64,000 nt of DNA from contig NZ_JARXWN010000005.1 in assembly GCF_029892965.1 (NCBI RefSeq), positions 62,001-126,000 on the forward strand, given 5' to 3'. The notes beneath the pieces were generated by a model. That model was not told where the DNA came from and made no database searches. It was given only the letters and a program-made list of their open reading frames with translations. Both the position numbers and the translations under genes were made by a program. Origin of the DNA: Dysgonomonas sp. PF1-14. GTDB lineage: Bacteria > Bacteroidota > Bacteroidia > Bacteroidales > Dysgonomonadaceae. The first letter of the stretch is position 1; every line of letters begins with the position of its first letter. This document shows positions 1-64,000 of this stretch, piece after piece.

Positions 1-68
1 TAAAGGAAGAGCCTAAAGTAGAGACTAAGCCTGCACCGGAAGCGAAAAAAGACGACAAGAAGAAGTAA
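1..68 (+). CDS. C-terminal end of an unidentified protein (5' truncated by window)
   Basis: The reading frame starting at base 3 is open from the window edge to a TAA at 66-68. It encodes about 21 residues rich in Lys, Glu and Pro, ending in DDKKK. A strong hairpin follows within 30 bases, which fits the true 3' end of a gene. Charged low-complexity tails of this type end several Bacteroidota proteins, including ribosomal protein S16 and periplasmic foldases, so the tail alone does not identify the protein. Confidence 0.55.
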   Translation, partial: KEEPKVETKPAPEAKKDDKKK

Positions 69-91
69 TCATTTGATTATCAGATATAAAT

Positions 92-125
92 AAAGGAGCG
101 GATACAGTCAATGTATCCGCTCTTT
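92..125 (+). terminator. Rho-independent terminator, probably bidirectional
   Basis: A 10-bp perfect stem (96-105 with 113-122) closes a 7-nt loop and is followed by a short T-rich run; an A-rich stretch precedes it on the other side. It sits between two convergent genes and could stop both the rightward partial gene and the leftward DUF1080 lipoprotein gene. Confidence 0.75.
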
Positions 126-148
126 CTATCTGGCTGTATATGAACCCA

Positions 149-1438
149 TTATAGGGTTTTTAGATTCAGATTGCGCCACAGGACTTTGATGCCGCCACCA
201 TCGTGTATTTGCAGGGCGATGCGTCCTTGTCCTTTGCCTATCATCTCATCATCGAGTGTTACCATTTCTTCACCGTTGAGCCATGTAGTTACCTTATTGC
301 CCTGAACCAGTATGCGCATGGTGTTCCAGTCGCCTACTTTAAGGAACTCTTCTTTCTCCTTCGGTATCTGTATCAGCCATCCGCGTCCGTACGACTCATA
401 TATGCCGCCTGTACCATGCCCTTTAGGAGCTACTTCTACCTGCCATCCGTTGACCTTCACACCTTCTTCGATGAACGAACGGATAAATACTCCGGAGTTG
501 CCATCGGCTTCTTGTTTGAACTCTACAGTGAGGTCGAAGTCGTCATAATACTCGCGTGTGGCAAGATAGCCGTATTGCTTGTCTGGGCCGCTTTCACAAA
601 CCAGCAAGTCGTCTTTTACATACCATTTTTCGGTGCCATAGGCTTCCCATCCGTTAAGGTCTTTGCCGTTGAACAAGCTTACTTCCTTAGTCTTGCGTGG
701 CAGCTCTTTTATCTTTATGTTGCGAAACGAAGCCGGAGAACCATGATCTTGCAGGCAAATAACACCTTTGTGTGCCAGTCCGTACTCAGGTGCATTATTC
801 CACTTGCCACTGTTCTTACGGGCAAACCAGTCGTCCGTCCACGCTTCAAACTCCAGTATCTTTACTCCATTGAGCCAATGCTCTACATGACCATTGTCGA
901 ATACGATGCGGGCATTGTTCCATTCTCCCTGAGGGTTTACCTTCATCTTAGTAGTGTCGGGCAGATACATGGCGTAATCTACACCAAGACGTTGCCAAGG
1001 TTCGAGTACTCCGTCGAAGTTAGGCTCGTCTATCAGCTGATATTCGGGGCCTGTAACGTAAGGCACTTTGTATTGCGGACGCTCTACTACATGGTACAGC
1101 ATCCCACTGTTTCCACCTTTTGATAGTTTCCAGTCCCAGGACAGTTCGAAGTTCTCATATTGCTTGTCGGTAACAATGTAGCCGCTGGCATCACTGCCAT
1201 CTCCTTTAGCCTGAATACATCCGTCTACTACATGCCACGGCTGAGTGAGGGCAGTGCCGTTGTAGTCGCGCCATCCGGTCATTGTAGTACCGTCAAACAG
1301 CAGTTGCCAGCCTTCGGCTTTTTCTTTCTCGGAGAGGGTGTTATGCTGTGGCTCGCTATTACACGATGCCAACGACAATGCTATTGCCGAACCTAACAGC
1401 AACAAGCTCTGAGAAGTCAATTCTTTTAATGATTTCAT
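149..1438 (-). CDS. DUF1080 (3-keto-disaccharide hydrolase family) lipoprotein with two domains
   Basis: The 429-residue product has two consecutive DUF1080 domains. The first covers about residues 40-245 (GWQLLFDG at its start, GGNSGMLYH in the middle). The second covers about 255-429 (LFNGKDLNGW at its start, DGNSGVFIR in the middle). DUF1080 is a concanavalin-like fold; characterised members act on 3-keto sugars or 3-keto-glycosides, but the substrate here is not predictable. The ATG at 1436-1438 was chosen because it gives a proper lipoprotein signal with lipobox LASC; the longer frame up to 1513 adds 25 residues unlike a leader. The protein probably sits in the outer membrane. It lies downstream of the MurNAc genes but is separated from them by about 420 bp of repeats, so co-transcription is doubtful. 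Confidence 0.85.
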   Translation of the reverse strand: MKSLKELTSQSLLLLGSAIALSLASCNSEPQHNTLSEKEKAEGWQLLFDGTTMTGWRDYNGTALTQPWHVVDGCIQAKGDGSDASGYIVTDKQYENFELSWDWKLSKGGNSGMLYHVVERPQYKVPYVTGPEYQLIDEPNFDGVLEPWQRLGVDYAMYLPDTTKMKVNPQGEWNNARIVFDNGHVEHWLNGVKILEFEAWTDDWFARKNSGKWNNAPEYGLAHKGVICLQDHGSPASFRNIKIKELPRKTKEVSLFNGKDLNGWEAYGTEKWYVKDDLLVCESGPDKQYGYLATREYYDDFDLTVEFKQEADGNSGVFIRSFIEEGVKVNGWQVEVAPKGHGTGGIYESYGRGWLIQIPKEKEEFLKVGDWNTMRILVQGNKVTTWLNGEEMVTLDDEMIGKGQGRIALQIHDGGGIKVLWRNLNLKTL

Positions 1439-1513
1439 GTGTAAATAATTTAGTTTAAGGGTTATACGGAGTGTATCCATAATGCCGAGCATTAATGCAT
1501 CACCGATACACAT

Positions 1514-1859
1514 ATTTCGTACCGATTAGGGTTAATACTTATTAATATTGCGATAAAGATAGATAAAAGTGATAAGATAGGGAGTATCTATCATGCTATA
1601 TTAGAATAAATTAAGAGATAGGGTGGGGTTATTAAACTCTATGAGTTTCCCCGCCTAAAAGGCGGGGGCTTGAAATACCCTCTAAGAAGACTTTAGTCAA
1701 ATCTCTTTTGGCTAAAGCCATTTCAAATTATCAGCCTTGTTCCTCCACTTGAAAGTGGAGGCAATTGATAGAATAAGACGACTCTGTTATCCTGACCAAC
1801 GGGAAAGATATCTTTCGATAGAATAGATGCTTCACCTCCGTTCAGCATGACGAATCTTT
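1514..1859. repeat. Intergenic repeat cluster: three hairpins plus a second repeat type
   Basis: The gap holds three successive stem-loops: a 7-bp GC-rich stem (1649-1655 with 1661-1667), an imperfect stem around 1690-1720 (CTTTAG with CTAAAG arms), and an 8-9 bp stem (1742-1749 with 1754-1761). A different element at about 1787-1853 reads on the minus strand as a GTCATGCTGAAC...GAAGCATCT sequence, a type scattered in many Bacteroidota intergenic regions. No gene was seen. They may act as a transcriptional barrier downstream of murQ. Confidence 0.5.
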
Positions 1860-2681
1860 TTATTTGTTATCCTCGCGGTAGGCATCTACAGCCTTTTTCA
1901 CTGAGCCATGCAGTAACAAGAGCCGCTGCGATTGCTCATAGTCGAGCCCCAGTTCTTCCGAGACCATGCGCGTGCCCCTGTCTACCAGCTTAGCATTCGA
2001 TAGTTGCATATTCACCATACGGTTCCCCTTCACTCGTCCCATTTTTATCATGGTAGCCGTAGTGATCATATTCAGTATCATTTTTTGTCCAGTGCCCGAT
2101 TTCATGCGGGAGCTGCCTGTGACATATTCAGGCCCTACGATCATTTCGATGGGCACATCGGCTTCTTGCGCGATAGGTGAATCGGGATTACTGGAAATGG
2201 ATGCGGTAAGTATGCCATGCTTGCGGGCTTCGCGTAAAGCGCCTATTACATAGGGCGTAGTGCCTGATGCCGCAATGCCGATTACTATATCTTTGTCATT
2301 GATGTTGTGAGCCTGTAAATCGTTCCAGCCCGCTTCCATGTTATCTTCTGCTTTTTCCACCGGATTACGCAAAGCCGTATCCCCCCCGGCAATAAGTCCT
2401 ATTACAAGTGTTTTTGGCATACCGAATGTCGGCGGTATTTCGGAAGCATCGAGTACACCGAGCCGTCCACTTGTTCCTGCACCCATGTAAAAGATGCGCC
2501 CTCCCTGTTGCATGCGTGGCACAATCTGGCTTACCAGCTTTTCGATCTGTGGTATAGTCTTTTCTACTGCAAGGGCAACCTTCTGGTCTTCGCGATTGAT
2601 GTCGGTGAGCAACTCCAGTACTGATTTGTTTTCCAGATTATCATACTGAGAAGGTTGCTCTGTTATTTTGATGAATGTCAT
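1860..2681 (-). CDS. murQ: N-acetylmuramic acid 6-phosphate etherase
   Basis: MurQ removes the D-lactyl ether from MurNAc-6-P, giving GlcNAc-6-P and D-lactate in the cytoplasm. The 273-residue length is near that of the family. The SIS-type sugar-phosphate motif GAGTSGRLGVLDASE covers residues 67-81; E81 and E112 correspond to the two catalytic glutamates of E. coli MurQ. The family signature TGSSRMKSGTGQK lies at 188-200. It is the last gene of the salvage operon, 11 bp after the kinase gene. Its presence shows that imported MurNAc is processed through the 6-phosphate route. Confidence 0.96.
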   Translation of the reverse strand: MTFIKITEQPSQYDNLENKSVLELLTDINREDQKVALAVEKTIPQIEKLVSQIVPRMQQGGRIFYMGAGTSGRLGVLDASEIPPTFGMPKTLVIGLIAGGDTALRNPVEKAEDNMEAGWNDLQAHNINDKDIVIGIAASGTTPYVIGALREARKHGILTASISSNPDSPIAQEADVPIEMIVGPEYVTGSSRMKSGTGQKMILNMITTATMIKMGRVKGNRMVNMQLSNAKLVDRGTRMVSEELGLDYEQSQRLLLLHGSVKKAVDAYREDNK

Positions 2682-2692
2682 TCTTCTACGTT

Positions 2693-3550
2693 TTACAAAT
2701 TGCTGATTGGTTGCTGAGTACCGTAATACCTTATAAGTCCTTCCATTGGTGATTGCACAATATTACCTACACTGATGCCGAAGTCTGTACCTGCTTTTCG
2801 CAATACGTCGCGATAATGATAAGCAACCGAACCTGTAAAGTGTGTCTCGTTGTTCTTGTAGTCGTATTGCATCACATTCTTCACAAAGAATTCTCTGAAA
2901 GCATTATACACAAGGTTATAGATTGTCCTATCTCCCAGATTCTCGATAAGGAAAGGCGACAAGCTTGCCAGAAAACGGTTTGCCATCGGTTGCTTGTACA
3001 CTCGGTCGAGGATGAGAGCAGGAGTGAGGTCATACTCTTTCAGAAACTTCTCTTTGATGCCCGGAGTCAATTGATTCTTCAGACATGCTCCGAGAAATAA
3101 TCTGCCTATGACGGCTCCACTGCCTTCATCACCTAGAATATAACCCAAAGGTGAGACGTTTTCCTTAATCTCGTTGCCATCATAGTAACATGAGTTAGAA
3201 CCTGTACCTATAATACAGGCTATACCTTTACGGTTGCCGCACAATCCTTTAGCCGCAGCAAGTAAGTCACTGTTTACATCTATGTAAGAGGCGTGTATAT
3301 TGTCTGCTATCGCATCTCTGATTATCTTGTTCTTTTCGGGAGAAGCACATCCTGCGCCGAAGAAGAATACGCCATCCAGAGTTTGCCCATTAACAACGGG
3401 TTTCAGTATAGCAGCAAGCTCGCTGCTGATATCTTCCCTTGTACGGAAAAACGGGTTAGCTCCTTTTGTCGTTATTTGTGCTATTTCTTTATTGCCGTCT
3501 ACTAAACGCCAATCGACTTTGGTAGAACCTCCGTCTGCTAGTAATATCAT
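2693..3550 (-). CDS. murK: BadF/BadG-type amino-sugar kinase, probable MurNAc kinase
   Basis: This 285-residue protein belongs to the BadF/BadG/BcrA/BcrD ATPase family of N-acetylhexosamine kinases. The phosphate-1 loop DGGSTK lies at residues 6-11, and the second nucleotide loop GTGSNS and the GDEGSG motif follow in the middle of the protein. By position it matches MurK of Tannerella forsythia, which phosphorylates MurNAc (and GlcNAc) at O6. The start overlaps the stop of the upstream membrane-protein gene in an ATGA arrangement, implying translational coupling, and murQ follows. MurNAc specificity is inferred from gene order; a GlcNAc kinase role remains possible. Confidence 0.88.
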   Translation of the reverse strand: MILLADGGSTKVDWRLVDGNKEIAQITTKGANPFFRTREDISSELAAILKPVVNGQTLDGVFFFGAGCASPEKNKIIRDAIADNIHASYIDVNSDLLAAAKGLCGNRKGIACIIGTGSNSCYYDGNEIKENVSPLGYILGDEGSGAVIGRLFLGACLKNQLTPGIKEKFLKEYDLTPALILDRVYKQPMANRFLASLSPFLIENLGDRTIYNLVYNAFREFFVKNVMQYDYKNNETHFTGSVAYHYRDVLRKAGTDFGISVGNIVQSPMEGLIRYYGTQQPISNL

Positions 3551-4716
3551 ATCTTAATATATATTTTCTTTTTATACAATATGTTTCCGATCACCCAGTT
3601 GAATCCGACAAACAGCAGGGCAAAGATCAACGATCCGAAGTAGTTGCCCAGATATGGCTGTAAGCAGATATTGTAAATAAAACCTTTGAGGCTGATTGCA
3701 TTGCCATCGTATGTGATGAGGGTACTCCCCAATATTACAGAGAATACGCCGGCAGCCACATAGATGAAAAGCGGATTAACGCCGAACGACTCAAAGAATA
3801 CACTCCATTTTTTATGCCCTTTAATGTCAATAATCCATATAAGTAAAGCCAGTAACGTTGCTGCCAGACCACATGTAGCCAATACGAATGTAGGCGACCA
3901 TATCTTTTTGTTGATAGGGCATCCGTAGCTTAGCAGGAAGCCAAGAAATGTTAGTATTGCTCCTATGATGAAAAGCCTTGTTATCCGCTCGTAGTTATCT
4001 TTGGTGGATAACAGCCGCTCGCCACAGCAAAACCCTATAAGTACATGGCAGATAGCAGGTACTGTACTTAGCAAGCCTTCGGGGTCGATAGCCAGTCCGC
4101 TGTCTTTGTACATATGGTTTACGCCAAGTATGGCTCTGTCGAATACTGAGATGATATTATCTTCACTAAACTCGAATCCATTACCGAACAGCAGGAGCAG
4201 AAAATAGCCCACCAGTGTAGTGACAATGATATACGGGATATATTTATGCTTTATAAGAATAGCTATAAGTGCAGTAGCGCCGTAAGTAATGGCGAGTCGC
4301 TGCATTACACCCAGTATGCGTATCTGTTCGAAGTTGGTAATGGCTCTGAAGAATCGTTCGAAGAATCCAAGTTCTGCTCCGGATAAGTCATGGTATGTGC
4401 GGAAAGACAAAGACAGCCAGCCTAAGCCCAGCCCTATGAGAAATATAACAACTGTTCTCTTTAATATTTTGAGGAGGGTAGGTTTGTTGAACTCAAAGTT
4501 GAATTTACGCAGCGATATGTATGTGGAAATTCCCATAATGAACATGAAGAAGGGGAATACCAGATCGGTAGGCGTCAGCCCATGCCACTGCGCATGTCCT
4601 AAAGGCGCATACACATAACTCCACGATCCGGGATTATTAACCATTATCATGCCTGCTATAGTTATACCTCTGAGTACATCCAGCGATAAGAGCCTGCTGC
4701 TTTGTTTCTTTTCCAT
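3547..4716 (-). CDS. murT: MurT-type inner-membrane protein (COG4299, HGSNAT/NagX-like)
   Basis: The 389-residue polytopic protein has about ten hydrophobic segments. It opens with the family signature SLDVLRG and then shows HAQWHGLTPTDLVFPFFMF around residues 41-60. The family is related to heparan-alpha-glucosaminide acetyltransferase and NagX. In T. forsythia the homologue in the same murT-murK-murQ order was reported as the MurNAc inner-membrane transporter. Transport of MurNAc is the favoured role here because of that gene order. Acetyl transfer to glucosamine is the main alternative, because the family fold is that of a membrane acyltransferase. It overlaps the kinase gene by 4 bp. Confidence 0.82.
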   Translation of the reverse strand: MEKKQSSRLLSLDVLRGITIAGMIMVNNPGSWSYVYAPLGHAQWHGLTPTDLVFPFFMFIMGISTYISLRKFNFEFNKPTLLKILKRTVVIFLIGLGLGWLSLSFRTYHDLSGAELGFFERFFRAITNFEQIRILGVMQRLAITYGATALIAILIKHKYIPYIIVTTLVGYFLLLLFGNGFEFSEDNIISVFDRAILGVNHMYKDSGLAIDPEGLLSTVPAICHVLIGFCCGERLLSTKDNYERITRLFIIGAILTFLGFLLSYGCPINKKIWSPTFVLATCGLAATLLALLIWIIDIKGHKKWSVFFESFGVNPLFIYVAAGVFSVILGSTLITYDGNAISLKGFIYNICLQPYLGNYFGSLIFALLFVGFNWVIGNILYKKKIYIKI

Positions 4717-4724
4717 ATTAGGTT

Positions 4725-5960
4725 TTATTTATAAAGATAGTACTTCTTCGATACTTTCTTAAATGGTTCTACTTCTTTATACCAAAAGTCTTTTATGTCG
4801 TCGAATCTGTTGTTCTTGGCAAAGTTGAGCCTTACATAGTCGCTTCCCGAAACCTGATCGAACATTCTGTAACGTTTATCGTTTGCATTGTCGAAAACGG
4901 CTTTATCAGGATATAAGGTTGCTATTTCCTGCATCACGTAGAACTGTATTTCCGACAGGCGGGCTTTCTGGTAATCCATAATGTGCACCTGCACACCTTC
5001 GAGCTGTTTGCCTTGCCCTACCGAGTAGAACGGTTTCAGATATATCGGTCTGAAGTGTACTCCGGGCAGATGCAAGCGGTTAAGATTAGCAGCCAGGTCT
5101 CCGGCTTTGAGCCACTCGGCTGCAAACATCTGGAACGGAATGGTATATCCTACGCCGATCGACAGATAACCCAGTTCGCCGAGTATGCCCGATACAGGAT
5201 AGAACACAGCCGATACTGGTTGTGGGATATGCGGAGAAGACGGAATCCATTGCAGTCCTGTCTCTTCATATATCATTTTACGCTTCCATCCTTTCATCTT
5301 CACTATTTGTAGTTTGCATTGTTTCGACAGCATATTCTCGCCATTGAGCAACATTGCCAGTTCTCCACAGGTAAGTCCATAGACGTACGGTATTTTGAAT
5401 TGGCTTACAAAGGAAATAAATTTATCGTCAACCAGGCCACCTTCTACCTTTAAACCTCCGAGAGGATTGGGGCGGTCGAGTACAATAAACTCGATATTGC
5501 TCTCTGCCGCACCTTGCATAGCCAGTCCCATCGTACTGATATATGTAAACGAGCGGCAACCGATATCCTGTATATCGTAAACGAGTACGTCTATGCCTTT
5601 GAGCATATCGGGTGTAGGCACTTTCGTCTTTCCATGTAGGGAGTAGACAGGCAATCCGGTTTTCGGATCGGTCACATTGTCTACATGGTCGCCTGCATGA
5701 GCATCGCCACGCACCCCATGTTCGGGGGCAAATAGTGCTACCAGATTTACATTGGGTGCTTCGTGCAGTATGTCGATAGTAGACCTCATACTATTGTCTA
5801 CGCCTGTAGGATTCGTAATAAGCCCTACACGCTTCCCTTCCAATACTTTGAACTTCTGTTCTTTCAATACTTCGATGCCTGTCTTGATCTTTATCTTCTG
5901 CGAGAAAGCGGCAAGCGGTGTTAAGCAAAGTATGAATAATATGATAGATAGTTTTTTCAT
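4725..5960 (-). CDS. namZ: Exported NamZ-like (DUF1343) exo-beta-N-acetylmuramidase, copy 1
   Basis: DUF1343 proteins include Bacillus subtilis NamZ, which removes terminal MurNAc from the non-reducing end of peptidoglycan chains. The 411-residue protein has a signal peptide (residues 1-20, ending AFS-Q). The family motif FAPEHGVRGDAHAG is at 77-90, where E80 is the conserved acidic residue expected in the active site. YDIQDIGCRSFTY and LDRPNPLGG follow. It should work in the periplasm or at the surface. It ends 8 bp before murT, so MurNAc release and import are genetically linked. A second paralogue starts the same operon; different substrates or locations are possible. Confidence 0.9.
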   Translation of the reverse strand: MKKLSIILFILCLTPLAAFSQKIKIKTGIEVLKEQKFKVLEGKRVGLITNPTGVDNSMRSTIDILHEAPNVNLVALFAPEHGVRGDAHAGDHVDNVTDPKTGLPVYSLHGKTKVPTPDMLKGIDVLVYDIQDIGCRSFTYISTMGLAMQGAAESNIEFIVLDRPNPLGGLKVEGGLVDDKFISFVSQFKIPYVYGLTCGELAMLLNGENMLSKQCKLQIVKMKGWKRKMIYEETGLQWIPSSPHIPQPVSAVFYPVSGILGELGYLSIGVGYTIPFQMFAAEWLKAGDLAANLNRLHLPGVHFRPIYLKPFYSVGQGKQLEGVQVHIMDYQKARLSEIQFYVMQEIATLYPDKAVFDNANDKRYRMFDQVSGSDYVRLNFAKNNRFDDIKDFWYKEVEPFKKVSKKYYLYK

Positions 5961-5980
5961 TTTGTTTATTCTTTTGATGT

Positions 5981-7847
5981 TTACTGTTCAGCATTTTCGG
6001 ACAATTTGTCTTCTGCCTTCCCGTATTTAGGATCGATTTTGAGCAGTGATACTGCTATAATAGGTATTATGGAGCATATCATCACCCAGATGAAGAAATG
6101 ATTGTAACCCAGTTGTTCTTGCAGCCATCCGGCAAACATACCCGGTATCATCATACCTAGTGCCATAAAACCTGTACAGATGGCATAATGGGCTGTTTTT
6201 TTGTTCTCCGTCGGAATAATACATCAGATACAGCATATAAGCCGTAAAACCGAAACCGTAACCGAATTGCTCTATGAATACACAGATATTTATAAGAATC
6301 AGACTTTCAGTCTGTGTAAAGCTCAAGTAGAGGAATGTAGCAATAGTCAACAACATGCTGAATGTCATTGGCCACAGCCATTTTCTTAATCCGCCTTTTG
6401 CAGCAACTAGGCCACCGATAATACCTCCCAATGTAAGGCCGATGATGCCGATCGTTCCATATACTAAGCCTACCTCACCCGTTGTAAGTCCCAGTCCGCC
6501 AATATCGCGCGAATCGAGCAGGAACGGATTGATTAGCTTCAAGATTTGTGCTTCTGAAAAACGGAATGTGAGCATAAAGAATATAGCAGCGGCTGCCTGT
6601 GGCTTTTTGAAAAAGCTTTTAAATGTTGATATAAATTCATTCATTATAGAGCCAGCGGTCAAATGTGCATGCGACTTATCCGAATCAGGCTTTGGCAATA
6701 CTACCCTGTGGTAGAAACTAAAGACAATAAACAGCCCTGCCAATACGAAAAAGGTAATAGACCAAGCAAACGGTATGTTGCCCGACAATCCCTTGTATTC
6801 GGCTGTACTGGCTGTATTCAGTTTCGGGTCGATCTGGAAAACCAGATAAGCCGTTTTATTCCAGTTTGCTTCATTGAATGCCAGACGCTCACCATGCAGG
6901 AGAGAGATGCTGTTGTCACCTCTGTTCATGGTGGTGTTCAGTACCATTTCTTTTCCTTGCTCGGGTTGTTTCGATAGTCTTACGGCTGCAACGGCAACGT
7001 TTCCTGAGTGTGCCGATTTTTCGACATAGCGTTTCTCTCCGAAGTTTTCCTTTATCCAATTGCCCAAAGGTTGTGATACATTAATTTTCCACCAGCCATC
7101 TTTGCTTTTGTTCTTTTCGGCTTCTTTTATAACAAATCCGTTATCTAGATTCATCTTATTCACCTTTTTAAGGAATGTGTCCAACGAATCTTTATTGACA
7201 CTCTGCGTGCCTATCCGGATATTATCACGATCGAGGATGAAATGTATTTCCCCGTCTTTAGCATTTGTATCGCTAAGTGTGGGGATATATAAAGTCGACT
7301 GTGTATATTGTGGCGAGGCATCGATGTTTATTTTCAGAGGTTCAAGCCCCGATGTGCTTTCCAAAAATCCGGCAAGGATGATAAGCACACCTTGTCCCAT
7401 AATAGTAGCCACACGATAAAATGTGCTTCTGATCCCTACATACTTAGCCTGTTGGTTTGTATTCAGCCCAAGCATATAGAATCCGTCGGCGGCAATGTCG
7501 TGCGTAGCCGAACTAAAAGCCAGCAGCCAGAAGAATGCCAGTGTAGCCTGAAAGAAAAAGGGTAGGGGGATGGTGAATGCTATTCCGGCAAATCCGGCAC
7601 CTATAAGTATCTGCATGGTCACAATCCACCAGCGCTTTGTTTTCAGCAGGTCTACAAACGGACTCCATAGTGGCTTGATAACCCATGGCAGATAGAGCCA
7701 ACTGGTATATAATGCAATGTCGGTATTGGATATTCCCATCCGCTTGTACATGATCACCGATATGGTCATTACGGCCACATAAGGTAATCCTTCGGCAAGG
7801 TAAAGGCTGGGAATCCAAGCCCACGGCGATTTTTTGTTTTCTTTCAT
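5981..7847 (-). pseudogene. ampG: AmpG-type muropeptide permease, interrupted by a one-base frameshift
   Basis: The MFS permease reads normally from the ATG at 7847 to about residue 549, then meets a seven-A run (6196-6202 on the plus strand as T7). After it the frame gives 59 unrelated residues. Skipping one A restores a sensible C-terminus (EQKTAHYAICTGFMALGMM onward, with two more membrane helices) that ends at 5981, only 20 bp before the next gene. The restored protein would be about 622 residues. Helices 1-5 occupy about residues 10-165; a soluble segment of about 190 residues (167-357) follows on the periplasmic side; the remaining helices start at about 358. AmpG imports anhydromuropeptides. 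The break could be a real mutation, a homopolymer read error, or a site where polymerase slippage rescues the product. Confidence 0.8.
6196..6202 (-). other. Homopolymer frameshift site in the ampG-like gene
   Basis: The coding strand reads CAA AAA AAC AGC across this A7 tract. Continuing in frame leads to nonsense and a stop, while dropping one A (+1 change of frame) joins the two halves of one conserved permease. The direction is wrong for a classical minus-one shift even though the heptamer A-AAA-AAC is present. Confidence 0.8.
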
Positions 7848-7857
7848 GGTATTGTTT

Positions 7858-9153
7858 TTAATACAATGTTTCTATACTTGCTCCTACATAGTAGTGCAAC
7901 AGTATCCGGTCGTAAAGGTATCCTTGTTCTCCCATTACGGCAGCTCCTATCTGACACAGTCCTACACCATGTCCCCATCCGGCTCCCGACACTATAAATG
8001 TATCATTTTTTCTGTCTATGGTAAATGCCGAACTGTATAGGTGCGATGTGGATAAGATACGGCGTATTTCGAGCTCTTTTCCTATGGTTAACGTTTTCTT
8101 TGTTCCAACGATTTTCAGTTTTACAAGACGTCCTGAGGTTCCTCTCTGTACAGGGATCAGTTTCTCTATCAGTCCGAAGTCTATTCCCGAACGTTTCAGT
8201 ACCAAAGCAGAAAGCTCTTCCTGTGAATAGGTTACCTGCCATCGGTAGAAATCGACCGTTTCCTGATCGTAGTTGTTGAGTACCTGCCCCAATATCTTTT
8301 TGTCCTGCGTATTGCAGAACGCTTCGGGGCGCGTATGTATCCAGTTTACGGCTTCAGTCTCCTGTATGAGATCGGGTATGTCTTTGCCATGCTCGCTGTC
8401 GCGCAGCTTTACCAAATAGGAATGCGGAATGTCTTCCCAACAGTTTTGGAACTCTTCGACTACACCGCCGCAACATTTCGAGAAACGGGCATCACAGATT
8501 TTGTTATCAGACATCAAGACTTGTCCCCATGTCTCACTGATAGCCTGCTTTACTGTTACCAGATTAGCTGATGCTCGTGTAATCCCCTGATAACGCTGGC
8601 AATGGTCGTCGGCACATACATCGAAGTACAGATGATCTTCACGGTCGTACCAACGGATTATTTCATCTTCGGTTTCGGTAAAAGTCGAATATTTCTCATT
8701 CGCAGCAGCAATTTCCTTATTCTTCTCTATCTGTGCCAGAAGCCAGCTTCGGGAGATAACAGCATGCGCCTTTAATAACTCGGGAGAGGCGGTAGCACTC
8801 ATTTCGGAAGAGATCACACTGGTAAGGTAATCTTCCACACCTATGATGTTGACAGCGGTTATCATGTCATTTTCCACTATCAGCTTCAATGCTCCCTGAA
8901 ATACCTGATCTTCTTTGCGTTCCCAATGAAAACCGATACCTATAACTACATCTTTTAAAGTAAATGAGGCATTGTCGTTCTGAGGTTCGAAGTATAATTC
9001 ATCATACATATTCCCCTCCCAGAGTATCTGTCCGTTACTGAGGAAAACAGTCTTCTCTTCTGTCACCACTTTGCCAAGACATGAATAATCTGAGTTGAGA
9101 ACAAAAGAAACAGCCTTGTTCCACAAAATACCGATACTTACTTTAGGTTCCAT
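7858..9153 (-). CDS. SpoIID/LytB-domain protein lacking a signal peptide
   Basis: The 431-residue protein carries the SpoIID fold. The block from VEDYL (106-110) through SSEMS to AHAVISRSW (129-137) holds E117, the match to the catalytic glutamate of SpoIID lytic transglycosylases. The C-terminal signature GWGHGVGLCQIG lies near 393-404. SpoIID enzymes cut glycan strands stripped of stem peptides. Family members are normally exported, but this one starts MEPKVSIGILWNK with no leader. The start is well fixed, since the upstream gene stops one base before it. About eight cysteines also fit a cytoplasmic protein. It may act on imported glycan pieces, or it may have another role; the activity is inferred only. 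Confidence 0.82.
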   Translation of the reverse strand: MEPKVSIGILWNKAVSFVLNSDYSCLGKVVTEEKTVFLSNGQILWEGNMYDELYFEPQNDNASFTLKDVVIGIGFHWERKEDQVFQGALKLIVENDMITAVNIIGVEDYLTSVISSEMSATASPELLKAHAVISRSWLLAQIEKNKEIAAANEKYSTFTETEDEIIRWYDREDHLYFDVCADDHCQRYQGITRASANLVTVKQAISETWGQVLMSDNKICDARFSKCCGGVVEEFQNCWEDIPHSYLVKLRDSEHGKDIPDLIQETEAVNWIHTRPEAFCNTQDKKILGQVLNNYDQETVDFYRWQVTYSQEELSALVLKRSGIDFGLIEKLIPVQRGTSGRLVKLKIVGTKKTLTIGKELEIRRILSTSHLYSSAFTIDRKNDTFIVSGAGWGHGVGLCQIGAAVMGEQGYLYDRILLHYYVGASIETLY

Positions 9154-9154
9154 T

Positions 9155-10096
9155 TTATTGATCTTTCAATTTGTCGATGATCGTTTGCATTTTGTCATCA
9201 CCGATACAAATCTCTTTTAGTATATCTTTAATATCTTTTTCAGCTATTTTCTTAAAGTCTTTTTCCAATGGAGTGATAAATACGCCGCCCAGATCTACAG
9301 AGGCAGGGCTTATCAGCAGATTGTCGTCACCTTCTGCATAAAAGCAGGTCGGGCGATGTCTCTTGCGTGGGAAAATACATGTGTGCCATCTGTTGTTATC
9401 GTACCATGTGAGTGTGTTCATCATGGGTTCTTTGTCATCGCTTTTCAGTTCCAGTAAGGAGTATATCCTGCTGAAATATTCTACAGAAGCCGTTTTGTCT
9501 TTGGCTTCGAGTAAGAAACCATTTCTCAGATAGTTTCTGATTGCATAAACAGTTATTTCTGCCGATTGATATATTGTTTCTTTAAATTGTGCATTCTTGA
9601 GGTCTTTTTCTAATGGCAAAAAGCCTTTGATTCCTGCCTGAAAATGGGCATGATCGGGTGCAGATGCTCCGCACTTAGGCCCGTTATAAAATATTGTGTA
9701 TTCGTCCAATGCTTGTGCCAGATCGAGCATATTGCCATACCTGTTCAGAATCAGCTGGTCGGTATGGTTGTATGTGGGCATGGTAAAGTGTTCCGGAAAA
9801 ATAGGGAAAGGGTTTACCAATACCTGATACTGGTCGCCGAATGGTATTCCTCTTTGTTCGGCAGGCAGATTGGCAGGGCAAAGGAAGCACTTTCTTTCTT
9901 GTATAGACTTTTTGTCTACTTTAGCTGCTGACGACTGTATGCGTGCCGGATTGAACTGCACCCTGACCATGAATCCGTTGAACTGAAATTCTTTGGTTTC
10001 CACACCATTCAGTGCTTCAAAGTTTGATTTAGCTAAAGCCCATTCTGCCAGTTGTGAGCGAAGTAAGTTTCTTGCTTCTATTGATGTTAAATTCAT
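9155..10096 (-). CDS. DUF4922 protein, HIT-like (nucleotidyl transferase/phosphorylase) fold
   Basis: This 313-residue cytoplasmic protein shows a CFLC zinc-type pair near residue 70 and a GASAPDHAHFQAG block near 143-155. The block resembles the HxHxQ active site of HIT-superfamily nucleotidyl transferases and phosphorylases such as Ap4A phosphorylase and GDP-galactose phosphorylase. DUF4922 has no firm assigned reaction that I know of. It stops one base before the SpoIID-domain gene, which implies coupled expression. A role in making or breaking a nucleotide-activated sugar in cell-wall salvage is an inference from its neighbours. Confidence 0.7.
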   Translation of the reverse strand: MNLTSIEARNLLRSQLAEWALAKSNFEALNGVETKEFQFNGFMVRVQFNPARIQSSAAKVDKKSIQERKCFLCPANLPAEQRGIPFGDQYQVLVNPFPIFPEHFTMPTYNHTDQLILNRYGNMLDLAQALDEYTIFYNGPKCGASAPDHAHFQAGIKGFLPLEKDLKNAQFKETIYQSAEITVYAIRNYLRNGFLLEAKDKTASVEYFSRIYSLLELKSDDKEPMMNTLTWYDNNRWHTCIFPRKRHRPTCFYAEGDDNLLISPASVDLGGVFITPLEKDFKKIAEKDIKDILKEICIGDDKMQTIIDKLKDQ

Positions 10097-10205
10097 ACTG
10101 TCTTATTTGTTAAAAAGTGAGAGCCTTGCGACGTTATGAGCAGCATTAATGAATTATAGCTCTCACCTTCTTACTTAACTTCTTACTTAATTCTAGTCTT
10201 ATTTC
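10097..10205 (-). other. Intercistronic gap with inverted repeat inside the salvage operon
   Basis: This 109-bp gap is the only sizeable one in the nine-gene operon. It holds an 8-bp inverted repeat (10117-10124 with 10159-10166) around a 34-nt loop. It might partly attenuate transcription or protect mRNA ends; no gene was seen. Confidence 0.3.
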
Positions 10206-11663
10206 TCATTGAGCTTTATTAAAAGCGATGCGGGCTTCTACTTCCCATGTGCGTATTCTGTCTTTATAGGTATTGTGTGCATTCATTTTTACAATATCCA
10301 GCGATGCATCCGAATTATCGTCCCAACGGCGGCACAGATACAACACATCATAGATGCGCCCGATCTGGTATTCGCGCGAGAAGTACAGCCCCAGTGCATA
10401 ATCTTCACCATAACTGGTGTTAGGTACTTTTATTTCCCTGAGTACCGGTGTGTAGAATGCGCGTGGAGCGCCTAGCCCGTTGATGCGAAGTGCATTGTTG
10501 CGTCCATTCTCGGGAGTCCATTCTTTGTGATCTATAATGCCCGGAGGTATCATTTGCATATCGAAATCGGTGAGCATATACGAGCCTACTACCATTGCAC
10601 AATTTTGCTGATAGAAAGCATCCACTATTTTCTGCAATGTGTCTTCACCTGAATACACGTCGTCACTGTCGAGTTGTACGGCAAATTTCCCGCATTTTGG
10701 GTGGTGAACGCCTGCATTCCAACAACCGCCTATACCCAGTTCCTTGTTCTCGGGGATAATGTGTATTAACCTTTCATCGCCGGAGAATTTGTCGATAGCT
10801 TCGGTAGTGCCATCGGTAGAGTAGTTGTCGATGACGATGAGGTTAAATTTGAAGTTCGTTTTCTGGCTCAATACCGATTTTATGGCATCTGATATAGTAC
10901 GTATGCGGTTGCGCACAGGTATGATAACGGATGCTTCGTATTCGAATTCGGTTTGGCCAAACTCTACCTTTTTGAATTGTGGAATGAGGTATGCACCTAT
11001 CTTTTTCAGATGCTCGGTACAGGCCTTTTCCATTTCTATCTGCATATCGCGGTTTTTAGGATCTACATAGTCGAAAATCTTCTCACCGCTTTTGCGTGTA
11101 TCGTTCTCTATTTCGGTGTACAAATATTCGTTGATGTGTACCAGATCGGCGTTTTGCGATACTTTGAGGCGCAGGTCGTATATTCCTGCGAATTTATATT
11201 CTGTATTCATTTCAGATACAGCCTTTTTCAGTGCATCTGTTTTGTAAATAAGCACAGAGCCAAAATTAAAATCGTCACGCAGGCTGCCTTTCTGATATGC
11301 TATGACCGGACTGTTTTTCTTTTCTTCACCCGCTATCTGATAATGATCTGAATATACCATTCCTGCACCCGAATCTTTAGCTATTTGCAGCATTCGGTCT
11401 AATGCAAAGTAGCCAAGACGAAGGTCGGCCGATTTGGTATAGATCATGGTATATTCCGCATCTGCTTTGGCTGCTATTTTCTTTATTGTAGCTGTCGAGC
11501 GTAGCGAATCTATATTGATGATCTCGCAGTCCGACACACTGTCTTTGCAGTTGTTTTCGGTCAGTAAATAGATCTTCTTTACTAATGCCGATGCTTGCAA
11601 GGAAGCTATAGTCTCTTTTGCTTGGTTTATGCTCTGAAAAGGTATAAAACAGTTGATTTTCAT
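10206..11663 (-). CDS. Glycosyltransferase family 2 protein with tandem GT-A domains
   Basis: The 485-residue protein appears to hold two GT-A-like halves. Residues 1 to about 215 look like a degenerate GT-A domain (FIPFQSINQAKETIASL, then GMVYSDHYQI). Residues about 240-470 form a standard GT2 domain with SVIIPVRNRIRTISDAI, the nucleotide-sugar fold, and the metal-binding motif QLDSDD. There is no signal peptide or membrane segment, so it is probably cytoplasmic. It follows the NamZ-like gene by 18 bp. The donor and acceptor sugars cannot be read from sequence. A glycosyltransferase inside a degradation operon is unusual and suggests some salvaged sugar is built into a polymer or glycoconjugate. 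Confidence 0.8.
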   Translation of the reverse strand: MKINCFIPFQSINQAKETIASLQASALVKKIYLLTENNCKDSVSDCEIINIDSLRSTATIKKIAAKADAEYTMIYTKSADLRLGYFALDRMLQIAKDSGAGMVYSDHYQIAGEEKKNSPVIAYQKGSLRDDFNFGSVLIYKTDALKKAVSEMNTEYKFAGIYDLRLKVSQNADLVHINEYLYTEIENDTRKSGEKIFDYVDPKNRDMQIEMEKACTEHLKKIGAYLIPQFKKVEFGQTEFEYEASVIIPVRNRIRTISDAIKSVLSQKTNFKFNLIVIDNYSTDGTTEAIDKFSGDERLIHIIPENKELGIGGCWNAGVHHPKCGKFAVQLDSDDVYSGEDTLQKIVDAFYQQNCAMVVGSYMLTDFDMQMIPPGIIDHKEWTPENGRNNALRINGLGAPRAFYTPVLREIKVPNTSYGEDYALGLYFSREYQIGRIYDVLYLCRRWDDNSDASLDIVKMNAHNTYKDRIRTWEVEARIAFNKAQ

Positions 11664-11681
11664 TTTTATATTATTAGGTTA

Positions 11682-12848
11682 TTATTCTTCGTATAATAAA
11701 TAAGGTTTGCGCTGTTCTTTAAATTTGGCAACGTCGCCTTGCCACATTTCCTTTATTTCATCAGCCGATTTTCCGGCATTGATCATCGTTCGTATGTAAT
11801 CGACTCCTACAAGCCTCTCGAAGGACTGGGTAAAGAATTTATTTCCCATCTTCATATTTTTGTAAGCACTTATTACGTGTGACAGATCGAAGCCTTTTGT
11901 AAATATTTTTTCATCCGCCACATTGCGCAAGTCTACACCATAACATTTCCTGTTTAGTAGCGGCGGATTTTTAGCGCCTGATATACTTCTCGGCGTAAAT
12001 GAGAACGTATATCCTCTCATTCTCGGATGCCCATATACCTGAAAAGGGAAAGATGTACCTCTGCCTAAGCTTAGAACTGTTCCCTCGAAAAGGCAGGTGG
12101 ATGGGTAAAGATATACTGATTTCATATTCGGCAGGTTAGGGGATGGCGCTATTGGTAGCTGATACAGCGATTTGTGAGTATAGTTTTTACACTTGATTAT
12201 GGTTAGATCGCATTGCCTGCTGTTGGGAAGCCATTTTTCTCCATTAGCCATTAGTGCCAGTTCGCCCAACGTCATGCCATGTACAACAGGTATAGGTAGC
12301 CATCCGATACCCGATTTGTGCTTCATGTCTAGTATAGGTCCATCTACATAATGTCCGTTAGGATTGGGACGATCCAGTACGATCATCTTTTTGTTATATT
12401 CGGCACAGGCATCCATCATGCGCACCATTGTTATATAATAAGTATAGAATCGCAGCCCTACATCTTGTATATCGAATACGAGCACATCGAACATATTCAT
12501 TGACGCAACACTTGGTTTTCTATCTCTGCCATCGTATAAGGATTTGATGGGTATTCCTGTTTTCTTATCAGTGGTACTGGCTACATGTTCTCCTGCATCG
12601 GCATTCCCTCTGAATCCGTGTTCCGGTGAAAAGATGGCTACAACGTTCACTTTGTTTCTCACTAATACATCTACCAGATGTTCTTCGCCTATCATTCCTG
12701 TATGATTCGAGAGTACAGCTATTCTTTTTCCTTCGAGCAACGGAAAGTATTCATCAGTAGATTCTGCACCCACACGAATAGATTCATTCTGTGCATATAC
12801 TGATGATATACAAAGCAATACAAAAAGTATGTTTAGTAATCTTTTCAT
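11682..12848 (-). CDS. Exported NamZ-like (DUF1343) exo-beta-N-acetylmuramidase, copy 2
   Basis: This second DUF1343 enzyme has 388 residues, with a signal peptide ending about VYA-Q at residue 20. The motif FSPEHGFRGNADAGEH contains the conserved E76, followed by DIQDVGLRFYTYY and LDRPNPNG. It is clearly diverged from the copy at 4725-5960, so it is not a recent duplicate. It is the first gene of the salvage operon and has a promoter-like element about 30 bp upstream. It probably removes terminal MurNAc, perhaps from glycans with different peptide decoration. Confidence 0.88.
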   Translation of the reverse strand: MKRLLNILFVLLCISSVYAQNESIRVGAESTDEYFPLLEGKRIAVLSNHTGMIGEEHLVDVLVRNKVNVVAIFSPEHGFRGNADAGEHVASTTDKKTGIPIKSLYDGRDRKPSVASMNMFDVLVFDIQDVGLRFYTYYITMVRMMDACAEYNKKMIVLDRPNPNGHYVDGPILDMKHKSGIGWLPIPVVHGMTLGELALMANGEKWLPNSRQCDLTIIKCKNYTHKSLYQLPIAPSPNLPNMKSVYLYPSTCLFEGTVLSLGRGTSFPFQVYGHPRMRGYTFSFTPRSISGAKNPPLLNRKCYGVDLRNVADEKIFTKGFDLSHVISAYKNMKMGNKFFTQSFERLVGVDYIRTMINAGKSADEIKEMWQGDVAKFKEQRKPYLLYEE

Positions 12849-12877
12849 AGCGAAATCTTTAATTTTGTTTTAAATAT

Positions 12878-12885
12878 CAAAGATA
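12878..12885 (-). promoter_or_regulatory. Bacteroidota -7 box (TATCTTTG) for the nine-gene salvage operon
   Basis: The minus strand carries an exact TAnnTTTG match about 30 bp upstream of the first operon gene, giving a leader of roughly 25 nt. No clear -33 TTG was seen. Confidence 0.45.
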
Positions 12886-13339
12886 AAAGATTAAACTGAT
12901 GTATGAGTCTTTATAATTGGATTCATGGGCAAATATAGACTGTTATATTTGAAAATTCGTAATAATAAATTAATAAAATCACTTAATTAACTATTATTTA
13001 TTGTTAGATACATAAATTAACTATAGAGATATCTTAAACTGTAGAAAAGTGGGCGTATTAGAGGTTTATTAATTTAATACTGCCTTGGAATAAGGGTTTA
13101 AATAGAATTTCATTTCCTGCTATAGATATATCATAGTTAATATAGCTAAATAAATATTGAACTGACAATTTGTTATCATATCGGGTGATTGTGCCTCAAC
13201 ATGCTGTTTATTAATATTTTATACTATATATGTGTTGCTTGTTTATTCTATACAAAAATTAAAATATGAAAATTTAATATAATAAACAGTAATATATTTA
13301 AACAATCCATAAAACACATAAATTCCCTTTGCACCTTCT
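12886..13339. other. AT-rich intergenic region without recognised gene
   Basis: About 450 bp of strongly AT-rich sequence separate the nine-gene operon from the second sugar-kinase gene. Apart from the promoter-like element at its left edge, I see no ORF with coding character, no stable hairpin and no RNA gene. Confidence 0.5.
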
Positions 13340-14185
13340 TCAGAACTGACTATTCTCGCTGTGATATTTGATAAGTCCTTTTATAGGGTTTTCGATGATT
13401 GCATCTATGTATATCCCCAGTTCCTGAGCTATTTCTCGTAGTATAAAGGAATACATTTTAGCCACAGAACCTACAAAACGTATCGGGTATTCGGTGTACT
13501 CGTATTGCAGGATATTGCGTTCAAAGAAAGCGCGTAGATTGCGGCGAACCAAATCGTCTACATAAGGATGCTCCAAATGTTCGTACAAGAAAAACGAAAG
13601 TACGGATAAAAGCCTGTTCGGGAACGGCTTGGAATAGACATAATCCATTATTTCGTCCGGTTCTATCTTATATTTCTTATAGAAAGGATCGATCAGGTCT
13701 TTTGGTGCAAGTCCTTTTAGACAGTCAGAAATAAAAGCTTTACCCAGCGATGCACCACTACCTTCGTCTCCCAATATGTAGCCTAACGGTTTTACATTCT
13801 TAATAATTGCAGTTCCGTCATAAAAACAAGAGTTAGAGCCAGTTTCCAGAATACAGGCAATACCCGCTTCGTCCTGAAACAGGGCGCGTGCAGAGCCAAG
13901 CAAATCACTTTCGATGATAGACGGAGTTTTAAATTGAGCTTCGAGTGAAGCTTTTACTACACTCTTCTTTTCGATAGAAGAACATCCTGCACCATAAAAA
14001 TGGATAGCACTCACTTTGGTTTTGAAGAATACCTGTGGTAACTGTAGCCGTATCAAGCGGCTTATTTCTTTTCGTGTCTGAAAAAAAGGATTGATACCAT
14101 CCGACAAAAAATACTCGACAATGCCTTCTCTGTCGACTATACACCATCCTGTCTTTGTTGAACCACTTTCGGCTAAAATAATCAC
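13340..14185 (-). CDS. Second BadF/BadG-type N-acetylhexosamine kinase
   Basis: The 281-residue protein is a paralogue of the kinase at 2693-3550: residues ESGSTK in the phosphate-1 loop, GDEGSGA, and the same layout. The start is GTG at 14183-14185, because an in-frame stop lies 15 bp upstream and no ATG fits. The second nucleotide loop reads ETGSNS rather than GTGSNS, so a normally invariant glycine is glutamate. It could be the GlcNAc kinase partner of the MurNAc kinase, or a regulatory or weakly active relative. It follows the epimerase gene by 69 bp and has its own promoter-like box. Confidence 0.85.
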   Translation of the reverse strand: MIILAESGSTKTGWCIVDREGIVEYFLSDGINPFFQTRKEISRLIRLQLPQVFFKTKVSAIHFYGAGCSSIEKKSVVKASLEAQFKTPSIIESDLLGSARALFQDEAGIACILETGSNSCFYDGTAIIKNVKPLGYILGDEGSGASLGKAFISDCLKGLAPKDLIDPFYKKYKIEPDEIMDYVYSKPFPNRLLSVLSFFLYEHLEHPYVDDLVRRNLRAFFERNILQYEYTEYPIRFVGSVAKMYSFILREIAQELGIYIDAIIENPIKGLIKYHSENSQF

Positions 14186-14208
14186 AAGCTCAAAAAATTA
14201 AGTTAGTA

Positions 14209-14216
14209 CAAATTTA
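14209..14216 (-). promoter_or_regulatory. Bacteroidota -7 box (TAAATTTG) for the second sugar kinase
   Basis: An exact TAnnTTTG match lies on the minus strand in the 69-bp gap, about 24 bp upstream of the GTG start. It may give independent expression of the kinase. Confidence 0.4.
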
Positions 14217-14254
14217 TAAAAAGAATAGGGCTGAGGCAGTTAATCATCAAAATA

Positions 14255-15397
14255 CTATTTTAGCCTTTCAATACCTATGCCCGGCAGGTCGTTTAGTGTC
14301 ATACGTCCGTTTGTGACTGTTACACCTTTGAAACAATCGTTGCTGATCAGCAGGTTCCCATCAAGGTCTGCCCAATCCACTCCCGATGACAGCTGAGTGG
14401 CGGCAGATATGGCACATGACGTCTCGGTCATACAACCTATCATTACATTCATATTGGCAGCACGCGCTATCGTGATCATTTTCCATGCTTCGCGCATACC
14501 TGTACATTTCATTAGCTTTATGTTTATACCCGAGAATGCGCCTTTGATACGCAATATATCGGGTAGCCGTTGGAACGATTCGTCTGCAAATACCGGAATA
14601 GGACTACGCTCGGTAATCCATGCCGCATCCTCCAGATTGTACTTCGACAGGGGCTGTTCGAGCATTACTACTCCCTTTTCTTTCAGCCAGTAGATCATAT
14701 CCAGTGCATAATGTTTGTCTTTCCATCCCTGATTGGCATCTACGGCAATAGGCTTGTCTGTGACCGAACGTATTGCTTCTATCATTTGCTTGTCCGTATC
14801 ACGTCCCAGTTTTACTTTCAGTATGTTATACGGCGCAGCCTCCTTCGTTTTTTGTTTTACTACTTCATCAGTGTCGATTCCTATCGTAAATGTGGTATCG
14901 GGTGTATCCGCTTTGTTGAGGCCCCATATCTTGTACCATGGCTGGTTCATGAGTTTTCCGACCAAATCGTGCAGGGCAATATCGACAGAAGCTTTTGCCG
15001 CAGTATTGTTGTCCGCTATCTTATCTACATAGGTGAGTATATCTTCCAACTCAAACGGACTCGAGAATTGCTCCAGATTTACTTTTTTGAGAAATTCCAT
15101 GACAGAAGCCTGTGTCTCACCCAGATAGGGCGGGAGAGAGGCTTCCCCGTAACCTGTGATGCCGTCATAAACGATTTCTGTGAGCACAACCGGAGTTGTC
15201 TTTCTTGAAGAATTAGCCAATGTAAATACATGGCGCAGTTGCAGGTCGTAAGGCTTGAAGGTCAATGTCATTTTTTTGTTCAGAGAAATGACCTTTTTAT
15301 TATTCTGAGCAAATATATTGAGTGGGCTTGCAGAAATGCCCGTAGCAAGGGTTGCCAGTGTGGCTGTTTTTATAAAATTACGTCTGTTTGATCTCAT
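14255..15397 (-). CDS. Dipeptide epimerase (L-Ala-D/L-Glu type) with Tat signal peptide
   Basis: This enolase-superfamily protein of 380 residues should epimerise L-Ala-D-Glu from murein peptides to L-Ala-L-Glu, which ordinary peptidases can cleave. The expected catalytic set is visible: K194 and K196 (KVK), D220 (VDANQGW), E247 (LEQP), D272 (ADES) and K294 (NIKLMK). The N-terminus reads RSNRRNFIKTA followed by a hydrophobic stretch, a clear twin-arginine signal. That implies a folded enzyme exported to the periplasm, unlike cytoplasmic YcjG of E. coli. It starts 6 bp after the NlpC/P60 gene, whose product makes its likely substrate. Confidence 0.9.
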   Translation of the reverse strand: MRSNRRNFIKTATLATLATGISASPLNIFAQNNKKVISLNKKMTLTFKPYDLQLRHVFTLANSSRKTTPVVLTEIVYDGITGYGEASLPPYLGETQASVMEFLKKVNLEQFSSPFELEDILTYVDKIADNNTAAKASVDIALHDLVGKLMNQPWYKIWGLNKADTPDTTFTIGIDTDEVVKQKTKEAAPYNILKVKLGRDTDKQMIEAIRSVTDKPIAVDANQGWKDKHYALDMIYWLKEKGVVMLEQPLSKYNLEDAAWITERSPIPVFADESFQRLPDILRIKGAFSGINIKLMKCTGMREAWKMITIARAANMNVMIGCMTETSCAISAATQLSSGVDWADLDGNLLISNDCFKGVTVTNGRMTLNDLPGIGIERLK

Positions 15398-15403
15398 ATA
15401 TTT

Positions 15404-16588
15404 CTATTTAATCACCTGATACATAGGATTATTCTGAATAGACCAGATACCATCTGTATCGACAGCTCCGACTACCCTCGATGCACGTATAAATTCTTTT
15501 GTGTTTGCTTCATCATAATTCTCTTTCTTCGGATCGAGACTGCTGATCCTTATATAGCCCGAAGCATGGATAAATTCATTATTACCAATATAGAAACCGA
15601 CATGACGGATGCGTTCTTTTCCTGTTTTTTGATCTTTTTTACCAAAAAATATCAGATCACCTATTTGTAGGTTTCCATATCCTTTGCTTATATCCACAGG
15701 AATACCTGTATTCACTTGTTGCGAGGCATCGCGCATAAGTATTACCCCATGCATGAACAGAACTTGCTTGGTATATCCGCTGCAATCCATTCCTTTTACC
15801 GATGTGCCACCCCATACATAAGGTATTCCCATTAGTGTAAATGCCTTTTCTATAATACTTTCCTTTGTTAATTGTAAAGAAGAATACCAATTGTAGAATG
15901 GTTGGCATTGCGATTTTAGTACATAAGCAATCTTTCCGTCAGGATAAGCTATTTTATAGAAATCACCTTCTTCACCTTCGTATTTTAGCATATTACCATT
16001 CACAAGATCTGAAATCGTTTGGCTATTCTTATTCGGCTTAGAATAGGCAAATCCAAAATAATCGGTAAATATTATTTTCTTCGCTTCTGTCCATGTATTG
16101 AACTCGGTTTTTGTCATCGGATGGAAATTGAAATGCTGCGACCAGCCTATATATCCATCGGGAGTTTGTATGCGATACCATCCGTCTTTTTGAAGTATGA
16201 GGATAGGAGTTCCCAGTATTGCCTGTGTGGCCATTCCCTCAGTGAAATCCGGTTTTTCCCGTATATCGGCTACCGATAAATTAATCACCCCGAATGTCTT
16301 TTCTCCCAGTTCCTTTGCCGGTAAAGTTTCCACATTGTTCACATAACCATATTTCTTTACAACTTCACAAAAGTTAGCATAATCGAAACTGTCGTATATA
16401 TAGCCATTCAGTGTATTACCTTTTACTTCCACATCGAATACATATACCCGCCTGTCGGGTGCATATTCCTGTCGGAGACTATCTATTACAGCCTGTATCT
16501 TACGGTGTTTCGGATTCTGCTTATTCTGACCGGATAAGCTTACTGAGAAAAGGATTAACAATATTATTATGGGGTATAATCTTTTCAT
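15404..16588 (-). CDS. Exported NlpC/P60 gamma-D-glutamyl-L-diamino acid endopeptidase (YkfC-like)
   Basis: The 394-residue protein has a signal peptide (MKRLYPIIILLILFSVSLSG), SH3-like modules over about residues 60-250, and a C-terminal NlpC/P60 domain. The catalytic triad is readable: Cys in MDCSGY, His in RHVGFYIG, and a further polar residue in FIHASG. YkfC-type enzymes cut between D-Glu and the diamino acid in free stem peptides, with SH3 domains limiting access to peptides with a free L-Ala. The ATG at 16586-16588 gives the proper leader; the frame extends 20 residues further upstream without a good start. It leads the epimerase gene. Confidence 0.9.
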   Translation of the reverse strand: MKRLYPIIILLILFSVSLSGQNKQNPKHRKIQAVIDSLRQEYAPDRRVYVFDVEVKGNTLNGYIYDSFDYANFCEVVKKYGYVNNVETLPAKELGEKTFGVINLSVADIREKPDFTEGMATQAILGTPILILQKDGWYRIQTPDGYIGWSQHFNFHPMTKTEFNTWTEAKKIIFTDYFGFAYSKPNKNSQTISDLVNGNMLKYEGEEGDFYKIAYPDGKIAYVLKSQCQPFYNWYSSLQLTKESIIEKAFTLMGIPYVWGGTSVKGMDCSGYTKQVLFMHGVILMRDASQQVNTGIPVDISKGYGNLQIGDLIFFGKKDQKTGKERIRHVGFYIGNNEFIHASGYIRISSLDPKKENYDEANTKEFIRASRVVGAVDTDGIWSIQNNPMYQVIK

Positions 16589-16635
16589 AGGATATTGGAA
16601 ATATACACGCAGTAAAATTCGGATTATTATTAATA

Positions 16636-16643
16636 CAAATATA
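16636..16643 (-). promoter_or_regulatory. Bacteroidota -7 box (TATATTTG) for the endopeptidase-epimerase operon
   Basis: An exact TAnnTTTG match on the minus strand lies about 50 bp upstream of the NlpC/P60 start, in the divergent gap with the radical-SAM gene. Confidence 0.4.
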
Positions 16644-16814
16644 ATCAATATCTATTTATAAACACCTTTTCATCCCAATTCTTTCAGTAAATAACGTACT
16701 GAAAGAAATGAAAATATAAGTTTAGATATAGATAATTTACTTTTCAACAAATACATACTTTTTAATAGTTTTTACTACCCCGCTGTCCTCTAAATTATTT
16801 TTCTTTGTAATGAT

Positions 16815-18077
16815 ATGAACGATAATGTACTCGAAAAGCTCAAAGTGCTGGCTGAATCGGCGAAATACGATGTTTCCTGTTCTTCCAGCGGTACTGTCCG
16901 CAAAAATAAAGCAGGCGGCTTGGGCAATACTGTGGGCGGGATGGGTATCTGCCACAGTTTTACGGAGGACGGTCGCTGTGTATCACTATTGAAAATAATG
17001 CTGACCAATTATTGCATCTACGATTGTGCTTATTGCATCAATCGCAGGAGCAATGATATCCGACGAGCTACCTTTACAGTACAGGAATTGGTGGAACTTA
17101 CTATTGAGTTTTACCGGAGAAACTATATAGAAGGGCTTTTTCTCAGTTCGGGAGTGATCAATAATCCCGACTATACAATGGAACGTATGGTGCGTGTGGT
17201 AAAAGACCTGCGTACAGTGCAGCGGTTTAACGGATATATTCATATGAAAAGCATACCCGGAGCCAGTCAGGAATTGGTAAACGAAGCCGGACTTTATGCC
17301 GATCGTATGAGTGTGAACCTCGAAATTCCGACAGAGGCCAATCTGAAACTGCTTGCCCCCGAAAAAGACCATCGTAGTGTGTACAAACCGATGCGCTATA
17401 TCCAGCAAGGCGTACTACAGAGTATAGAAGACCGCAAGAAATTCCGCAAAGCACCCCGATTTGTTCCGGCAGGACAAAGTACACAAATGATAGTAGGGGC
17501 GACCGACGAAAAAGACAAGGACATTCTTCGTGTATCTTCTATACTCTATCAGCAGACACAGATGCGGCGGGTATATTATTCGGGGTTCATTCCGGTGAAT
17601 AGCTACGATAGTCGCTTGCCTGCTCTCAAGCAAGCTCCGTTGGTAAGGGAAAACAGGCTTTATCAGGCCGATTGGCTGATGCGTTTCTATCAATACCGTG
17701 CCGATGAAATAGTGGATGATTCGTATCCTGACCTCGATCTCGAAATAGATCCGAAACTGGCTTGGGCATTGCGTCACCCTGAAGTATTTCCGATAGACAT
17801 TAATAAGGCCGATTATGCAATGATACTGCGTGTGCCCGGTATTGGTGTCAAGTCGGCGCAGTTTATCGTAACCTCGCGCAGATACGGTAAACTGAATGCC
17901 TCGCAACTAAAAAAAATAGGAGTAGTAATGAAGAAAGCCCAATATTTTGTAACCTGCAACGAACTGCCGATGTACACCGTAAACGAGGCTACACCCGAAT
18001 ATGTACGGAAGATACTCACCGAACCAAAAAAACGCAAAGGGGACGACAGACAGTTATCCATTATATTTCCGGACTAA
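16815..18077 (+). CDS. Putative DNA modification/repair radical SAM protein (TIGR03916 type)
   Basis: The 420-residue protein has the radical-SAM cluster motif C67-x3-C71-x2-C74 (CIYDCAYC) and a C-terminal helix-hairpin-helix around residues 335-360 (RVPGIGVKSAQFIV), a DNA-contacting element. The family is predicted to modify or repair DNA by radical chemistry, by distant likeness to spore photoproduct lyase, but its substrate is unknown to me. The next gene follows by 2 bp and encodes its usual partner. The pair stands apart from any phage or restriction genes, so a housekeeping repair role is more likely than a defence role. Confidence 0.9.
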   Translation: MNDNVLEKLKVLAESAKYDVSCSSSGTVRKNKAGGLGNTVGGMGICHSFTEDGRCVSLLKIMLTNYCIYDCAYCINRRSNDIRRATFTVQELVELTIEFYRRNYIEGLFLSSGVINNPDYTMERMVRVVKDLRTVQRFNGYIHMKSIPGASQELVNEAGLYADRMSVNLEIPTEANLKLLAPEKDHRSVYKPMRYIQQGVLQSIEDRKKFRKAPRFVPAGQSTQMIVGATDEKDKDILRVSSILYQQTQMRRVYYSGFIPVNSYDSRLPALKQAPLVRENRLYQADWLMRFYQYRADEIVDDSYPDLDLEIDPKLAWALRHPEVFPIDINKADYAMILRVPGIGVKSAQFIVTSRRYGKLNASQLKKIGVVMKKAQYFVTCNELPMYTVNEATPEYVRKILTEPKKRKGDDRQLSIIFPD

Positions 18078-18079
18078 TT

Positions 18080-18841
18080 ATGACTGTATTCTTTTACGAT
18101 AAAACATTTGAGGGATTATTGACCGCCATATTCGATGCTTACAACCGCAAAGTATTTCCCGATAAGCTGCTGGCAGAAGGCGACGTTGCACCGTTGTTTA
18201 TGGAAGACTGTTATACTGTAGTCACACAGGAAGATAAGGCTACTCGCGTATGGACATCGCTGGAAAAGAGAATGAGTAAAGGAGCCTGCAATATGCTTAC
18301 GCATGTGTGGCTCTCGGAAGAAGAGGGGAGTGACGAATTGTTGTTCAGATACATACGTAAACAGACAGACAGTAAAATATCCATAGAGACTAACTTCGGA
18401 GATGAAGATGTATTACGGATGCACCAAGTGGCAAAACGGGTTTCACACGAATGCCTTTATCTGAAACAGTTTGTCCGTTTCCAGAAAGCAGCCGATGACA
18501 TATTCTTTGCTCCGGTTTCACCAAAGTGTAACGCCTTGCCTTTGGCTATCGAACATTTCAAAGATCGTTTCGCTGATCAGAAATGGGTAATATACGACAT
18601 CAAACGGAAATACGGATATTACTACGACCTGCATACAATGGTGGAGATGACACTCGACAATGACAAACACCTTTTGAGCGGAAAACTGGATGAAAACCTG
18701 ATGGCAGAGGACGAAAAAATGTTTCAGGAACTGTGGAAAGGTTACTTCAAGTCGATGACCATTAAAGAACGCATAAATCTTAAGTTGCATCGCCAGCATA
18801 TGCCAAAGAGATTCTGGAAATACCTGACCGAAAAGCAGTAG
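18080..18841 (+). CDS. TIGR03915/DUF4130-family partner of the radical SAM protein
   Basis: This 253-residue protein matches the probable DNA-metabolism family nearly always encoded beside the upstream radical-SAM protein. It begins TVFFYDKTFEGLLTAIFDAY, and has a conserved QKWVIYDIKRKYGYYYD stretch near residue 170-186. In some bacteria this module is fused to a uracil-DNA-glycosylase-like domain; here it is free-standing. The 2-bp spacing implies coupled translation. No catalytic residues can be assigned. Confidence 0.87.
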   Translation: MTVFFYDKTFEGLLTAIFDAYNRKVFPDKLLAEGDVAPLFMEDCYTVVTQEDKATRVWTSLEKRMSKGACNMLTHVWLSEEEGSDELLFRYIRKQTDSKISIETNFGDEDVLRMHQVAKRVSHECLYLKQFVRFQKAADDIFFAPVSPKCNALPLAIEHFKDRFADQKWVIYDIKRKYGYYYDLHTMVEMTLDNDKHLLSGKLDENLMAEDEKMFQELWKGYFKSMTIKERINLKLHRQHMPKRFWKYLTEKQ

Positions 18842-19158
18842 CTATTCTTACCATATTATATACCGACAAACCCGCTTCGCGAACACTACTACTTATTTGT
18901 TTTTCATTGGCATTCTCAATAAATCAATTAACTGATAAACAATATAATATATAAAATATGTAAAGTAATATATTTCTATATTTCAGACACAATCTTTTCC
19001 TTGTTGTTACCCTTAATCAACTTGTAATTAGGACTATATTATTGACAAATTATTCAGTATAAAAGAGTAATTTTAGCCATATTAATATTGATGAAAATGC
19101 TCAAAACCTGTGTTGCGAATAATATACATATTGTTACATATACATAGTCTTCTTTAAT
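18842..19158. other. Convergent intergenic gap, nothing recognised
   Basis: These 317 bp lie between the rightward DNA-metabolism pair and the leftward efflux operon. They are AT-rich; I see no convincing terminator hairpin, ORF or repeat. Confidence 0.5.
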
Positions 19159-20478
19159 CTATTTTCCGGAATAGCTTAACGCCTGTCCACTGATTTGCAT
19201 CAGAGAGATTTCGCACAGTTTGGTATTATATTCGGCTTGTACCAGACGCTCTTCAGCTTCAAGCAAACTGTTCTGAGCCTCACGCAATTCTATACCGGCA
19301 AGGTCTCCGAGCTTGTAACGCTCAACTGCTATCTCATGATTTTCGCGTGCAGTTTCTACATTCTCTCGTTCCAGATTGGTAAGTTCTATATTATTCCTGT
19401 ACGCCATCCACATGTTGGCCAGATCAGCTTTCAGTGACAAGGTAGTTTGTTCGTACTGTAATTGCTTGTTTTCGATCTCTATTTTTGCGTTCTTTTGTTT
19501 ACGTTTGCGATTGAAGCCGCTAAAAAGGTTCATGCCTACCGTAAAGCCGTAATTGAAACCAAGTGTATTCTGTTTGTCGATTGTGCCTGTATTATAGATA
19601 TTCCGGCTATATCCATAGCCTGCATTTACTCTCAGATAAGGATAGTTCTCGCTTTGGGCTGTCTTTAAATCCAATTCGCTCAGATTTCTGTTTCTGCCGG
19701 CCAATAGCAGAAAACTATTGGATGAGAGAGTACGTTGCCATATCTCTTCCTGATTGAGGAACTGGTTGAATGATATTGTAGAATCGCTTGTTACTATCAG
19801 TTGGTCTACCTTATCTACAGCCATCATCTGATTTAGCGAAATACGCGAAGCATACAATATCTCATACTGTTTTATCAGGCGCGAACTGTCACTGTTGAAG
19901 TCTACGCGTGCCTGTTGCATTTCCAGACGCGAACCTGCGCCTATCTCGTAACGTGCTTCTACTATGCGAAGGCGCTCTTTTGATAGCTTTACGGCTGATT
20001 TGAGATTGTTCAGGCGGATATTTTGCTGTATATAGTTATAATATTCGGCTGTCAGATCAGCTATAAAGTTTTCTATAGTAAGGCGGGTATTGAGTTCGCC
20101 CATCTGTTGCAGTTCCTTCAGTCGCTTATGATTGGTCTGAATGTTGAATCCGTCAAATACAGTCCAATTAAGATTAACCCCTGCATTCAGTAGCTGATTG
20201 TGAACCCCGTTGTTTTTGTTCTGTCCACCTTCCGACAGATTTTGCGTAACATCGTTTACTGTTCCTGAATAACCGGCAGTAAGGTCTACTGTAGGCAGAT
20301 AGCCCGCATTGCCGATAGTCATGTTATTATCGGATATCTCCTGATTGTTACGGGTTATCCTGATATCGTAATTTTGTTGTAATCCGGTTTCTATACATCT
20401 TTTCAGATCATACACTACCTGTGCCTGCATCAATACAGGCAAAACAAGCAGTAATGCAATTGGTATATATTTCTTCAT
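19159..20478 (-). CDS. TolC-family outer-membrane efflux protein (RND system)
   Basis: The 439-residue protein has a signal peptide (to about residue 19) and the two long helical repeats of the outer-membrane efflux family. Examples are LKRCIETGLQQNYDIRITRNN near the start and a C-terminal repeat with RYKLGDLAGIELREAQNSLLEAEERL. It would form the outer-membrane channel for the RND pump and adaptor encoded just upstream. A 369-bp repeat-filled gap separates it from the pump gene, so the channel could be expressed at a lower or separate level. Confidence 0.92.
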   Translation of the reverse strand: MKKYIPIALLLVLPVLMQAQVVYDLKRCIETGLQQNYDIRITRNNQEISDNNMTIGNAGYLPTVDLTAGYSGTVNDVTQNLSEGGQNKNNGVHNQLLNAGVNLNWTVFDGFNIQTNHKRLKELQQMGELNTRLTIENFIADLTAEYYNYIQQNIRLNNLKSAVKLSKERLRIVEARYEIGAGSRLEMQQARVDFNSDSSRLIKQYEILYASRISLNQMMAVDKVDQLIVTSDSTISFNQFLNQEEIWQRTLSSNSFLLLAGRNRNLSELDLKTAQSENYPYLRVNAGYGYSRNIYNTGTIDKQNTLGFNYGFTVGMNLFSGFNRKRKQKNAKIEIENKQLQYEQTTLSLKADLANMWMAYRNNIELTNLERENVETARENHEIAVERYKLGDLAGIELREAQNSLLEAEERLVQAEYNTKLCEISLMQISGQALSYSGK

Positions 20479-20505
20479 ATATGATAAATTCTCAATTTCT
20501 ATTCC

Positions 20506-20776
20506 TTTTTAACTAAAAGCTGACATTTCTTACAAAGTTTACTCGTTTTTAGTTTTAGCTACACTTTGTTCCGCTGAACGATGTTTCTAGCTTGCTAGTC
20601 CAACCCTATTTTTTGTAGGGGCTGACCCGCGTGTCTGCCCAATTATTTGGTTTTCGGGCGAACACATGGATTCGCCCCTACAGCATTCCCTTTTCAGGGA
20701 TTTGCAACTCCCTCTCCCTTCGGAGAGGGTTCGGGTGAGGTGGTTTTTAACTAAAACCTTACAAACCTTACAAAGG
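20506..20776 (+). repeat. Composite intergenic repeat, copy 1 (between pump and channel genes)
   Basis: The element starts with TTTTTAACTAAAAGCTGACA (20506-20525) and ends with TTTTTAACTAAAACCTTA (20744-20761) plus a small inverted repeat. Between them lie an actagcaagctag-like palindrome (near 20587-20599), an imperfect TGTAGGGG...CCCCTACA inverted repeat (20614-20682), and a CCCTCTCC/GGAGAGGG hairpin (20710-20729) of a type very common in bacterial intergenic DNA. The same end pair recurs at 40741-40892. Confidence 0.65.
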
Positions 20777-20847
20777 TTACACATTATACAATGTTTTATG
20801 CTGCAAACTGTTACCGATCTCTATCGGCACTATATAGATAAATATTT

Positions 20848-23800
20848 TTACTTCTCATCGACTGCCTTTTTGCCTCTGTCGGTAGATATGTACAGATACA
20901 TGGCAGGAACAACAAAGATAGTAAGCAATGTAGATACCATCATGCCACCGATAACGGCTACCCCCATAGCATTACGACCGTTGGCACCTTCAGCACTGGC
21001 GAAAATCAATGGTAAAAGACCTAATACAGTGGAAAAACTCGTCATCAGAATAGGACGCAGACGCTGTACTGCCGCTCCCTGTATAGCTTCCATTTTGCTC
21101 ATGCCTGTTTCTTGTCGCTGATTGGCAAATTCCACAATAAGAATACCATTCTTTGCTACCAGTCCGATAAGCATGATGATACCGATCTGGCTGAAAATAT
21201 TCATCGTGACATCTTTCACGTACATAAACAGCAATGCTCCGGCAATGGCCAACGGTACTGTAAGCATGATAACAAAAGGATCTTTGAAACTCTCGAACTG
21301 TGCTGCCAAAATAAGGAATATCAATAAGATAGCCAATACGAAAGCAAACATAAGGCTCGATGAACTTTCCCTGAAGTCTTTGGAGTCACCCGACAATGCT
21401 GTGCGGAATGTGTCGTCAAGAGTTTCTTTCGCAATTCTGTCCATTTCGTCGAGTCCCGCACCGATAGTAACACCCGGAGCTAGTCCCGCCGAAACGGTTG
21501 CCGAATTGAAACGGTTGTAACGGTAAAGTTGCGGCGGTGCAACACTTTCTTCCAGACGCACAAGGTTATCCATCTGTATCATGTTTCCCGAAAGATTTTT
21601 CAGGTATATCGATTTCAGATCGAGAGGCGTATTACGTTGCTGACGATTTATTTCACCCAGTATCTGATATTGTTTTCCATTCATATAGAAATAACCCATA
21701 CGCTGCCCGCTCAGTGCATACTGCAATGTCTGTCCTATGTCTCGCGTACTCACGCCAAGCAAGGCAGCCTTGTCCCTGTCTATGATAATACGGGTTTCGG
21801 GCTTGGTAAATTTCAAATTCACATCTGCCATCTGGAACAGAGGGCTTTCTTGCACCTTACGCATAAATTCGGGAATAAATTCTTCCAGTTTTGCTATATT
21901 AGGAGCTTGTAGTACATATTGTATCGGCATACTTGAACGTCGTCCGCCAAATGTAGATTGCTGTTGTACAAATGTACGGGCACCGGTTTCGCGTCTTACC
22001 GCCTTTGTCAGTTCTGCTGCTATTTCCATCTGGCTTCTGCTACGGTCTTTTATATCGGGCAGACTCAGATTGATAAAACCGCCTCCAGTCCATACACGCA
22101 TCGTGTTGATAAGCCTTTCGGGGGCTACTGTATCGGCTATGACTGCAATTTTTTCCGTATAGTTACGATTAAATTCATAGGTAGAGCCTTCGGGGCCACT
22201 TGTACGTATCGTTATTTGCGAACGGTCTTCGAGTGGAGCCATTTCAGAAGGGATGACACTGATCAGATAACCGATAGCCGCTAGCGTAACGGCTATTATA
22301 GGCAATACAATAACTTTGCGTTTTAAGAAAGCAGCTAAAGCATTATGGTAACCGTTTGTCAACCAAAGGAAGAATGGTTCGGTTTTTCTGTAAAACCAAT
22401 TCGGTCTGTCTACCTTTTTCAGTAGTTTAGTCGACAACATCGGTGTGAAAGTGAGGGCGACGAATGCCGAAATAAGAACGGCTCCCGCTACCACAATACT
22501 AAATTCGCGGAACAGACGACCTGTCATTCCCTCAAGAAATACAATAGGGAAAAATACGGCTACAACTGTAATGGTAGTGGAAATAACGGCGAAAAATATT
22601 TCTTTCGAGCCTTCTATACCCGCTTCACGCGGCGTCATTCCACCCTCTATTTTCAGATAAATATTTTCCGTTACCACAATGGCGTCATCTACTACCAGCC
22701 CTACAGCCAATACGACTGCTAACATGGAAAGCACATTGATGGAGAATCCTGCAACATACATCACAAAGAAAGCCCCCACCAGCGATACGGGAATAACTAC
22801 ACATGGAACCAATGTCACACGCCAGTCGCGGAGGAAAAGGAAAATAATAATAACAACCAGTAAAAATGCTATATAAACGGTTTCTTCCACTTCGGCAATA
22901 GATGCCCGTATAAACTTCGTATTATCGAAAGCCACATCGATAAAGACATCTTCAGGCAGGTCTTTTCTCAACTGTTCGAGACGTATCATCGCTTCGTTCG
23001 AAATCTCTATCTGATTGGCACCGGGTTGCGGGATAATTACTGTGCTTACGGCGGGCACACCATTGCGGCGCATAATGCTCCGGTGGTTTTCTGTACCCAG
23101 CTCAGCTGTCCCTACATCCTTGAATCGTACTACATTATAATTATCTTCTTTGATAATCATGTTGTTAAATTCTTCAGGTGTTTGCATCAAACCTAATGTG
23201 CGAATGGCAAGTTCAAGGTCATTTCCTTCTATACTACCCGATGGTAATTCTACATTCTCCCTGTCTACTGCATTTTTTACATCCATAGGTGTAATGCCGT
23301 ACGAAGCCATTTTTACAGGATCGAGCCACAGGCGCATCGAATAACGATTTTGTCCCCATATCTCAACAGCACTTACATTCGGTATGGTCTGCAATCGTTC
23401 TTTAACCGTCAGTTCGGCTATTTCGCTCAGTTCGAGCAACGAACGTTTTTCACTTTGTATGCTGATCTGTATGATAGGATTTGCATCGGCATCGGCTTTC
23501 GATACGGTAGGAGGGTCGCAGTCGCGCGGCAGATAGCGCTGGGCGCGCGATACCTTGTCTCGTACGTCATTTGCAGCAGTTTCCAGATCGACCGTTAATT
23601 CAAATTCGACCGTTATACGGCTTTGTCCCTGACTACTGCTACTTGTGAGCGACCTGATACCGGGAATACCATTGATATTCTGTTCGAGCGGTTCGGTAAT
23701 CTGATTTTCTATGATTTCTGCATTAGCACCCGGATAAGATACATTCACCGAGATAATTGGGTTGTCTATATTCGGATACTCGCGTACACCCAGATAGGTG

Positions 23801-23886
23801 TATCCGATCATACCCAGCAGGAATATAACCAATACGAATACGGTTGCCAGTACCGGACGCTTTATGCTTATTTCGGATATTGTCAT
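20848..23886 (-). CDS. RND-family efflux pump inner-membrane subunit (AcrB/MexB-like)
   Basis: The 1012-residue length and layout match hydrophobe/amphiphile efflux RND pumps. The N-terminus reads SIKRPVLATVFVLVIFLLGM. The porter domain follows, then helices 2-6 with the proton-relay pair in LAVGLVVDDAIVVTENI. A second porter repeat and helices 7-12 follow, with LIGLVAKNGILIVEFANQ. It would use the proton gradient to drive export of toxic or amphiphilic compounds through the adaptor and TolC-like partners. Substrates cannot be told from sequence. It lies 122 bp downstream of the adaptor gene, in the same direction. Confidence 0.95.
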   Translation of the reverse strand: MTISEISIKRPVLATVFVLVIFLLGMIGYTYLGVREYPNIDNPIISVNVSYPGANAEIIENQITEPLEQNINGIPGIRSLTSSSSQGQSRITVEFELTVDLETAANDVRDKVSRAQRYLPRDCDPPTVSKADADANPIIQISIQSEKRSLLELSEIAELTVKERLQTIPNVSAVEIWGQNRYSMRLWLDPVKMASYGITPMDVKNAVDRENVELPSGSIEGNDLELAIRTLGLMQTPEEFNNMIIKEDNYNVVRFKDVGTAELGTENHRSIMRRNGVPAVSTVIIPQPGANQIEISNEAMIRLEQLRKDLPEDVFIDVAFDNTKFIRASIAEVEETVYIAFLLVVIIIFLFLRDWRVTLVPCVVIPVSLVGAFFVMYVAGFSINVLSMLAVVLAVGLVVDDAIVVTENIYLKIEGGMTPREAGIEGSKEIFFAVISTTITVVAVFFPIVFLEGMTGRLFREFSIVVAGAVLISAFVALTFTPMLSTKLLKKVDRPNWFYRKTEPFFLWLTNGYHNALAAFLKRKVIVLPIIAVTLAAIGYLISVIPSEMAPLEDRSQITIRTSGPEGSTYEFNRNYTEKIAVIADTVAPERLINTMRVWTGGGFINLSLPDIKDRSRSQMEIAAELTKAVRRETGARTFVQQQSTFGGRRSSMPIQYVLQAPNIAKLEEFIPEFMRKVQESPLFQMADVNLKFTKPETRIIIDRDKAALLGVSTRDIGQTLQYALSGQRMGYFYMNGKQYQILGEINRQQRNTPLDLKSIYLKNLSGNMIQMDNLVRLEESVAPPQLYRYNRFNSATVSAGLAPGVTIGAGLDEMDRIAKETLDDTFRTALSGDSKDFRESSSSLMFAFVLAILLIFLILAAQFESFKDPFVIMLTVPLAIAGALLFMYVKDVTMNIFSQIGIIMLIGLVAKNGILIVEFANQRQETGMSKMEAIQGAAVQRLRPILMTSFSTVLGLLPLIFASAEGANGRNAMGVAVIGGMMVSTLLTIFVVPAMYLYISTDRGKKAVDEK

Positions 23887-24008
23887 TGGTTTATTATTGA
23901 CGTCTAACCCCGAAGGGAGAATTAAGGATTATAAGTTCTATTATTATTTCTAATTAATTGTTGATGCAGATACCATATTCCCCCAAGAGGGAGGCTAGGA
24001 GAGGGCTG

Positions 24009-25103
24009 TTACTCAAAACTGTCTATTACTACAGGCAGCCCGTCACGCAACTGCATTACACCCGTTACCAGCAGCGTATCTCCTGCATTCAGTCCGCTCA
24101 GCACCTGAATGGACGATGCAGTACGCATTCCTTTTTTGAGTTGTACCTGATGCGCCTTCCCGTCCTTATATACATATGCTATATCGCGTCCCATTTCGGC
24201 AATCGTGGAAAGGCTAGGTATAACCAGCGTATTTTTTATCTCCTGCAATCGTATCTCTATGTTTGTAGAAAGTCCCGGTTTAAGCCTTCCTCCCGGGTTG
24301 GAATACAATGCGCGGGCTTTCAGAGTCAGTGTTTGTTTATCCAGATTCGATTCTACGGCGTACACTGTTGCCTGATAAGAGCTCATGTCGTTATCCAGAG
24401 AAAATGTAAGCACAGTGCCGGCTTTTACATTATTCACATGGGCTTCGTTTACCGAAAACTCAATCTTTAAAGGCGATATTTTTGTCAGATGCGATATAAT
24501 AGTGGTAGGCGAGGCGTAAGTACCTTCACTGACCTGACGCAGCCCGATAACACCATCGAACGGTGCCCGAAGCTCGGTCTGTGCGATACGCGACTTTACG
24601 AGGTCGATATCCGCCCTTAGTTTTTCCAACTCGGTATTTACCGATTCGTAGGCTTCCTGACTTACGGCATCTTTTGCCAATAGCGACTTCTGACGGAAAA
24701 CCCTGTCCTGAGCAAGCGGAACCTGAGCTTGTAGTTTTTGCAATTCGGCCTGTAAGGGTTTGTCATTTACCTTAGCCAATAGTTGCCCTTTGCGCACTGT
24801 CGATCCTTCTTTGAAGTGAATTTCCGTTATTTTTCCGGATGTTTCGAACGAGAGGTCTACTTCTTCATCGGGAATAAGCAGCCCTTTTGTCCTGATCACA
24901 TCAGTCAGATTTTCATACTTCAATATCTGGGCGTTCACATTCAGTGCCGAACGTCCGGTTTTCCCTCCCTTGTTTCCTTCGGTAGTGGGTACAGGTTCTC
25001 CGTCACCGGATACAACCCAAGCCTTTATTTTAGGATAAAGAGCCATTCCGGCCAAAAACAGTACAATGACTGCAATTAAGGCAATTCTAGTCTTTTTACT
25101 CAT
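24009..25103 (-). CDS. RND periplasmic adaptor (membrane fusion protein, HlyD/AcrA family)
   Basis: The 364-residue protein starts with a single N-terminal membrane anchor (IALIAVIVLFLAGMALYP). It continues with the biotinyl-lipoyl-like half motifs (SGKITEIHFKEGSTVRKGQLLAKV and APFDGVIGLRQVSEG), an intervening helical hairpin, and a beta-barrel domain. It would bridge the RND pump and the outer-membrane channel. It is the first gene of the efflux operon; a regulator gene is not adjacent. Confidence 0.93.
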   Translation of the reverse strand: MSKKTRIALIAVIVLFLAGMALYPKIKAWVVSGDGEPVPTTEGNKGGKTGRSALNVNAQILKYENLTDVIRTKGLLIPDEEVDLSFETSGKITEIHFKEGSTVRKGQLLAKVNDKPLQAELQKLQAQVPLAQDRVFRQKSLLAKDAVSQEAYESVNTELEKLRADIDLVKSRIAQTELRAPFDGVIGLRQVSEGTYASPTTIISHLTKISPLKIEFSVNEAHVNNVKAGTVLTFSLDNDMSSYQATVYAVESNLDKQTLTLKARALYSNPGGRLKPGLSTNIEIRLQEIKNTLVIPSLSTIAEMGRDIAYVYKDGKAHQVQLKKGMRTASSIQVLSGLNAGDTLLVTGVMQLRDGLPVVIDSFE

Positions 25104-25932
25104 ACAAAATCTTTTCTATTTTCGGGCTTATGGTATAGATTTCCCGAGAATGTGATATTAAATAAGCAAAAAGGTTTAATTCATCTCTCTTTATTTAGTT
25201 TTTATTTGCAATAATAAACAGGAGTTAACTAAAGTTAGGTGTTTTATAGCCATGCTTAACCCCGACTTTTTCCGTGCTAACGATTCTGTGAAGTTTAGTA
25301 ACTAATGCGAATTCAGGAGTTGAAATTATATGATTGTTTATTAGTTACTAGTTACTTCGCCCTTTGGGCAGTTACAAGTTACAAGTAAAATTCTTTATTT
25401 ATTGTCTCCAGATCGTGCTTTAGCCCGTGCCGTTAGCTTTACCGTAGGGTGAGAAAGGCGTAAAACAAAAACGTGTTTGAGCTTAGTTGTTGGTTCGTAT
25501 TATGCAAAAGCCATGAGCGAGTTTTTTTGTTTAGCCTTTGAGCCCTATAACGGGTCGTCCTATGAAGCGGGGCGCTAAAGACTTTTTGATTCCTTTTGGG
25601 GCTTAGGCCAAAAGGAATGCAAGCAATCTGTGATTGCGCGCAGTAGAAAATAAACAAACGATTATTCAATACAATCTCAAATACTGATTGGCATAACTAT
25701 CTAAATTTGAGCGAAAATATTTCATATAACTGTTTACCTATTGTACATAATTGTGTACACTGTTTCGTTGCTGAAGCGCAAATGAACTATCGGGCTCGTA
25801 GCAGCCGAATTATTAGTATATAAATTAAAAATAGTTATTATCTGGCATATTACTTTTTACATCTGTCTGTTATTCGGTAGCTATTATATATCTTTGTGTA
25901 TCTAAAAGCAGCTTAATTTAACAGAATACCAA
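25104..25932. other. Long intergenic region containing a conserved Bacteroidota-type element
   Basis: This 829-bp gap separates the divergent efflux operon and hexokinase. A minus-strand frame at 25439-25669 would encode 76 residues including TRYRAQRLNKKTRSWLLHNTN. Similar conceptual peptides recur in Bacteroidota genomes and look like translation of a dispersed non-coding repeat. The core has an 11-bp inverted repeat (25589-25599 with 25608-25618). A GCCCTTTGGGC palindrome lies near 25360. I do not call a protein here. Confidence 0.45.
25889..25896 (+). promoter_or_regulatory. Bacteroidota -7 box (TATCTTTG) for hexokinase
   Basis: An exact TAnnTTTG match is placed 37 bp upstream of the ATG at 25933, giving a leader of about 30 nt. 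Confidence 0.6.
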
Positions 25933-27141
25933 ATGAAAAAAAACTTATTTAAATTAAAAACAAGGCAACTGAAGGAAATTGCCCAATCACTTCACGCTAA
26001 AGTAGAAAATGGCCTAGAAAAAGATAATACCGAGATTCAGTGTATTCCTACTTACATTAGTCCTAAGACTTCCGGAATCAACGGACATGCTACCGTACTC
26101 GATCTTGGAGGAACAAACTACCGCGTGGCTGTAGTGGATTTTGAAGATGGAAAAGCCTCCATACATCCCGAGAACGGTTGGAAAAAAGATTTGTCGGTGA
26201 TGAGAAGTCCCGGCTTTAGTCGTGACGACCTGTTTAAGGAACAAGCCGATCCGATTGGTGAAATGAAGCGCGAAAAGCCGATGCCTATCGGTTATTGTTT
26301 CTCATATCCGGCAGATTCTATGCTCGATGGAGATGCAAAACTGATACGTTGGACAAAAGGAGTAGATATCAAGGAGATGATAGGAAAGCCTGTCGGACAG
26401 CCCCTTGTAGACTATCTCAACAAACAAAATGAGGTGAAATTTACCGGAGTGAAGGTAATCAACGATACTGTTGCCAGTCTGTTTGCCGGTCTTACCGAAA
26501 GCAACTATGACGCTTATATAGGACTGATTGTAGGTACAGGTACTAATATGGCTACATTTATCAAGACCGATAAGATAAAAAAACTGAATAAGGACTATAA
26601 AGGTACAGGGCTAATCCCTGTAAATCTGGAGTCGGGTAATTTCTTCCCTCCGCATCTGACAACTATAGACGATAAGGTAGATGCCTGCTCGGATACTAAA
26701 GGTGCACAACGTTTCGAAAAAGCCGTTTCGGGAATGTATCTGGGGGAAATCCTAAAATCGGTCTTCCCTTGCGATGAATTTGAAGAAAGATTCGATGCGC
26801 AGAAGCTTACCAATATATTAAATTACCCGGATATACATAAGAAAAGATATGTAAGGGTTGCCGGACAAATATATGAGCGCTCGGCAAAGCTTGTGGCTGC
26901 ATCTATTGCAGGTCTGGTATCGGTATTGGTGTCGCACGATCCTTCCATCAAACGCATAAAACTGGTAGCCGAAGGAAGCTTGTTCTGGAGTGAACACCGC
27001 AAAGGTAAGAACTACAAGGATATGGTTATGTCCGAACTTCAGAATTTGTTATCGGAACTGGAGCACGATGACGTACATGTATATGTAGGCAAAATGGATA
27101 ATGCAAATCTGATAGGATCGGCCATTGCTGCATTATCATAA
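25933..27141 (+). CDS. Hexokinase (eukaryote-like hexokinase family)
   Basis: This 402-residue cytoplasmic kinase phosphorylates glucose or other hexoses at O6. Visible motifs are the phosphate-1 loop LDLGGTNYRVAVVDF (57-71), sugar-binding GYCFSYPA, VINDTVASL with the catalytic aspartate, the phosphate-2 loop GLIVGTGTNMA, NLESGNF, and the adenosine-loop region VAEGSLFW. The family resembles eukaryotic hexokinase rather than bacterial Glk/ROK proteins and is typical of Bacteroidota. It is monocistronic, with its own promoter and terminator. Confidence 0.93.
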   Translation: MKKNLFKLKTRQLKEIAQSLHAKVENGLEKDNTEIQCIPTYISPKTSGINGHATVLDLGGTNYRVAVVDFEDGKASIHPENGWKKDLSVMRSPGFSRDDLFKEQADPIGEMKREKPMPIGYCFSYPADSMLDGDAKLIRWTKGVDIKEMIGKPVGQPLVDYLNKQNEVKFTGVKVINDTVASLFAGLTESNYDAYIGLIVGTGTNMATFIKTDKIKKLNKDYKGTGLIPVNLESGNFFPPHLTTIDDKVDACSDTKGAQRFEKAVSGMYLGEILKSVFPCDEFEERFDAQKLTNILNYPDIHKKRYVRVAGQIYERSAKLVAASIAGLVSVLVSHDPSIKRIKLVAEGSLFWSEHRKGKNYKDMVMSELQNLLSELEHDDVHVYVGKMDNANLIGSAIAALS

Positions 27142-27166
27142 TACTTATATAAAATATCTGTTACAG

Positions 27167-27204
27167 CAGGATTCGGAGAATACTCCCGAATCCTGTTTGC
27201 TTTT
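27167..27204 (+). terminator. Rho-independent terminator of hexokinase
   Basis: A 10-bp perfect stem (27167-27176 with 27186-27195) with a 9-nt loop is followed by TTTGCTTTTG, 26 bp after the stop codon. Confidence 0.75.
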
Positions 27205-27267
27205 GAAAGGAATGCTGTAAGGCGTCAATTTATCTATACTGATATGGTTTAAATCACTTTTTATAAG

Positions 27268-27275
27268 TATTTTTG
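27268..27275 (+). promoter_or_regulatory. Bacteroidota -7 box (TATTTTTG) for nadA
   Basis: A TAnnTTTG match lies 33 bp upstream of the nadA ATG, just downstream of the hexokinase terminator. Confidence 0.45.
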
Positions 27276-27307
27276 TCATCGATTTAACCATTACAATAAA
27301 AGAATAA

Positions 27308-28318
27308 ATGTGTATGACAATACTCGAAAAAGCAATGGCAGCACTGCCTGATAAAGGTTATCTGAATATGGAAATCCCCAAAGGTGTAAATCTGGTAGAA
27401 GAAATAAACCGGATGCGTAAAGAAAAAAATGCTATCATCCTTGCGCATTATTATCAGACTGGAGATATTCAGGATATCGCCGATTTCTTGGGTGATAGTT
27501 TGCAGCTTGCTCGTGCAGCCGAAAATACTGATGCCGATATGATCGTTTTCTGCGGAGTTCACTTCATGGCCGAAACGGCTAAAATACTGAATCCGACAAA
27601 GAAAGTCGTACTTCCCGATTTGCTCGCAGGTTGTTCGCTTGCCGATTCGTGTTCGGGAGAGGGTTTGCGTGAACTGAAAAAGAAGCACCCCGAAGCTATT
27701 GTTGTCAGCTATATAAATTGCGATTCGTCGGTAAAGGCAGAGAGCGATATTATCGTTACCTCGTCTAATGCCGAACTTATAATAAATTCGTTACCCAAAG
27801 AACAGGAAATTATATTTGCCCCTGACCGCAACTTGGGACGATACATCAATCAGGTGACAGGACGCAATATGATACTGTGGGACGGTGCCTGTATCGTACA
27901 CGAAGCTTTTTCGCTGGAACGCATAGCACAGCAGATGCTCGATCATCCTAATGCGAAACTGATAGCGCACCCTGAGGCTCAAAAGCCTGTTTTGCAGGTG
28001 GCACATCATGTAGGATCTACTTCCAATCTGCTTAACTATGTTGTAAATGACGAAAGTCAGGAATTTATCGTTGCCACAGAAGAGGGCATATTGCACGAAA
28101 TGCGAAAACGTGCACCGGGTAAGACACTGATTCCGGCGCTGACAATAGATGACACTTGTAATTGCAGCGAGTGCCACTTTATGAAACTCAACACAATGGA
28201 AAAACTATACTTGTGCATGAAATATGAACAGCCGGAGATACTGATGGATGAAGAAATACGCCTGAAAGCGCTGAAGCCTATCAACCGAATGCTGGAAATG
28301 TCGAAAGCGATAAAATAA
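27308..28318 (+). CDS. nadA: Quinolinate synthase
   Basis: NadA condenses iminoaspartate with dihydroxyacetone phosphate to quinolinate using a [4Fe-4S] cluster. The 336-residue protein shows the three expected cysteine sites: C109 (AGCSLADSC), C195 (DGACIVHEA) and C289 (ECHFMKLN). The substrate motif [19 protein letters not shown] lies at 46-64. Two near starts are possible (ATG 27308 or ATG 27314); the first is kept. A terminator-like hairpin follows, so nadA may be transcribed separately from nadBC. Confidence 0.96.
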
Positions 28319-28330
28319 ATTGCAAGTAAT

Positions 28331-28369
28331 AAGTTATCACTCGCGCAGGCAGGGGATAGCTTGTTTTTT
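28331..28369 (+). terminator. Terminator-like hairpin after nadA
   Basis: An 8-bp stem with one G-U pair (28331-28338 with 28355-28362) and a 16-nt loop is followed by GTTTTTT. Confidence 0.5.
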
Positions 28370-28536
28370 ATTAATTATCTGGGGGGAGAAAGGATTGTTT
28401 AATGTAATTATTATAAAATGAGTTTGCTACGCAGCACACAGACTGGAATTGAGTCGCATTCGCTCCTCGAACGTTGTTTCTGCGCAAGCAAAAAAGCAAA
28501 AGGATAAAAAAAGAGACATAACTCATAACTAAATAA

Positions 28537-30111
28537 ATGATATACACAGATGTTCTTGTAATAGGTTCGGGTATTTCCGGACTGTCGTACGCGCTGAAAA
28601 TAGCACAACAACGTCCCGATACGCGGATAAGCATTATCACAAAATCGGATGATGAAGAATCGAACACAAAATATGCACAGGGCGGTGTAGCTGTAGTAAC
28701 CGACTTTACAAAAGATAGTTTTGAGAAGCACATCGAAGATACTTTACGTGCCGGAGATGGTATGTGTAAGCGCGAAGCTGTGGAAGTCGTAGTAACTGAA
28801 GGCCCCGAACGCATACGCGAAATGGTAGAGTGGGGAGCTAACTTCGACAAGGACGAAACGCAGCACTACGATCTTGGGCGCGAAGGCGGACATACCGAGA
28901 ATCGTGTGGTACACTACAAGGACATTACCGGAGCCGAAATAGAACGAGCCTTGTTGACAGCGATACAACGGCTCGAGAATGTGGAGCTGTTGAATCATCA
29001 TTATGTCATAGACCTTCTGACCGAACATCAGGTACCCGATGCAGAGTTCGATAAATATAATCTGAACTGTTATGGGGCTTATGTACTGGATATGAAGAAC
29101 CAGAAAATAAAAAAAATGTCTGCAAAGATCACACTGATGGCAACAGGTGGTTGCGGGCATGTATATAAAAATACGACTAATCCGATTATCGCTACCGGAG
29201 ACGGTATCGGGCTGGCACACCGCGCAAAGGCTAAGATCAGCAATATGCAATTTATACAGTTTCATCCCACAGCATTTTACAGTACCATGTCGGGGCAGTT
29301 GCCGTTGATATCTGAAGCTGTAAGAGGGTTCGGTGCAAAATTGCGTACTGCTTCGGGCGAGCCGTTTATGCATAAATATGACGATCGGGAAGAACTTGCC
29401 TCGCGCGATATTGTTGCTCGTGCCATCGACAGTGAAATGAAACAGCGGGGCGACGACTATGTCTGTCTCGATTGCCGCCATCTCGATCAGCGCAAATTCA
29501 TGGAGCATTTCCCGAATATCTACAAGCAATGTAAGGATGCCGGACTGGATATGTTCAAAGATCTGATTCCTGTAGTACCTGCCAGTCATTACCTGTGTGG
29601 AGGTATAGACGTAGACCTGTTCGGGCAAAGTACCATCAAAAATATGTTTGCCGTAGGCGAATGTTCTAACACCGGACTGCATGGAGCTAACAGGTTGGCA
29701 TCGAATTCTCTGTTAGAAGCTCTTGTGTTTGCTCACAGGGCAGCACTAAAAACGGTAGAGCGGCTGACAGAGGATAACTTCAACTATGAACAACTGCACG
29801 CAATACCCGAATGGAATCAGGAAGGAATGAAGGTAAATGACGAAATGGTATTGCTTAACTACCTGCGCAAAGAGCTTCAGAGCCTGATGAGTGACCTTGT
29901 GGGCATCGTACGCAGCAATAGACGTCTGAATCTGGCTAAACAAAAGGAAGAAGAGATATATAAGTCTGTAAAGGAGATTTACAATTTCTCTATCCTGTCT
30001 CCGCAATTGTCGGAACTACGTAACCTCGCCAGTGTTGCATACCTCATTATAACACAAAGTATAGAACAAAACGAGAATAAAGGAACATTTTATAATAAAG
30101 ACCTGAAATGA
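28537..30111 (+). CDS. nadB: L-aspartate oxidase
   Basis: NadB oxidises L-aspartate to iminoaspartate with FAD, feeding NadA. The 524-residue protein begins with the FAD dinucleotide loop VIGSGISGLSYALK. It carries the aspartate-oxidase/fumarate-reductase signatures SNTKYAQGGVAVV, the GGHTENRVVH stretch, and C-terminal GGIDVDLFGQST and HGANRLASNSLLEALVF. Its stop overlaps the nadC start by 4 bp (ATGA). Confidence 0.96.
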   Translation: MIYTDVLVIGSGISGLSYALKIAQQRPDTRISIITKSDDEESNTKYAQGGVAVVTDFTKDSFEKHIEDTLRAGDGMCKREAVEVVVTEGPERIREMVEWGANFDKDETQHYDLGREGGHTENRVVHYKDITGAEIERALLTAIQRLENVELLNHHYVIDLLTEHQVPDAEFDKYNLNCYGAYVLDMKNQKIKKMSAKITLMATGGCGHVYKNTTNPIIATGDGIGLAHRAKAKISNMQFIQFHPTAFYSTMSGQLPLISEAVRGFGAKLRTASGEPFMHKYDDREELASRDIVARAIDSEMKQRGDDYVCLDCRHLDQRKFMEHFPNIYKQCKDAGLDMFKDLIPVVPASHYLCGGIDVDLFGQSTIKNMFAVGECSNTGLHGANRLASNSLLEALVFAHRAALKTVERLTEDNFNYEQLHAIPEWNQEGMKVNDEMVLLNYLRKELQSLMSDLVGIVRSNRRLNLAKQKEEEIYKSVKEIYNFSILSPQLSELRNLASVAYLIITQSIEQNENKGTFYNKDLK

Positions 30112-30974
30112 AAAACAACAGACCATCATACGTGACAGACGAAGCTTTGCAACACTTCGTAAGTGAAGCTATCAGAGAAGACATAGGTGACGGAGATCAC
30201 TCTACACTAGCCAGTGTTCCGGCAGGGCTGAAACAACGAGCACGCTTACTTATAAAGCACGACTGTGTTTTAGCAGGCGTAGAACTTGCTCAGTATATAT
30301 TTCATTTCTACGACAAGTCACTGGAAATAGAAGTGTTCAAGAATGACGGAGATACAGTAAAAGTAGGTGACGTAGCTTTCGTAGTTACCGGATCGGCTCA
30401 GTCAATCCTTACAATGGAACGTCTTGTGCTGAACTGTATGCAACGCATGAGTGGTATTGCCACATATACCCGCCGTATGGTAGACCTGCTTGCCGATACC
30501 AATACCCGCATACTTGATACTCGTAAAACAACGCCGACATTCCGTATGTGTGAGAAATGGGCGGTGCAAATCGGTGGCGGGCAAAATCACCGTTTCGGAT
30601 TGTTCGATATGGTGATGCTGAAAGACAATCATAACGACTATGCCGGAGGTATAACTCCTGCGGTAGAAGCCACAGTAAAATATCTGAAAGAGAAAGGTAA
30701 AGACCTGAAAATAGAAGTGGAAACCCGTAATCTGGAAGAAGTAAAAGAGGCCTTAGCTACTAAGGCGGTAGATATTATTATGCTCGACAATATGTCTCTG
30801 GCAGAAATGTCGGAAGCCGTACATCTTATAAACGGAGCTGCCAAAATAGAAGCTTCGGGGGGAATAACGAAAGAGACTGCTCATAATATAGCAAAAACCG
30901 GAGTAGACTATATCTCCTCCGGCGCTATTATATATTCGGCTCCTAACATAGATCTGAGCCTGAAAGCATTCTGA
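30108..30974 (+). CDS. nadC: Nicotinate-nucleotide pyrophosphorylase (quinolinate phosphoribosyltransferase)
   Basis: NadC converts quinolinate and PRPP to nicotinate mononucleotide, CO2 and PPi. The 288-residue protein carries the family motifs REDIGDGDHST near the N-terminus, the arginine/lysine-rich substrate site LDTRKTTPTFR, HRFGLFDMVMLKDNH, and the C-terminal EASGGIT strand. With nadA and nadB it completes the aspartate-to-NaMN route in one place. Confidence 0.96.
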   Translation: MKNNRPSYVTDEALQHFVSEAIREDIGDGDHSTLASVPAGLKQRARLLIKHDCVLAGVELAQYIFHFYDKSLEIEVFKNDGDTVKVGDVAFVVTGSAQSILTMERLVLNCMQRMSGIATYTRRMVDLLADTNTRILDTRKTTPTFRMCEKWAVQIGGGQNHRFGLFDMVMLKDNHNDYAGGITPAVEATVKYLKEKGKDLKIEVETRNLEEVKEALATKAVDIIMLDNMSLAEMSEAVHLINGAAKIEASGGITKETAHNIAKTGVDYISSGAIIYSAPNIDLSLKAF

Positions 30975-30986
30975 ATTATATAGGGG

Positions 30987-31841
30987 TTAAAGCTGCGAAT
31001 AAGGAACAGAAAAAGTATCGCCATCTGATATTTTCCCTGTTTGCAGCCCTTTTTTCAGCCAGCGCGAACGCTGTGCCGATGTCCCATGATTGAAGGCATC
31101 GGGTACTGTATATCCCTGCGATTTCATTTGCAGGCGGTCGTCTCCGATTTGTGAAGCTGCATTCAGACCTTCGTCTATATCGCCTTCTTCTATCGAGTTG
31201 TAGTTTTTATTATCATAATATGCCCAGATGCCGGCATAGAAATCGGCTTGTAATTCCAGTCTTACATTCAGTTGATTACTTTCTTTCTGGCTCATACGCT
31301 GTTGCTGTTGATGCACTTTATCCAATGTTCCCAGCAAGTATTGCACATGATGCCCTACCTCGTGCGCAATAACATAGGCATAGGCAAAATCACCGCCTGC
31401 ATCCAACTGGTCTTTCATCTGATTGAAAAATGAAAGATCTATATATACAGACTGGTCTGCCGGACAATAGAAAGGCCCTGTCGATGAAGATGCACTCCCG
31501 CAACCCGAAGTCGTAGCACTTGTGAATAATACCAATTGAGGTGCTTTATATTTCATCCCGTTCTGTTGGAAAATTGCAGTCCACACATCCTCTGTTCCGG
31601 CAAATACCCTTTTAGAAAACAGTGCCATCGCCTCTTCTTCGGCAGTCGGTTTGTATTCTGTATTTGTAGAGGTCATTCCTTCAACCGCTTGCTGTGTAAA
31701 GAAACTTAAAGGATTACCACCCATAAGCCATATTATCAGTCCGGCAATGATGGTACCACCGATACCTAAGGTTGCTTTACCCCGACCTTTGCCGCGGCGG
31801 TCATCTACATTGTCACTAGTTCGTCTTCCGTCCAATCTCAT
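30987..31841 (-). CDS. Membrane-anchored neutral zinc metallopeptidase (YpfJ/KPN_02809 family)
   Basis: The 284-residue protein starts MRLDGRRTSDNVDDRR and has one transmembrane helix near residues 25-42. The periplasmic part has the zinc-protease motif HEVGHHVQ at about 163-170 and a downstream LQADFYAGIWA block with the probable third metal ligand. The family's substrates are unknown. It converges on nadC with only 12 bp between stops and is a single-gene unit. Confidence 0.9.
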   Translation of the reverse strand: MRLDGRRTSDNVDDRRGKGRGKATLGIGGTIIAGLIIWLMGGNPLSFFTQQAVEGMTSTNTEYKPTAEEEAMALFSKRVFAGTEDVWTAIFQQNGMKYKAPQLVLFTSATTSGCGSASSSTGPFYCPADQSVYIDLSFFNQMKDQLDAGGDFAYAYVIAHEVGHHVQYLLGTLDKVHQQQQRMSQKESNQLNVRLELQADFYAGIWAYYDNKNYNSIEEGDIDEGLNAASQIGDDRLQMKSQGYTVPDAFNHGTSAQRSRWLKKGLQTGKISDGDTFSVPYSQL

Positions 31842-31882
31842 ATCTTTTCTTCTTTATATATTATTTGTGAAGTTTTGTTATG

Positions 31883-31890
31883 CAAACATA
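31883..31890 (-). promoter_or_regulatory. Bacteroidota -7 box (TATGTTTG) for the zinc metallopeptidase
   Basis: A minus-strand TAnnTTTG match lies 42 bp upstream of the start, with a TTG at 31914-31916 spaced 23 bp away that could serve as the -33 element. Confidence 0.45.
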
Positions 31891-31957
31891 TAAAAAAACT
31901 AATTATGTTGGTTCAATATATAAAATAAATCAGACCAATATATAATAATATAACAAC

Positions 31958-31987
31958 AAATGGCAGAAGAAAAATCTTCTGCCATTT
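31958..31987 (-). terminator. Terminator of the pnt operon
   Basis: A perfect 13-bp stem (31958-31970 with 31975-31987) with a 4-nt loop lies 18 bp after the pntB stop. It is T-rich on the leftward side. Confidence 0.75.
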
Positions 31988-32004
31988 ATATAATTAACTT
32001 GTTA

Positions 32005-34485
32005 TTAGTTGAAACTATTATGTAACTCGGTTAAAGATACTTTAGCATCGCCCAGCATCATAGTCACCTTATCCTTCATTTCGTAGAGCGGATTCGGTAC
32101 GCCGGCATAACCCGGTTTCAGGTCGAAGTTACAGATAATGATATGTTTTGCCTGATCCACGTTCAGTACAGGCATACCGTATATCGGCGTACCTTCGGCA
32201 TCACGCGCAGCAGGATTGAGCACATCGTTCGCACCGATGACTACCACCACATCCGTATCTTTAAACTCGTCATTGATGTTATCCATCTCGTACAACTGAT
32301 CGTAAGGCACATCTGCTTCGGCTAACAATACATTCATGTGTCCGGGCATACGTCCTGCAACAGGATGAATGGCGTATTTTACCTCTGTTCCCTGTGCTTC
32401 GAAACTGTCTGCCAGTTGTCGTACCTGATGTTGCGCCTGTGCCAATGCCATTCCGTAGCCGGGAACGATAATCGCACGCTTGGCTGATTTAAGAATACTG
32501 TTTGTATTTGTATCTTCTTTTTCTACAATCTTTTCAGTATTGTTAACCTGCTGTATAACCTTTGCAACCGATTCTTTAGCATCACCCAGCATCATAGTTA
32601 CCTTATCCTTCATTTCGTAGAGCGGATTCGGTACGCCGGCATAACCCGGTTTCAGGTCGAAGTTACAGATAATGATATGTTTTGCCTGATCCACGTTCAG
32701 TACAGGCATACCATATATCGGTGTGCCTTCGGCATCACGCGCAGCAGGGTTGAGTACATCGTTCGCACCGATGACTACCACCACATCCGTATCTTTAAAC
32801 TCGTCATTGATGTTATCCATTTCGTACAACTGATCGTAAGGCACATCTGCTTCGGCCAGCAATACATTCATGTGTCCAGGCATACGTCCTGCAACAGGAT
32901 GAATGGCATATTTTACCTCTGTTCCCTGTGCTTCGAAACTGTCTGCCAGTTGTCGTACCTGATGCTGTGCCTGTGCCAATGCCATTCCGTAGCCGGGAAC
33001 GATAATCGCACGCTTGGCTGATTTAAGAATACTGTTTGTATTTGTATCTTCTTTTTCTACAATCTTTTCAGTATTGTTAACCTGCTGTATAACCTTTGCA
33101 ACCGATTCTTTAGCATCGCCCAGCATCATAGTTACCTTATCCTTCATTTCGTAGAGCGGATTCGGTACGCCGGCATAACCCGGTTTCAGGTCGAAGTTAC
33201 AGATAATGATATGTTTTGCCTGATCCACGTTCAGTACAGGCATACCATATATCGGTGTACCCTCAGCATCACGCGCAGCAGGGTTGAGTACATCGTTCGC
33301 ACCGATGACTACCACCACATCCGTATCTTTAAACTCGTCATTGATGTTATCCATCTCGTACAACTGATCGTAAGGCACATCTGCTTCGGCCAGCAATACA
33401 TTCATGTGTCCGGGCATACGTCCTGCAACAGGATGAATGGCGTATTTTACTTCTGTTCCCTGTGCTTCGAAACTGTCTGCCAGTTGTCGTACCTGATGTT
33501 GCGCCTGTGCCAATGCCATTCCGTAACCGGGAACGATAATCGCACGCTTGGCTGATTTAAGGATACTTGCTAATGAATTTTCTTCTGTTACGACTGTCTC
33601 TATTACTTTTTCTACAGGTTTGTCAGCCTTAACAGCAACCGGTGCAGCCGTATTACCCATCAGTATAACCATGAGTTTGCGATTCATCGCCCTGCACATT
33701 ATCTGTGTCAGAAGCAATCCCGAAGAACCTACGATACCTCCGATAGCTACTACCAGCAGATCGCCTATCGCCATACCGGCAATAGCAGCAGCTACTCCTG
33801 CCAGTGATGTAAGCAATGATATTGTAATAGGCATATCGGCTCCTCCGACACGAATGGCAAAAGCCAATCCGAAAAGAGAACCGAATACTACAGCAATAGT
33901 GAGTATAAAATAAGGGTTAGCAATAATACTTTGAGACGACCCGATAAAGAATGCAAAAGCGATAGCCGCAACCGATCCGGTGATAGTAACAATCGTAATC
34001 AACTGATGATTTTTCCAGATCACAGGCTTTTGTGGCAGCACTCTGTGTAGTTTGCCGGCTGCAACCATACTGCCTACGAAAGTCACCATACCTACTACAA
34101 CAGCGAGTGTGGCAGTTACATTCACAAAAAGTGGAAACTCGGATGGTTTTACTCCAATATTGATCAGAGTAAGTGCACCGACTATACCTCCTGCCAATCC
34201 GCCCAATCCGTTGAGCATTGCCACTGTCTGCGGCATTTCTATCATCTGCACTTTACGGGCAAGAATAGCTCCGATAATACTTCCTATTAATATAAAGGCA
34301 TAGATAGTAGTGACTTCAAAGATGCGGTAATACAGCAGTGTCACTATAATTCCCACAAACATACAGAAGGACAGGAGAAGATTACCCCGAACAGCCGTAG
34401 TAACCTTACTCATCATAGATATTCCCAGCAATGCCAAAAGGGAGAGGACTCCACAAACGATATAAAAGATTGTTTCCGTCATCAT
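32005..34485 (-). CDS. pntB: NAD(P) transhydrogenase beta subunit with triplicated NADP-binding domain III
   Basis: PntB couples hydride transfer between NADH and NADP+ to proton flow. A usual PntB has about 460 residues: a membrane domain plus one NADP(H)-binding domain III. This product has 826. Residues 1 to about 275 are the membrane domain. The unit SILKSAKRAIIVPGYGMALAQ begins at residues 307, 485 and 663, giving three domain III copies with a period of 178 residues (534 bp). All three have the GYGMA loop, the HPVAGRMPGHMNVLLAEA stretch, VVVVIGANDVLNPAA and GYAGVPNPLY. The 25-residue linker ending copies 1 and 2 (ESVAKVIQQVNN...) is identical; copy 3 ends in a different 11-residue tail. 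DNA copies differ at scattered synonymous sites. In each copy the position of the E. coli Lys-Arg-Ser motif for the NADP 2'-phosphate reads Cys-Asn-Phe. Confidence 0.95.
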   Translation of the reverse strand: MMTETIFYIVCGVLSLLALLGISMMSKVTTAVRGNLLLSFCMFVGIIVTLLYYRIFEVTTIYAFILIGSIIGAILARKVQMIEMPQTVAMLNGLGGLAGGIVGALTLINIGVKPSEFPLFVNVTATLAVVVGMVTFVGSMVAAGKLHRVLPQKPVIWKNHQLITIVTITGSVAAIAFAFFIGSSQSIIANPYFILTIAVVFGSLFGLAFAIRVGGADMPITISLLTSLAGVAAAIAGMAIGDLLVVAIGGIVGSSGLLLTQIMCRAMNRKLMVILMGNTAAPVAVKADKPVEKVIETVVTEENSLASILKSAKRAIIVPGYGMALAQAQHQVRQLADSFEAQGTEVKYAIHPVAGRMPGHMNVLLAEADVPYDQLYEMDNINDEFKDTDVVVVIGANDVLNPAARDAEGTPIYGMPVLNVDQAKHIIICNFDLKPGYAGVPNPLYEMKDKVTMMLGDAKESVAKVIQQVNNTEKIVEKEDTNTNSILKSAKRAIIVPGYGMALAQAQHQVRQLADSFEAQGTEVKYAIHPVAGRMPGHMNVLLAEADVPYDQLYEMDNINDEFKDTDVVVVIGANDVLNPAARDAEGTPIYGMPVLNVDQAKHIIICNFDLKPGYAGVPNPLYEMKDKVTMMLGDAKESVAKVIQQVNNTEKIVEKEDTNTNSILKSAKRAIIVPGYGMALAQAQHQVRQLADSFEAQGTEVKYAIHPVAGRMPGHMNVLLAEADVPYDQLYEMDNINDEFKDTDVVVVIGANDVLNPAARDAEGTPIYGMPVLNVDQAKHIIICNFDLKPGYAGVPNPLYEMKDKVTMMLGDAKVSLTELHNSFN
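32041..33567 (-). repeat. Three tandem in-frame 534-bp repeats in pntB
   Basis: The units are 33567-33034 (copy 1), 33033-32500 (copy 2) and 32499-32041 (copy 3, shorter because it lacks the linker). They encode identical protein sequence over the domain. They differ by single synonymous bases, for example at the ends near 32049, 32583 and 33117 (gcc/acc/gcc context) and near 32179/32713/33247. Confidence 0.95.
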
Positions 34486-34793
34486 TTTTCAGTACTTTTT
34501 TTCTTCGGATTAAACATTCTGAGCATACGGTGGGTAACCCCAAAACCGGCTACTACATTCACTGTAGCCAAAAGAACACCTATACCACCGAATATTTGTC
34601 CGGCGAGCAGCCCTGTACCTCCTGCCTGATATGAATATCCTACCGTAACGATAGCTCCCAGAAGGCATATACCTGCCAAAGCATTCATCCCCGACATTAA
34701 CGGAGTATGCAACAGACTGGGTACATTCTTGATAATGAGATAGCCCACGAATGAGGATACAAGGAAGATCAATATTAAATAAATCGGATTCAT
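34482..34793 (-). CDS. pntAB: NAD(P) transhydrogenase alpha-2 subunit (membrane part)
   Basis: The 103-residue protein has three membrane helices and matches the membrane segment that is fused to domain I in E. coli PntA but separate in three-gene systems. The conserved PLMSGMNALAGI stretch occurs at about 31-42. Its stop overlaps the pntB start (ATGA), implying coupled translation. Confidence 0.93.
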   Translation of the reverse strand: MNPIYLILIFLVSSFVGYLIIKNVPSLLHTPLMSGMNALAGICLLGAIVTVGYSYQAGGTGLLAGQIFGGIGVLLATVNVVAGFGVTHRMLRMFNPKKKSTEK

Positions 34794-34819
34794 ATTGCTA
34801 TGTATTAATGATTTATATG

Positions 34820-35980
34820 TTAATTCTTACCCATTGCTTCCAGTGCTCCGGCATGAACTACATTACCGTCTATAGATACCAGAATTGACTTGACAATTTC
34901 GTCAGACATATCGAGTTCTATCTTTCCGTCTTTAGTCAGGTATTTAACCAGATTATATACATTATTGGCAAACATCCATGTAGAGCTGGTAGGCAGCATT
35001 CCCGGAATGTTTTTGATACCTATCAGTGTAACCCCATGTTTCACTTCGGTGCTTCCCGGAGGTGTTATAGAACAGTTTCCCCCCTGATCGATAGATATAT
35101 CTACTACAACCGATCCGTTCGGCATTGTTTTCACCATGTCTTCAGTTAACAGTATAGGAGCTATCTTTCCCGGAACCAGAGCGCTACAGAACACAATGTC
35201 CATATCTTTTATTATTTCGCTCAGTTTCTCCCGCTCTTTGATGATCCATTCTTCCGACAGGCTTTTGGCATATCCTCCTTCAGCTATTGCCAACTCAGCC
35301 GGCACTCCTGTGTCTATCAGTTTTGCACCCAAGCTCATAGCCTGCTCTAAGGCAGCAGGACGAATATCTGTAGCATACGTGATTGCACCCAGACGTTTTG
35401 CCGTTGCCAGAGCTTGTAAACCGCCCACACCTACACCAATGACCAATACTTTAGCCGGAGGAATAGAACCTACAGCTGTGAACATAGGCGGTATAAACTT
35501 AGACATAGCATTAGCAGCCAGAAGAATTCCTTTATATCCGGCACATGTACTCATAGAAGTGAGTGCATCCATATTCTGGGCGCGTGATATACGTGGAACT
35601 CCATCGAGAGTCATAGCAATAATTCCTTTTGCAGCCAGCATTTGTACCATTTCGTGATTAACCGGAGACGCCGGATGTATAAAAGTGATCAGATATTGCC
35701 CCGCGTGCATCAGATCTACTTCATGCTTGTTGTGCGTAGTATTGAACAAAGGTTCTTTTACTTTAAGGATCAAATCGGCTTTTTGAAAAAGCTCTTCGGC
35801 AGAAGTTATAATTTGTGCACCAGCAGCAGTGTAGTCTTCATCAAAATAGAATGATCCTATTCCTGCTTTTTGTTCGATTAAAACTGTAGCCCCGTCAGTA
35901 ACAAACTTTTTTACTGTTTCCGGACTTGCTGCCACGCGTGCTTCGCCAGGCATAATCTCTTTTGGGATTCCAATAATCAT
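34820..35980 (-). CDS. pntAA: NAD(P) transhydrogenase alpha-1 subunit (NAD-binding domain I)
   Basis: The 386-residue soluble protein belongs to the alanine dehydrogenase/PntA family. It opens MIIGIPKEIMPGEARVAASP, carries the arginine/glutamine substrate region RAQNMDALTSMSTCAGYK, and the NAD-binding Rossmann loop GVGVGGLQALATAKRLGA followed by an acidic residue (ATDIRP). It holds NAD(H) and docks on domain III of PntB. First gene of the three-gene operon. Confidence 0.94.
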   Translation of the reverse strand: MIIGIPKEIMPGEARVAASPETVKKFVTDGATVLIEQKAGIGSFYFDEDYTAAGAQIITSAEELFQKADLILKVKEPLFNTTHNKHEVDLMHAGQYLITFIHPASPVNHEMVQMLAAKGIIAMTLDGVPRISRAQNMDALTSMSTCAGYKGILLAANAMSKFIPPMFTAVGSIPPAKVLVIGVGVGGLQALATAKRLGAITYATDIRPAALEQAMSLGAKLIDTGVPAELAIAEGGYAKSLSEEWIIKEREKLSEIIKDMDIVFCSALVPGKIAPILLTEDMVKTMPNGSVVVDISIDQGGNCSITPPGSTEVKHGVTLIGIKNIPGMLPTSSTWMFANNVYNLVKYLTKDGKIELDMSDEIVKSILVSIDGNVVHAGALEAMGKN

Positions 35981-36071
35981 AATGTAAGTTTTTTAGGTAT
36001 ATTCTTGGTTAATCTAAATAATCAAGCTCTACTTATTTGTGAAATCAAATAATTCAGCTTTCAAAATGATT

Positions 36072-36079
36072 CAAATATA
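36072..36079 (-). promoter_or_regulatory. Bacteroidota -7 box (TATATTTG) for the pnt operon
   Basis: A minus-strand TAnnTTTG match lies about 92 bp upstream of pntAA, implying a leader of about 85 nt. Confidence 0.35.
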
Positions 36080-36184
36080 GTAATAAAAGAATATAAATTA
36101 TCCTATTTTTCAAAATACTTTTCTTCTTTTTTTTATTGATAATATTTTCTTGTATTTCCCATTGTTTCCCAAACACTTATATAA

Positions 36185-36222
36185 AAAGAAATCCTGCCAA
36201 TAAATTAATATTAACAGGATTC
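36185..36222 (-). terminator. Terminator of the GH20 hexosaminidase gene
   Basis: Arms AATCCTG and CAGGATT (36190-36196 with 36215-36221) enclose an AT-rich, partly self-complementary loop. On the minus strand a TTTCTTTTTAT run follows. Confidence 0.6.
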
Positions 36223-36248
36223 TCTATTAAGATATATATTCTGATTGT

Positions 36249-38648
36249 TTACCTGAAGGAGGAGGCATCCAATACCGCAAATGATGGCTGATCGGATTTA
36301 CGCATCGATAAGGTTATATTTTCCCACTGTGTAGGCCATCCTCCGAAGATAGCACCCATTCTTACTATTTTCACAGCGTGGTATCCTTTGGCTAATGCTA
36401 TAGATTTATCACTGCGTGAGAAACGGCGTGCAGTACCATTGTTGTCTTTCTCGTTGGAGATGAATAGTGTATTGTCGAGCCAGAATTCATAATCGGTGCT
36501 GAAATAGTAAACACCATCTTCCGGAATATTCAGGTATCCTGTAAGCACTGTAGAATAAAAACTGTCAGGATACAACTCCATATAATTCATCACCCTGTAT
36601 TTACTATCTTGCGGAGCGCCAACCTGTTCGGTACTTTCGGCCGTTTTGCCTTCCAGTTCGGCTACAGTTCTTGCATAGCCTTTGTAGTATTCGGTTTTAA
36701 GTCCCGGTTTAGCATCTGCCGGCTTGTCTGTGGCAGGAGCAAATGTTTGTTTCTCCAATGTGATTGTACGTACAGGGCTCATCTTATCTGACAATAGCAC
36801 ACTGCGTATTTTTAGCGTTGTATTTTCTGTGAATGTCAATGGTTTATCATAAGGCGTAGAAGTCAGGGTAGGTTCGCTACCGTCTGTTGTATAAACCATT
36901 CGGGCAGGCTCTGTTGTCTTGAATTCCATTGTAGCCTGATCGGTGAAAGCTACAAAATTACAAGAACGCGGAGCTGTTACAGAATTACCCCAGCTATTTA
37001 CACCAAGAGCAAAGCCCTTATCTTCCGGCATAGGGATATAATAGTTGATATCATACATATCCAAGCGTACACGCTGATTGTCGATACGGCGCTCGAAGTC
37101 TTTATAGTCCTTCTTTTCCTTAGGCGTCCATCCCAGTTCGGCCAGAGCGATAACACGAGGATATATATCGTGTTCCATTCCTGCTTCTGTATATTTGTAC
37201 TCATTCCAGATATTCACCTGTGCGCCAAGTATATGATGTTTCTTATCTTCTGCTATCTTTACAGGAACAGGCTCATAGTCATATATTTTTTCTAAAGTAG
37301 TCATACCGCCGATAGTAACAGGCTGCAATGTATAATCGCCTTGGAATCTGTCCATATACATCCACTTTTGTGGAGCCATTATCACATCATGTCCCATATT
37401 TGCAGAGGCTATACCGCCTTCTTCGCCTCGCCAGCTTAACACTGTGGCCGATGGAGCCAAGCCTCCTTCGAGAATCTCGTCCCAACCGATCATTTTCTTA
37501 TTGTTTTTTATCAGGAACTTTTCGATGCGCTGAACTACATAGCTTTGGAGCCTTTCTTCTGCACTATGGTCTTTATCTGCCTTTAGTCCTAGTTCTTTGA
37601 TTCGTGCCTGACATTTAGGACACTCTTTCCAACGCAGCTTAGGGCACTCGTCTCCACCTATATGGAAATATTCACTATCAAACAATGGAATGGCTTCAGC
37701 CAATACATCTTCGAGGAACTGGAAAACACTGTCGTTTCCTGCACAAAATACGTCTGTAGCAACACCCCAGACATTTCTTACCTCTATCGGTTTCCCTGTA
37801 CACGACAGTTCAGGGTAGGCGTGTAATGCACCAACGGCATGTCCCGGTAATTCAATTTCAGGTATAACTTCTATAAAACGCTCTTTGGCATAGGCTACTA
37901 CATCTTTTATCTGCTCCTGTGTGTAAAAATATGGGCCGTATGTATTGCCTTCGCCTTCGGTACGCATAGCACCCATTTCGGTAAGCTTAGGATATTTCTT
38001 TATTTCAATACGCCATCCCTGATCGTCGGTCAAGTGCCAGTGGAATTTGTTGATTTTGAACATGGATAGTACATCGAGCTGCTTTTTGATAAAGTCTACA
38101 CTTGCAAAATGGCGACACACATCGAGGTGCATTCCGCGATATTTGAAACGAGGTTCGTCTTTTATGGTAACAGCAGGTACTTTCCATACGATGTTTCTAA
38201 CGATAGTCGAACTTTCTATTTCGGCAGGTAGTAGCTGCATCAGAGTTTGCATTCCGTAGAATATTCCCTGAGGTGTTTTTGCCTGAATATCTACTCCTTT
38301 ATCTGTAATATCAAGCAGATAACCTTCGTCGTTTACTGCTATGTCAGGGGAGATTGCAAGATTGATGTAATCTACAGCAGGTTTACTTTTATCTACATTC
38401 AGATTGTAGCCGGTAGAATTTTTTATCTTAGCGGCAAAATATGAGGCTACTTTACTTACAGCATCATCGTTAGCCACAAATACAACACTCTTAGAAAGTT
38501 TGAAGGTGTCCTCCCTCTGGGTTATTTCCAAAGGCATAGGGGTAATGTTTATACCTTCATTGTATGGTTTCCGGACGGTTTTTCCCGCCTCTCCGCACGA
38601 TACCAGCATTATTGCTGCGAGTGATAGCAAGGGTAGTAGTTTTTTCAT
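36249..38648 (-). CDS. GH20 beta-N-acetylhexosaminidase lipoprotein with PA14-like C-terminus
   Basis: The protein (799-801 residues) cleaves terminal beta-GlcNAc/GalNAc. Order of parts: lipoprotein signal (lipobox LVSC), GH20b domain (about 30-160), GH20 barrel (about 165-510) with HWHLTDDQGW and the catalytic Asp-Glu pair D335-E336 (HIGGDECPK). A chitobiase-type C-terminal domain (YTTDGSEPT) follows, then a PA14-like domain (about 660-795) likely to bind sugar. Two ATGs are possible, 38654 and 38648; the second gives the standard MKKLL leader. It could release GlcNAc from murein fragments or host glycans, complementing the MurNAc-releasing NamZ enzymes elsewhere in the window. Confidence 0.93.
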   Translation of the reverse strand: MKKLLPLLSLAAIMLVSCGEAGKTVRKPYNEGINITPMPLEITQREDTFKLSKSVVFVANDDAVSKVASYFAAKIKNSTGYNLNVDKSKPAVDYINLAISPDIAVNDEGYLLDITDKGVDIQAKTPQGIFYGMQTLMQLLPAEIESSTIVRNIVWKVPAVTIKDEPRFKYRGMHLDVCRHFASVDFIKKQLDVLSMFKINKFHWHLTDDQGWRIEIKKYPKLTEMGAMRTEGEGNTYGPYFYTQEQIKDVVAYAKERFIEVIPEIELPGHAVGALHAYPELSCTGKPIEVRNVWGVATDVFCAGNDSVFQFLEDVLAEAIPLFDSEYFHIGGDECPKLRWKECPKCQARIKELGLKADKDHSAEERLQSYVVQRIEKFLIKNNKKMIGWDEILEGGLAPSATVLSWRGEEGGIASANMGHDVIMAPQKWMYMDRFQGDYTLQPVTIGGMTTLEKIYDYEPVPVKIAEDKKHHILGAQVNIWNEYKYTEAGMEHDIYPRVIALAELGWTPKEKKDYKDFERRIDNQRVRLDMYDINYYIPMPEDKGFALGVNSWGNSVTAPRSCNFVAFTDQATMEFKTTEPARMVYTTDGSEPTLTSTPYDKPLTFTENTTLKIRSVLLSDKMSPVRTITLEKQTFAPATDKPADAKPGLKTEYYKGYARTVAELEGKTAESTEQVGAPQDSKYRVMNYMELYPDSFYSTVLTGYLNIPEDGVYYFSTDYEFWLDNTLFISNEKDNNGTARRFSRSDKSIALAKGYHAVKIVRMGAIFGGWPTQWENITLSMRKSDQPSFAVLDASSFR

Positions 38649-38691
38649 TAGCATAACGATTTAATTTATTTAGGATTTAATTCTCCAACTA

Positions 38692-38699
38692 CAAATATA
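38692..38699 (-). promoter_or_regulatory. Bacteroidota -7 box (TATATTTG) for the GH20 gene
   Basis: A minus-strand TAnnTTTG match lies about 45 bp upstream of the start codons. Confidence 0.4.
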
Positions 38700-38821
38700 A
38701 CTATCCTTTAGATTGGTTGTATCTGTAAAATGTTAATTAACATTTAGCCACAAAGCTTGCTAATATGTTAATGAAGCTACAAACGATCCGCATAATTATT
38801 TGATTAATAAGTATTTATTGC

Positions 38822-39544
38822 TTATAAAAAGTGTTTGTTCAGAAATTCGGTAAATTTAGCTTTATAAGATTCTGATACCGGAATGTATTCTTTTCCGAAA
38901 ATGATGCAGTTTCGTTCTATCGTTTTAATCTTATCCAGATTAACAATAAATGAGCGGTGAACACGCATAAACAGGGTAGGAGGCAGCTTGTCTTCGAGCG
39001 ACTGCATACTCATCAACGAGCTTACGGGTTCTTTTTCAGTCTCCAGATGAAATTTCACATAGTCTTTTTGGTTCTCGATGTAAAGAATATTCTCGAATTC
39101 TATTTTCTCCATACGATAACCCGATTTTATAAAAATACTGGAAGATGAGATTGATTCTTCGGTTGTTACGGCTTCTCTCGAAGTAAGTTTGAACCATTCT
39201 AATGCTTTATTGGCTGCTTGCAGAAACTCTGTATAGTTTATTGGTTTAAGCAAATAGTCAAGTGCATTGAGGCGAAAACCTTCTACTGCATACTGGTCGT
39301 ATGCTGTGGTGAATATAACACGTACAGATGGCGACAGCGTTTTTGAGAACTCCAGTCCGTTGATCTGGGGCATATTGATATCGAGAAACAATACATCTAT
39401 GTTTTCGCTGTTGAGCGTGTCTATTGCCGATAAAGCATTATTGAATGTTCCTGCCAACTCGAGAAATGATGTTTTCAGTACATACGTTTTTAATAAATCT
39501 ATAGCCAAAGGCTCATCGTCTACAATAATACATTTCAATTTCAT
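38822..39544 (-). CDS. LytTR-family response regulator
   Basis: The 240-residue regulator has a receiver domain (phosphoacceptor D55 in LFLDINMP, acidic pair D9-D10) and a C-terminal LytTR DNA-binding domain (about 135-238, with FMRVHRSFIVNLDKI). It overlaps the upstream histidine-kinase gene by 4 bp. Likely target: the efflux operon upstream in the same direction, an inference from position. Confidence 0.93.
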   Translation of the reverse strand: MKLKCIIVDDEPLAIDLLKTYVLKTSFLELAGTFNNALSAIDTLNSENIDVLFLDINMPQINGLEFSKTLSPSVRVIFTTAYDQYAVEGFRLNALDYLLKPINYTEFLQAANKALEWFKLTSREAVTTEESISSSSIFIKSGYRMEKIEFENILYIENQKDYVKFHLETEKEPVSSLMSMQSLEDKLPPTLFMRVHRSFIVNLDKIKTIERNCIIFGKEYIPVSESYKAKFTEFLNKHFL

Positions 39545-40617
39545 GGCAATATATTTTGTTTGGAGAAATCAATCCTCAGTAGTGTAAAGAAGCTGTTTGT
39601 CCGTTTTTCTGCAACGAATTCATATTTGTCGGGATATAGCAGGTCGAGTCTTTTTTGCAGGTTGCTTATGCCTATGCCTATACGTTCTTCCATATTATTT
39701 TCCTTTTCGAACAGGCTGTTCTCTACAGTACAAAGCACACCTTTTCCGGGGTCTACCAGTATGCTGATATCGATAAAACTGTCTTCACCATTATTAATGC
39801 CATGTTTAAAGGCGTTTTCGATAAGTGTCATAAACATAAGCGATGCCACCAAGTCGGTACTACCTTTACTTTCTATCAATACATCCAGCTTTACATTTGC
39901 ACTCAGACGCAGCTTCATCAGGTCGATATAGTTGCGGGTAAATTCCAGTTCCTTATCCATCGGCACAAACTTCTCGTTATTGTCATACATCACATATCGC
40001 AACAGATTGCTGAGCCTGTGAACGGCATCCTGCGCCCCAGTCTGGTCAACAGCTATCAGCGAATAAATATTGTTCAGTGTGTTGAACAGAAAATGAGGGT
40101 TCAATTGGCTTCGCAAGTTACGCAGATCAGCTTCGAGCTGTATGCTTTTTGCTTTTTCGAAAGTAATGGAATCGCGATACCATCTGATTGTGGTTTTTAT
40201 TGTCACACTCAGCCCTATAACAAAAAGCATGGATACATATTCTATAATTAACCGCATAACCATAGGCGGACCTCCGGGACCTCTGTGTCGCGCTCTTTCC
40301 ATGGGCGGCATCCGGTCGAATATCTCTTCCAAAGGTGGTTTTAGCAGGTCGGTAACATAGCTCTGCATGACTACCATCAGTAGCATCAATACAACATTGA
40401 TGAGTATGTATAAAACAAATTTTTTACTGAACAGAAATTTATCTATGAGATACAAGTAGTTGATATAGAATAGAAATGCAAAAGCAGCTATACGTACTAC
40501 ATAGGTGAGGTAAGGCTTACTTTCGAAGCTGCCTTCTTTTATCATGAAAAGCATCGGTACTATCAATAGAATAGTCCAGACGAATATATGTGAGAATACT
40601 TTTATAAAGTTTTTCAT
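39541..40617 (-). CDS. LytS/YehU-type sensor histidine kinase
   Basis: The 358-residue kinase has four predicted membrane helices (about 10-26, 38-58, 66-88, 120-142), with a proline/arginine-rich loop before the last. The His_kinase domain has H175 in QLNPHFLFNTLNN, followed by an ATPase domain (IENAFKHGI as N-box, IGIGISNLQKRL). There is no large sensor domain, so it may sense the membrane or a partner such as the transporter. It partners with the LytTR regulator. Confidence 0.93.
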   Translation of the reverse strand: MKNFIKVFSHIFVWTILLIVPMLFMIKEGSFESKPYLTYVVRIAAFAFLFYINYLYLIDKFLFSKKFVLYILINVVLMLLMVVMQSYVTDLLKPPLEEIFDRMPPMERARHRGPGGPPMVMRLIIEYVSMLFVIGLSVTIKTTIRWYRDSITFEKAKSIQLEADLRNLRSQLNPHFLFNTLNNIYSLIAVDQTGAQDAVHRLSNLLRYVMYDNNEKFVPMDKELEFTRNYIDLMKLRLSANVKLDVLIESKGSTDLVASLMFMTLIENAFKHGINNGEDSFIDISILVDPGKGVLCTVENSLFEKENNMEERIGIGISNLQKRLDLLYPDKYEFVAEKRTNSFFTLLRIDFSKQNILP

Positions 40618-40740
40618 AACTCAAAGTTTAAAGACAACATCCTCACTGAGACGACATGCAGTCAATCAACAACCGACGAAGTAAAGCCAAGTCAAAAGTA
40701 ATATTTTTTCAAGTAACAATTATATATCAGTGTATTTATA

Positions 40741-40892
40741 TTTTAACTAAAAGCTGACAGAACTGACGAGTTTTTAATTTTTTTATATCCTGTAGGGGCG
40801 AATTGCATTCGCCCGTTTATATAAATTTGTATAATCTTCGGGCGAATGCAATTCGCCCCTACAGTACACGTTTTAACTAAAACCTGACAAAG
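40741..40892 (+). repeat. Composite intergenic repeat, copy 2 (before the histidine-kinase gene)
   Basis: Left end TTTTAACTAAAAGCTGACA (40741 onward) and right end TTTTAACTAAAACCTGACA (40871 onward) flank a perfect 25-bp inverted repeat (40791-40815 with 40839-40863) of the TGTAGGGGCGAA type. The left end has GCTGACA and the right end CCTGACA, as in copy 1. Confidence 0.7.
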
Positions 40893-40981
40893 GTCACACT
40901 TTTACAGTAATAATATTAAGTTATATTTCCGATCGCTATCGGCCTATCTTATAGATAAAATATCAGAATATAAATAATACT

Positions 40982-42202
40982 TTATTCGTATCTGAGAGCT
41001 TCTATCGGATCAAGACCGGACGCTTTCTTTGCCGGATACCAACCAAAAAATATACCGGTGGCCGTACATACAATAAACGACAGGGCAATCGTGTAAACCT
41101 GAATATCGATAGGCCACATCAGAAGGTTTTTTACCACGTACGAACTGCCTACACCCAGTATTACTCCAATGATACCTCCGGTAACACTTAACAGTATCGC
41201 TTCTATTAGGAATTGCATCAGAATGTCTATTCCTTTTGCCCCGATAGACATACGCAGTCCAATCTCCCTTGTGCGTTCGGTTACAGACACATACATAATG
41301 TTCATAATACCGATACCTCCTACCAATAGCGATATCCCCGCGATACAGGCTAGCAATACTGTCATCATGTCGGTAGTGGAACTCATCATGGAGATCAGCT
41401 CTTTTTGTGAGCGCACATTGAAGTCATCGTCATCGTTCGCACCTATCTTGTGCTGTTGCCGTAAAATGTTTTCAATGCTGACAATAGCATCTTCTGTGGC
41501 ATCTTCGGTAACTGCCGAAGCCGAAATGGATTGTATGTAGGTGATGGCAAGAATACGTTTTTGTACGGTGGTGTAGGGGGCAATGACCAGATCGTCCTGA
41601 TCCATACCCATCGTGTTGTCACCCTTAGAGGTCAGTACGCCGATTACTTTAAATGGTATCTTATTGAAACGGATTGTTTGTCCTACAGGGTCTTCACCGT
41701 TTGTAAACAAATTTTCGACTACGGTTTGTCCTATTACGCACACTTTAGCAGAGGTCTTTACTTCCGCCTCGGTAAACATTTCGCCTTGTGTTATTGTGTG
41801 TTTGCGGATATCCAGATAAGAGGGATTCACACCGTAGATGGTAGTAGGAGAGTTGTTCGCCCCGAAAATAACCTGTCCCGAAGACTGTACTTCGGGCGAT
41901 GCCATAGTTATATATTCTGCCTGATCTATAATAGCTTCGTAATCTTCCAGCTTCAGTGTTTGCATACTGGACGAACTTTGGCGCACTCCGCCGAATTGTC
42001 CTGTACCGGGACGAATATTTATCATATTGGAGCCCATTGTGGAGATCTGATCCTGTATGCTCTTTTTCGATCCTTGCCCGATAGCCAGCATACATATAAC
42101 TGCCGCCACCCCTATAATGATACCGAGCATGGTGAGAAATCCCCTGAACTTATTTCCGTTCAGGGCTTTGAGTGCTATTTTGAATAGGTTTACGATATTC
42201 AT
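40982..42202 (-). CDS. MacB-type ABC transporter permease
   Basis: The 406-residue protein has one N-terminal helix (RGFLTMLGIIIGVAAVICML), a large periplasmic MacB-PCD domain, and three C-terminal helices (FtsX domain, IGIMNIMYVSVTERTREIGLR). Unlike E. coli MacB, the ATPase is a separate protein. It would act with the adaptor, ATPase and TolC homologue encoded upstream, exporting a peptide, antibiotic or lipid. Confidence 0.94.
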   Translation of the reverse strand: MNIVNLFKIALKALNGNKFRGFLTMLGIIIGVAAVICMLAIGQGSKKSIQDQISTMGSNMINIRPGTGQFGGVRQSSSSMQTLKLEDYEAIIDQAEYITMASPEVQSSGQVIFGANNSPTTIYGVNPSYLDIRKHTITQGEMFTEAEVKTSAKVCVIGQTVVENLFTNGEDPVGQTIRFNKIPFKVIGVLTSKGDNTMGMDQDDLVIAPYTTVQKRILAITYIQSISASAVTEDATEDAIVSIENILRQQHKIGANDDDDFNVRSQKELISMMSSTTDMMTVLLACIAGISLLVGGIGIMNIMYVSVTERTREIGLRMSIGAKGIDILMQFLIEAILLSVTGGIIGVILGVGSSYVVKNLLMWPIDIQVYTIALSFIVCTATGIFFGWYPAKKASGLDPIEALRYE

Positions 42203-42207
42203 ATTTC

Positions 42208-42277
42208 AATATGCCAATTATTTAATGTGCCGATATGCCAATTATAAGTCTTCTATTTATTGGCACATTGGCATATT
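42208..42277. repeat. Inverted repeat between ABC permease and ATPase genes
   Basis: Arms AATATGCCAAT and ATTGGCATATT (42208-42218 with 42267-42277) enclose a partial second copy of the left arm. The sequence can form a hairpin in the operon mRNA. Confidence 0.6.
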
Positions 42278-42286
42278 ATCGTATTA

Positions 42287-43030
42287 TTAATTATCCTCTT
42301 TCGGCAGTTTGGCCAAATGCTCTTTTGCCGATTGGATATTGTCATTTACTTTATCTTCTTTTATTCGTCCGTCACGAATCACTATATTGCGGCTACTGAA
42401 TGCAGCTATTTCGGGATTGTGAGTTACGAATATAATTGTACGCCCTTCTTTGTGCAGGCTCTGCATCAACGACAATATTTCGAACGAAGTGCGTGTGTCC
42501 AGATTTCCGGTAGCTTCATCTGCCAATATGATTACAGGTTCGTTCACCAGAGCACGGGCAATAGCTACACGCTGCATCTGCCCCCCCGACATCTGATTCG
42601 ATTTATGGTTGAGACGATCGCCCAGCCCTACATCTTCGAGAGCCTTAATAGCTCTCTGATGACGCTCCTTAGACGAAACATCGGGATTATACATCAATGG
42701 CAGCTCTACGTTCTCTACGGCTGTAGTTTTTGCCAACAGATTGTATGATTGGAAGATAAACCCAATCTTCCGGTTACGTATTGTAGCCCTGTCGTTCTTT
42801 CCCATTTTGCGTATCGAAGTCCCGTCGAGGTAGTAATCGCCTTCGGTAGGAGTGTCTAGGCAGCCTAATATATTCAGTAGGGTAGATTTACCCGATCCGC
42901 TCGTCCCCATAATGGTAACAAACTCGCCTTCGTGAATGCTGAAATCGACTCCACGCAGTGCATGGACTACTTCATCACCCACAACATAGTCGCGTTTCAG
43001 ATTTTCTACCTTTATTATTTCTTTCGACAT
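42287..43030 (-). CDS. ABC transporter ATP-binding protein (MacB/LolD type)
   Basis: The 247-residue ATPase shows Walker A GTSGSGKST (residues 42-50), signature SGGQMQRVAIARAL, Walker B VIILADEATGNLD and the H-loop histidine in FVTHNPE. It powers the MacB-type permease encoded downstream. Confidence 0.95.
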   Translation of the reverse strand: MSKEIIKVENLKRDYVVGDEVVHALRGVDFSIHEGEFVTIMGTSGSGKSTLLNILGCLDTPTEGDYYLDGTSIRKMGKNDRATIRNRKIGFIFQSYNLLAKTTAVENVELPLMYNPDVSSKERHQRAIKALEDVGLGDRLNHKSNQMSGGQMQRVAIARALVNEPVIILADEATGNLDTRTSFEILSLMQSLHKEGRTIIFVTHNPEIAAFSSRNIVIRDGRIKEDKVNDNIQSAKEHLAKLPKEDN

Positions 43031-43051
43031 ATTTTATTGTAACTAGATTAA

Positions 43052-43142
43052 ACCGGGAAACACCTCATGTGCAACATTGCGGTTGAGTAAGGAATAAGGA
43101 AATCGATCTATATAATATTGTTGCAGATCGGCGTTTCCCGGT
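43052..43142. repeat. Long-range inverted repeat between ATPase and adaptor genes
   Basis: Ten-base arms ACCGGGAAAC and GTTTCCCGGT (43052-43061 with 43133-43142) enclose 71 nt with minor internal pairing. It could form a stem in the operon mRNA between the adaptor and ATPase cistrons. Confidence 0.5.
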
Positions 43143-43167
43143 AAAACAAAGTGCTTGTAATGTTTAC

Positions 43168-44391
43168 TTATTTCTTTTTGTTATTTCCACCCGGACGTTG
43201 CGGCATGAATGGGCTCGACTCTCCGTTCGAACTTTCAGCCGGAGGTTCGTTGCCATTAGACTGTTGCACTATTCCGGTAACGACCTCTTCACCTCCGTTG
43301 AGGCCGGCAGTTACAGCAATATGTACCCCATCGTTAGCTCCCAGAGTTACACTCTTCGGAGACAGGGTATTACCCGATTTTATCCAAATTGTTCTTTTCA
43401 ATTTATTGTTCGGATCTGGAGCTTGTTGAGATTGTTCTATTTGCAACCCTTCTATTTGTTTCAGTATCTCAGGATCAGGATTGAAACGCATAGCTTTGGT
43501 TGGGATTACCAGTACATCGTTCTCTTCCAATGTGTAAATGTTTACATTAGCAGTAAGTCCCGGTTTAAGTTTCAGATCCGGATTAGGCGCATCTATAACA
43601 ACCTCGTAAGTAACTACATTGGACGTTGTCGTTGCTTCCAGCCGTACCTGTACAACTTTTCCGTTAAATTCATCTTCGGGAAATGCGTCTACTGTGAATG
43701 TTACACGTTGTCCTTCCTTTACTCCGCCTATGTCGGCTTCGTCCACATTGGCTATCACCCGCATCTTAGTCAGGTCGTTAGCTATTGTAAACAGGGTAGG
43801 GGTGCTGAACGAAGCTGCTACTGTCTGTCCTTCTTCCACAGCACGCGATACTACTACACCGTCTATGGTAGAAGTAATGGTAGCATATCCCAGATTAGTC
43901 TGTGCTTTCAGTACGGCTGCTTTTGACGATGTCACCGCCAGTTGGGCCGTTTTATATGTCGTTTCGGCATTTTCCCAATCCACTTTGCTGATTGCCTGTT
44001 TTTCCCACAGACCTTTTTGTCTGTTGTAGTTCTTCTCTTGCAAATCCAGTTCTACCTGTCTCGATTGCAGGGTTGCATTTGCATTCTCCAGTTCAGATGA
44101 CAGTAGCCGCTTGTCGAGTTCGGCAAGTACCTGACCGGCTTTTACTTCCGAATTATAATCCACATATATCTTGGAGATAACCCCTGATACCTGTGTACCC
44201 ACTTCTACAAGCGTAATAGGCTCTACCGTTCCGGTCGCTGTTACGGCCGTAGTTATATTACCTATTTCTACCTTAGCAGTACTCAGTGAGATTGTTGATT
44301 TTTTAGACGAAGGTAATAATAGAAATACCAGAGCGAGTATTACGATTATTACCGCTGCTACAATCAAGTATTTTTTTAATTTCTTGTTCAT
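43168..44391 (-). CDS. MacA-type periplasmic adaptor (HlyD family)
   Basis: The 407-residue protein has an N-terminal membrane anchor (LIVAAVIIVILALVFLLLP), lipoyl half motifs (VEVGTQVSGVISKIYVDYNS and STIDGVVVSRAVEEGQTV), a coiled-coil hairpin and beta-barrel domains, and a Gly/Pro/Asn-rich tail. It links the MacB-type permease to the TolC-like channel. It starts 11 bp after the TolC gene. Confidence 0.93.
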   Translation of the reverse strand: MNKKLKKYLIVAAVIIVILALVFLLLPSSKKSTISLSTAKVEIGNITTAVTATGTVEPITLVEVGTQVSGVISKIYVDYNSEVKAGQVLAELDKRLLSSELENANATLQSRQVELDLQEKNYNRQKGLWEKQAISKVDWENAETTYKTAQLAVTSSKAAVLKAQTNLGYATITSTIDGVVVSRAVEEGQTVAASFSTPTLFTIANDLTKMRVIANVDEADIGGVKEGQRVTFTVDAFPEDEFNGKVVQVRLEATTTSNVVTYEVVIDAPNPDLKLKPGLTANVNIYTLEENDVLVIPTKAMRFNPDPEILKQIEGLQIEQSQQAPDPNNKLKRTIWIKSGNTLSPKSVTLGANDGVHIAVTAGLNGGEEVVTGIVQQSNGNEPPAESSNGESSPFMPQRPGGNNKKK

Positions 44392-44402
44392 TTTTGTGTA
44401 TA

Positions 44403-45737
44403 TTATAGAGTGATTTCCTGTCCTTGATAAAAGTTTAGCAACTTTACGCTGACCAATGCCGTATATTTGGCTTGTAGCATATCTTGTAAAGCATTTGCGT
44501 AATTGTTTTTTTCGGTGGTTAGCTCCACTGTATTGCGCATACCGAGCGAATATTGCTCTTGCACAAGTTCATAACTCAGTTTTGCCGAGTTCAGCTTGTC
44601 TTTAGCCGCATTATATTTGCTTTGTCCGGCTACAGCGTCCTGATAAAGACTTTCTACTGTGCGTTGCAATGTCTTTTGTGTATCCAGATAGTCTAGTTCG
44701 GCAGTTTGTACCTGCAATTCGGCTTTCTTTACATTCGACCGGTTCTGTTTATTATCGAATATGGGTATACTGACTGTAACACCTACACTCTGATTGAAGT
44801 TACGTCCTATCTGTGTGGCAAATGAAGGTGAACTGTTGAATATGTTGCCTGTTCCGATGCTACCAGTAAGAGATACGGTAGGTAAATACCCTGCTTTGGC
44901 TGACGACTTGGTCAGGTTGGCTATTTGCATATTCAGTTTACTGCTTTGTATTTCGGGCATTATGGCTAATGCTCTCCTGTAAACTTCGTATTTGGACGGA
45001 ATGAAAACGAGTACCTGTTCGTCTGTAATAACAGGAAACACTATATCTATATCCGCATTATAATCCAGTTCGAGTAATTGTTTCAGCTGCAACATGTAAT
45101 TGTCGTATGAATTCTGCGCTTGTACCAGATTATATTTATCCGAACTATATTGGGCTTCTACCTGCGCGTATTCGCTGCGGGTAATACTGCCTGCATCCAG
45201 AAAGTCCTGTGTCTGTTTCAGTTGTTCGGCAGATGAGGCTACTATATTCTCATTATTCTTGATAGATTCCCTGCTGTATAGTATTTGCAGGTAGGCCTGT
45301 GTAATGGCTATTTCTATCTCATTCTGATTATACTCTGTATACAGATCCTGTGCCTCTTTTTGCAGTTGAGCCTGCTTTATATTATTCCTGTTCTTGCCAC
45401 CATTGTATATAGTCCAGTTGGCATTCAGGGTATATTGCCCATTGAACAAACCTTCATATCTGTAATCTCCCTTTTCGCTAGGCGACTGGGAATTTGTATA
45501 TCGTGCCGAAACACTTCCGCTCAGGCTGGGGAATAGCTCCGCCTTCGACTGCGATATATCTATATTGTAACTTTCGGCTGATATGTTCGATCTTTTCACT
45601 TGAATATTTTCCCTGCGGGCATAGTCGATGCAATCTTTGAGCGTCCACGCATTCTGGGAAAAAGCAGTAGCCGGTATAATTAATCCGGCCACTGAGAAAA
45701 CTAGACCAAACAATCTTTTGATGAAAAATGTGTTCAT
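44403..45737 (-). CDS. TolC-family outer-membrane channel (ABC efflux system)
   Basis: The 444-residue protein has a signal peptide (to about residue 27) and the two TolC repeats (LKDCIDYARRENIQVKRSN at the start; YSLGMRNTVELTTEKNNYANALQDML near the end). It is the second gene of the ABC efflux operon and the outer-membrane exit for it. Confidence 0.93.
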   Translation of the reverse strand: MNTFFIKRLFGLVFSVAGLIIPATAFSQNAWTLKDCIDYARRENIQVKRSNISAESYNIDISQSKAELFPSLSGSVSARYTNSQSPSEKGDYRYEGLFNGQYTLNANWTIYNGGKNRNNIKQAQLQKEAQDLYTEYNQNEIEIAITQAYLQILYSRESIKNNENIVASSAEQLKQTQDFLDAGSITRSEYAQVEAQYSSDKYNLVQAQNSYDNYMLQLKQLLELDYNADIDIVFPVITDEQVLVFIPSKYEVYRRALAIMPEIQSSKLNMQIANLTKSSAKAGYLPTVSLTGSIGTGNIFNSSPSFATQIGRNFNQSVGVTVSIPIFDNKQNRSNVKKAELQVQTAELDYLDTQKTLQRTVESLYQDAVAGQSKYNAAKDKLNSAKLSYELVQEQYSLGMRNTVELTTEKNNYANALQDMLQAKYTALVSVKLLNFYQGQEITL

Positions 45738-45755
45738 GTGAAATCTTTATCTTAT

Positions 45756-46337
45756 TTAAAACATATCTTCTTCCGATATTTCCGGTCTTTGCATATTATT
45801 GCTGTCCGGTCGGGCAGGAGGCGTTTTGCGGTCACCTCTTTCCGGTCTTTTACCATCGGGTTTCCTCTCACTCCTGAACCGTATGTCTTTTTTATTGACG
45901 GAAAATATATTGTATTGATCATCAGATAGAATGGAGCGATACTTCTTGTCGTATTTCTCTTCTTTCTTCTTTATTTTCTCGTCTGTTTTATCCATTTTTT
46001 CTAACAGTTTTTGTAGGTCTTTACCCGCCAGTCCCGGATTCTCGGACTCCCGTTTCATATCTTGCTTTTCTTTTAGCAATTTTGAAATATCTTTACGTTC
46101 ATCCGTAACGGCTTTGCTAAGTTTCTCGCGTTGCTCTAATGTGAGATCCGGTATTTCGGGTAAACCCATTATCATTGGTTCGTTCATATCTTGTCCCATA
46201 CCATGCATCATAGGTGGACGACCACCACCTTTACCTCCGGGAGGTCTTCCTCCTCCTCCCATGCCCATAGGAGGTTGAGCTGAAAGATTGGTGCAAACAC
46301 CGGCAAATATTAATATGGCTGCTACTAATGATTTCAT
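45756..46337 (-). CDS. Small exported Spy/CpxP-like protein heading the ABC efflux operon
   Basis: From the ATG at 46335-46337 the product has 193 residues with a signal peptide (MKSLVAAILIFAGVCTNLSA-Q), a Gly/Pro/Met-rich stretch and a charged helical core. LTLEQREKLSKAV and the later LSDDQYNIF resemble LTxxQ repeats of Spy/CpxP chaperones. The C-terminus is Arg/Pro-rich. A role as envelope-stress chaperone or as sensor input for the linked LytS/LytTR system is inference. The longer frame to 46382 adds residues unlike a leader. Confidence 0.75.
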   Translation of the reverse strand: MKSLVAAILIFAGVCTNLSAQPPMGMGGGGRPPGGKGGGRPPMMHGMGQDMNEPMIMGLPEIPDLTLEQREKLSKAVTDERKDISKLLKEKQDMKRESENPGLAGKDLQKLLEKMDKTDEKIKKKEEKYDKKYRSILSDDQYNIFSVNKKDIRFRSERKPDGKRPERGDRKTPPARPDSNNMQRPEISEEDMF

Positions 46338-46537
46338 TTCTTCTGATTTTTGATTCGAAATTAAGACCGGAAATATTAACAAACAACCAGAATCGACAAA
46401 CAGGGCTGTTTAATCGAAGTATAGCTGTTTTCGGCGGATGTAATAATCTTTCATTTAACATTGTTACATTCACATTAACAAAAAAGATACAGTTTCTTTA
46501 TCCAAGCTTATCATATATGTAGTTTGTCTGTAACAAA

Positions 46538-46556
46538 AATGCAAGTGCTTTGCATT
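46538..46556. promoter_or_regulatory. Perfect inverted repeat in the divergent efflux/TonB-receptor promoter region
   Basis: Seven-base arms AATGCAA and TTGCATT around GTGCT lie 41 bp upstream of the TonB-receptor start and about 200 bp from the Spy-like gene. It could be an operator; no regulator is known to bind it. Confidence 0.3.
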
Positions 46557-46596
46557 GTGAATTTTTAAAAAGAATATGTAACAGATAAACAGAAGT

Positions 46597-49431
46597 ATGT
46601 ATAAGCAATGTAATGTTTTATTCAGGGTAATTTTCGCAGCATTTATATTTATAGCTGCCAATACACTCACCGCGCAAACCATAATCAGAGGCTCAGTAAA
46701 AGATGCTAATACACAGGAGATATTACCGGGTGTAGCCATATCCATTAAAGGAACGACAGTCGGAACAATCAGTGATGCTGACGGAAACTATGAACTGAAT
46801 GTATCGCCCGGAAGATATACACTGACGACCTCTTATATTTCATATCAGCCACTGGAAATTACTGATGTGAATGTAAAAAGAGGAGAACCGCTGATCGTAG
46901 ATATTCCCATGTTGGAATCGGAACATGCGCTGAACGAAGTATATGTAGTTGCCGTAGGGCGTATCAACTCGGAAGTGTCATTACTCAATTCTATCCGAAA
47001 ATCGAATGCAGTAGTAAGTGGAGTTTCGGCACAGCAAATATCTAAAAGTCAGGATAGGGACGCGTCGGAAGTGATCAGGCGCATACCCGGAATCTCTATA
47101 TTGGACGACAAATTCGTCGTAGCAAGAGGATTAGCTCAGCGATACAATAATGTATGGGTAAACAACAGCTCTATACCTAGTACCGAAGCTGATACACGAG
47201 CCTTTTCGTTCGATATTATTCCCAGTTCGCAGATAGAGAATATAATGATAGTGAAATCGCCGCAACCGGAGCTACCTGCCGACTTTTCAGGAGGATTCAT
47301 CAAAGTGGAAACAAAAGGTATTCCCAGCGAAAACTCTATACAACTGAGCTATGGCATAGGCATAAATACACAGACACAGTTTAAAAATTTCAAGTATAGC
47401 AAAAGCAGTGGTACAGACTTTTTGGGATTCGACAACGGTATGCGGAAATTATCGTCTGTGGTGCCATCGTCACGCATGGATAACGAAAACAGCCAGCTGG
47501 TAACAGACGTAACCAAAAACGGTTTTAATAATGATTGGTCGGTGAAGACTAAGAAACCGATACCAGATCAGCGTCTGGGTTTCGTTATCAACCGTAAATA
47601 TGCAGGAAGCAACAACAGCCTATGGGGTGTGATAGCTGCATTGAATTACAGCTATACCAGTAAGACGTATACAGACATGGAAAACTCCAGATACGGAGTA
47701 TATGATTCGGATAACGATAAGCCGTACTTCACCTATAAATATACAGACAATCAGTATAATAACGATGCAAGGGTAGGGGCTATGGCGAACCTGATATATA
47801 TGCCGAACGACAGGCATCGGTTCGAGTTCCGCAATATGCTGAATCAGGTAGGACGCGACAGATATACCGACCGCGAGGGCTATCAGAATACAAGCGGATT
47901 TTACGGACAGCGCAAGGCGGAATATATCTACAGCAGCAGACTGACATACTCCACTCAGTTGGCAGGAAAACATACGATAACCGATAAAGATAATCTCGAC
48001 TGGGTGGCCGGATTTTCTTATGCAAACAAGAATCAGCCCGACAGGCGTATTATCAACTGGGAACAGAACGGTTATGCAGGAGATGCCCATTATATGGAAT
48101 ATCAGGTAGATCAGAACGACATAACTCGGGATTTTAACAAACTGAATGAATACAACTATTCGTTGACAGCAAATTATGTACGCGATTTTTCATTCGACAA
48201 TGGTTTTAAGCCATCTGTTAAAGTAGGAGCTTACACCGAATACCGCGACAGAGATTACAATACCCGCTATTTCAAATATCGCTGGATACCCGAAAATCTG
48301 CCCGATGATTTCTCATACAGAGATGTTGTTAGCCAGATACTCATCCCTGAGAATTATGCGTCAGACAAACTGTTTGTATATGACGACACCGATCGCCTGA
48401 ACGATTATTCGGGGACAAATACATTGATTGCCGGATATCTGGGCTTTAATATTCCGCTCAACAAGTTCAATATCTATGCAGGAGCGCGTATAGAAAACAA
48501 TAAGATGTCGCTGAAAAGCTATACTACCATTAAAGGCGACAAATCGAAAACAACTGATTACGACTATACTGATATCTTCCCGTCAATAAACGCATCATAC
48601 AATATAACAAAAGACCAACTTGTAAGACTAGCCTACGGACGATCTACCAACAGACAGGAGTTCAGAGAAGTATCACCGTCTTCATACTACGATTTCGATC
48701 TATTCAGCTTCGTGTCGGGTAATCCCGATCTAAAACCTGCGTATGCCAACAACTTCGACCTTAGATATGAATTTTATCCGTCGAGCGCCGAAGTAGTCTC
48801 TTTCGCCTTATTCTACAAGCGTTTTTCGAACCCAATAGAATGGACATATCTCGATGGAGGCGGTACTTATATCTATACTTTCCGCAACGCCAATACTGCC
48901 GACAACTATGGTGTAGAACTGGATGTAAAGAAAAATCTGGAATTTGTAGGTCTGAAAGACTTATCACTGACTTTCAACGGGGCGTTGATAAAAAGCGAGG
49001 TGAAGTTTATAGAAAATACAGGTGCAAACCACGATCGCCCGATGCAGGGACAATCACCGTTCCTTGTGAATACAGGGTTGTTTTACCAGAATGATAAACT
49101 GGGACTGACATCGAGCCTGTTGTACAACATCATCGGTAAACGTATTGTGGGTATAGGGCGTGTATCGTCTTCGGAAGGGTCGACAATCAATAACGATATA
49201 CCCGATATGTACGAAATGCCGCGCAACGTAGTCGACTTTATGGTGACAAAGAAGTTTGGCCCACACTTCGAACTGAACGCAGGAATAAAAGACATACTGG
49301 CTCAGAAGGTGAAGTACAAACAGTTCCCCAAGTTTATAGATGAAAACGGCAATACGCAGGAAAGGGAACAAACAACAAAGGAATACAAGCCCGGACGGAA
49401 TATAACATTAACGGCTAGATATACATTTTAA
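46597..49431 (+). CDS. TonB-dependent outer-membrane receptor with carboxypeptidase-regulatory-like domain
   Basis: The 944-residue receptor has a signal peptide (ending TLTA-Q), a CarboxypepD_reg-like domain (about 28-112: IIRGSVKDANTQEILPGV), a plug (about 140-245, with RRIPGISILDDKFVVARGLAQRY split across two strands), and a 22-strand barrel ending in the aromatic residue F944. It is not of the SusC/RagA glycan type, lacks a SusD partner, and is followed by a lipoprotein gene after 37 bp. The substrate is unknown. Confidence 0.92.
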   Translation: MYKQCNVLFRVIFAAFIFIAANTLTAQTIIRGSVKDANTQEILPGVAISIKGTTVGTISDADGNYELNVSPGRYTLTTSYISYQPLEITDVNVKRGEPLIVDIPMLESEHALNEVYVVAVGRINSEVSLLNSIRKSNAVVSGVSAQQISKSQDRDASEVIRRIPGISILDDKFVVARGLAQRYNNVWVNNSSIPSTEADTRAFSFDIIPSSQIENIMIVKSPQPELPADFSGGFIKVETKGIPSENSIQLSYGIGINTQTQFKNFKYSKSSGTDFLGFDNGMRKLSSVVPSSRMDNENSQLVTDVTKNGFNNDWSVKTKKPIPDQRLGFVINRKYAGSNNSLWGVIAALNYSYTSKTYTDMENSRYGVYDSDNDKPYFTYKYTDNQYNNDARVGAMANLIYMPNDRHRFEFRNMLNQVGRDRYTDREGYQNTSGFYGQRKAEYIYSSRLTYSTQLAGKHTITDKDNLDWVAGFSYANKNQPDRRIINWEQNGYAGDAHYMEYQVDQNDITRDFNKLNEYNYSLTANYVRDFSFDNGFKPSVKVGAYTEYRDRDYNTRYFKYRWIPENLPDDFSYRDVVSQILIPENYASDKLFVYDDTDRLNDYSGTNTLIAGYLGFNIPLNKFNIYAGARIENNKMSLKSYTTIKGDKSKTTDYDYTDIFPSINASYNITKDQLVRLAYGRSTNRQEFREVSPSSYYDFDLFSFVSGNPDLKPAYANNFDLRYEFYPSSAEVVSFALFYKRFSNPIEWTYLDGGGTYIYTFRNANTADNYGVELDVKKNLEFVGLKDLSLTFNGALIKSEVKFIENTGANHDRPMQGQSPFLVNTGLFYQNDKLGLTSSLLYNIIGKRIVGIGRVSSSEGSTINNDIPDMYEMPRNVVDFMVTKKFGPHFELNAGIKDILAQKVKYKQFPKFIDENGNTQEREQTTKEYKPGRNITLTARYTF

Positions 49432-49468
49432 AACAGAATATTATTCATTTTACTAATAACAATCAATT

Positions 49469-51007
49469 ATGAAAACTTTAAATTTATTCGGTAAATTATT
49501 TGTTGTGGCATTTATTGTGCTGCTCTGGGGGTGTTCCGACAACAATAATGATCCTGCAGATCCAGGTACTGATCCCGGAACAGACCCTGATGCGGAACAA
49601 ATTCTCTTTAATAATGGAGCTGAAATTGGTAATGGGGAAAGGGATTTCTATGTAAAAGAAAGCCATACTATCAAAAAAGGTACTTATGTACTGAAAGGAT
49701 GGGTATATATAGAAGACGGAGCTACGCTGACCATAGAACCCGGTACGGTGATAAAAGGGGATAAAGATACTAAAGCGGCATTGATAGCCAAAAGAGGAGG
49801 GAAGTTGATTGCCAAAGGTACAGTAACAGAACCTATCATATTCACATCGAATCAGGAAAAAGGAAAACGTAAACCCGGCGATTGGGGTGGTATAATCCTG
49901 TGCGGGCGTGCCAAGAACAATACAGATATCAATGAAGGTATGCCTATAGAAGGTGGTCCGCTTGCCACACATGGCGGAAATGACGATAATGATAATTCGG
50001 GTATTGTGAGCTATGTACGCATCGAGTTTGCAGGTTATCCATTCGAGACCGATCTGGAGATTAATGGTCTGACAATGGGTTCAGTAGGTAAAGCTACCCA
50101 GATAGACCACGTACAGGTATCATATTCCAATGACGACTCATTCGAGTGGTTCGGAGGTACGGTGAATGCAAAATATCTGATAGCATATTACGGATGGGAC
50201 GATGATTTCGATACGGATAACGGTTTCTCCGGTAAACTGCAATTCCTGCTAGGCATACGCAATCCGAAATTAGCCGATCAGTCGCTATCGAATGGTTTCG
50301 AATCGGACAATAATTCAAATGGAACTACCGACTCGCCTTACACATCGGCTGTATTCAGCAATGTGACTTTGATAGGGCCTATGGGACAAGCATCTGATTT
50401 TGCTAATACAACACAATACATAACAGGTGACGGCATGAATCCGAATAATGGTTCGCGTCTGGGTGTGTTTCAGTCTGCTGTACAGATCCGCCGCAATTCT
50501 CGTCTGAATCTGTTCAACTCCATTGCAACAGGATATCCGGTAGGTTTATTGCTCGACAATCAGAAAGGAACAACCCACACATGGGCTAAGGAGGGAGCGC
50601 TCAAGATACAGAACAACTTGTTTGCAGGAATGGGGATACTCGGATCGGATATCAACAAACAGGCTAATGGATGGACAGATCAGGAATCTACAGACGGAAC
50701 AGCTGTTACTGATCCTACAAAAGCATCTGTATCGAGCACTATATTCAATATTGTAGCAAATAATAATAAAGCACTAGCCTCTATATCGGATTTGAAACTG
50801 AGCCAGCCTGACAGCAAGGCTTCTAATCCGAATTACGGCCCTGTGACAGGTAGTCCGGCACTTGGAGCAGCATCTTTCAACGATGCGTTCCTACAGGATA
50901 GCTTCTTTGCCAAAGTAACTTATTCGGGAGCTTTCGCCAGCGATTCGGATGCGGACAACTGGCTCAAAGACTGGACTAATTTCGATCCGCAGAACACTGT
51001 TTATTAA
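49469..51007 (+). CDS. Lipoprotein with predicted right-handed beta-helix, TonB-receptor partner
   Basis: The 512-residue protein has a lipobox (LLWGC, Cys22), an Asp/Pro-rich linker (DPADPGTDPGTDPDAE), and repeated short strands typical of a parallel beta-helix (GATLTIEPGTVIKGDKD, GKLIAKGTVTEPIIF, GDWGGIILCGRAKNN). It also has many Asn/Asp turns. It probably sits on the outer membrane beside the TonB receptor as a substrate-capturing partner, by analogy with other receptor-lipoprotein pairs. No enzyme motif was recognised. Confidence 0.75.
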   Translation: MKTLNLFGKLFVVAFIVLLWGCSDNNNDPADPGTDPGTDPDAEQILFNNGAEIGNGERDFYVKESHTIKKGTYVLKGWVYIEDGATLTIEPGTVIKGDKDTKAALIAKRGGKLIAKGTVTEPIIFTSNQEKGKRKPGDWGGIILCGRAKNNTDINEGMPIEGGPLATHGGNDDNDNSGIVSYVRIEFAGYPFETDLEINGLTMGSVGKATQIDHVQVSYSNDDSFEWFGGTVNAKYLIAYYGWDDDFDTDNGFSGKLQFLLGIRNPKLADQSLSNGFESDNNSNGTTDSPYTSAVFSNVTLIGPMGQASDFANTTQYITGDGMNPNNGSRLGVFQSAVQIRRNSRLNLFNSIATGYPVGLLLDNQKGTTHTWAKEGALKIQNNLFAGMGILGSDINKQANGWTDQESTDGTAVTDPTKASVSSTIFNIVANNNKALASISDLKLSQPDSKASNPNYGPVTGSPALGAASFNDAFLQDSFFAKVTYSGAFASDSDADNWLKDWTNFDPQNTVY

Positions 51008-51027
51008 GCACGCTTCTTTTTAATCGG

Positions 51028-51066
51028 AAAGAGGATTGCCGCGATGGTAATCCTCTTTTATTTTTA
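51028..51066 (+). terminator. Strong terminator, probably bidirectional
   Basis: A 13-bp stem (51028-51040 with 51046-51058, one G-U pair) with a 5-nt loop is followed by a T-rich run. It sits between convergent genes. Confidence 0.8.
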
Positions 51067-51071
51067 TACGT

Positions 51072-51875
51072 TTATTTAGAATATTCTATTATGGCTTTAT
51101 ATGAAATATTCTCTATGGATATAGGGTAATCGTTAGCATTATAGATAATTTCATAAGGGTCTTCTACATCTTCGCCTGTTGTCTTCAATAGGTTGTTATT
51201 AATATTCAATCCTAGAGGTAGAAACTCCATTATGAACCAACTCGGATTATTAACATCTTTATAAATGCCAATCTTAGAATCATATTCCGAAATATATGTA
51301 TTACCTGAAAAGCCACTCTGTCCTTTTACCATATTCCCTTTTTTGTCATGTTCATATATCCAGTTTTCTGTATAAGCATTATAAGCTATCATTCTTTCTT
51401 CTATTTGATTTTTAGTATTTAATGATAGATGTATCGCAACTTCCATATTATAAGTATGAGCAATATAGTCTACTGCATTATTTTTATATGTAAACCGCTC
51501 ATTTTTCTCTATTCGCGATACTTCTATATATTCAGGCTTTTCTTCGTCGGGAGCATAAATAATTGAAGTGAATTTGTATGTTGTTACGGTATTGTCATCA
51601 TAAGAAAACATTAGTTCTGTTTTGGCTTTATTGTGCATACCCATGCCAGATTCTTCTTTTATTATACTTTTTACCCTATTTTTATTATCAAACGAAAAGG
51701 TATATTCTGTCAATATATCTCTATTATAAGAATTATAACCATACGAATACATTGTGATCTTTTGAGGTAATATAACTTCTCTGTCATTATCGTTATCGTC
51801 ATTACTACATGACGATGATAACAAAATTATCATTGCCATTGATAATAAACCGATATATCTGCGTAGTGTTTTCAT
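51072..51875 (-). CDS. Uncharacterised lipoprotein
   Basis: The 267-residue protein has a lipoprotein signal (LSSSC, Cys23) followed by an Asn/Asp-rich linker. It then has repeated short beta segments (FSFDNKNRVKSI, YEHDKKGNMVKG, IIYNANDYPISI) of the kind seen in Bacteroidota DUF4595-like lipoproteins. These YD/KGN motifs also occur in RHS-type repeats, but the protein is too short for a shell. No function is assigned. It converges on the beta-helix lipoprotein. Confidence 0.65.
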   Translation of the reverse strand: MKTLRRYIGLLSMAMIILLSSSCSNDDNDNDREVILPQKITMYSYGYNSYNRDILTEYTFSFDNKNRVKSIIKEESGMGMHNKAKTELMFSYDDNTVTTYKFTSIIYAPDEEKPEYIEVSRIEKNERFTYKNNAVDYIAHTYNMEVAIHLSLNTKNQIEERMIAYNAYTENWIYEHDKKGNMVKGQSGFSGNTYISEYDSKIGIYKDVNNPSWFIMEFLPLGLNINNNLLKTTGEDVEDPYEIIYNANDYPISIENISYKAIIEYSK

Positions 51876-51924
51876 AATATAGACCTTTATAATATGTAAG
51901 TTCTCAAATATATGAATATTATTT

Positions 51925-53088
51925 TCATTTACCTATCCAAGTCAGTTTCTTCCAGATATATTCTAACGGACCATGCCTGTGATTCTTCATCCACCAGCGA
52001 CAAAATAGATATTGCAACAGGAACAATACTATTCCCAGCAGGAATGAATATGTAACACCTAGCTTGTTGTGTAAGCCAAAACCCCAGTTATAGAACAGCA
52101 TACTACCCACAATAGACTGCATGATATAGCTGGTAAGTGTCATTTTTCCGTACGGACGGAGCTTGTCTAGCAGATTATGTCCCTTAGTAGTCAGGTAATA
52201 AAGCTGCATGATAAGCGAGACAAGGAATGTCATAAATGCCATGTTTTCAATAGACTTTACTATAAGTTTCAAAGGCCTCAATACGGCAGGATTCTCTATA
52301 AATCCGGATAGTATTTCGCCTAATCCTTTAAGTGGGAAGAAACAAATTACAGCTACAATAAGCGCTATTCTCCAGAATCTGATATTTTCATCCGTCTTCT
52401 GGAACATTTTCCTGCGCCCGATTAGCATACCCAACATGAACAGAGCCGGAGTCTGAAAGAAACGTGCGTTTTCCCATGCCCATGTGAGGCTGGCTAGCTG
52501 TCCGTCCCAGAGATTCATTTTCACAGTTTCGAGGAATGTACCATTATTTTGTACTTCAAATGCCCGTCCAAAATAATAATTGGCCAGTGGTTCTGCCGGC
52601 ACATATTCAGGATTTAAGATAGCATATATCATTTTACCCCATTCCATAGGTTGCAGCATCAGTATCATGGCTATAATGAATACAGTTTTGGTTTTCAGCC
52701 TTGCTACCAATATAAGTGCTATACCCAGTATGGAATACATCACCAGTATTTCCCCTGTAAAAAACATAGCATTTATATTTCCCCAAATGAATAAAAGGAA
52801 CAAGCGCCACAGGAAGCGCAAGCGGAAATCGTTTCCCCGTTGCAACTGATTGTTATCCTGAATAAAGAAACTAAAACCAAACAACAGAGCGAATATACCA
52901 TATGCCTTTCCGCCGAATGTAAAGAATAACGAATCCCAGATGGCTTTATCTGTGAATTTGAGAAACTGGCTACTGGTTTCGGGAAAAGAGTAGAAATTGA
53001 AATGTTCTACACTATGCAACAGGAAGATACCCATAATGGCAAATCCCCGTAAGGCGTCGGCTACATCTATCCGCTGTGTTTTTTCCAT
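51925..53088 (-). CDS. DUF418 family integral membrane protein
   Basis: The 387-residue protein opens with IDVADALRGFAIMGIFLLH, the signature of the DUF418/YeiB family, and has about ten hydrophobic segments. The C-terminal DUF418 block has YGKMTLTSYIMQS and GPLEYIWKKLTW. The family resembles membrane acyltransferases and includes poorly characterised proteins. The substrate is unknown. It lies 98 bp after the JAMM-motif gene and could be co-transcribed. Confidence 0.88.
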   Translation of the reverse strand: MEKTQRIDVADALRGFAIMGIFLLHSVEHFNFYSFPETSSQFLKFTDKAIWDSLFFTFGGKAYGIFALLFGFSFFIQDNNQLQRGNDFRLRFLWRLFLLFIWGNINAMFFTGEILVMYSILGIALILVARLKTKTVFIIAMILMLQPMEWGKMIYAILNPEYVPAEPLANYYFGRAFEVQNNGTFLETVKMNLWDGQLASLTWAWENARFFQTPALFMLGMLIGRRKMFQKTDENIRFWRIALIVAVICFFPLKGLGEILSGFIENPAVLRPLKLIVKSIENMAFMTFLVSLIMQLYYLTTKGHNLLDKLRPYGKMTLTSYIMQSIVGSMLFYNWGFGLHNKLGVTYSFLLGIVLFLLQYLFCRWWMKNHRHGPLEYIWKKLTWIGK

Positions 53089-53186
53089 TGGTATTATATT
53101 TTATATTGGACGCGACAAAGAAAATATATAATTGTGAAATGCCGCTTCTATAAACAATCCTTTTATTGTTATTTAACAAGAAATTC

Positions 53187-54005
53187 TTATTTGTCTGTTG
53201 TAATAGAATTAGTGGATAGATTATACTTCATATATTTCTTTATTGCCGGAGAATATACAGAAAATTCTTCCAGTCCATACAATGGGGCATACAGTCTGAA
53301 AGTACAAATATCTGTTGCCGAAATTAACGGATTCGACTTAAGATGACTATGTATTACAGATATAACTTGTTTTCCGTCCGGTAATTTTGTTTGGGCAGGA
53401 ATTAATCGTGAATGGAATTTTTTCCAATCCTCTATATTTCCCTCACTGTCTGCAACAAATAGATAATCGTTACCAAAAGGGATAACATTTGACTGAGACG
53501 TTCCGGTTATAATATATAATTTATACTTTCCGTTTGCAGGAATCAATATCAGATTCAGGCTATATCCCTGTGGTACACCAATTTCATATTTAGGATCGTC
53601 CAATTGTTCTATTATTTTTTCCCTGACAGCTAATATTTGTTTTTCTCCGGCATCCAATACTTTTGTTTCCGATGAAATTCCCATTGGTCTGCTAAAGTCA
53701 TTATAAAACGAATATTGGGCTATGCTATTTTCTCGCTTTTTATCAAGAATTACAGTCTTTATTACTTCACTTTCATTATATGTGAGGTATGCCCCGAATT
53801 TCTTTTTTATATTAGGATCGGCTAAAGCTAAATCTGTAGAAATCCATGCTGATTTTTCATATCTGTACAATAAATCGGCTTCGAGAAGGACAGAGTCAAG
53901 CTTTTGTTTTAGTTCTTCCTCCGAATACTGGATATCCTGGGCTACAGCAGTAATAGAAATAAGCGAAAAAATAAGTAAATAAAAAAGTTTCATAGTGTTT
54001 TTCAT
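53187..54005 (-). CDS. Exported protein with a JAMM-type metalloprotease motif
   Basis: The 272-residue protein has a signal peptide (residues 1-22, ending AVA-Q). At 219-232 it has His-x-His-x7-Ser-x2-Asp (HSHLKSNPLISATD), the exact zinc-binding pattern of JAB1/MPN/Mov34 (JAMM) proteins. The preceding beta-strand (QVISVIHSH) and following helix (ICTFRLYAPLYG) also fit the fold, and the distal part FSVYSPAIKKYMKYN resembles the end of short JAB domains. A clear upstream glutamate of the JAMM set was not assigned. The protein would be periplasmic or secreted, unusual for this fold. Confidence 0.6.
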   Translation of the reverse strand: MKNTMKLFYLLIFSLISITAVAQDIQYSEEELKQKLDSVLLEADLLYRYEKSAWISTDLALADPNIKKKFGAYLTYNESEVIKTVILDKKRENSIAQYSFYNDFSRPMGISSETKVLDAGEKQILAVREKIIEQLDDPKYEIGVPQGYSLNLILIPANGKYKLYIITGTSQSNVIPFGNDYLFVADSEGNIEDWKKFHSRLIPAQTKLPDGKQVISVIHSHLKSNPLISATDICTFRLYAPLYGLEEFSVYSPAIKKYMKYNLSTNSITTDK

Positions 54006-54069
54006 TTTAGTTTATATTATTTCATGCTGAAAAGTTAAAGTTAATAATATAAATCAGATGATCAACTTT

Positions 54070-57000
54070 TCACCCCATAATCTCCATTAATGCCATACAT
54101 GCGGTTTCTACATTTGGAATATGTTGGATACTTACCGAACGCTTGCCGTTTCGTTCTTTCAATTCGCAACTGCGCGGGTACTTCTGTATATAATCGAGTA
54201 GTTTATCGAATGCTTTCGACTGGTAATACGGTGACTCAGGGTTAGACACAAGGAACAAACTCATGCGTCCGCCTTTGAGTACCACCTTTTCTATACCCAG
54301 TGTTTTAGCTAATGCCCGCAAGCGTACCACCATAATAAGTTCGCGGCCTTCCGGTGGAATTTTCCCGAAGCGGTCTTCGAGCCGTTCCATGAATTTGAGT
54401 ACATCACGTTCATGTTCCATATTATCGAGTTCGCGATAAATGGTAATACGTTCCGAATCGTTGGGTATATATGTCGCAGGGAATAGCAGTTCCAAGTCGC
54501 TTTCGATCTGTACATCGTCGACAAAATCGTCTCCGGCTATCTTTTCTTCTCCTTCGGTTTCGTGGTAAATGTCGGAGAACTCTTCATTTTTCAACTCGTT
54601 TACAGCTTCTGTGAGTATCTTCTGATATACTTCATATCCCAGATCGGCTATAAAACCACTTTGTTCGGCTCCCAGCAGGTTACCTGCTCCGCGTATATCG
54701 AGATCCTGCATAGCAATGTGGAAGCCATGTCCCAGTTCAGAAAAATTCTCTATAGCCTGTAGGCGTCTTCTGGCTTCGGGAGTAAGTGTATGCAACGGAG
54801 GAGCGAGCAAATATGCAAAAGCTTTCTTGTTGCTGCGCCCTACACGTCCGCGAAGCTGATGCAAATCGCTCAGCCCGAAATTCTGGGCATTGTTTACAAT
54901 GATTGTATTGGCATTCGGTATATCTATACCCGATTCTATAATAGAAGTTGCCAGTAACACATCATATTCGTGGTTGACAAAGTCGATGATGATAGCTTCC
55001 AGTTTAGCCGGATCCATCTGTCCATGTCCTACGGCAATGCGGGCATCGGGTACTTCGCGGCGGATAATATCTTCGAGTTCGTAGATATTCTTTATACGGT
55101 TATTGATAAAAAAGACCTGACCGTTGCGGCTCATCTCAAAATTGATAGCCTCGCGTATAATGTACGGATCGAATGTATGTACTTCGGTCTGTATCGGATA
55201 ACGGTTTGGCGGCGGGGTAGTGATAGATGACAGGTCGCGCGCACCCATCAGAGAGAATTGTAGTGTACGCGGGATAGGGGTTGCCGTCATTGTAAGAGTA
55301 TCGACATTCGATTTCATCTGTTTCAACTTTTCTTTGACAGCCACGCCAAATTTTTGTTCTTCGTCGATAATAAGTAAACCCAGATCCTTGAATTTTACAT
55401 CTTTACTCACTATGCGATGTGTCCCGATAAGGATATCGACCTTACCCTCTTTTACTTCATCCAGCGTCTCTTTTATAGTGCCGTTGCTACGGGCACGACT
55501 AATGTATTCTACCTTGCATGGAAAGTCTTTCAGGCGGTCTTTGAATGTCTGATAATGCTGATATGCAAGTACGGTAGTAGGTACAAGTACAGCTACCTGT
55601 TTGTTATCGGTTACTGCTTTGAATGCAGCACGTATGGCTACCTCCGTTTTGCCGAAACCAACATCGCCACAAATCAGCCTGTCCATAGGCTTAACATTCT
55701 CCATATCCAGTTTTACATCTGCGGTAGCTTTTACCTGATCGGGAGTATCTTCATAAATAAAAGAAGCCTCCAGTTCGTTTTGCAGGAACGAATCGGGCGA
55801 AAATTTAAAGCCTTCTTCCTGTCGACGTTTGGCATAAAGCTGTATCAGGTCGCGGGCTATGTCTTTTACCTTACTTTTGGTCTTTTCTTTGATCTTGTTC
55901 CACGCCCCCGTACCCAGTTTGTTGATGCGCGGCGGTTCACCTTCCTTGCCCCTGTATTTAGAAATTTTGTGCAGAGCATGCAGCGACACGAATATAGAGT
56001 CGTTGTTGAGGTATATAAGTTTGATCAACTCCTGCATCTTACCATTCATATCGGAACGCACAAGCCCGCCGAATTGCCCCACACCATGATCGATATGTAC
56101 AATATAATCACCTATTTGAAACTGTTGCAGCTCCTTGAGCGACAAGGCAAATTTACCCGAGCGCACCCTGTCCGATTTCAGATTGTATTTGTGGTAACGG
56201 TCAAACAACTGATGGTCTGTAAAACAGCATATTTTCAGTGTTTCATCTATAAAGCCTTCCGATAATGTTTTTTCTACCGGAATAAAGTCGATATTATCTT
56301 CCCGGTCTTCAAATATCGATTTCAGGCGTTTATGCTGCTTCTCGCTGTCACTGAGTATATATATATTAAAACCCTGATCTATATATTTATGAAAAGTTTC
56401 ACTTATCAGATCAAAGTTCTTATGGAAAGAATGCTGACGATCAGTGTTAAATTCGATAGTAGCATCCGTTACTCCTTGCATTCTGGCTCCGAAATGGACA
56501 TGCTTAAATGTGCTGATAAGCGAGGTGTACTCTTCGTATGTCGTAAGTTTTGCCTGCACATCTTTTTCATATTCGGGATTGTCCAGAATGGCTGTGTCTG
56601 TATATACTGCTTCTATCTTTTGCCCTGCCCATGTAAAATCGCTAAAACCGACAACGGAATCTTTCGGAATAAGTTTCAGAAAAGACTCTCTGTCCAGATC
56701 CGACTTTTGCATATCGGGTATTATCTGTATCTGTTGAAATTTCTCTTTCGACAACTGGGTTTCTATATCGAATGTACGGATAGTACTCACTTCGTCTCCG
56801 AAAAAGTCTATACGATACGGAAATTCGTAGGAAAATGAGAAAACATCGAGAATACTACCTCTGATGGCATACTGTCCCGGCTCATACACATAATCTACAT
56901 ATTCGAATCCGAACGAATCGAGCATGTCCGAAACAAATCCCCTGTCTATTTCTTCATCTGCCTTTATATGTATTGTGTTCTTTTCCAGAATAGTTTTTGA

Positions 57001-57435
57001 TACCACTTTTTCGGCTAATGCTTCGGGATAGGTAACGATAATAAGATGTTTATTGTCGGTTTGCAGCTTCCCGAGCACTTCGGTACGCAATATTTCATTT
57101 GCCGGATCTATCTGTCCGTATTTGATTGCCCGTTTGTATGCCGATGGGAAAAATAATACATCATCAGCGCCCAGTATCTGAGTGAGGTCGTGATAAAAGT
57201 AGCCGGCGCTCTCCTGATCGTTGAGGACATAAAGAAAGCATTTGTCGGTCTTATGAAACAAAGCTGCGGCAAACATGGATGCAGATGATCCCTGCAATCC
57301 TTTTGCATAGATGTTTTTGTGCTTTGCGAGAATAGACACAACAGCCGAGACATTTTTATGAGTCTCAAACACCTCTTGTAATACTGAAAGTTCCAATGTG
57401 ATGAGTTTTATTGTATTCGGAATGCGAAAATACAA
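54070..57435 (-). CDS. mfd: Transcription-repair coupling factor
   Basis: Mfd removes RNA polymerase stalled at DNA damage and recruits UvrA. The product (about 1108-1121 residues) has the UvrB-like N-terminal module, the RNA-polymerase-interacting CarD-like domain (IGDYIVHIDHGVGQFGG), RecG-like helicase motifs (Walker A GDVGFGKTEVA, Walker B region LLIIDEEQKFGV, TATPIPRTLQFS, QLRGRVGRSNKKAFAYLL) and the C-terminal TRCF domain. No ATG is available before the conserved region: the frame begins with TTG at 57433-57435 or, more likely, TTG at 57394-57396. The next ATG is 40 residues into the conserved part. Confidence 0.95.
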   Translation of the reverse strand: MYFRIPNTIKLITLELSVLQEVFETHKNVSAVVSILAKHKNIYAKGLQGSSASMFAAALFHKTDKCFLYVLNDQESAGYFYHDLTQILGADDVLFFPSAYKRAIKYGQIDPANEILRTEVLGKLQTDNKHLIIVTYPEALAEKVVSKTILEKNTIHIKADEEIDRGFVSDMLDSFGFEYVDYVYEPGQYAIRGSILDVFSFSYEFPYRIDFFGDEVSTIRTFDIETQLSKEKFQQIQIIPDMQKSDLDRESFLKLIPKDSVVGFSDFTWAGQKIEAVYTDTAILDNPEYEKDVQAKLTTYEEYTSLISTFKHVHFGARMQGVTDATIEFNTDRQHSFHKNFDLISETFHKYIDQGFNIYILSDSEKQHKRLKSIFEDREDNIDFIPVEKTLSEGFIDETLKICCFTDHQLFDRYHKYNLKSDRVRSGKFALSLKELQQFQIGDYIVHIDHGVGQFGGLVRSDMNGKMQELIKLIYLNNDSIFVSLHALHKISKYRGKEGEPPRINKLGTGAWNKIKEKTKSKVKDIARDLIQLYAKRRQEEGFKFSPDSFLQNELEASFIYEDTPDQVKATADVKLDMENVKPMDRLICGDVGFGKTEVAIRAAFKAVTDNKQVAVLVPTTVLAYQHYQTFKDRLKDFPCKVEYISRARSNGTIKETLDEVKEGKVDILIGTHRIVSKDVKFKDLGLLIIDEEQKFGVAVKEKLKQMKSNVDTLTMTATPIPRTLQFSLMGARDLSSITTPPPNRYPIQTEVHTFDPYIIREAINFEMSRNGQVFFINNRIKNIYELEDIIRREVPDARIAVGHGQMDPAKLEAIIIDFVNHEYDVLLATSIIESGIDIPNANTIIVNNAQNFGLSDLHQLRGRVGRSNKKAFAYLLAPPLHTLTPEARRRLQAIENFSELGHGFHIAMQDLDIRGAGNLLGAEQSGFIADLGYEVYQKILTEAVNELKNEEFSDIYHETEGEEKIAGDDFVDDVQIESDLELLFPATYIPNDSERITIYRELDNMEHERDVLKFMERLEDRFGKIPPEGRELIMVVRLRALAKTLGIEKVVLKGGRMSLFLVSNPESPYYQSKAFDKLLDYIQKYPRSCELKERNGKRSVSIQHIPNVETACMALMEIMG

Positions 57436-57500
57436 AATAATGACAGAAAACAGAAATAAGCTTTTAAAATATTCCTGTAAATAAGCAGGATAAATTCTGT

Positions 57501-57532
57501 TTGCTACATTTGATATATTATTTTTACCTTTG
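57501..57532 (+). promoter_or_regulatory. Bacteroidota promoter for panB (TTG / TACCTTTG)
   Basis: TTG at 57501-57503 and TACCTTTG at 57525-57532 are spaced 21 bp apart, matching the Bacteroidota -33/-7 consensus. The start codon is 31 bp further on. Confidence 0.6.
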
Positions 57533-57562
57533 TCCGGTTTATTAATCTAAAAACATAAAATT

Positions 57563-58381
57563 ATGTCAACATACACAGAAGACAACCGTAAGGTTACAAC
57601 ACACCGCCTGATAGAAATGAAACAACGCGGTGAAAAAATATCCATGCTTACAGCTTATGATTATTCTATGGCGTCTATCCTCGATCAGGCAGGACTGGAC
57701 GTTATACTTGTAGGCGATTCGGCTTCGAATGTAATGGTGGGAAACATTACCACACTGCCAATGACACTCGATCAGATGATCTATCACGGACAATCGGTAA
57801 TGCATGGGGTAAAACGTGCACTGGTAGTTGTAGATATGCCATTCGGTACCGTTTCGGGCGATCCGCTCAAATCGCTGCAATATGCGATCCGTATGATGAA
57901 AGAAACAGGAGCCGATGCACTAAAAATAGAAGGTGGCGCCGAAATAGCTGCCGATATAAAGAAGATTATAGATGCAGGTATTCCTGTGATGGGACATCTG
58001 GGGCTTATGCCACAGTCTATAAACAAGTACGGAACTTATGCAGTAAGAGCAAAGGACGATAAAGAGGCCGAAAAACTGATAAGCGATGCTTTACTATTAC
58101 AAGAGATAGGTTGCTTCAGTATTGTGTTGGAAAAAATTCCGGCAGAACTGACAAAAAAAATAACAGACCAACTGTCTATCCCTATTATTGGTATCGGGGC
58201 AGGCCCTCATGCCGATGGTCAGGTATTGGTAGTACACGATATGCTTGGAATAAACAAGAGCTTTTCGCCTAAATTCCTGCGCCGTTATGCCGATCTGCAT
58301 ACAGTAATGACCGAAGCTGTTCAGCACTATATAAAAGATGTGAAGTCGGTAGATTTCCCTAATGCGGATGAAAGCTATTAA
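57563..58381 (+). CDS. panB: 3-methyl-2-oxobutanoate hydroxymethyltransferase
   Basis: PanB adds a hydroxymethyl group from 5,10-methylene-THF to alpha-ketoisovalerate, the first step to pantothenate and CoA. The 272-residue protein has the TIM-barrel motifs [25 protein letters not shown] split at 29-52 (metal ligand D52), [27 protein letters not shown], and the catalytic Glu in VLEKIP. It is a single-gene unit divergent from mfd. Confidence 0.96.
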
Positions 58382-58414
58382 GTAACACATAATATTTATT
58401 GTCGTGTTCAATGC

Positions 58415-58474
58415 TGTAGGGGCGAAATATCTTTCGCCCGCAACTATATCGGGCGAAAGATATTTCGCCCCTAT
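58415..58474 (+). repeat. Palindromic intergenic repeat of the TGTAGGGGCGAA family
   Basis: Perfect 24-bp arms (58417-58440 with 58450-58473) surround a 9-nt loop. This is the same family as the cores at 20614-20682 and 40791-40863. It lies 34 bp after the panB stop and may also act as its transcription end. Confidence 0.7.
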
Positions 58475-58594
58475 TACCTAAAAAAATACGACAATATTTA
58501 TTATCCATTACTTAAAACTTTTTTATCTATATAAGAAAATAAAAGAAAAAACAGTATTCAACATAAACCAAAACTATAGCGAAAACTGTAAGTT

Positions 58595-58730
58595 TTGTAA
58601 GGTTTTAGTTAAAATTTCAGTTTACTAGCTTTTAGTCTACTAGTGTACTAGAAAAAAGAGGGATTTGAACTAGCAAGCTAGTACACTAAAGACTGGTAAA
58701 CTTGTAACTTTTGTCAGGTTTTAGTTAAAA
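58595..58730 (-). repeat. Pair of TTTTAACTAAAACCT repeats upstream of topB
   Basis: Two minus-strand copies of the repeat end (58595-58614 and 58709-58730) flank about 95 bp rich in CTAG-type palindromes, including actagcaagctagt (58669-58682), also seen near 20587 on the opposite strand. The second copy ends 10 bp before the topB start. Confidence 0.6.
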
Positions 58731-58739
58731 AATAAAATA

Positions 58740-60812
58740 ATGAAAGTCTGTATAGCCGAGAAACCAAGCGTAGCACGCGAAATAGCCAATATACTGGGAG
58801 CAAGCTCCCGGCGTGACGGTTATTTTGAGGGCAACGGCTATCAGGTGACATGGACTTTTGGGCACTTTTGCTCCCTTAAAGAGCCACACGAATATACACC
58901 TCAATGGAAGTCGTGGTCGCTGGCTGTATTGCCAATGATTCCGCCTCGCTTCGGCATTAAGCTGATAGACAATGAAGGAGTAAAAAAGCAGTTTGCCGTT
59001 ATCGAGAAACTGATTGCAGAAGCAGACGAAGTTATCAACTGCGGTGACGCAGGGCAGGAGGGAGAACTTATACAACGCTGGGTAATGCAGAAGGCTCAGT
59101 GTAAGGCTCCTGTAAAACGCCTGTGGATATCGTCTCTTACAGAGGAATCGATGCGCGAAGGGTTTAGTAACTTAAAGGATCAGTCTGCATTCGATAAGCT
59201 ATATGAAGCCGGATTATCCCGCGCTATTGGCGACTGGCTACTAGGGATGAATGCTACACGCCTATACACCGTAAAGTATGGACAAAACAGATCGGTATTG
59301 TCTATCGGTCGTGTGCAAACCCCTACATTAGCACTTATTGTAAACCGTCAGCTCGAAATAGAGAACTTCAAGCCCGAACCGTATTGGGAACTGAAAACCC
59401 TGTATCGTGAAACGACATTCTCGGCTACGAAAGGTCGTTTTACAACAAAGGACGAAGGTGAGAAGTTTTTGGAAGAGATAAAACAATCACTGTTTGAAGT
59501 TACCGACGTAACCACAAAGAATGGTGAAGAAGCTCCTCCGCGACTATTCGACCTTACAGCATTACAGGTAGAATGCAATAAGAAATTCGCTTTTTCGGCA
59601 GAAGATACTCTAAAAACCATACAATCGCTCTACGAAAAGAAGCTGACTACCTATCCGCGTGTAGATACTACTTACCTGAGCGATGATATGTACCCGAAAG
59701 TACCCGCTATACTGCGGGGGCTGGCCGGATATGAAACGCTTACGCAGCCTGTACTGGCATTGCCTAAAGTACCTAAGTCAAAAAAGGTATTTGACAATAG
59801 TAAAGTGACCGATCACCATGCTATAATTCCTACGGGCGTACGTGCCAATAACATGTCGGCAGATGAACAAAAAGTTTATGATTTGATTACAAGGCGCTTT
59901 ATTGCAGCATTTTATCCCAATTGCAAGATTGCAACTACAACCGTTTTGGGCGAGGCTGCCAAAGTTGAATTTAAAGTGACCGGTAAGCAGATACTCGATC
60001 CGGGTTGGCGTGTTGTTTTCGAGAAACCTGCGAATACAGGAGCTAATCAGGAAGAAGATGAAACAGATAAAGACGATGATAATATCCTGCCTGCATTCGT
60101 CAAGGGAGAAACAGGGCCTCATATTCCATCTCTGACCGAAAAATGGACGCAGCCGCCTAAATATTATACTGAAGCCACGCTTTTACGGGCGATGGAGACG
60201 GCAGGAAAGCTTGTGGATGATGAAGAACTGCGCGATGCGCTGAAAGAGAACGGAATAGGGCGCCCGTCTACGCGTGCGGCCATTATAGAGACTCTCTTTA
60301 AAAGAAACTATATCCGCAAAGAACGTAAAAATCTGTATGCCACACAGACAGGGGTAGAGCTGATAGGTACTATAAAAGAAGAGCTGCTAAAATCGGCAGA
60401 GTTAACAGGTATTTGGGAAAGGAAGCTACGCCAGATAGAGAAAGGCGAATACGATACACGACAGTTTATCGACGAACTGAAACAGATGCTTACCGAAGTT
60501 GTAACCAATGTGAAGAACGAATGGGGAGGTAGCATTACAATTGTAGAAGCAGTAAAAGAAGAAGCCGAAAAACCTAAAAAGAAAGCTCCCAAGGAAAAGA
60601 AGTCTGCCGGAGAGAAGAAGATGCCAAAGCCCAAAAAAGAGAAGGAAAAAAAGCCGCTTCTCTGTCCTATATGTGGCAAAGGGACTATCCTAAAAGGAAA
60701 AACAGCCTATGGCTGTTCGGAATGGAAAGCAGGATGTAAATTCAGACTACCTTTCGAAAATGGCAATGAAAACTTTACAGATGAAGAATTGAGAAAAGCC
60801 TTATATAAGTAG
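58740..60812 (+). CDS. topB: DNA topoisomerase III (type IA)
   Basis: The 690-residue enzyme has the TOPRIM start KVCIAEKPSVAREIA with catalytic E7, the DxD-type region CGDAGQEGEL (102-110), SIGRVQTPTLALIV, and the active tyrosine Y305 in TTYPRVDTTYL. E. coli TopB has YPRSD at this spot. A Lys/Pro-rich linker (about 600-640) leads to one C4 zinc finger (CPIC...C...C at the C-terminus). The protein decatenates DNA. It is monocistronic. Confidence 0.94.
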   Translation: MKVCIAEKPSVAREIANILGASSRRDGYFEGNGYQVTWTFGHFCSLKEPHEYTPQWKSWSLAVLPMIPPRFGIKLIDNEGVKKQFAVIEKLIAEADEVINCGDAGQEGELIQRWVMQKAQCKAPVKRLWISSLTEESMREGFSNLKDQSAFDKLYEAGLSRAIGDWLLGMNATRLYTVKYGQNRSVLSIGRVQTPTLALIVNRQLEIENFKPEPYWELKTLYRETTFSATKGRFTTKDEGEKFLEEIKQSLFEVTDVTTKNGEEAPPRLFDLTALQVECNKKFAFSAEDTLKTIQSLYEKKLTTYPRVDTTYLSDDMYPKVPAILRGLAGYETLTQPVLALPKVPKSKKVFDNSKVTDHHAIIPTGVRANNMSADEQKVYDLITRRFIAAFYPNCKIATTTVLGEAAKVEFKVTGKQILDPGWRVVFEKPANTGANQEEDETDKDDDNILPAFVKGETGPHIPSLTEKWTQPPKYYTEATLLRAMETAGKLVDDEELRDALKENGIGRPSTRAAIIETLFKRNYIRKERKNLYATQTGVELIGTIKEELLKSAELTGIWERKLRQIEKGEYDTRQFIDELKQMLTEVVTNVKNEWGGSITIVEAVKEEAEKPKKKAPKEKKSAGEKKMPKPKKEKEKKPLLCPICGKGTILKGKTAYGCSEWKAGCKFRLPFENGNENFTDEELRKALYK

Positions 60813-60814
60813 GC

Positions 60815-61483
60815 CTACAATAAGGCGTTCCCATTCATATTCAGCTTAAATGTAAGCCCAAAGAAGCCTGCCGATTTACGGCACAACAGCATACGATCCA
60901 TAAATATCTCGAAATAGTCCATCACTGCACTTATTTCTGTATCGATAGTAAGATGTAGGGTCAGCGTCTTATCTTCTTTATTTAGCTTCAATTCGGCCTT
61001 TTCTACAGCATAGTTCACCCTGTCGTGAATGTCTGTATAAATCGTATCTTTACTACGTACCCGGCTACGGCGTACATCTGTCTTATCAGCAATTATCACT
61101 GCGGCAGCAATGGCATTTACGGGGAAAGCCGTTTTTTCGTCATGGTTGCCTATAGCCGTTATTATAGCAGCAGTGTCTTTAGGTTCCATTCCCATTTTGT
61201 CGAGGATACGGAAGGCCATTACAGCACCACTCTGGGCATGATCGACACGATTTATTACATTGCCTATATCGTGCATGTAAGCAGCAATCTTTGACAATTC
61301 TACTTCATGCTTGGAATAATCCAGATTTTCCAGAAGTTTGCCCGCAACTTCGGCGCATTTGGTTGCATGGGCAAAACTATGCTCGGTAAACCCAAGAGCT
61401 TTTAGTGAAGCATCGGCTTGTTTGATGTAAGTGCGAATCTCTTTAGAGTTCTTTATATCTGTGAATGATATTTTGTTACTCAT
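60815..61483 (-). CDS. HD-domain (metal-dependent phosphohydrolase) protein
   Basis: The 222-residue cytoplasmic protein has an HD fold: SFAHATKCAEVAGKLL (first His), the HD doublet in YMHDIGNVINR, and GNHDEK further on. HD proteins cleave phosphoesters, often nucleotides or cyclic nucleotides; the substrate is unknown. It converges on topB with two bases between stops. Confidence 0.85.
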   Translation of the reverse strand: MSNKISFTDIKNSKEIRTYIKQADASLKALGFTEHSFAHATKCAEVAGKLLENLDYSKHEVELSKIAAYMHDIGNVINRVDHAQSGAVMAFRILDKMGMEPKDTAAIITAIGNHDEKTAFPVNAIAAAVIIADKTDVRRSRVRSKDTIYTDIHDRVNYAVEKAELKLNKEDKTLTLHLTIDTEISAVMDYFEIFMDRMLLCRKSAGFFGLTFKLNMNGNALL

Positions 61484-61846
61484 TGCTATAATTCTAATTA
61501 AGTATGCAAAAGTAGAATTTTTTAATGATATCTGAAAGTAGAGAAGTAAGCTAATCAGGAGACAAATCCAATAATGTTACGAGAAGCAAAAAAGTTTATC
61601 TATAGGGAAAAGCGATCTTTGAGATATAGCAGATTTAAAAGTTTTAAGTTTAATAAAGATTCGAATTTCTGTCGGAGTTGTAAGGTTTTAGTTAAAATAG
61701 TTCTGCACACTTATTTCTACACAAGTTCAGGTTAACATAATAAACTGAAAATTAAGATAAAAAATCAGATAATATCAAATAAATTATGTAATTTATGCGT
61801 CTAATACTATAGAAATAAGCATGTACCATCCCAAACATCAATTACT
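61484..61846. other. AT-rich intergenic region with one dispersed repeat copy
   Basis: The only recognisable item is a minus-strand copy of the repeat end (TTGTAAGGTTTTAGTTAAAA, 61678-61697). The rest is AT-rich without hairpins or coding signal. Confidence 0.5.
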
Positions 61847-61945
61847 ATGTTTTTTTATATTATATCCATAATATATGCAATCTATTTAGTATGCCTTCTG
61901 GTCAGTTGCCGGATTGCATATCGTATTGAAGACAATGAAAAGTGA
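61847..61945 (+). CDS. Possible 32-residue single-span membrane peptide
   Basis: An ATG at 61847 opens a 32-codon frame ending TGA at 61943-61945. The peptide is one hydrophobic helix (FFYIISIIYAIYLVCLLVS) followed by a short charged tail (CRIAYRIEDNEK), an arrangement typical of real small membrane proteins. No clear promoter was found and the frame could be chance in AT-rich DNA. It converges on the aldolase terminator. Confidence 0.3.
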   Translation: MFFYIISIIYAIYLVCLLVSCRIAYRIEDNEK

Positions 61946-61954
61946 TCTATAGAC

Positions 61955-61990
61955 AAAAAGAAGCCCCGCACACAGGGTACGAGGGACTTC
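61955..61990 (-). terminator. Terminator of the aldolase gene
   Basis: An 8-bp stem with one G-U pair (61960-61967 with 61983-61990) is followed on the minus strand by TTTTT, 34 bp after the aldolase stop. Confidence 0.65.
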
Positions 61991-62024
61991 TTCAGCAACT
62001 ATAATAAAAAACACTAGACTTAGC

Positions 62025-63083
62025 TCACGCTAACGTTATTTCGTTGTCTAAATATACATCCTGAATAGCATTTATCAGTTCTACGCCTTCTTTCATCGGG
62101 CGCTGGAAAGCTTTGCGTCCGCATATCAGCCCCATACCTCCGGCACGTTTGTTCACAACGGCTGTATATACGGCATCTTTGAGGTCAGAAGCTCCATGTG
62201 ATTCACCGCCTGAATTGATTAGTCCTACACGTCCCATATAACCGTTTGCTACCTGATAACGGCACAGGTCGATCGGGTGATCGGAGGCCAGTTCGGTGTA
62301 CATACGCTCGTCCCATTTGCTGAAATTGATGGCTTTAAATCCACCGTTGTTTGTTGGCAGCTTTTGTTTAACAATATCTGCTTTAATGGTTACACCTATA
62401 TGGTTTGCCTGACTAGTCATATCTGCCGAACTGTGATAGTCTACACCATCCTTTTTGAAGTCACTGTTTCGCAGGTAACACCATAGTATGGTTACCATTC
62501 CCAGCTCGTGTGCATACTCGAATGCTTTGGCAATATCAACAATCTGGCGGCGACTTTGTTCAGATCCGAAGTAAATAGTTGCCCCTACGGCAGCGGCTCC
62601 CATGTTCCAGGCTTCTTTGATTGTACCAAATAATACCTGATCGTAGCTTGTAGGGTAGGATAGAAGCTCATTATGGTTGATCTTTACCACAAATGGTATT
62701 TTATGAGCATACTTCCGCGCTACGGAACCTAGTACTCCATAAGTAGAGGCTACAGCACTACACCCCGACTCAAGTGCCAGTTTAACGATATTCTCTGAGT
62801 CGAAATATATGGGGTTGGGGGAAAAAGAGGCTCCGGCTGAATGTTCGATATCCTGATCGACAGGTAATATAGATAAATATCCGGTGTTGGCCAGACGCCC
62901 ATGTCCTAATAAGCGTTGAAAATTGTTCAGTGTAGGAATATTACGGTCGCTATCTATCCATACATTGTCTATTATATTGGGTTGTGGAGCATGAATCAAC
63001 GATTTGTCAATAGTTTTACTAACGTGTCCAAGCAGATATTCAGCCTGATCTCCCAAAAGGGCAGTGATTTTTGAATTTGCCAT
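62025..63083 (-). CDS. fbaB: Class I fructose-bisphosphate aldolase (FbaB/DhnA family)
   Basis: The 352-residue TIM-barrel enzyme cleaves fructose-1,6-bisphosphate through a Schiff base. It matches the archaeal/bacterial type class I aldolases: [14 protein letters not shown] near residue 75, [10 protein letters not shown], the likely Schiff-base lysine in [10 protein letters not shown], and the phosphate-binding ends LINSGGES and [11 protein letters not shown]. The ATG at 63081-63083 was chosen ([11 protein letters not shown]); the longer frame upstream adds 24 hydrophobic residues that are not part of the family. Confidence 0.93.
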
Positions 63084-63246
63084 AATTTTATATATTATTT
63101 TATGATAATCCAGTTGTAATAATAGAACAAAACAGAGTAGCTTTAGTTTAAACACCGAATGTTATTTTGCAAAAAGCGAAAGATTATTTAACATATTCTC
63201 GTTATTTATAACGTGTCAAAATAATTCAAAAGTTAAAATATTTTGC

Positions 63247-63254
63247 TATCTTTG
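63247..63254 (+). promoter_or_regulatory. Bacteroidota -7 box (TATCTTTG) for the unfinished gene at the window end
   Basis: An exact TAnnTTTG match lies 59 bp upstream of the ATG at 63313, in the divergent gap with the aldolase gene. Confidence 0.55.
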
Positions 63255-63312
63255 CTTGATCTGTCAAAAAGAATTCACTTTTTTGTATTAATTTAACCAT
63301 ATATAGAACATT

Positions 63313-64000
63313 ATGTTACATGAATTTACGCTTTCCAGAGGAAGAGCCATGATCAACTTCACGCTCAAATATTGTGATACGAAACAAAAACTTCTGAACA
63401 GTTTTGGTTTCAGGCGTGTAGTTGAATCATTCATCAAAATAGTTTTAAAGAAAGACGAAGTTGTACTATACGACTACTATACAGAGCATTTCGGCAGTGA
63501 AGACGAAGTGGTAGACTCAATGATAGAAGTATTTAAACTGCTGACAGTATTCAATATAGAGGAAGTCATTGCTGTAGATAACAAATACTCTAGATTCTTC
63601 GAAGATAAAGACCTCTTTATAGAAGTCACTGAGCTGCTCCTTGCTTACTGGAAAAGACTCGAACGCTACACTATCGTAAGAAACAACAGAGTAGGGGACG
63701 GACTTCAGAATGTGCGTTTCATTCAGGCAAACGATATGTTCAACGAACTGATACTGTCTACCGGACGCCGCATTCAGGCCACTGTAAACGGATACGAAAC
63801 TCGTGTCTATCGTCAGTCTACAGCCGGAGCCAATGCCGGACTCACACTGAATGATGTAAGCTGGAATTGTCCGATAGAATATAAAGGATTGGCTTCTATA
63901 CCATTTATCAGTACAGTTGTTTTCCAACCACCATACATCTCATATACAAAGCGTAATACACGTGACGGTATCTTTCAGGAGCACCAGCAGAATCCATTGC
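63313..64000 (+). CDS. Unidentified cytoplasmic protein, 3' end outside the window
   Basis: An uninterrupted frame runs from the ATG at 63313 to the window edge (229 residues and counting). It starts MLHEFTLSRGRAMINFTLK. The first 120 residues are mixed alpha/beta and acidic (KIVLKKDEVVLYDYY, EEVIAVDNKYSRFFEDKD); later come RVGDGLQNVRFIQANDMFNELIL and GYETRVYRQSTAGANAGLTLN. There is no signal peptide or membrane segment. I do not recognise the family. Codon usage resembles its neighbours, which supports a real gene. Confidence 0.8.
   Translation, partial: MLHEFTLSRGRAMINFTLKYCDTKQKLLNSFGFRRVVESFIKIVLKKDEVVLYDYYTEHFGSEDEVVDSMIEVFKLLTVFNIEEVIAVDNKYSRFFEDKDLFIEVTELLLAYWKRLERYTIVRNNRVGDGLQNVRFIQANDMFNELILSTGRRIQATVNGYETRVYRQSTAGANAGLTLNDVSWNCPIEYKGLASIPFISTVVFQPPYISYTKRNTRDGIFQEHQQNPL

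Follow-up and report, generated by a model that had tools for sequence, protein, structure and literature searches.

Organization of the pnt Locus

The window, i.e., the whole stretch of 64,000 nucleotides analysed from Dysgonomonas sp. PF1-14, contains an operon in which the dI, dII, and dIII folds and the subunits of a proton-translocating NAD(P) transhydrogenase were all found. The features are as follows.

34820..35980, minus strand: PntAA (dI), 386 aa (ORF; Pfam AlaDh_PNT_N/C; column comparison)
35756..35758, minus strand: codon of PntAA Lys75, aligned with Lys74 of the L-alanine dehydrogenase (AlaDH) 1PJB
35675..35677, minus strand: codon of PntAA His102, aligned with His95 of AlaDH 1PJB
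35087..35089, minus strand: codon of PntAA Asp298, in the AlaDH motif VDxAIDQGG
34482..34793, minus strand: PntAB (alpha2, membrane part of dII), 103 aa (ORF; PNTB_4TM)
32005-34485, minus strand: pntB, 826 aa, dII and three tandem dIIIs (ORF, Pfam, model)
33616..34485, minus strand: dII part of PntB, nine TM helices
33109..33567, minus strand: core of dIII copy 1, aa 307-459
33190..33198, minus strand: N430-F431-D432 of copy 1, replacing the KRS motif
32575..33033, minus strand: core of dIII copy 2, aa 485-637
32656..32664, minus strand: N-F-D of copy 2, replacing KRS
32041..32499, minus strand: core of dIII copy 3, aa 663-815
32122..32130, minus strand: N-F-D of copy 3, replacing KRS

The end of pntAB and the start of pntB share 4 nt, and the genome of the strain has one PntB gene. 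This three-subunit layout is that of the T. thermophilus enzyme, one of the Re/Si-specific NAD(P)+ transhydrogenases (PntAB) with a solved structure (T. thermophilus, 4O9U; R. rubrum; E. coli, 9L76; ovine, 6QTI).

PntB carries three dIIIs. They form a direct repeat with a period of 534/534 nt, or 178 residues including the linker. Copies 1 and 2 are followed by identical linkers, and the tail behind core 3 is the only one to differ. PF02233 matches three stretches of the protein. The cores are identical at 153/153 residues, with the GYGMA and IGAND loops intact in each, and pairs of cores differ by 12, 12, and 14 nt per 459 nt; the 19 variable sites, in 18 codons, are all synonymous. Window PntB thus presents several near-identical intact domains on flexible linkers, as looked for in a tandem carrier. 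The AlphaFold model (mean pLDDT 78, pTM 0.51) has nine TM helices and, joined by low-confidence linkers, three alpha/beta domains standing apart from one another. The 24 best matches of a structure search with this model are all transhydrogenases; the whole chain fits solved PntB loosely (TM 0.53-0.56 on the target) and the domains alone fit well. Against the NCBIfam model for the NAD(P) transhydrogenase beta subunit, PntB scores 769 bits (cut-off 689) when the three stretches are summed.

The assembly of the strain is a draft of 49 contigs and the contigs of several relatives break inside pntB, which would suit an assembly artefact or a strain-specific duplication. This explanation has a negligible probability and was rejected, since each copy has distinct silent sites, the longest exact repeat between copies is 149 nt, and relatives have multi-copy genes on single-contig genomes (two copies in G034 and G038, three in G308) or on a genome-sized contig (four in G373). 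The original prediction, which described three in-frame, intact tandem dIIIs and took the silent differences to speak against an assembly duplication, is borne out on both points.

Distribution and Evolution of the dIII Copies

Regarding related genomes, where an expansion confined to one assembly would have shown itself as such, one to four copies are found in many Bacteroidales and Bacillota. These genes belong to clade II, the N-x-D-type PntB group of Bacteroidales and Bacillota, as opposed to the canonical KR-type of clade I; while transhydrogenase normally has one dIII per beta subunit, clade II has one to four. Sixty-three uncut multi-dIII genes were collected from Bacteroidales and Bacillota (33 with two copies, 24 with three, and six with four), and 63/63 fall in clade II, whereas a second dIII was found in 0/82 typed canonical genes. 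Of 276 relatives, the related-locus collection retains the best 80 by a ranking that favors repeated dIIIs, so that proportions were taken from two taxonomy-drawn samples. The first yielded 77 over-cut-off genomes, with 67 KR-type genes (66 complete, one cut), eight N-x-D genes (six multi, one single, and one split with a masked letter), and two untyped fragments. The second yielded 42, with six KR-type genes, all single, 26 resolved N-x-D genes (11 multi and 15 single, one of the latter having two single-dIII genes), and 10 broken or unresolved ones. Multiple dIIIs occur in 0/72 KR-type versus 17/34 N-x-D genes (Fisher p=1.2e-10, kinship ignored), or in 15/32 of the latter once the two sample centres, themselves multi, are removed (p=1.2e-9, kinship ignored). 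The remaining 17/34 resolved clade-II genes of both samples have a single dIII.

The dIII copy number is reconstructed to have shifted repeatedly. On the dII tree, 46 genes are all single and 115 are mixed, with 18 single/multi changes by parsimony, up to three of which are possibly false because the single-dIII class holds three broken genes (L035, L141, and L143); 10 of the 18 are forced by well-supported branches. L092 has one copy versus two in L191 and L088, with a nearly identical dII, and copy numbers as high as four are seen across separate lineages. L101, a piece of the L005 gene, was left out of gene counts; its four copies were kept within the 217 typed clade-II copies and its pairs within the dN/dS medians.

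The 101 inter-dIII linkers span 15-46 aa and are rich in A/E/S/T/P. Degenerate arms as a general rule were rejected, full-length copies missing at most 4 of 55 near-invariant positions; a broken third copy is found in L024 and L026, and G462 has a dIII piece beyond the second copy. The Asn of the GAND loop is N in 87% and C in 8% of copies (GACD form). Median dN/dS is 0.104 for intragene pairs with dS <1 (n=85 pairs), 0.084 for pairs with dS >0.05 (n=132), 0.097 for pairs of single-dIII genes (n=88), and 0.21 for pairs between multi-copy genes (n=153), with 31/143 pairs saturated or >1.5. Judging from these ratios, full dIII copies are under purifying selection, and by sequence comparison the copies within a gene are often homogenized; the original prediction had proposed purifying selection or gene conversion, and signs of both are seen. 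The first and last copies of nine Bacillota genes fall into two distinct clades (support 99 and 98) and differ beside the Asp of N-x-D.

Nucleotide Site, Proton Channel, and dI

The KRS/KRG sequence in loop E belongs to the NADP(H) site, according to PMC9529548. While KR[SG] is found in 46/46 typed canonical copies, 217/217 typed clade-II copies have N-x-D and lack KRS. The fold and most motifs of dIII are otherwise kept in clade II. These residues, from which the nucleotide preference is read, suggest that the nucleotide chemistry of the clade-II dIII is altered. The association of multiplicity with KRS loss comes down to one split in the tree.

In dII, equivalents of E. coli S139, D213, C260, and R265 are all present in the window, a feature shared with PntAB transhydrogenase, and occur in 122, 122, 122, and 113 of 122 clade-II genes, so that loss of the proton channel in clade II is not supported. 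The window has Asn at the E. coli H91 position and Thr at the N222 position, where 109/122 clade-II genes have Asn.

PntAA has Q135 and D138 of the RQD loop, a transhydrogenase trait, and the ribose Asp205; all three occur in 117/117 clade-II and 45/45 clade-I genes. A swapped specificity, with dI for NADP, is not supported, Asp205 being present in 162/162. The PntAA model (pLDDT 94.4) has an overall fold closest to solved transhydrogenase dI. PntAA stays below the cut-offs of two NCBIfam pntA models (376 vs 383 and 334 vs 444.4 bits), both of which also cover the PntAB part, here a separate protein.

Unlike canonical dI, clade-II dI has AlaDH-type residues. K75, H102, D298, and Q299 are found in 117/117 clade-II dIs, 15/15 AlaDHs (known systems: TIGR00518; 1PJB, 2VHW, and 8HYH), and 0/45 canonical dIs, and N324 in 117/117, 15/15, and 19/45, respectively; Arg15 is common to all three. 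K75, H102, D298, and N324 are present in window PntAA, which thereby has equivalents of the catalytic Lys, His, and Asp of AlaDH; Asp298 is, by motif, presumably the counterpart of Mtb Asp270. Mutation of His96 or Asp270 costs Mtb AlaDH its activity (PMC4691113). Of the 113 columns invariant in AlaDH, clade II conserves 48 (each in at least 90% of sequences) and clade I 18. Unlike AlaDH, clade-II dI has the RQD loop and membrane partners and lacks many residues that are invariant in AlaDH, such as those of the YET segment, and PntAA reaches 169-176 bits against TIGR00518, below the family cut-off of 391.85. In Bacillota, AlaDH is found in 9/35 clade-II holders versus 150/313 of the rest (p=0.013, kinship ignored); nine of the 35 holders have broken genes, not all typed. 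In the genus of the window, 2/3 pnt holders (three holders only) are without AlaDH; the window genome encodes a separate AlaDH. A PntA tree rooted on AlaDH does not separate an ancestral clade II from a sister group.

A conserved gene neighborhood was rejected, as 1/4 of the window neighbors searched was matched in the collected loci, namely a hexosaminidase-like ORF in L044. The neighbors in relatives are scattered (DAP dehydrogenase, nicotinamidase, EamA transporters, branched-chain aminotransferase, and others) and, as gene content goes, insufficient to name a substrate. In one Bacillota subgroup, DAP dehydrogenase, an NADPH enzyme, lies upstream, hinting that some clade-II members still make NADPH.

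Proposed Carrier Model and Alternatives

The best explanation, towards which we lean somewhat, is that clade II is a divergent proton pump of the transhydrogenase type, with altered nucleotide chemistry, in which the tandem dIIIs would act as swinging carriers that can stand in for one another. The intact copies with purely silent differences, the multi-dIII genes on single contigs, the restriction of multiplicity to N-x-D genes, the low intragene dN/dS, the flexible linkers, and the separate domains of the model speak for it. The one to four dIIIs of each PntB chain, on their flexible linkers, would alternate between dI, for hydride transfer, and dII, the proton gate, so that an arm might be ready at every docking site while another travels, as in tandem acyl-carrier proteins (ACPs). 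Similar mobile carrier domains in tandem are found in the ACPs of PUFA synthases, and the tandem lipoyl domains of E2p are comparable mobile carriers. Unlike in these, the carrier would be a Rossmann domain that binds a nucleotide, has no covalent cofactor, and forms part of a membrane-bound proton pump. Raising the number of tandem ACPs raises productivity, according to PMC5067506 and PMC3585217. Multiplicity may have become workable through loss of the KRS clamp, since a canonical dIII, with NADP(H) bound below nanomolar, would be a trap while undocked; isolated dIII binds NADP(H) tightly and the holoenzyme more weakly, as PMC5742237 has it. An N-x-D dIII should swap its nucleotide more easily and is probably NAD(H)-like. 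Counting against the carrier model, multiplicity is, as the gene counts indicate, not required, since half of the resolved clade-II genes have one dIII; purifying selection on each copy is equally expected if a broken arm merely poisons the enzyme; and the broken third copies, the DAP dehydrogenase neighbors, and the loose whole-chain fit also weigh on that side.

One rival is a constructive-neutral ratchet, in which the dIII segment would grow and shrink by tandem-repeat recombination, extra arms being tolerated on flexible linkers and kept intact only through the poisoning that a dead but docking arm would cause; multiplicity would bring no benefit. Frequent copy number changes, close relatives that differ (L092 versus L191 and L088), common single-copy members, within-gene homogenization in many genes, and the two triples with a broken third copy all fit. 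Its standing is nevertheless rather doubtful, given the rise to as many as four copies across separate lineages, the separate first and last clades of the nine Bacillota genes, and the typed KR-type genes, where first duplications would be expected too and 0/82 have a second dIII. A proton-coupled substrate dehydrogenase, with dI as a working AlaDH-like site passing hydride between a small substrate, dI-bound NAD(H), and NAD(H) on dIII, is compatible with the carrier model and would remove a paradox, namely that no net reaction results if both domains hold NAD(H). The four residues found in clade-II dI and AlaDH and in 0/45 canonical dIs, the 48 versus 18 columns kept, the need of Mtb AlaDH for His96 and Asp270 (PMC4691113), and the rarer AlaDH in Bacillota holders (p=0.013) speak for it. 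We hold it only tentatively, as rather improbable, because many AlaDH-invariant residues are gone, PntAA is far under the AlaDH cut-off (169-176 vs 391.85 bits), its fold is closest to transhydrogenase dI, the AlaDH-type residues may be inherited and retained for another role, the AlaDH depletion ignores kinship and includes holders with broken genes, and the window genome has its own AlaDH.

The reading of the original prediction, in which each dimer of an otherwise ordinary NADP(H) transhydrogenase carries six NADP sites that serve as an NADP(H) buffer, would agree with the dIII fold and motifs kept, the PntB score (769 vs 689 bits, stretches summed), and the DAP dehydrogenase neighbors of some relatives. 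Six such sites do not follow, N-F-D replacing KRS in all window copies, and the buffer is unproven, with KRS gone and N-x-D in its place in 217/217 copies; PntAA is moreover under both pntA cut-offs (of models also spanning PntAB), and with few membrane sites against free pools buffering looks negligible. This reading is thus very unlikely. Of the earlier interpretation, the tandem, intact copies, their selection or homogenization, and the absence of an assembly error stand, and the NADP-site reading is not supported. At its boldest, clade II would be a living link between AlaDH and transhydrogenase, exchanging hydride between an amino acid/2-oxo acid pair and NAD(H) in dI and handing it to one to four NAD(H)-type arms, with coupling to proton flow via dII; the canonical form would have arisen from it by losing the dI substrate site and gaining the dIII KRS; we consider this speculative and unlikely.

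Implications

Tandem dIII, N-x-D dIII, and dehydrogenase-like dI were found in none of the matches listed from the open-licence PMC literature; that no triplicated PntB is known to have been described, as the original prediction has it, agrees with this search, which covers part of the literature. The three-domain architecture is called universally conserved in the review PMC5742237, and clade II, a large group whose arms number one to four, departs from it. How dIII shuttles between dI and dII thereby becomes directly testable by arm counting. That the NADP motif and dI have changed together suggests that the "NAD(P) transhydrogenases" of many Bacteroidales and Bacillota may carry out a different, possibly energy-conserving reaction; if true, the metabolic models of those bacteria would change.

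Tandem dIII domains in the PntB of Dysgonomonas sp. PF1-14

The transhydrogenase operon shares with the Thermus enzyme a three-subunit gene layout (described in part of PMC5742237), and comprises:

34820-35980, minus strand: pntAA, upstream of pntAB and pntB
34482-34793, minus strand: pntAB, overlapping pntB by 4 nt
32005-34485, minus strand: pntB, an ORF of 826 residues with three nucleotide-carrying domains (dIII)

Repeat analysis places the three dIII copies at a spacing of 534 nt. Their cores, 153 residues each, are identical in protein, and the 19 variable nucleotide sites among them, in 18 codons, are synonymous without exception, which bears out the original prediction of three in-frame dIIIs with identical protein and silent DNA differences. 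Between copies 1 and 2, ~375 nonsynonymous sites (with ~108 synonymous ones) were compared without any nonsynonymous change, and chance is no credible explanation for this. No other PntB was found in this genome.

The AlphaFold model of PntB (mean pLDDT 78, pTM 0.51) has nine membrane helices and then three distinct alpha/beta domains, the linkers being ill defined. Its best 24 structural matches are all transhydrogenases (24/24). By target length, Thermus chains of the membrane part (dII) reach TM 0.85-0.88 and Rhodospirillum dIII 0.78-0.87, whereas whole PntB from E. coli and Thermus reaches just 0.53-0.56 because domain placement differs. Pfam TPP_enzyme_M (PF00205) also matched three stretches of the protein (60.5 vs a cut-off of 30.4 bits), which reflects the dIII fold. 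Near pntB, on the opposite strand, lie two ORFs (28537-30111 and 30108-30974) that resemble nadB and nadC of NAD biosynthesis; they had no match in the other pnt loci compared with them.

Reality and distribution of multi-dIII PntB

The tandem dIIIs are not an assembly artefact, as had been argued from the DNA differences: exact repeats between the copies reach at most 149 nt, and multi-dIII genes also occur in single-contig genomes (two dIIIs in G034 and G038, three in G308) and, with four dIIIs, on a contig as long as the genome (G373). Nor is the expansion confined to one assembly. Among 169 dereplicated PntB ORFs of relatives, 63 uncut multi-dIII genes, counted without one duplicate fragment, carry two (33), three (24) or four (6) dIIIs, the third copy being broken in two of the triples (L024, L026). 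Holders include Dysgonomonas hofstadii, Parabacteroides, several Porphyromonas, Hoylesella marshii and many Bacillota metagenome genomes; the architecture is thus confirmed and widespread. One relative from the genus of the present genome, L002, is identical to L013 of D. hofstadii, as fits Dysgonomonas. PntB was matched in 3 of 25 genomes of the genus and in 168 of 345 across Bacteroidota, where only the present genome has three dIIIs and one other has two by raw match count; the 10 of these 168 that gave typed loci were all of the KR type defined below.

In Porphyromonas gingivicanis, pntB (L035:3986-7080) is read as a pair of ORFs (464 and 589 aa) that overlap and between them encode four dIIIs. 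L092 has one dIII and L191 and L088 two, despite nearly identical dII, through either recent loss or collapsed assembly. Split or contig-end-cut PntB matches (G011, G268, G281, G379, G382, G560, G583, G694) resemble what unresolved tandem repeats would give, and draft genomes may hold more dIII copies than were counted.

Two groups of PntB

In a dII tree covering 161 genes, 46 that each have a single dIII separate from 115 with one to four, a split that coincides with the dIII motif: at the E. coli K424-R425-S426 position, K-R-[SG] stands in 46/46 copies of the first group (KR type, canonical) and N-x-D in 217/217 typed copies outside it (clade II). Parsimony requires 18 changes between single and multiple dIIIs, all within the 115-gene group; of these, 10 are unavoidable given well-supported branches, and as many as three of the 18 may be false, broken genes having been scored as single. 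In taxon-drawn samples, multi-dIII genes make up 0/72 of the KR type and 17/34 of the N-x-D type (Fisher p=1.2e-10), or 15/32 (p=1.2e-9) without two sample centres picked for being multi, kinship being ignored in both tests. N-x-D genes with a single dIII count against a need for several arms, since one is evidently enough. At the E. coli N222 position, dII of the present enzyme has Thr, as does its subgroup (11/122 clade-II genes).

Evolution of the copies

Median dN/dS is 0.104 for intragene dIII pairs with dS <1 (n=85), 0.097 for pairs of single-dIII genes with dS <1 (n=88; widely spread, quartiles 0.045 and 0.43) and 0.21 for pairs between multi-copy genes (n=153); 31 of 143 intragene pairs were saturated or had dS >1.5. 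In 30 of the 63 multi-dIII genes the copies are monophyletic, which homogenisation or recent duplication would produce, and in 23 of the remaining 33 they intermingle in sets of no more than 17 copies from relatives. For nine Bacillota genes, the tree unites the first copies, along with the middle copy of L028, in a clade of support 99 and the last copies in another of support 98, so that those copies have been kept apart. They are discriminated by 15 positions, two of which adjoin the N-x-D Asp. Across multi-copy genes, an Arg follows this Asp in 15/61 last copies vs 3/101 others (kinship ignored). Inter-copy linkers, rich in Ala, Glu, Ser, Thr and Pro, span 15-46 residues (median 25, n=101).

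The nucleotide site of clade II

In canonical dIII, K-R-S contacts the 2'-phosphate. Hydrogen-deuterium exchange places this KRS motif within the NADPH site of the E. coli enzyme, where loops D and E set specificity for NADP(H) over NAD(H) (passages of PMC9529548). With N-x-D and its fixed Asp instead of KRS, the clade-II site suggests ribose binding of the NAD(H) type. The ribose Asp D205 of the partner domain dI is kept in 162/162. Taken literally, NAD(H) on both dI and dIII would give no net yield, only proton slip; such slip through NAD(H) in dIII has been described. If that is not the case, clade-II dIII would still bind NADP(H) by other means, or a further redox partner would come in.

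Directly upstream of pntA, 8 of the 9 Bacillota genes with diverged copies (L028, L047, L049, L050, L051, L053, L056, L057) have a similar ORF, identified by NCBIfam as diaminopimelate dehydrogenase, an NADPH enzyme, in the three tested (L049, L050, L053); the locus of the ninth (L052) begins at the gene. This neighbour hints at NADPH supply in that Bacillota subgroup and counts against the main reading of an NAD(H)-type site. Other ORFs directly upstream of pntA are a nicotinamidase by NCBIfam (L045:1658-2314, L046:1700-2347) and a Pfam isochorismatase-domain ORF (L061:1535-2272).

A possible redox partner is the substrate of a site in clade-II dI that resembles L-alanine dehydrogenase (AlaDH). 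Lys75, His102, Asp298 and Gln299 are present in 117/117 clade-II dI and 15/15 AlaDH but 0/45 canonical dI; Asn324 is less clean (117/117, 15/15 and 19/45) and Arg15 is common to all three. In the alignment, Lys75 and His102 correspond to Lys74 and His95 of AlaDH 1PJB, and the Mycobacterium enzyme is inactive once either His96 or Asp270 is mutated (part of PMC4691113). However, 54 AlaDH-invariant columns are kept by <30% of both clade-II and canonical dI, the present dI scores far below the cut-off of the AlaDH family model, and the overall nearest structure to its model (pLDDT 94.4) is transhydrogenase dI. Among Bacillota, AlaDH genes are rarer in clade-II holders (9/35) than in the rest of the sample (150/313), kinship ignored and nine of the 35 holders having broken genes that were typed in part. 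The present genome has both. An AlaDH-rooted tree groups canonical PntA (support 98) and leaves clade-II branch order without resolution.

Why several arms

Published structures of the dimer show dIII alternating between dI and dII, with one dIII up while the other is down (PMC8551311, in part), and isolated dIII has an apparent Kd for NADP(H) below nanomolar, the holoenzyme binding far more weakly (part of PMC5742237). Extra canonical arms would thus lock up NADP(H), whereas arms lacking the KRS clamp could swap their nucleotide away from the membrane; this would account for multiplicity being found only in the N-x-D group. Tandem dIIIs could then act as interchangeable swinging carriers, more arms raising the chance of a loaded arm at each docking site. 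Alternatively, extra arms may be tolerated but useless, and stay intact because dead arms poison the enzyme; as the whole story, this is opposed by the diverged yet retained copies in Bacillota.

With three dIIIs in its beta subunit instead of one, and lacking the KRS motif, the present enzyme is a new transhydrogenase variant. In a bolder reading, the whole clade may possibly be a proton-coupled dehydrogenase.
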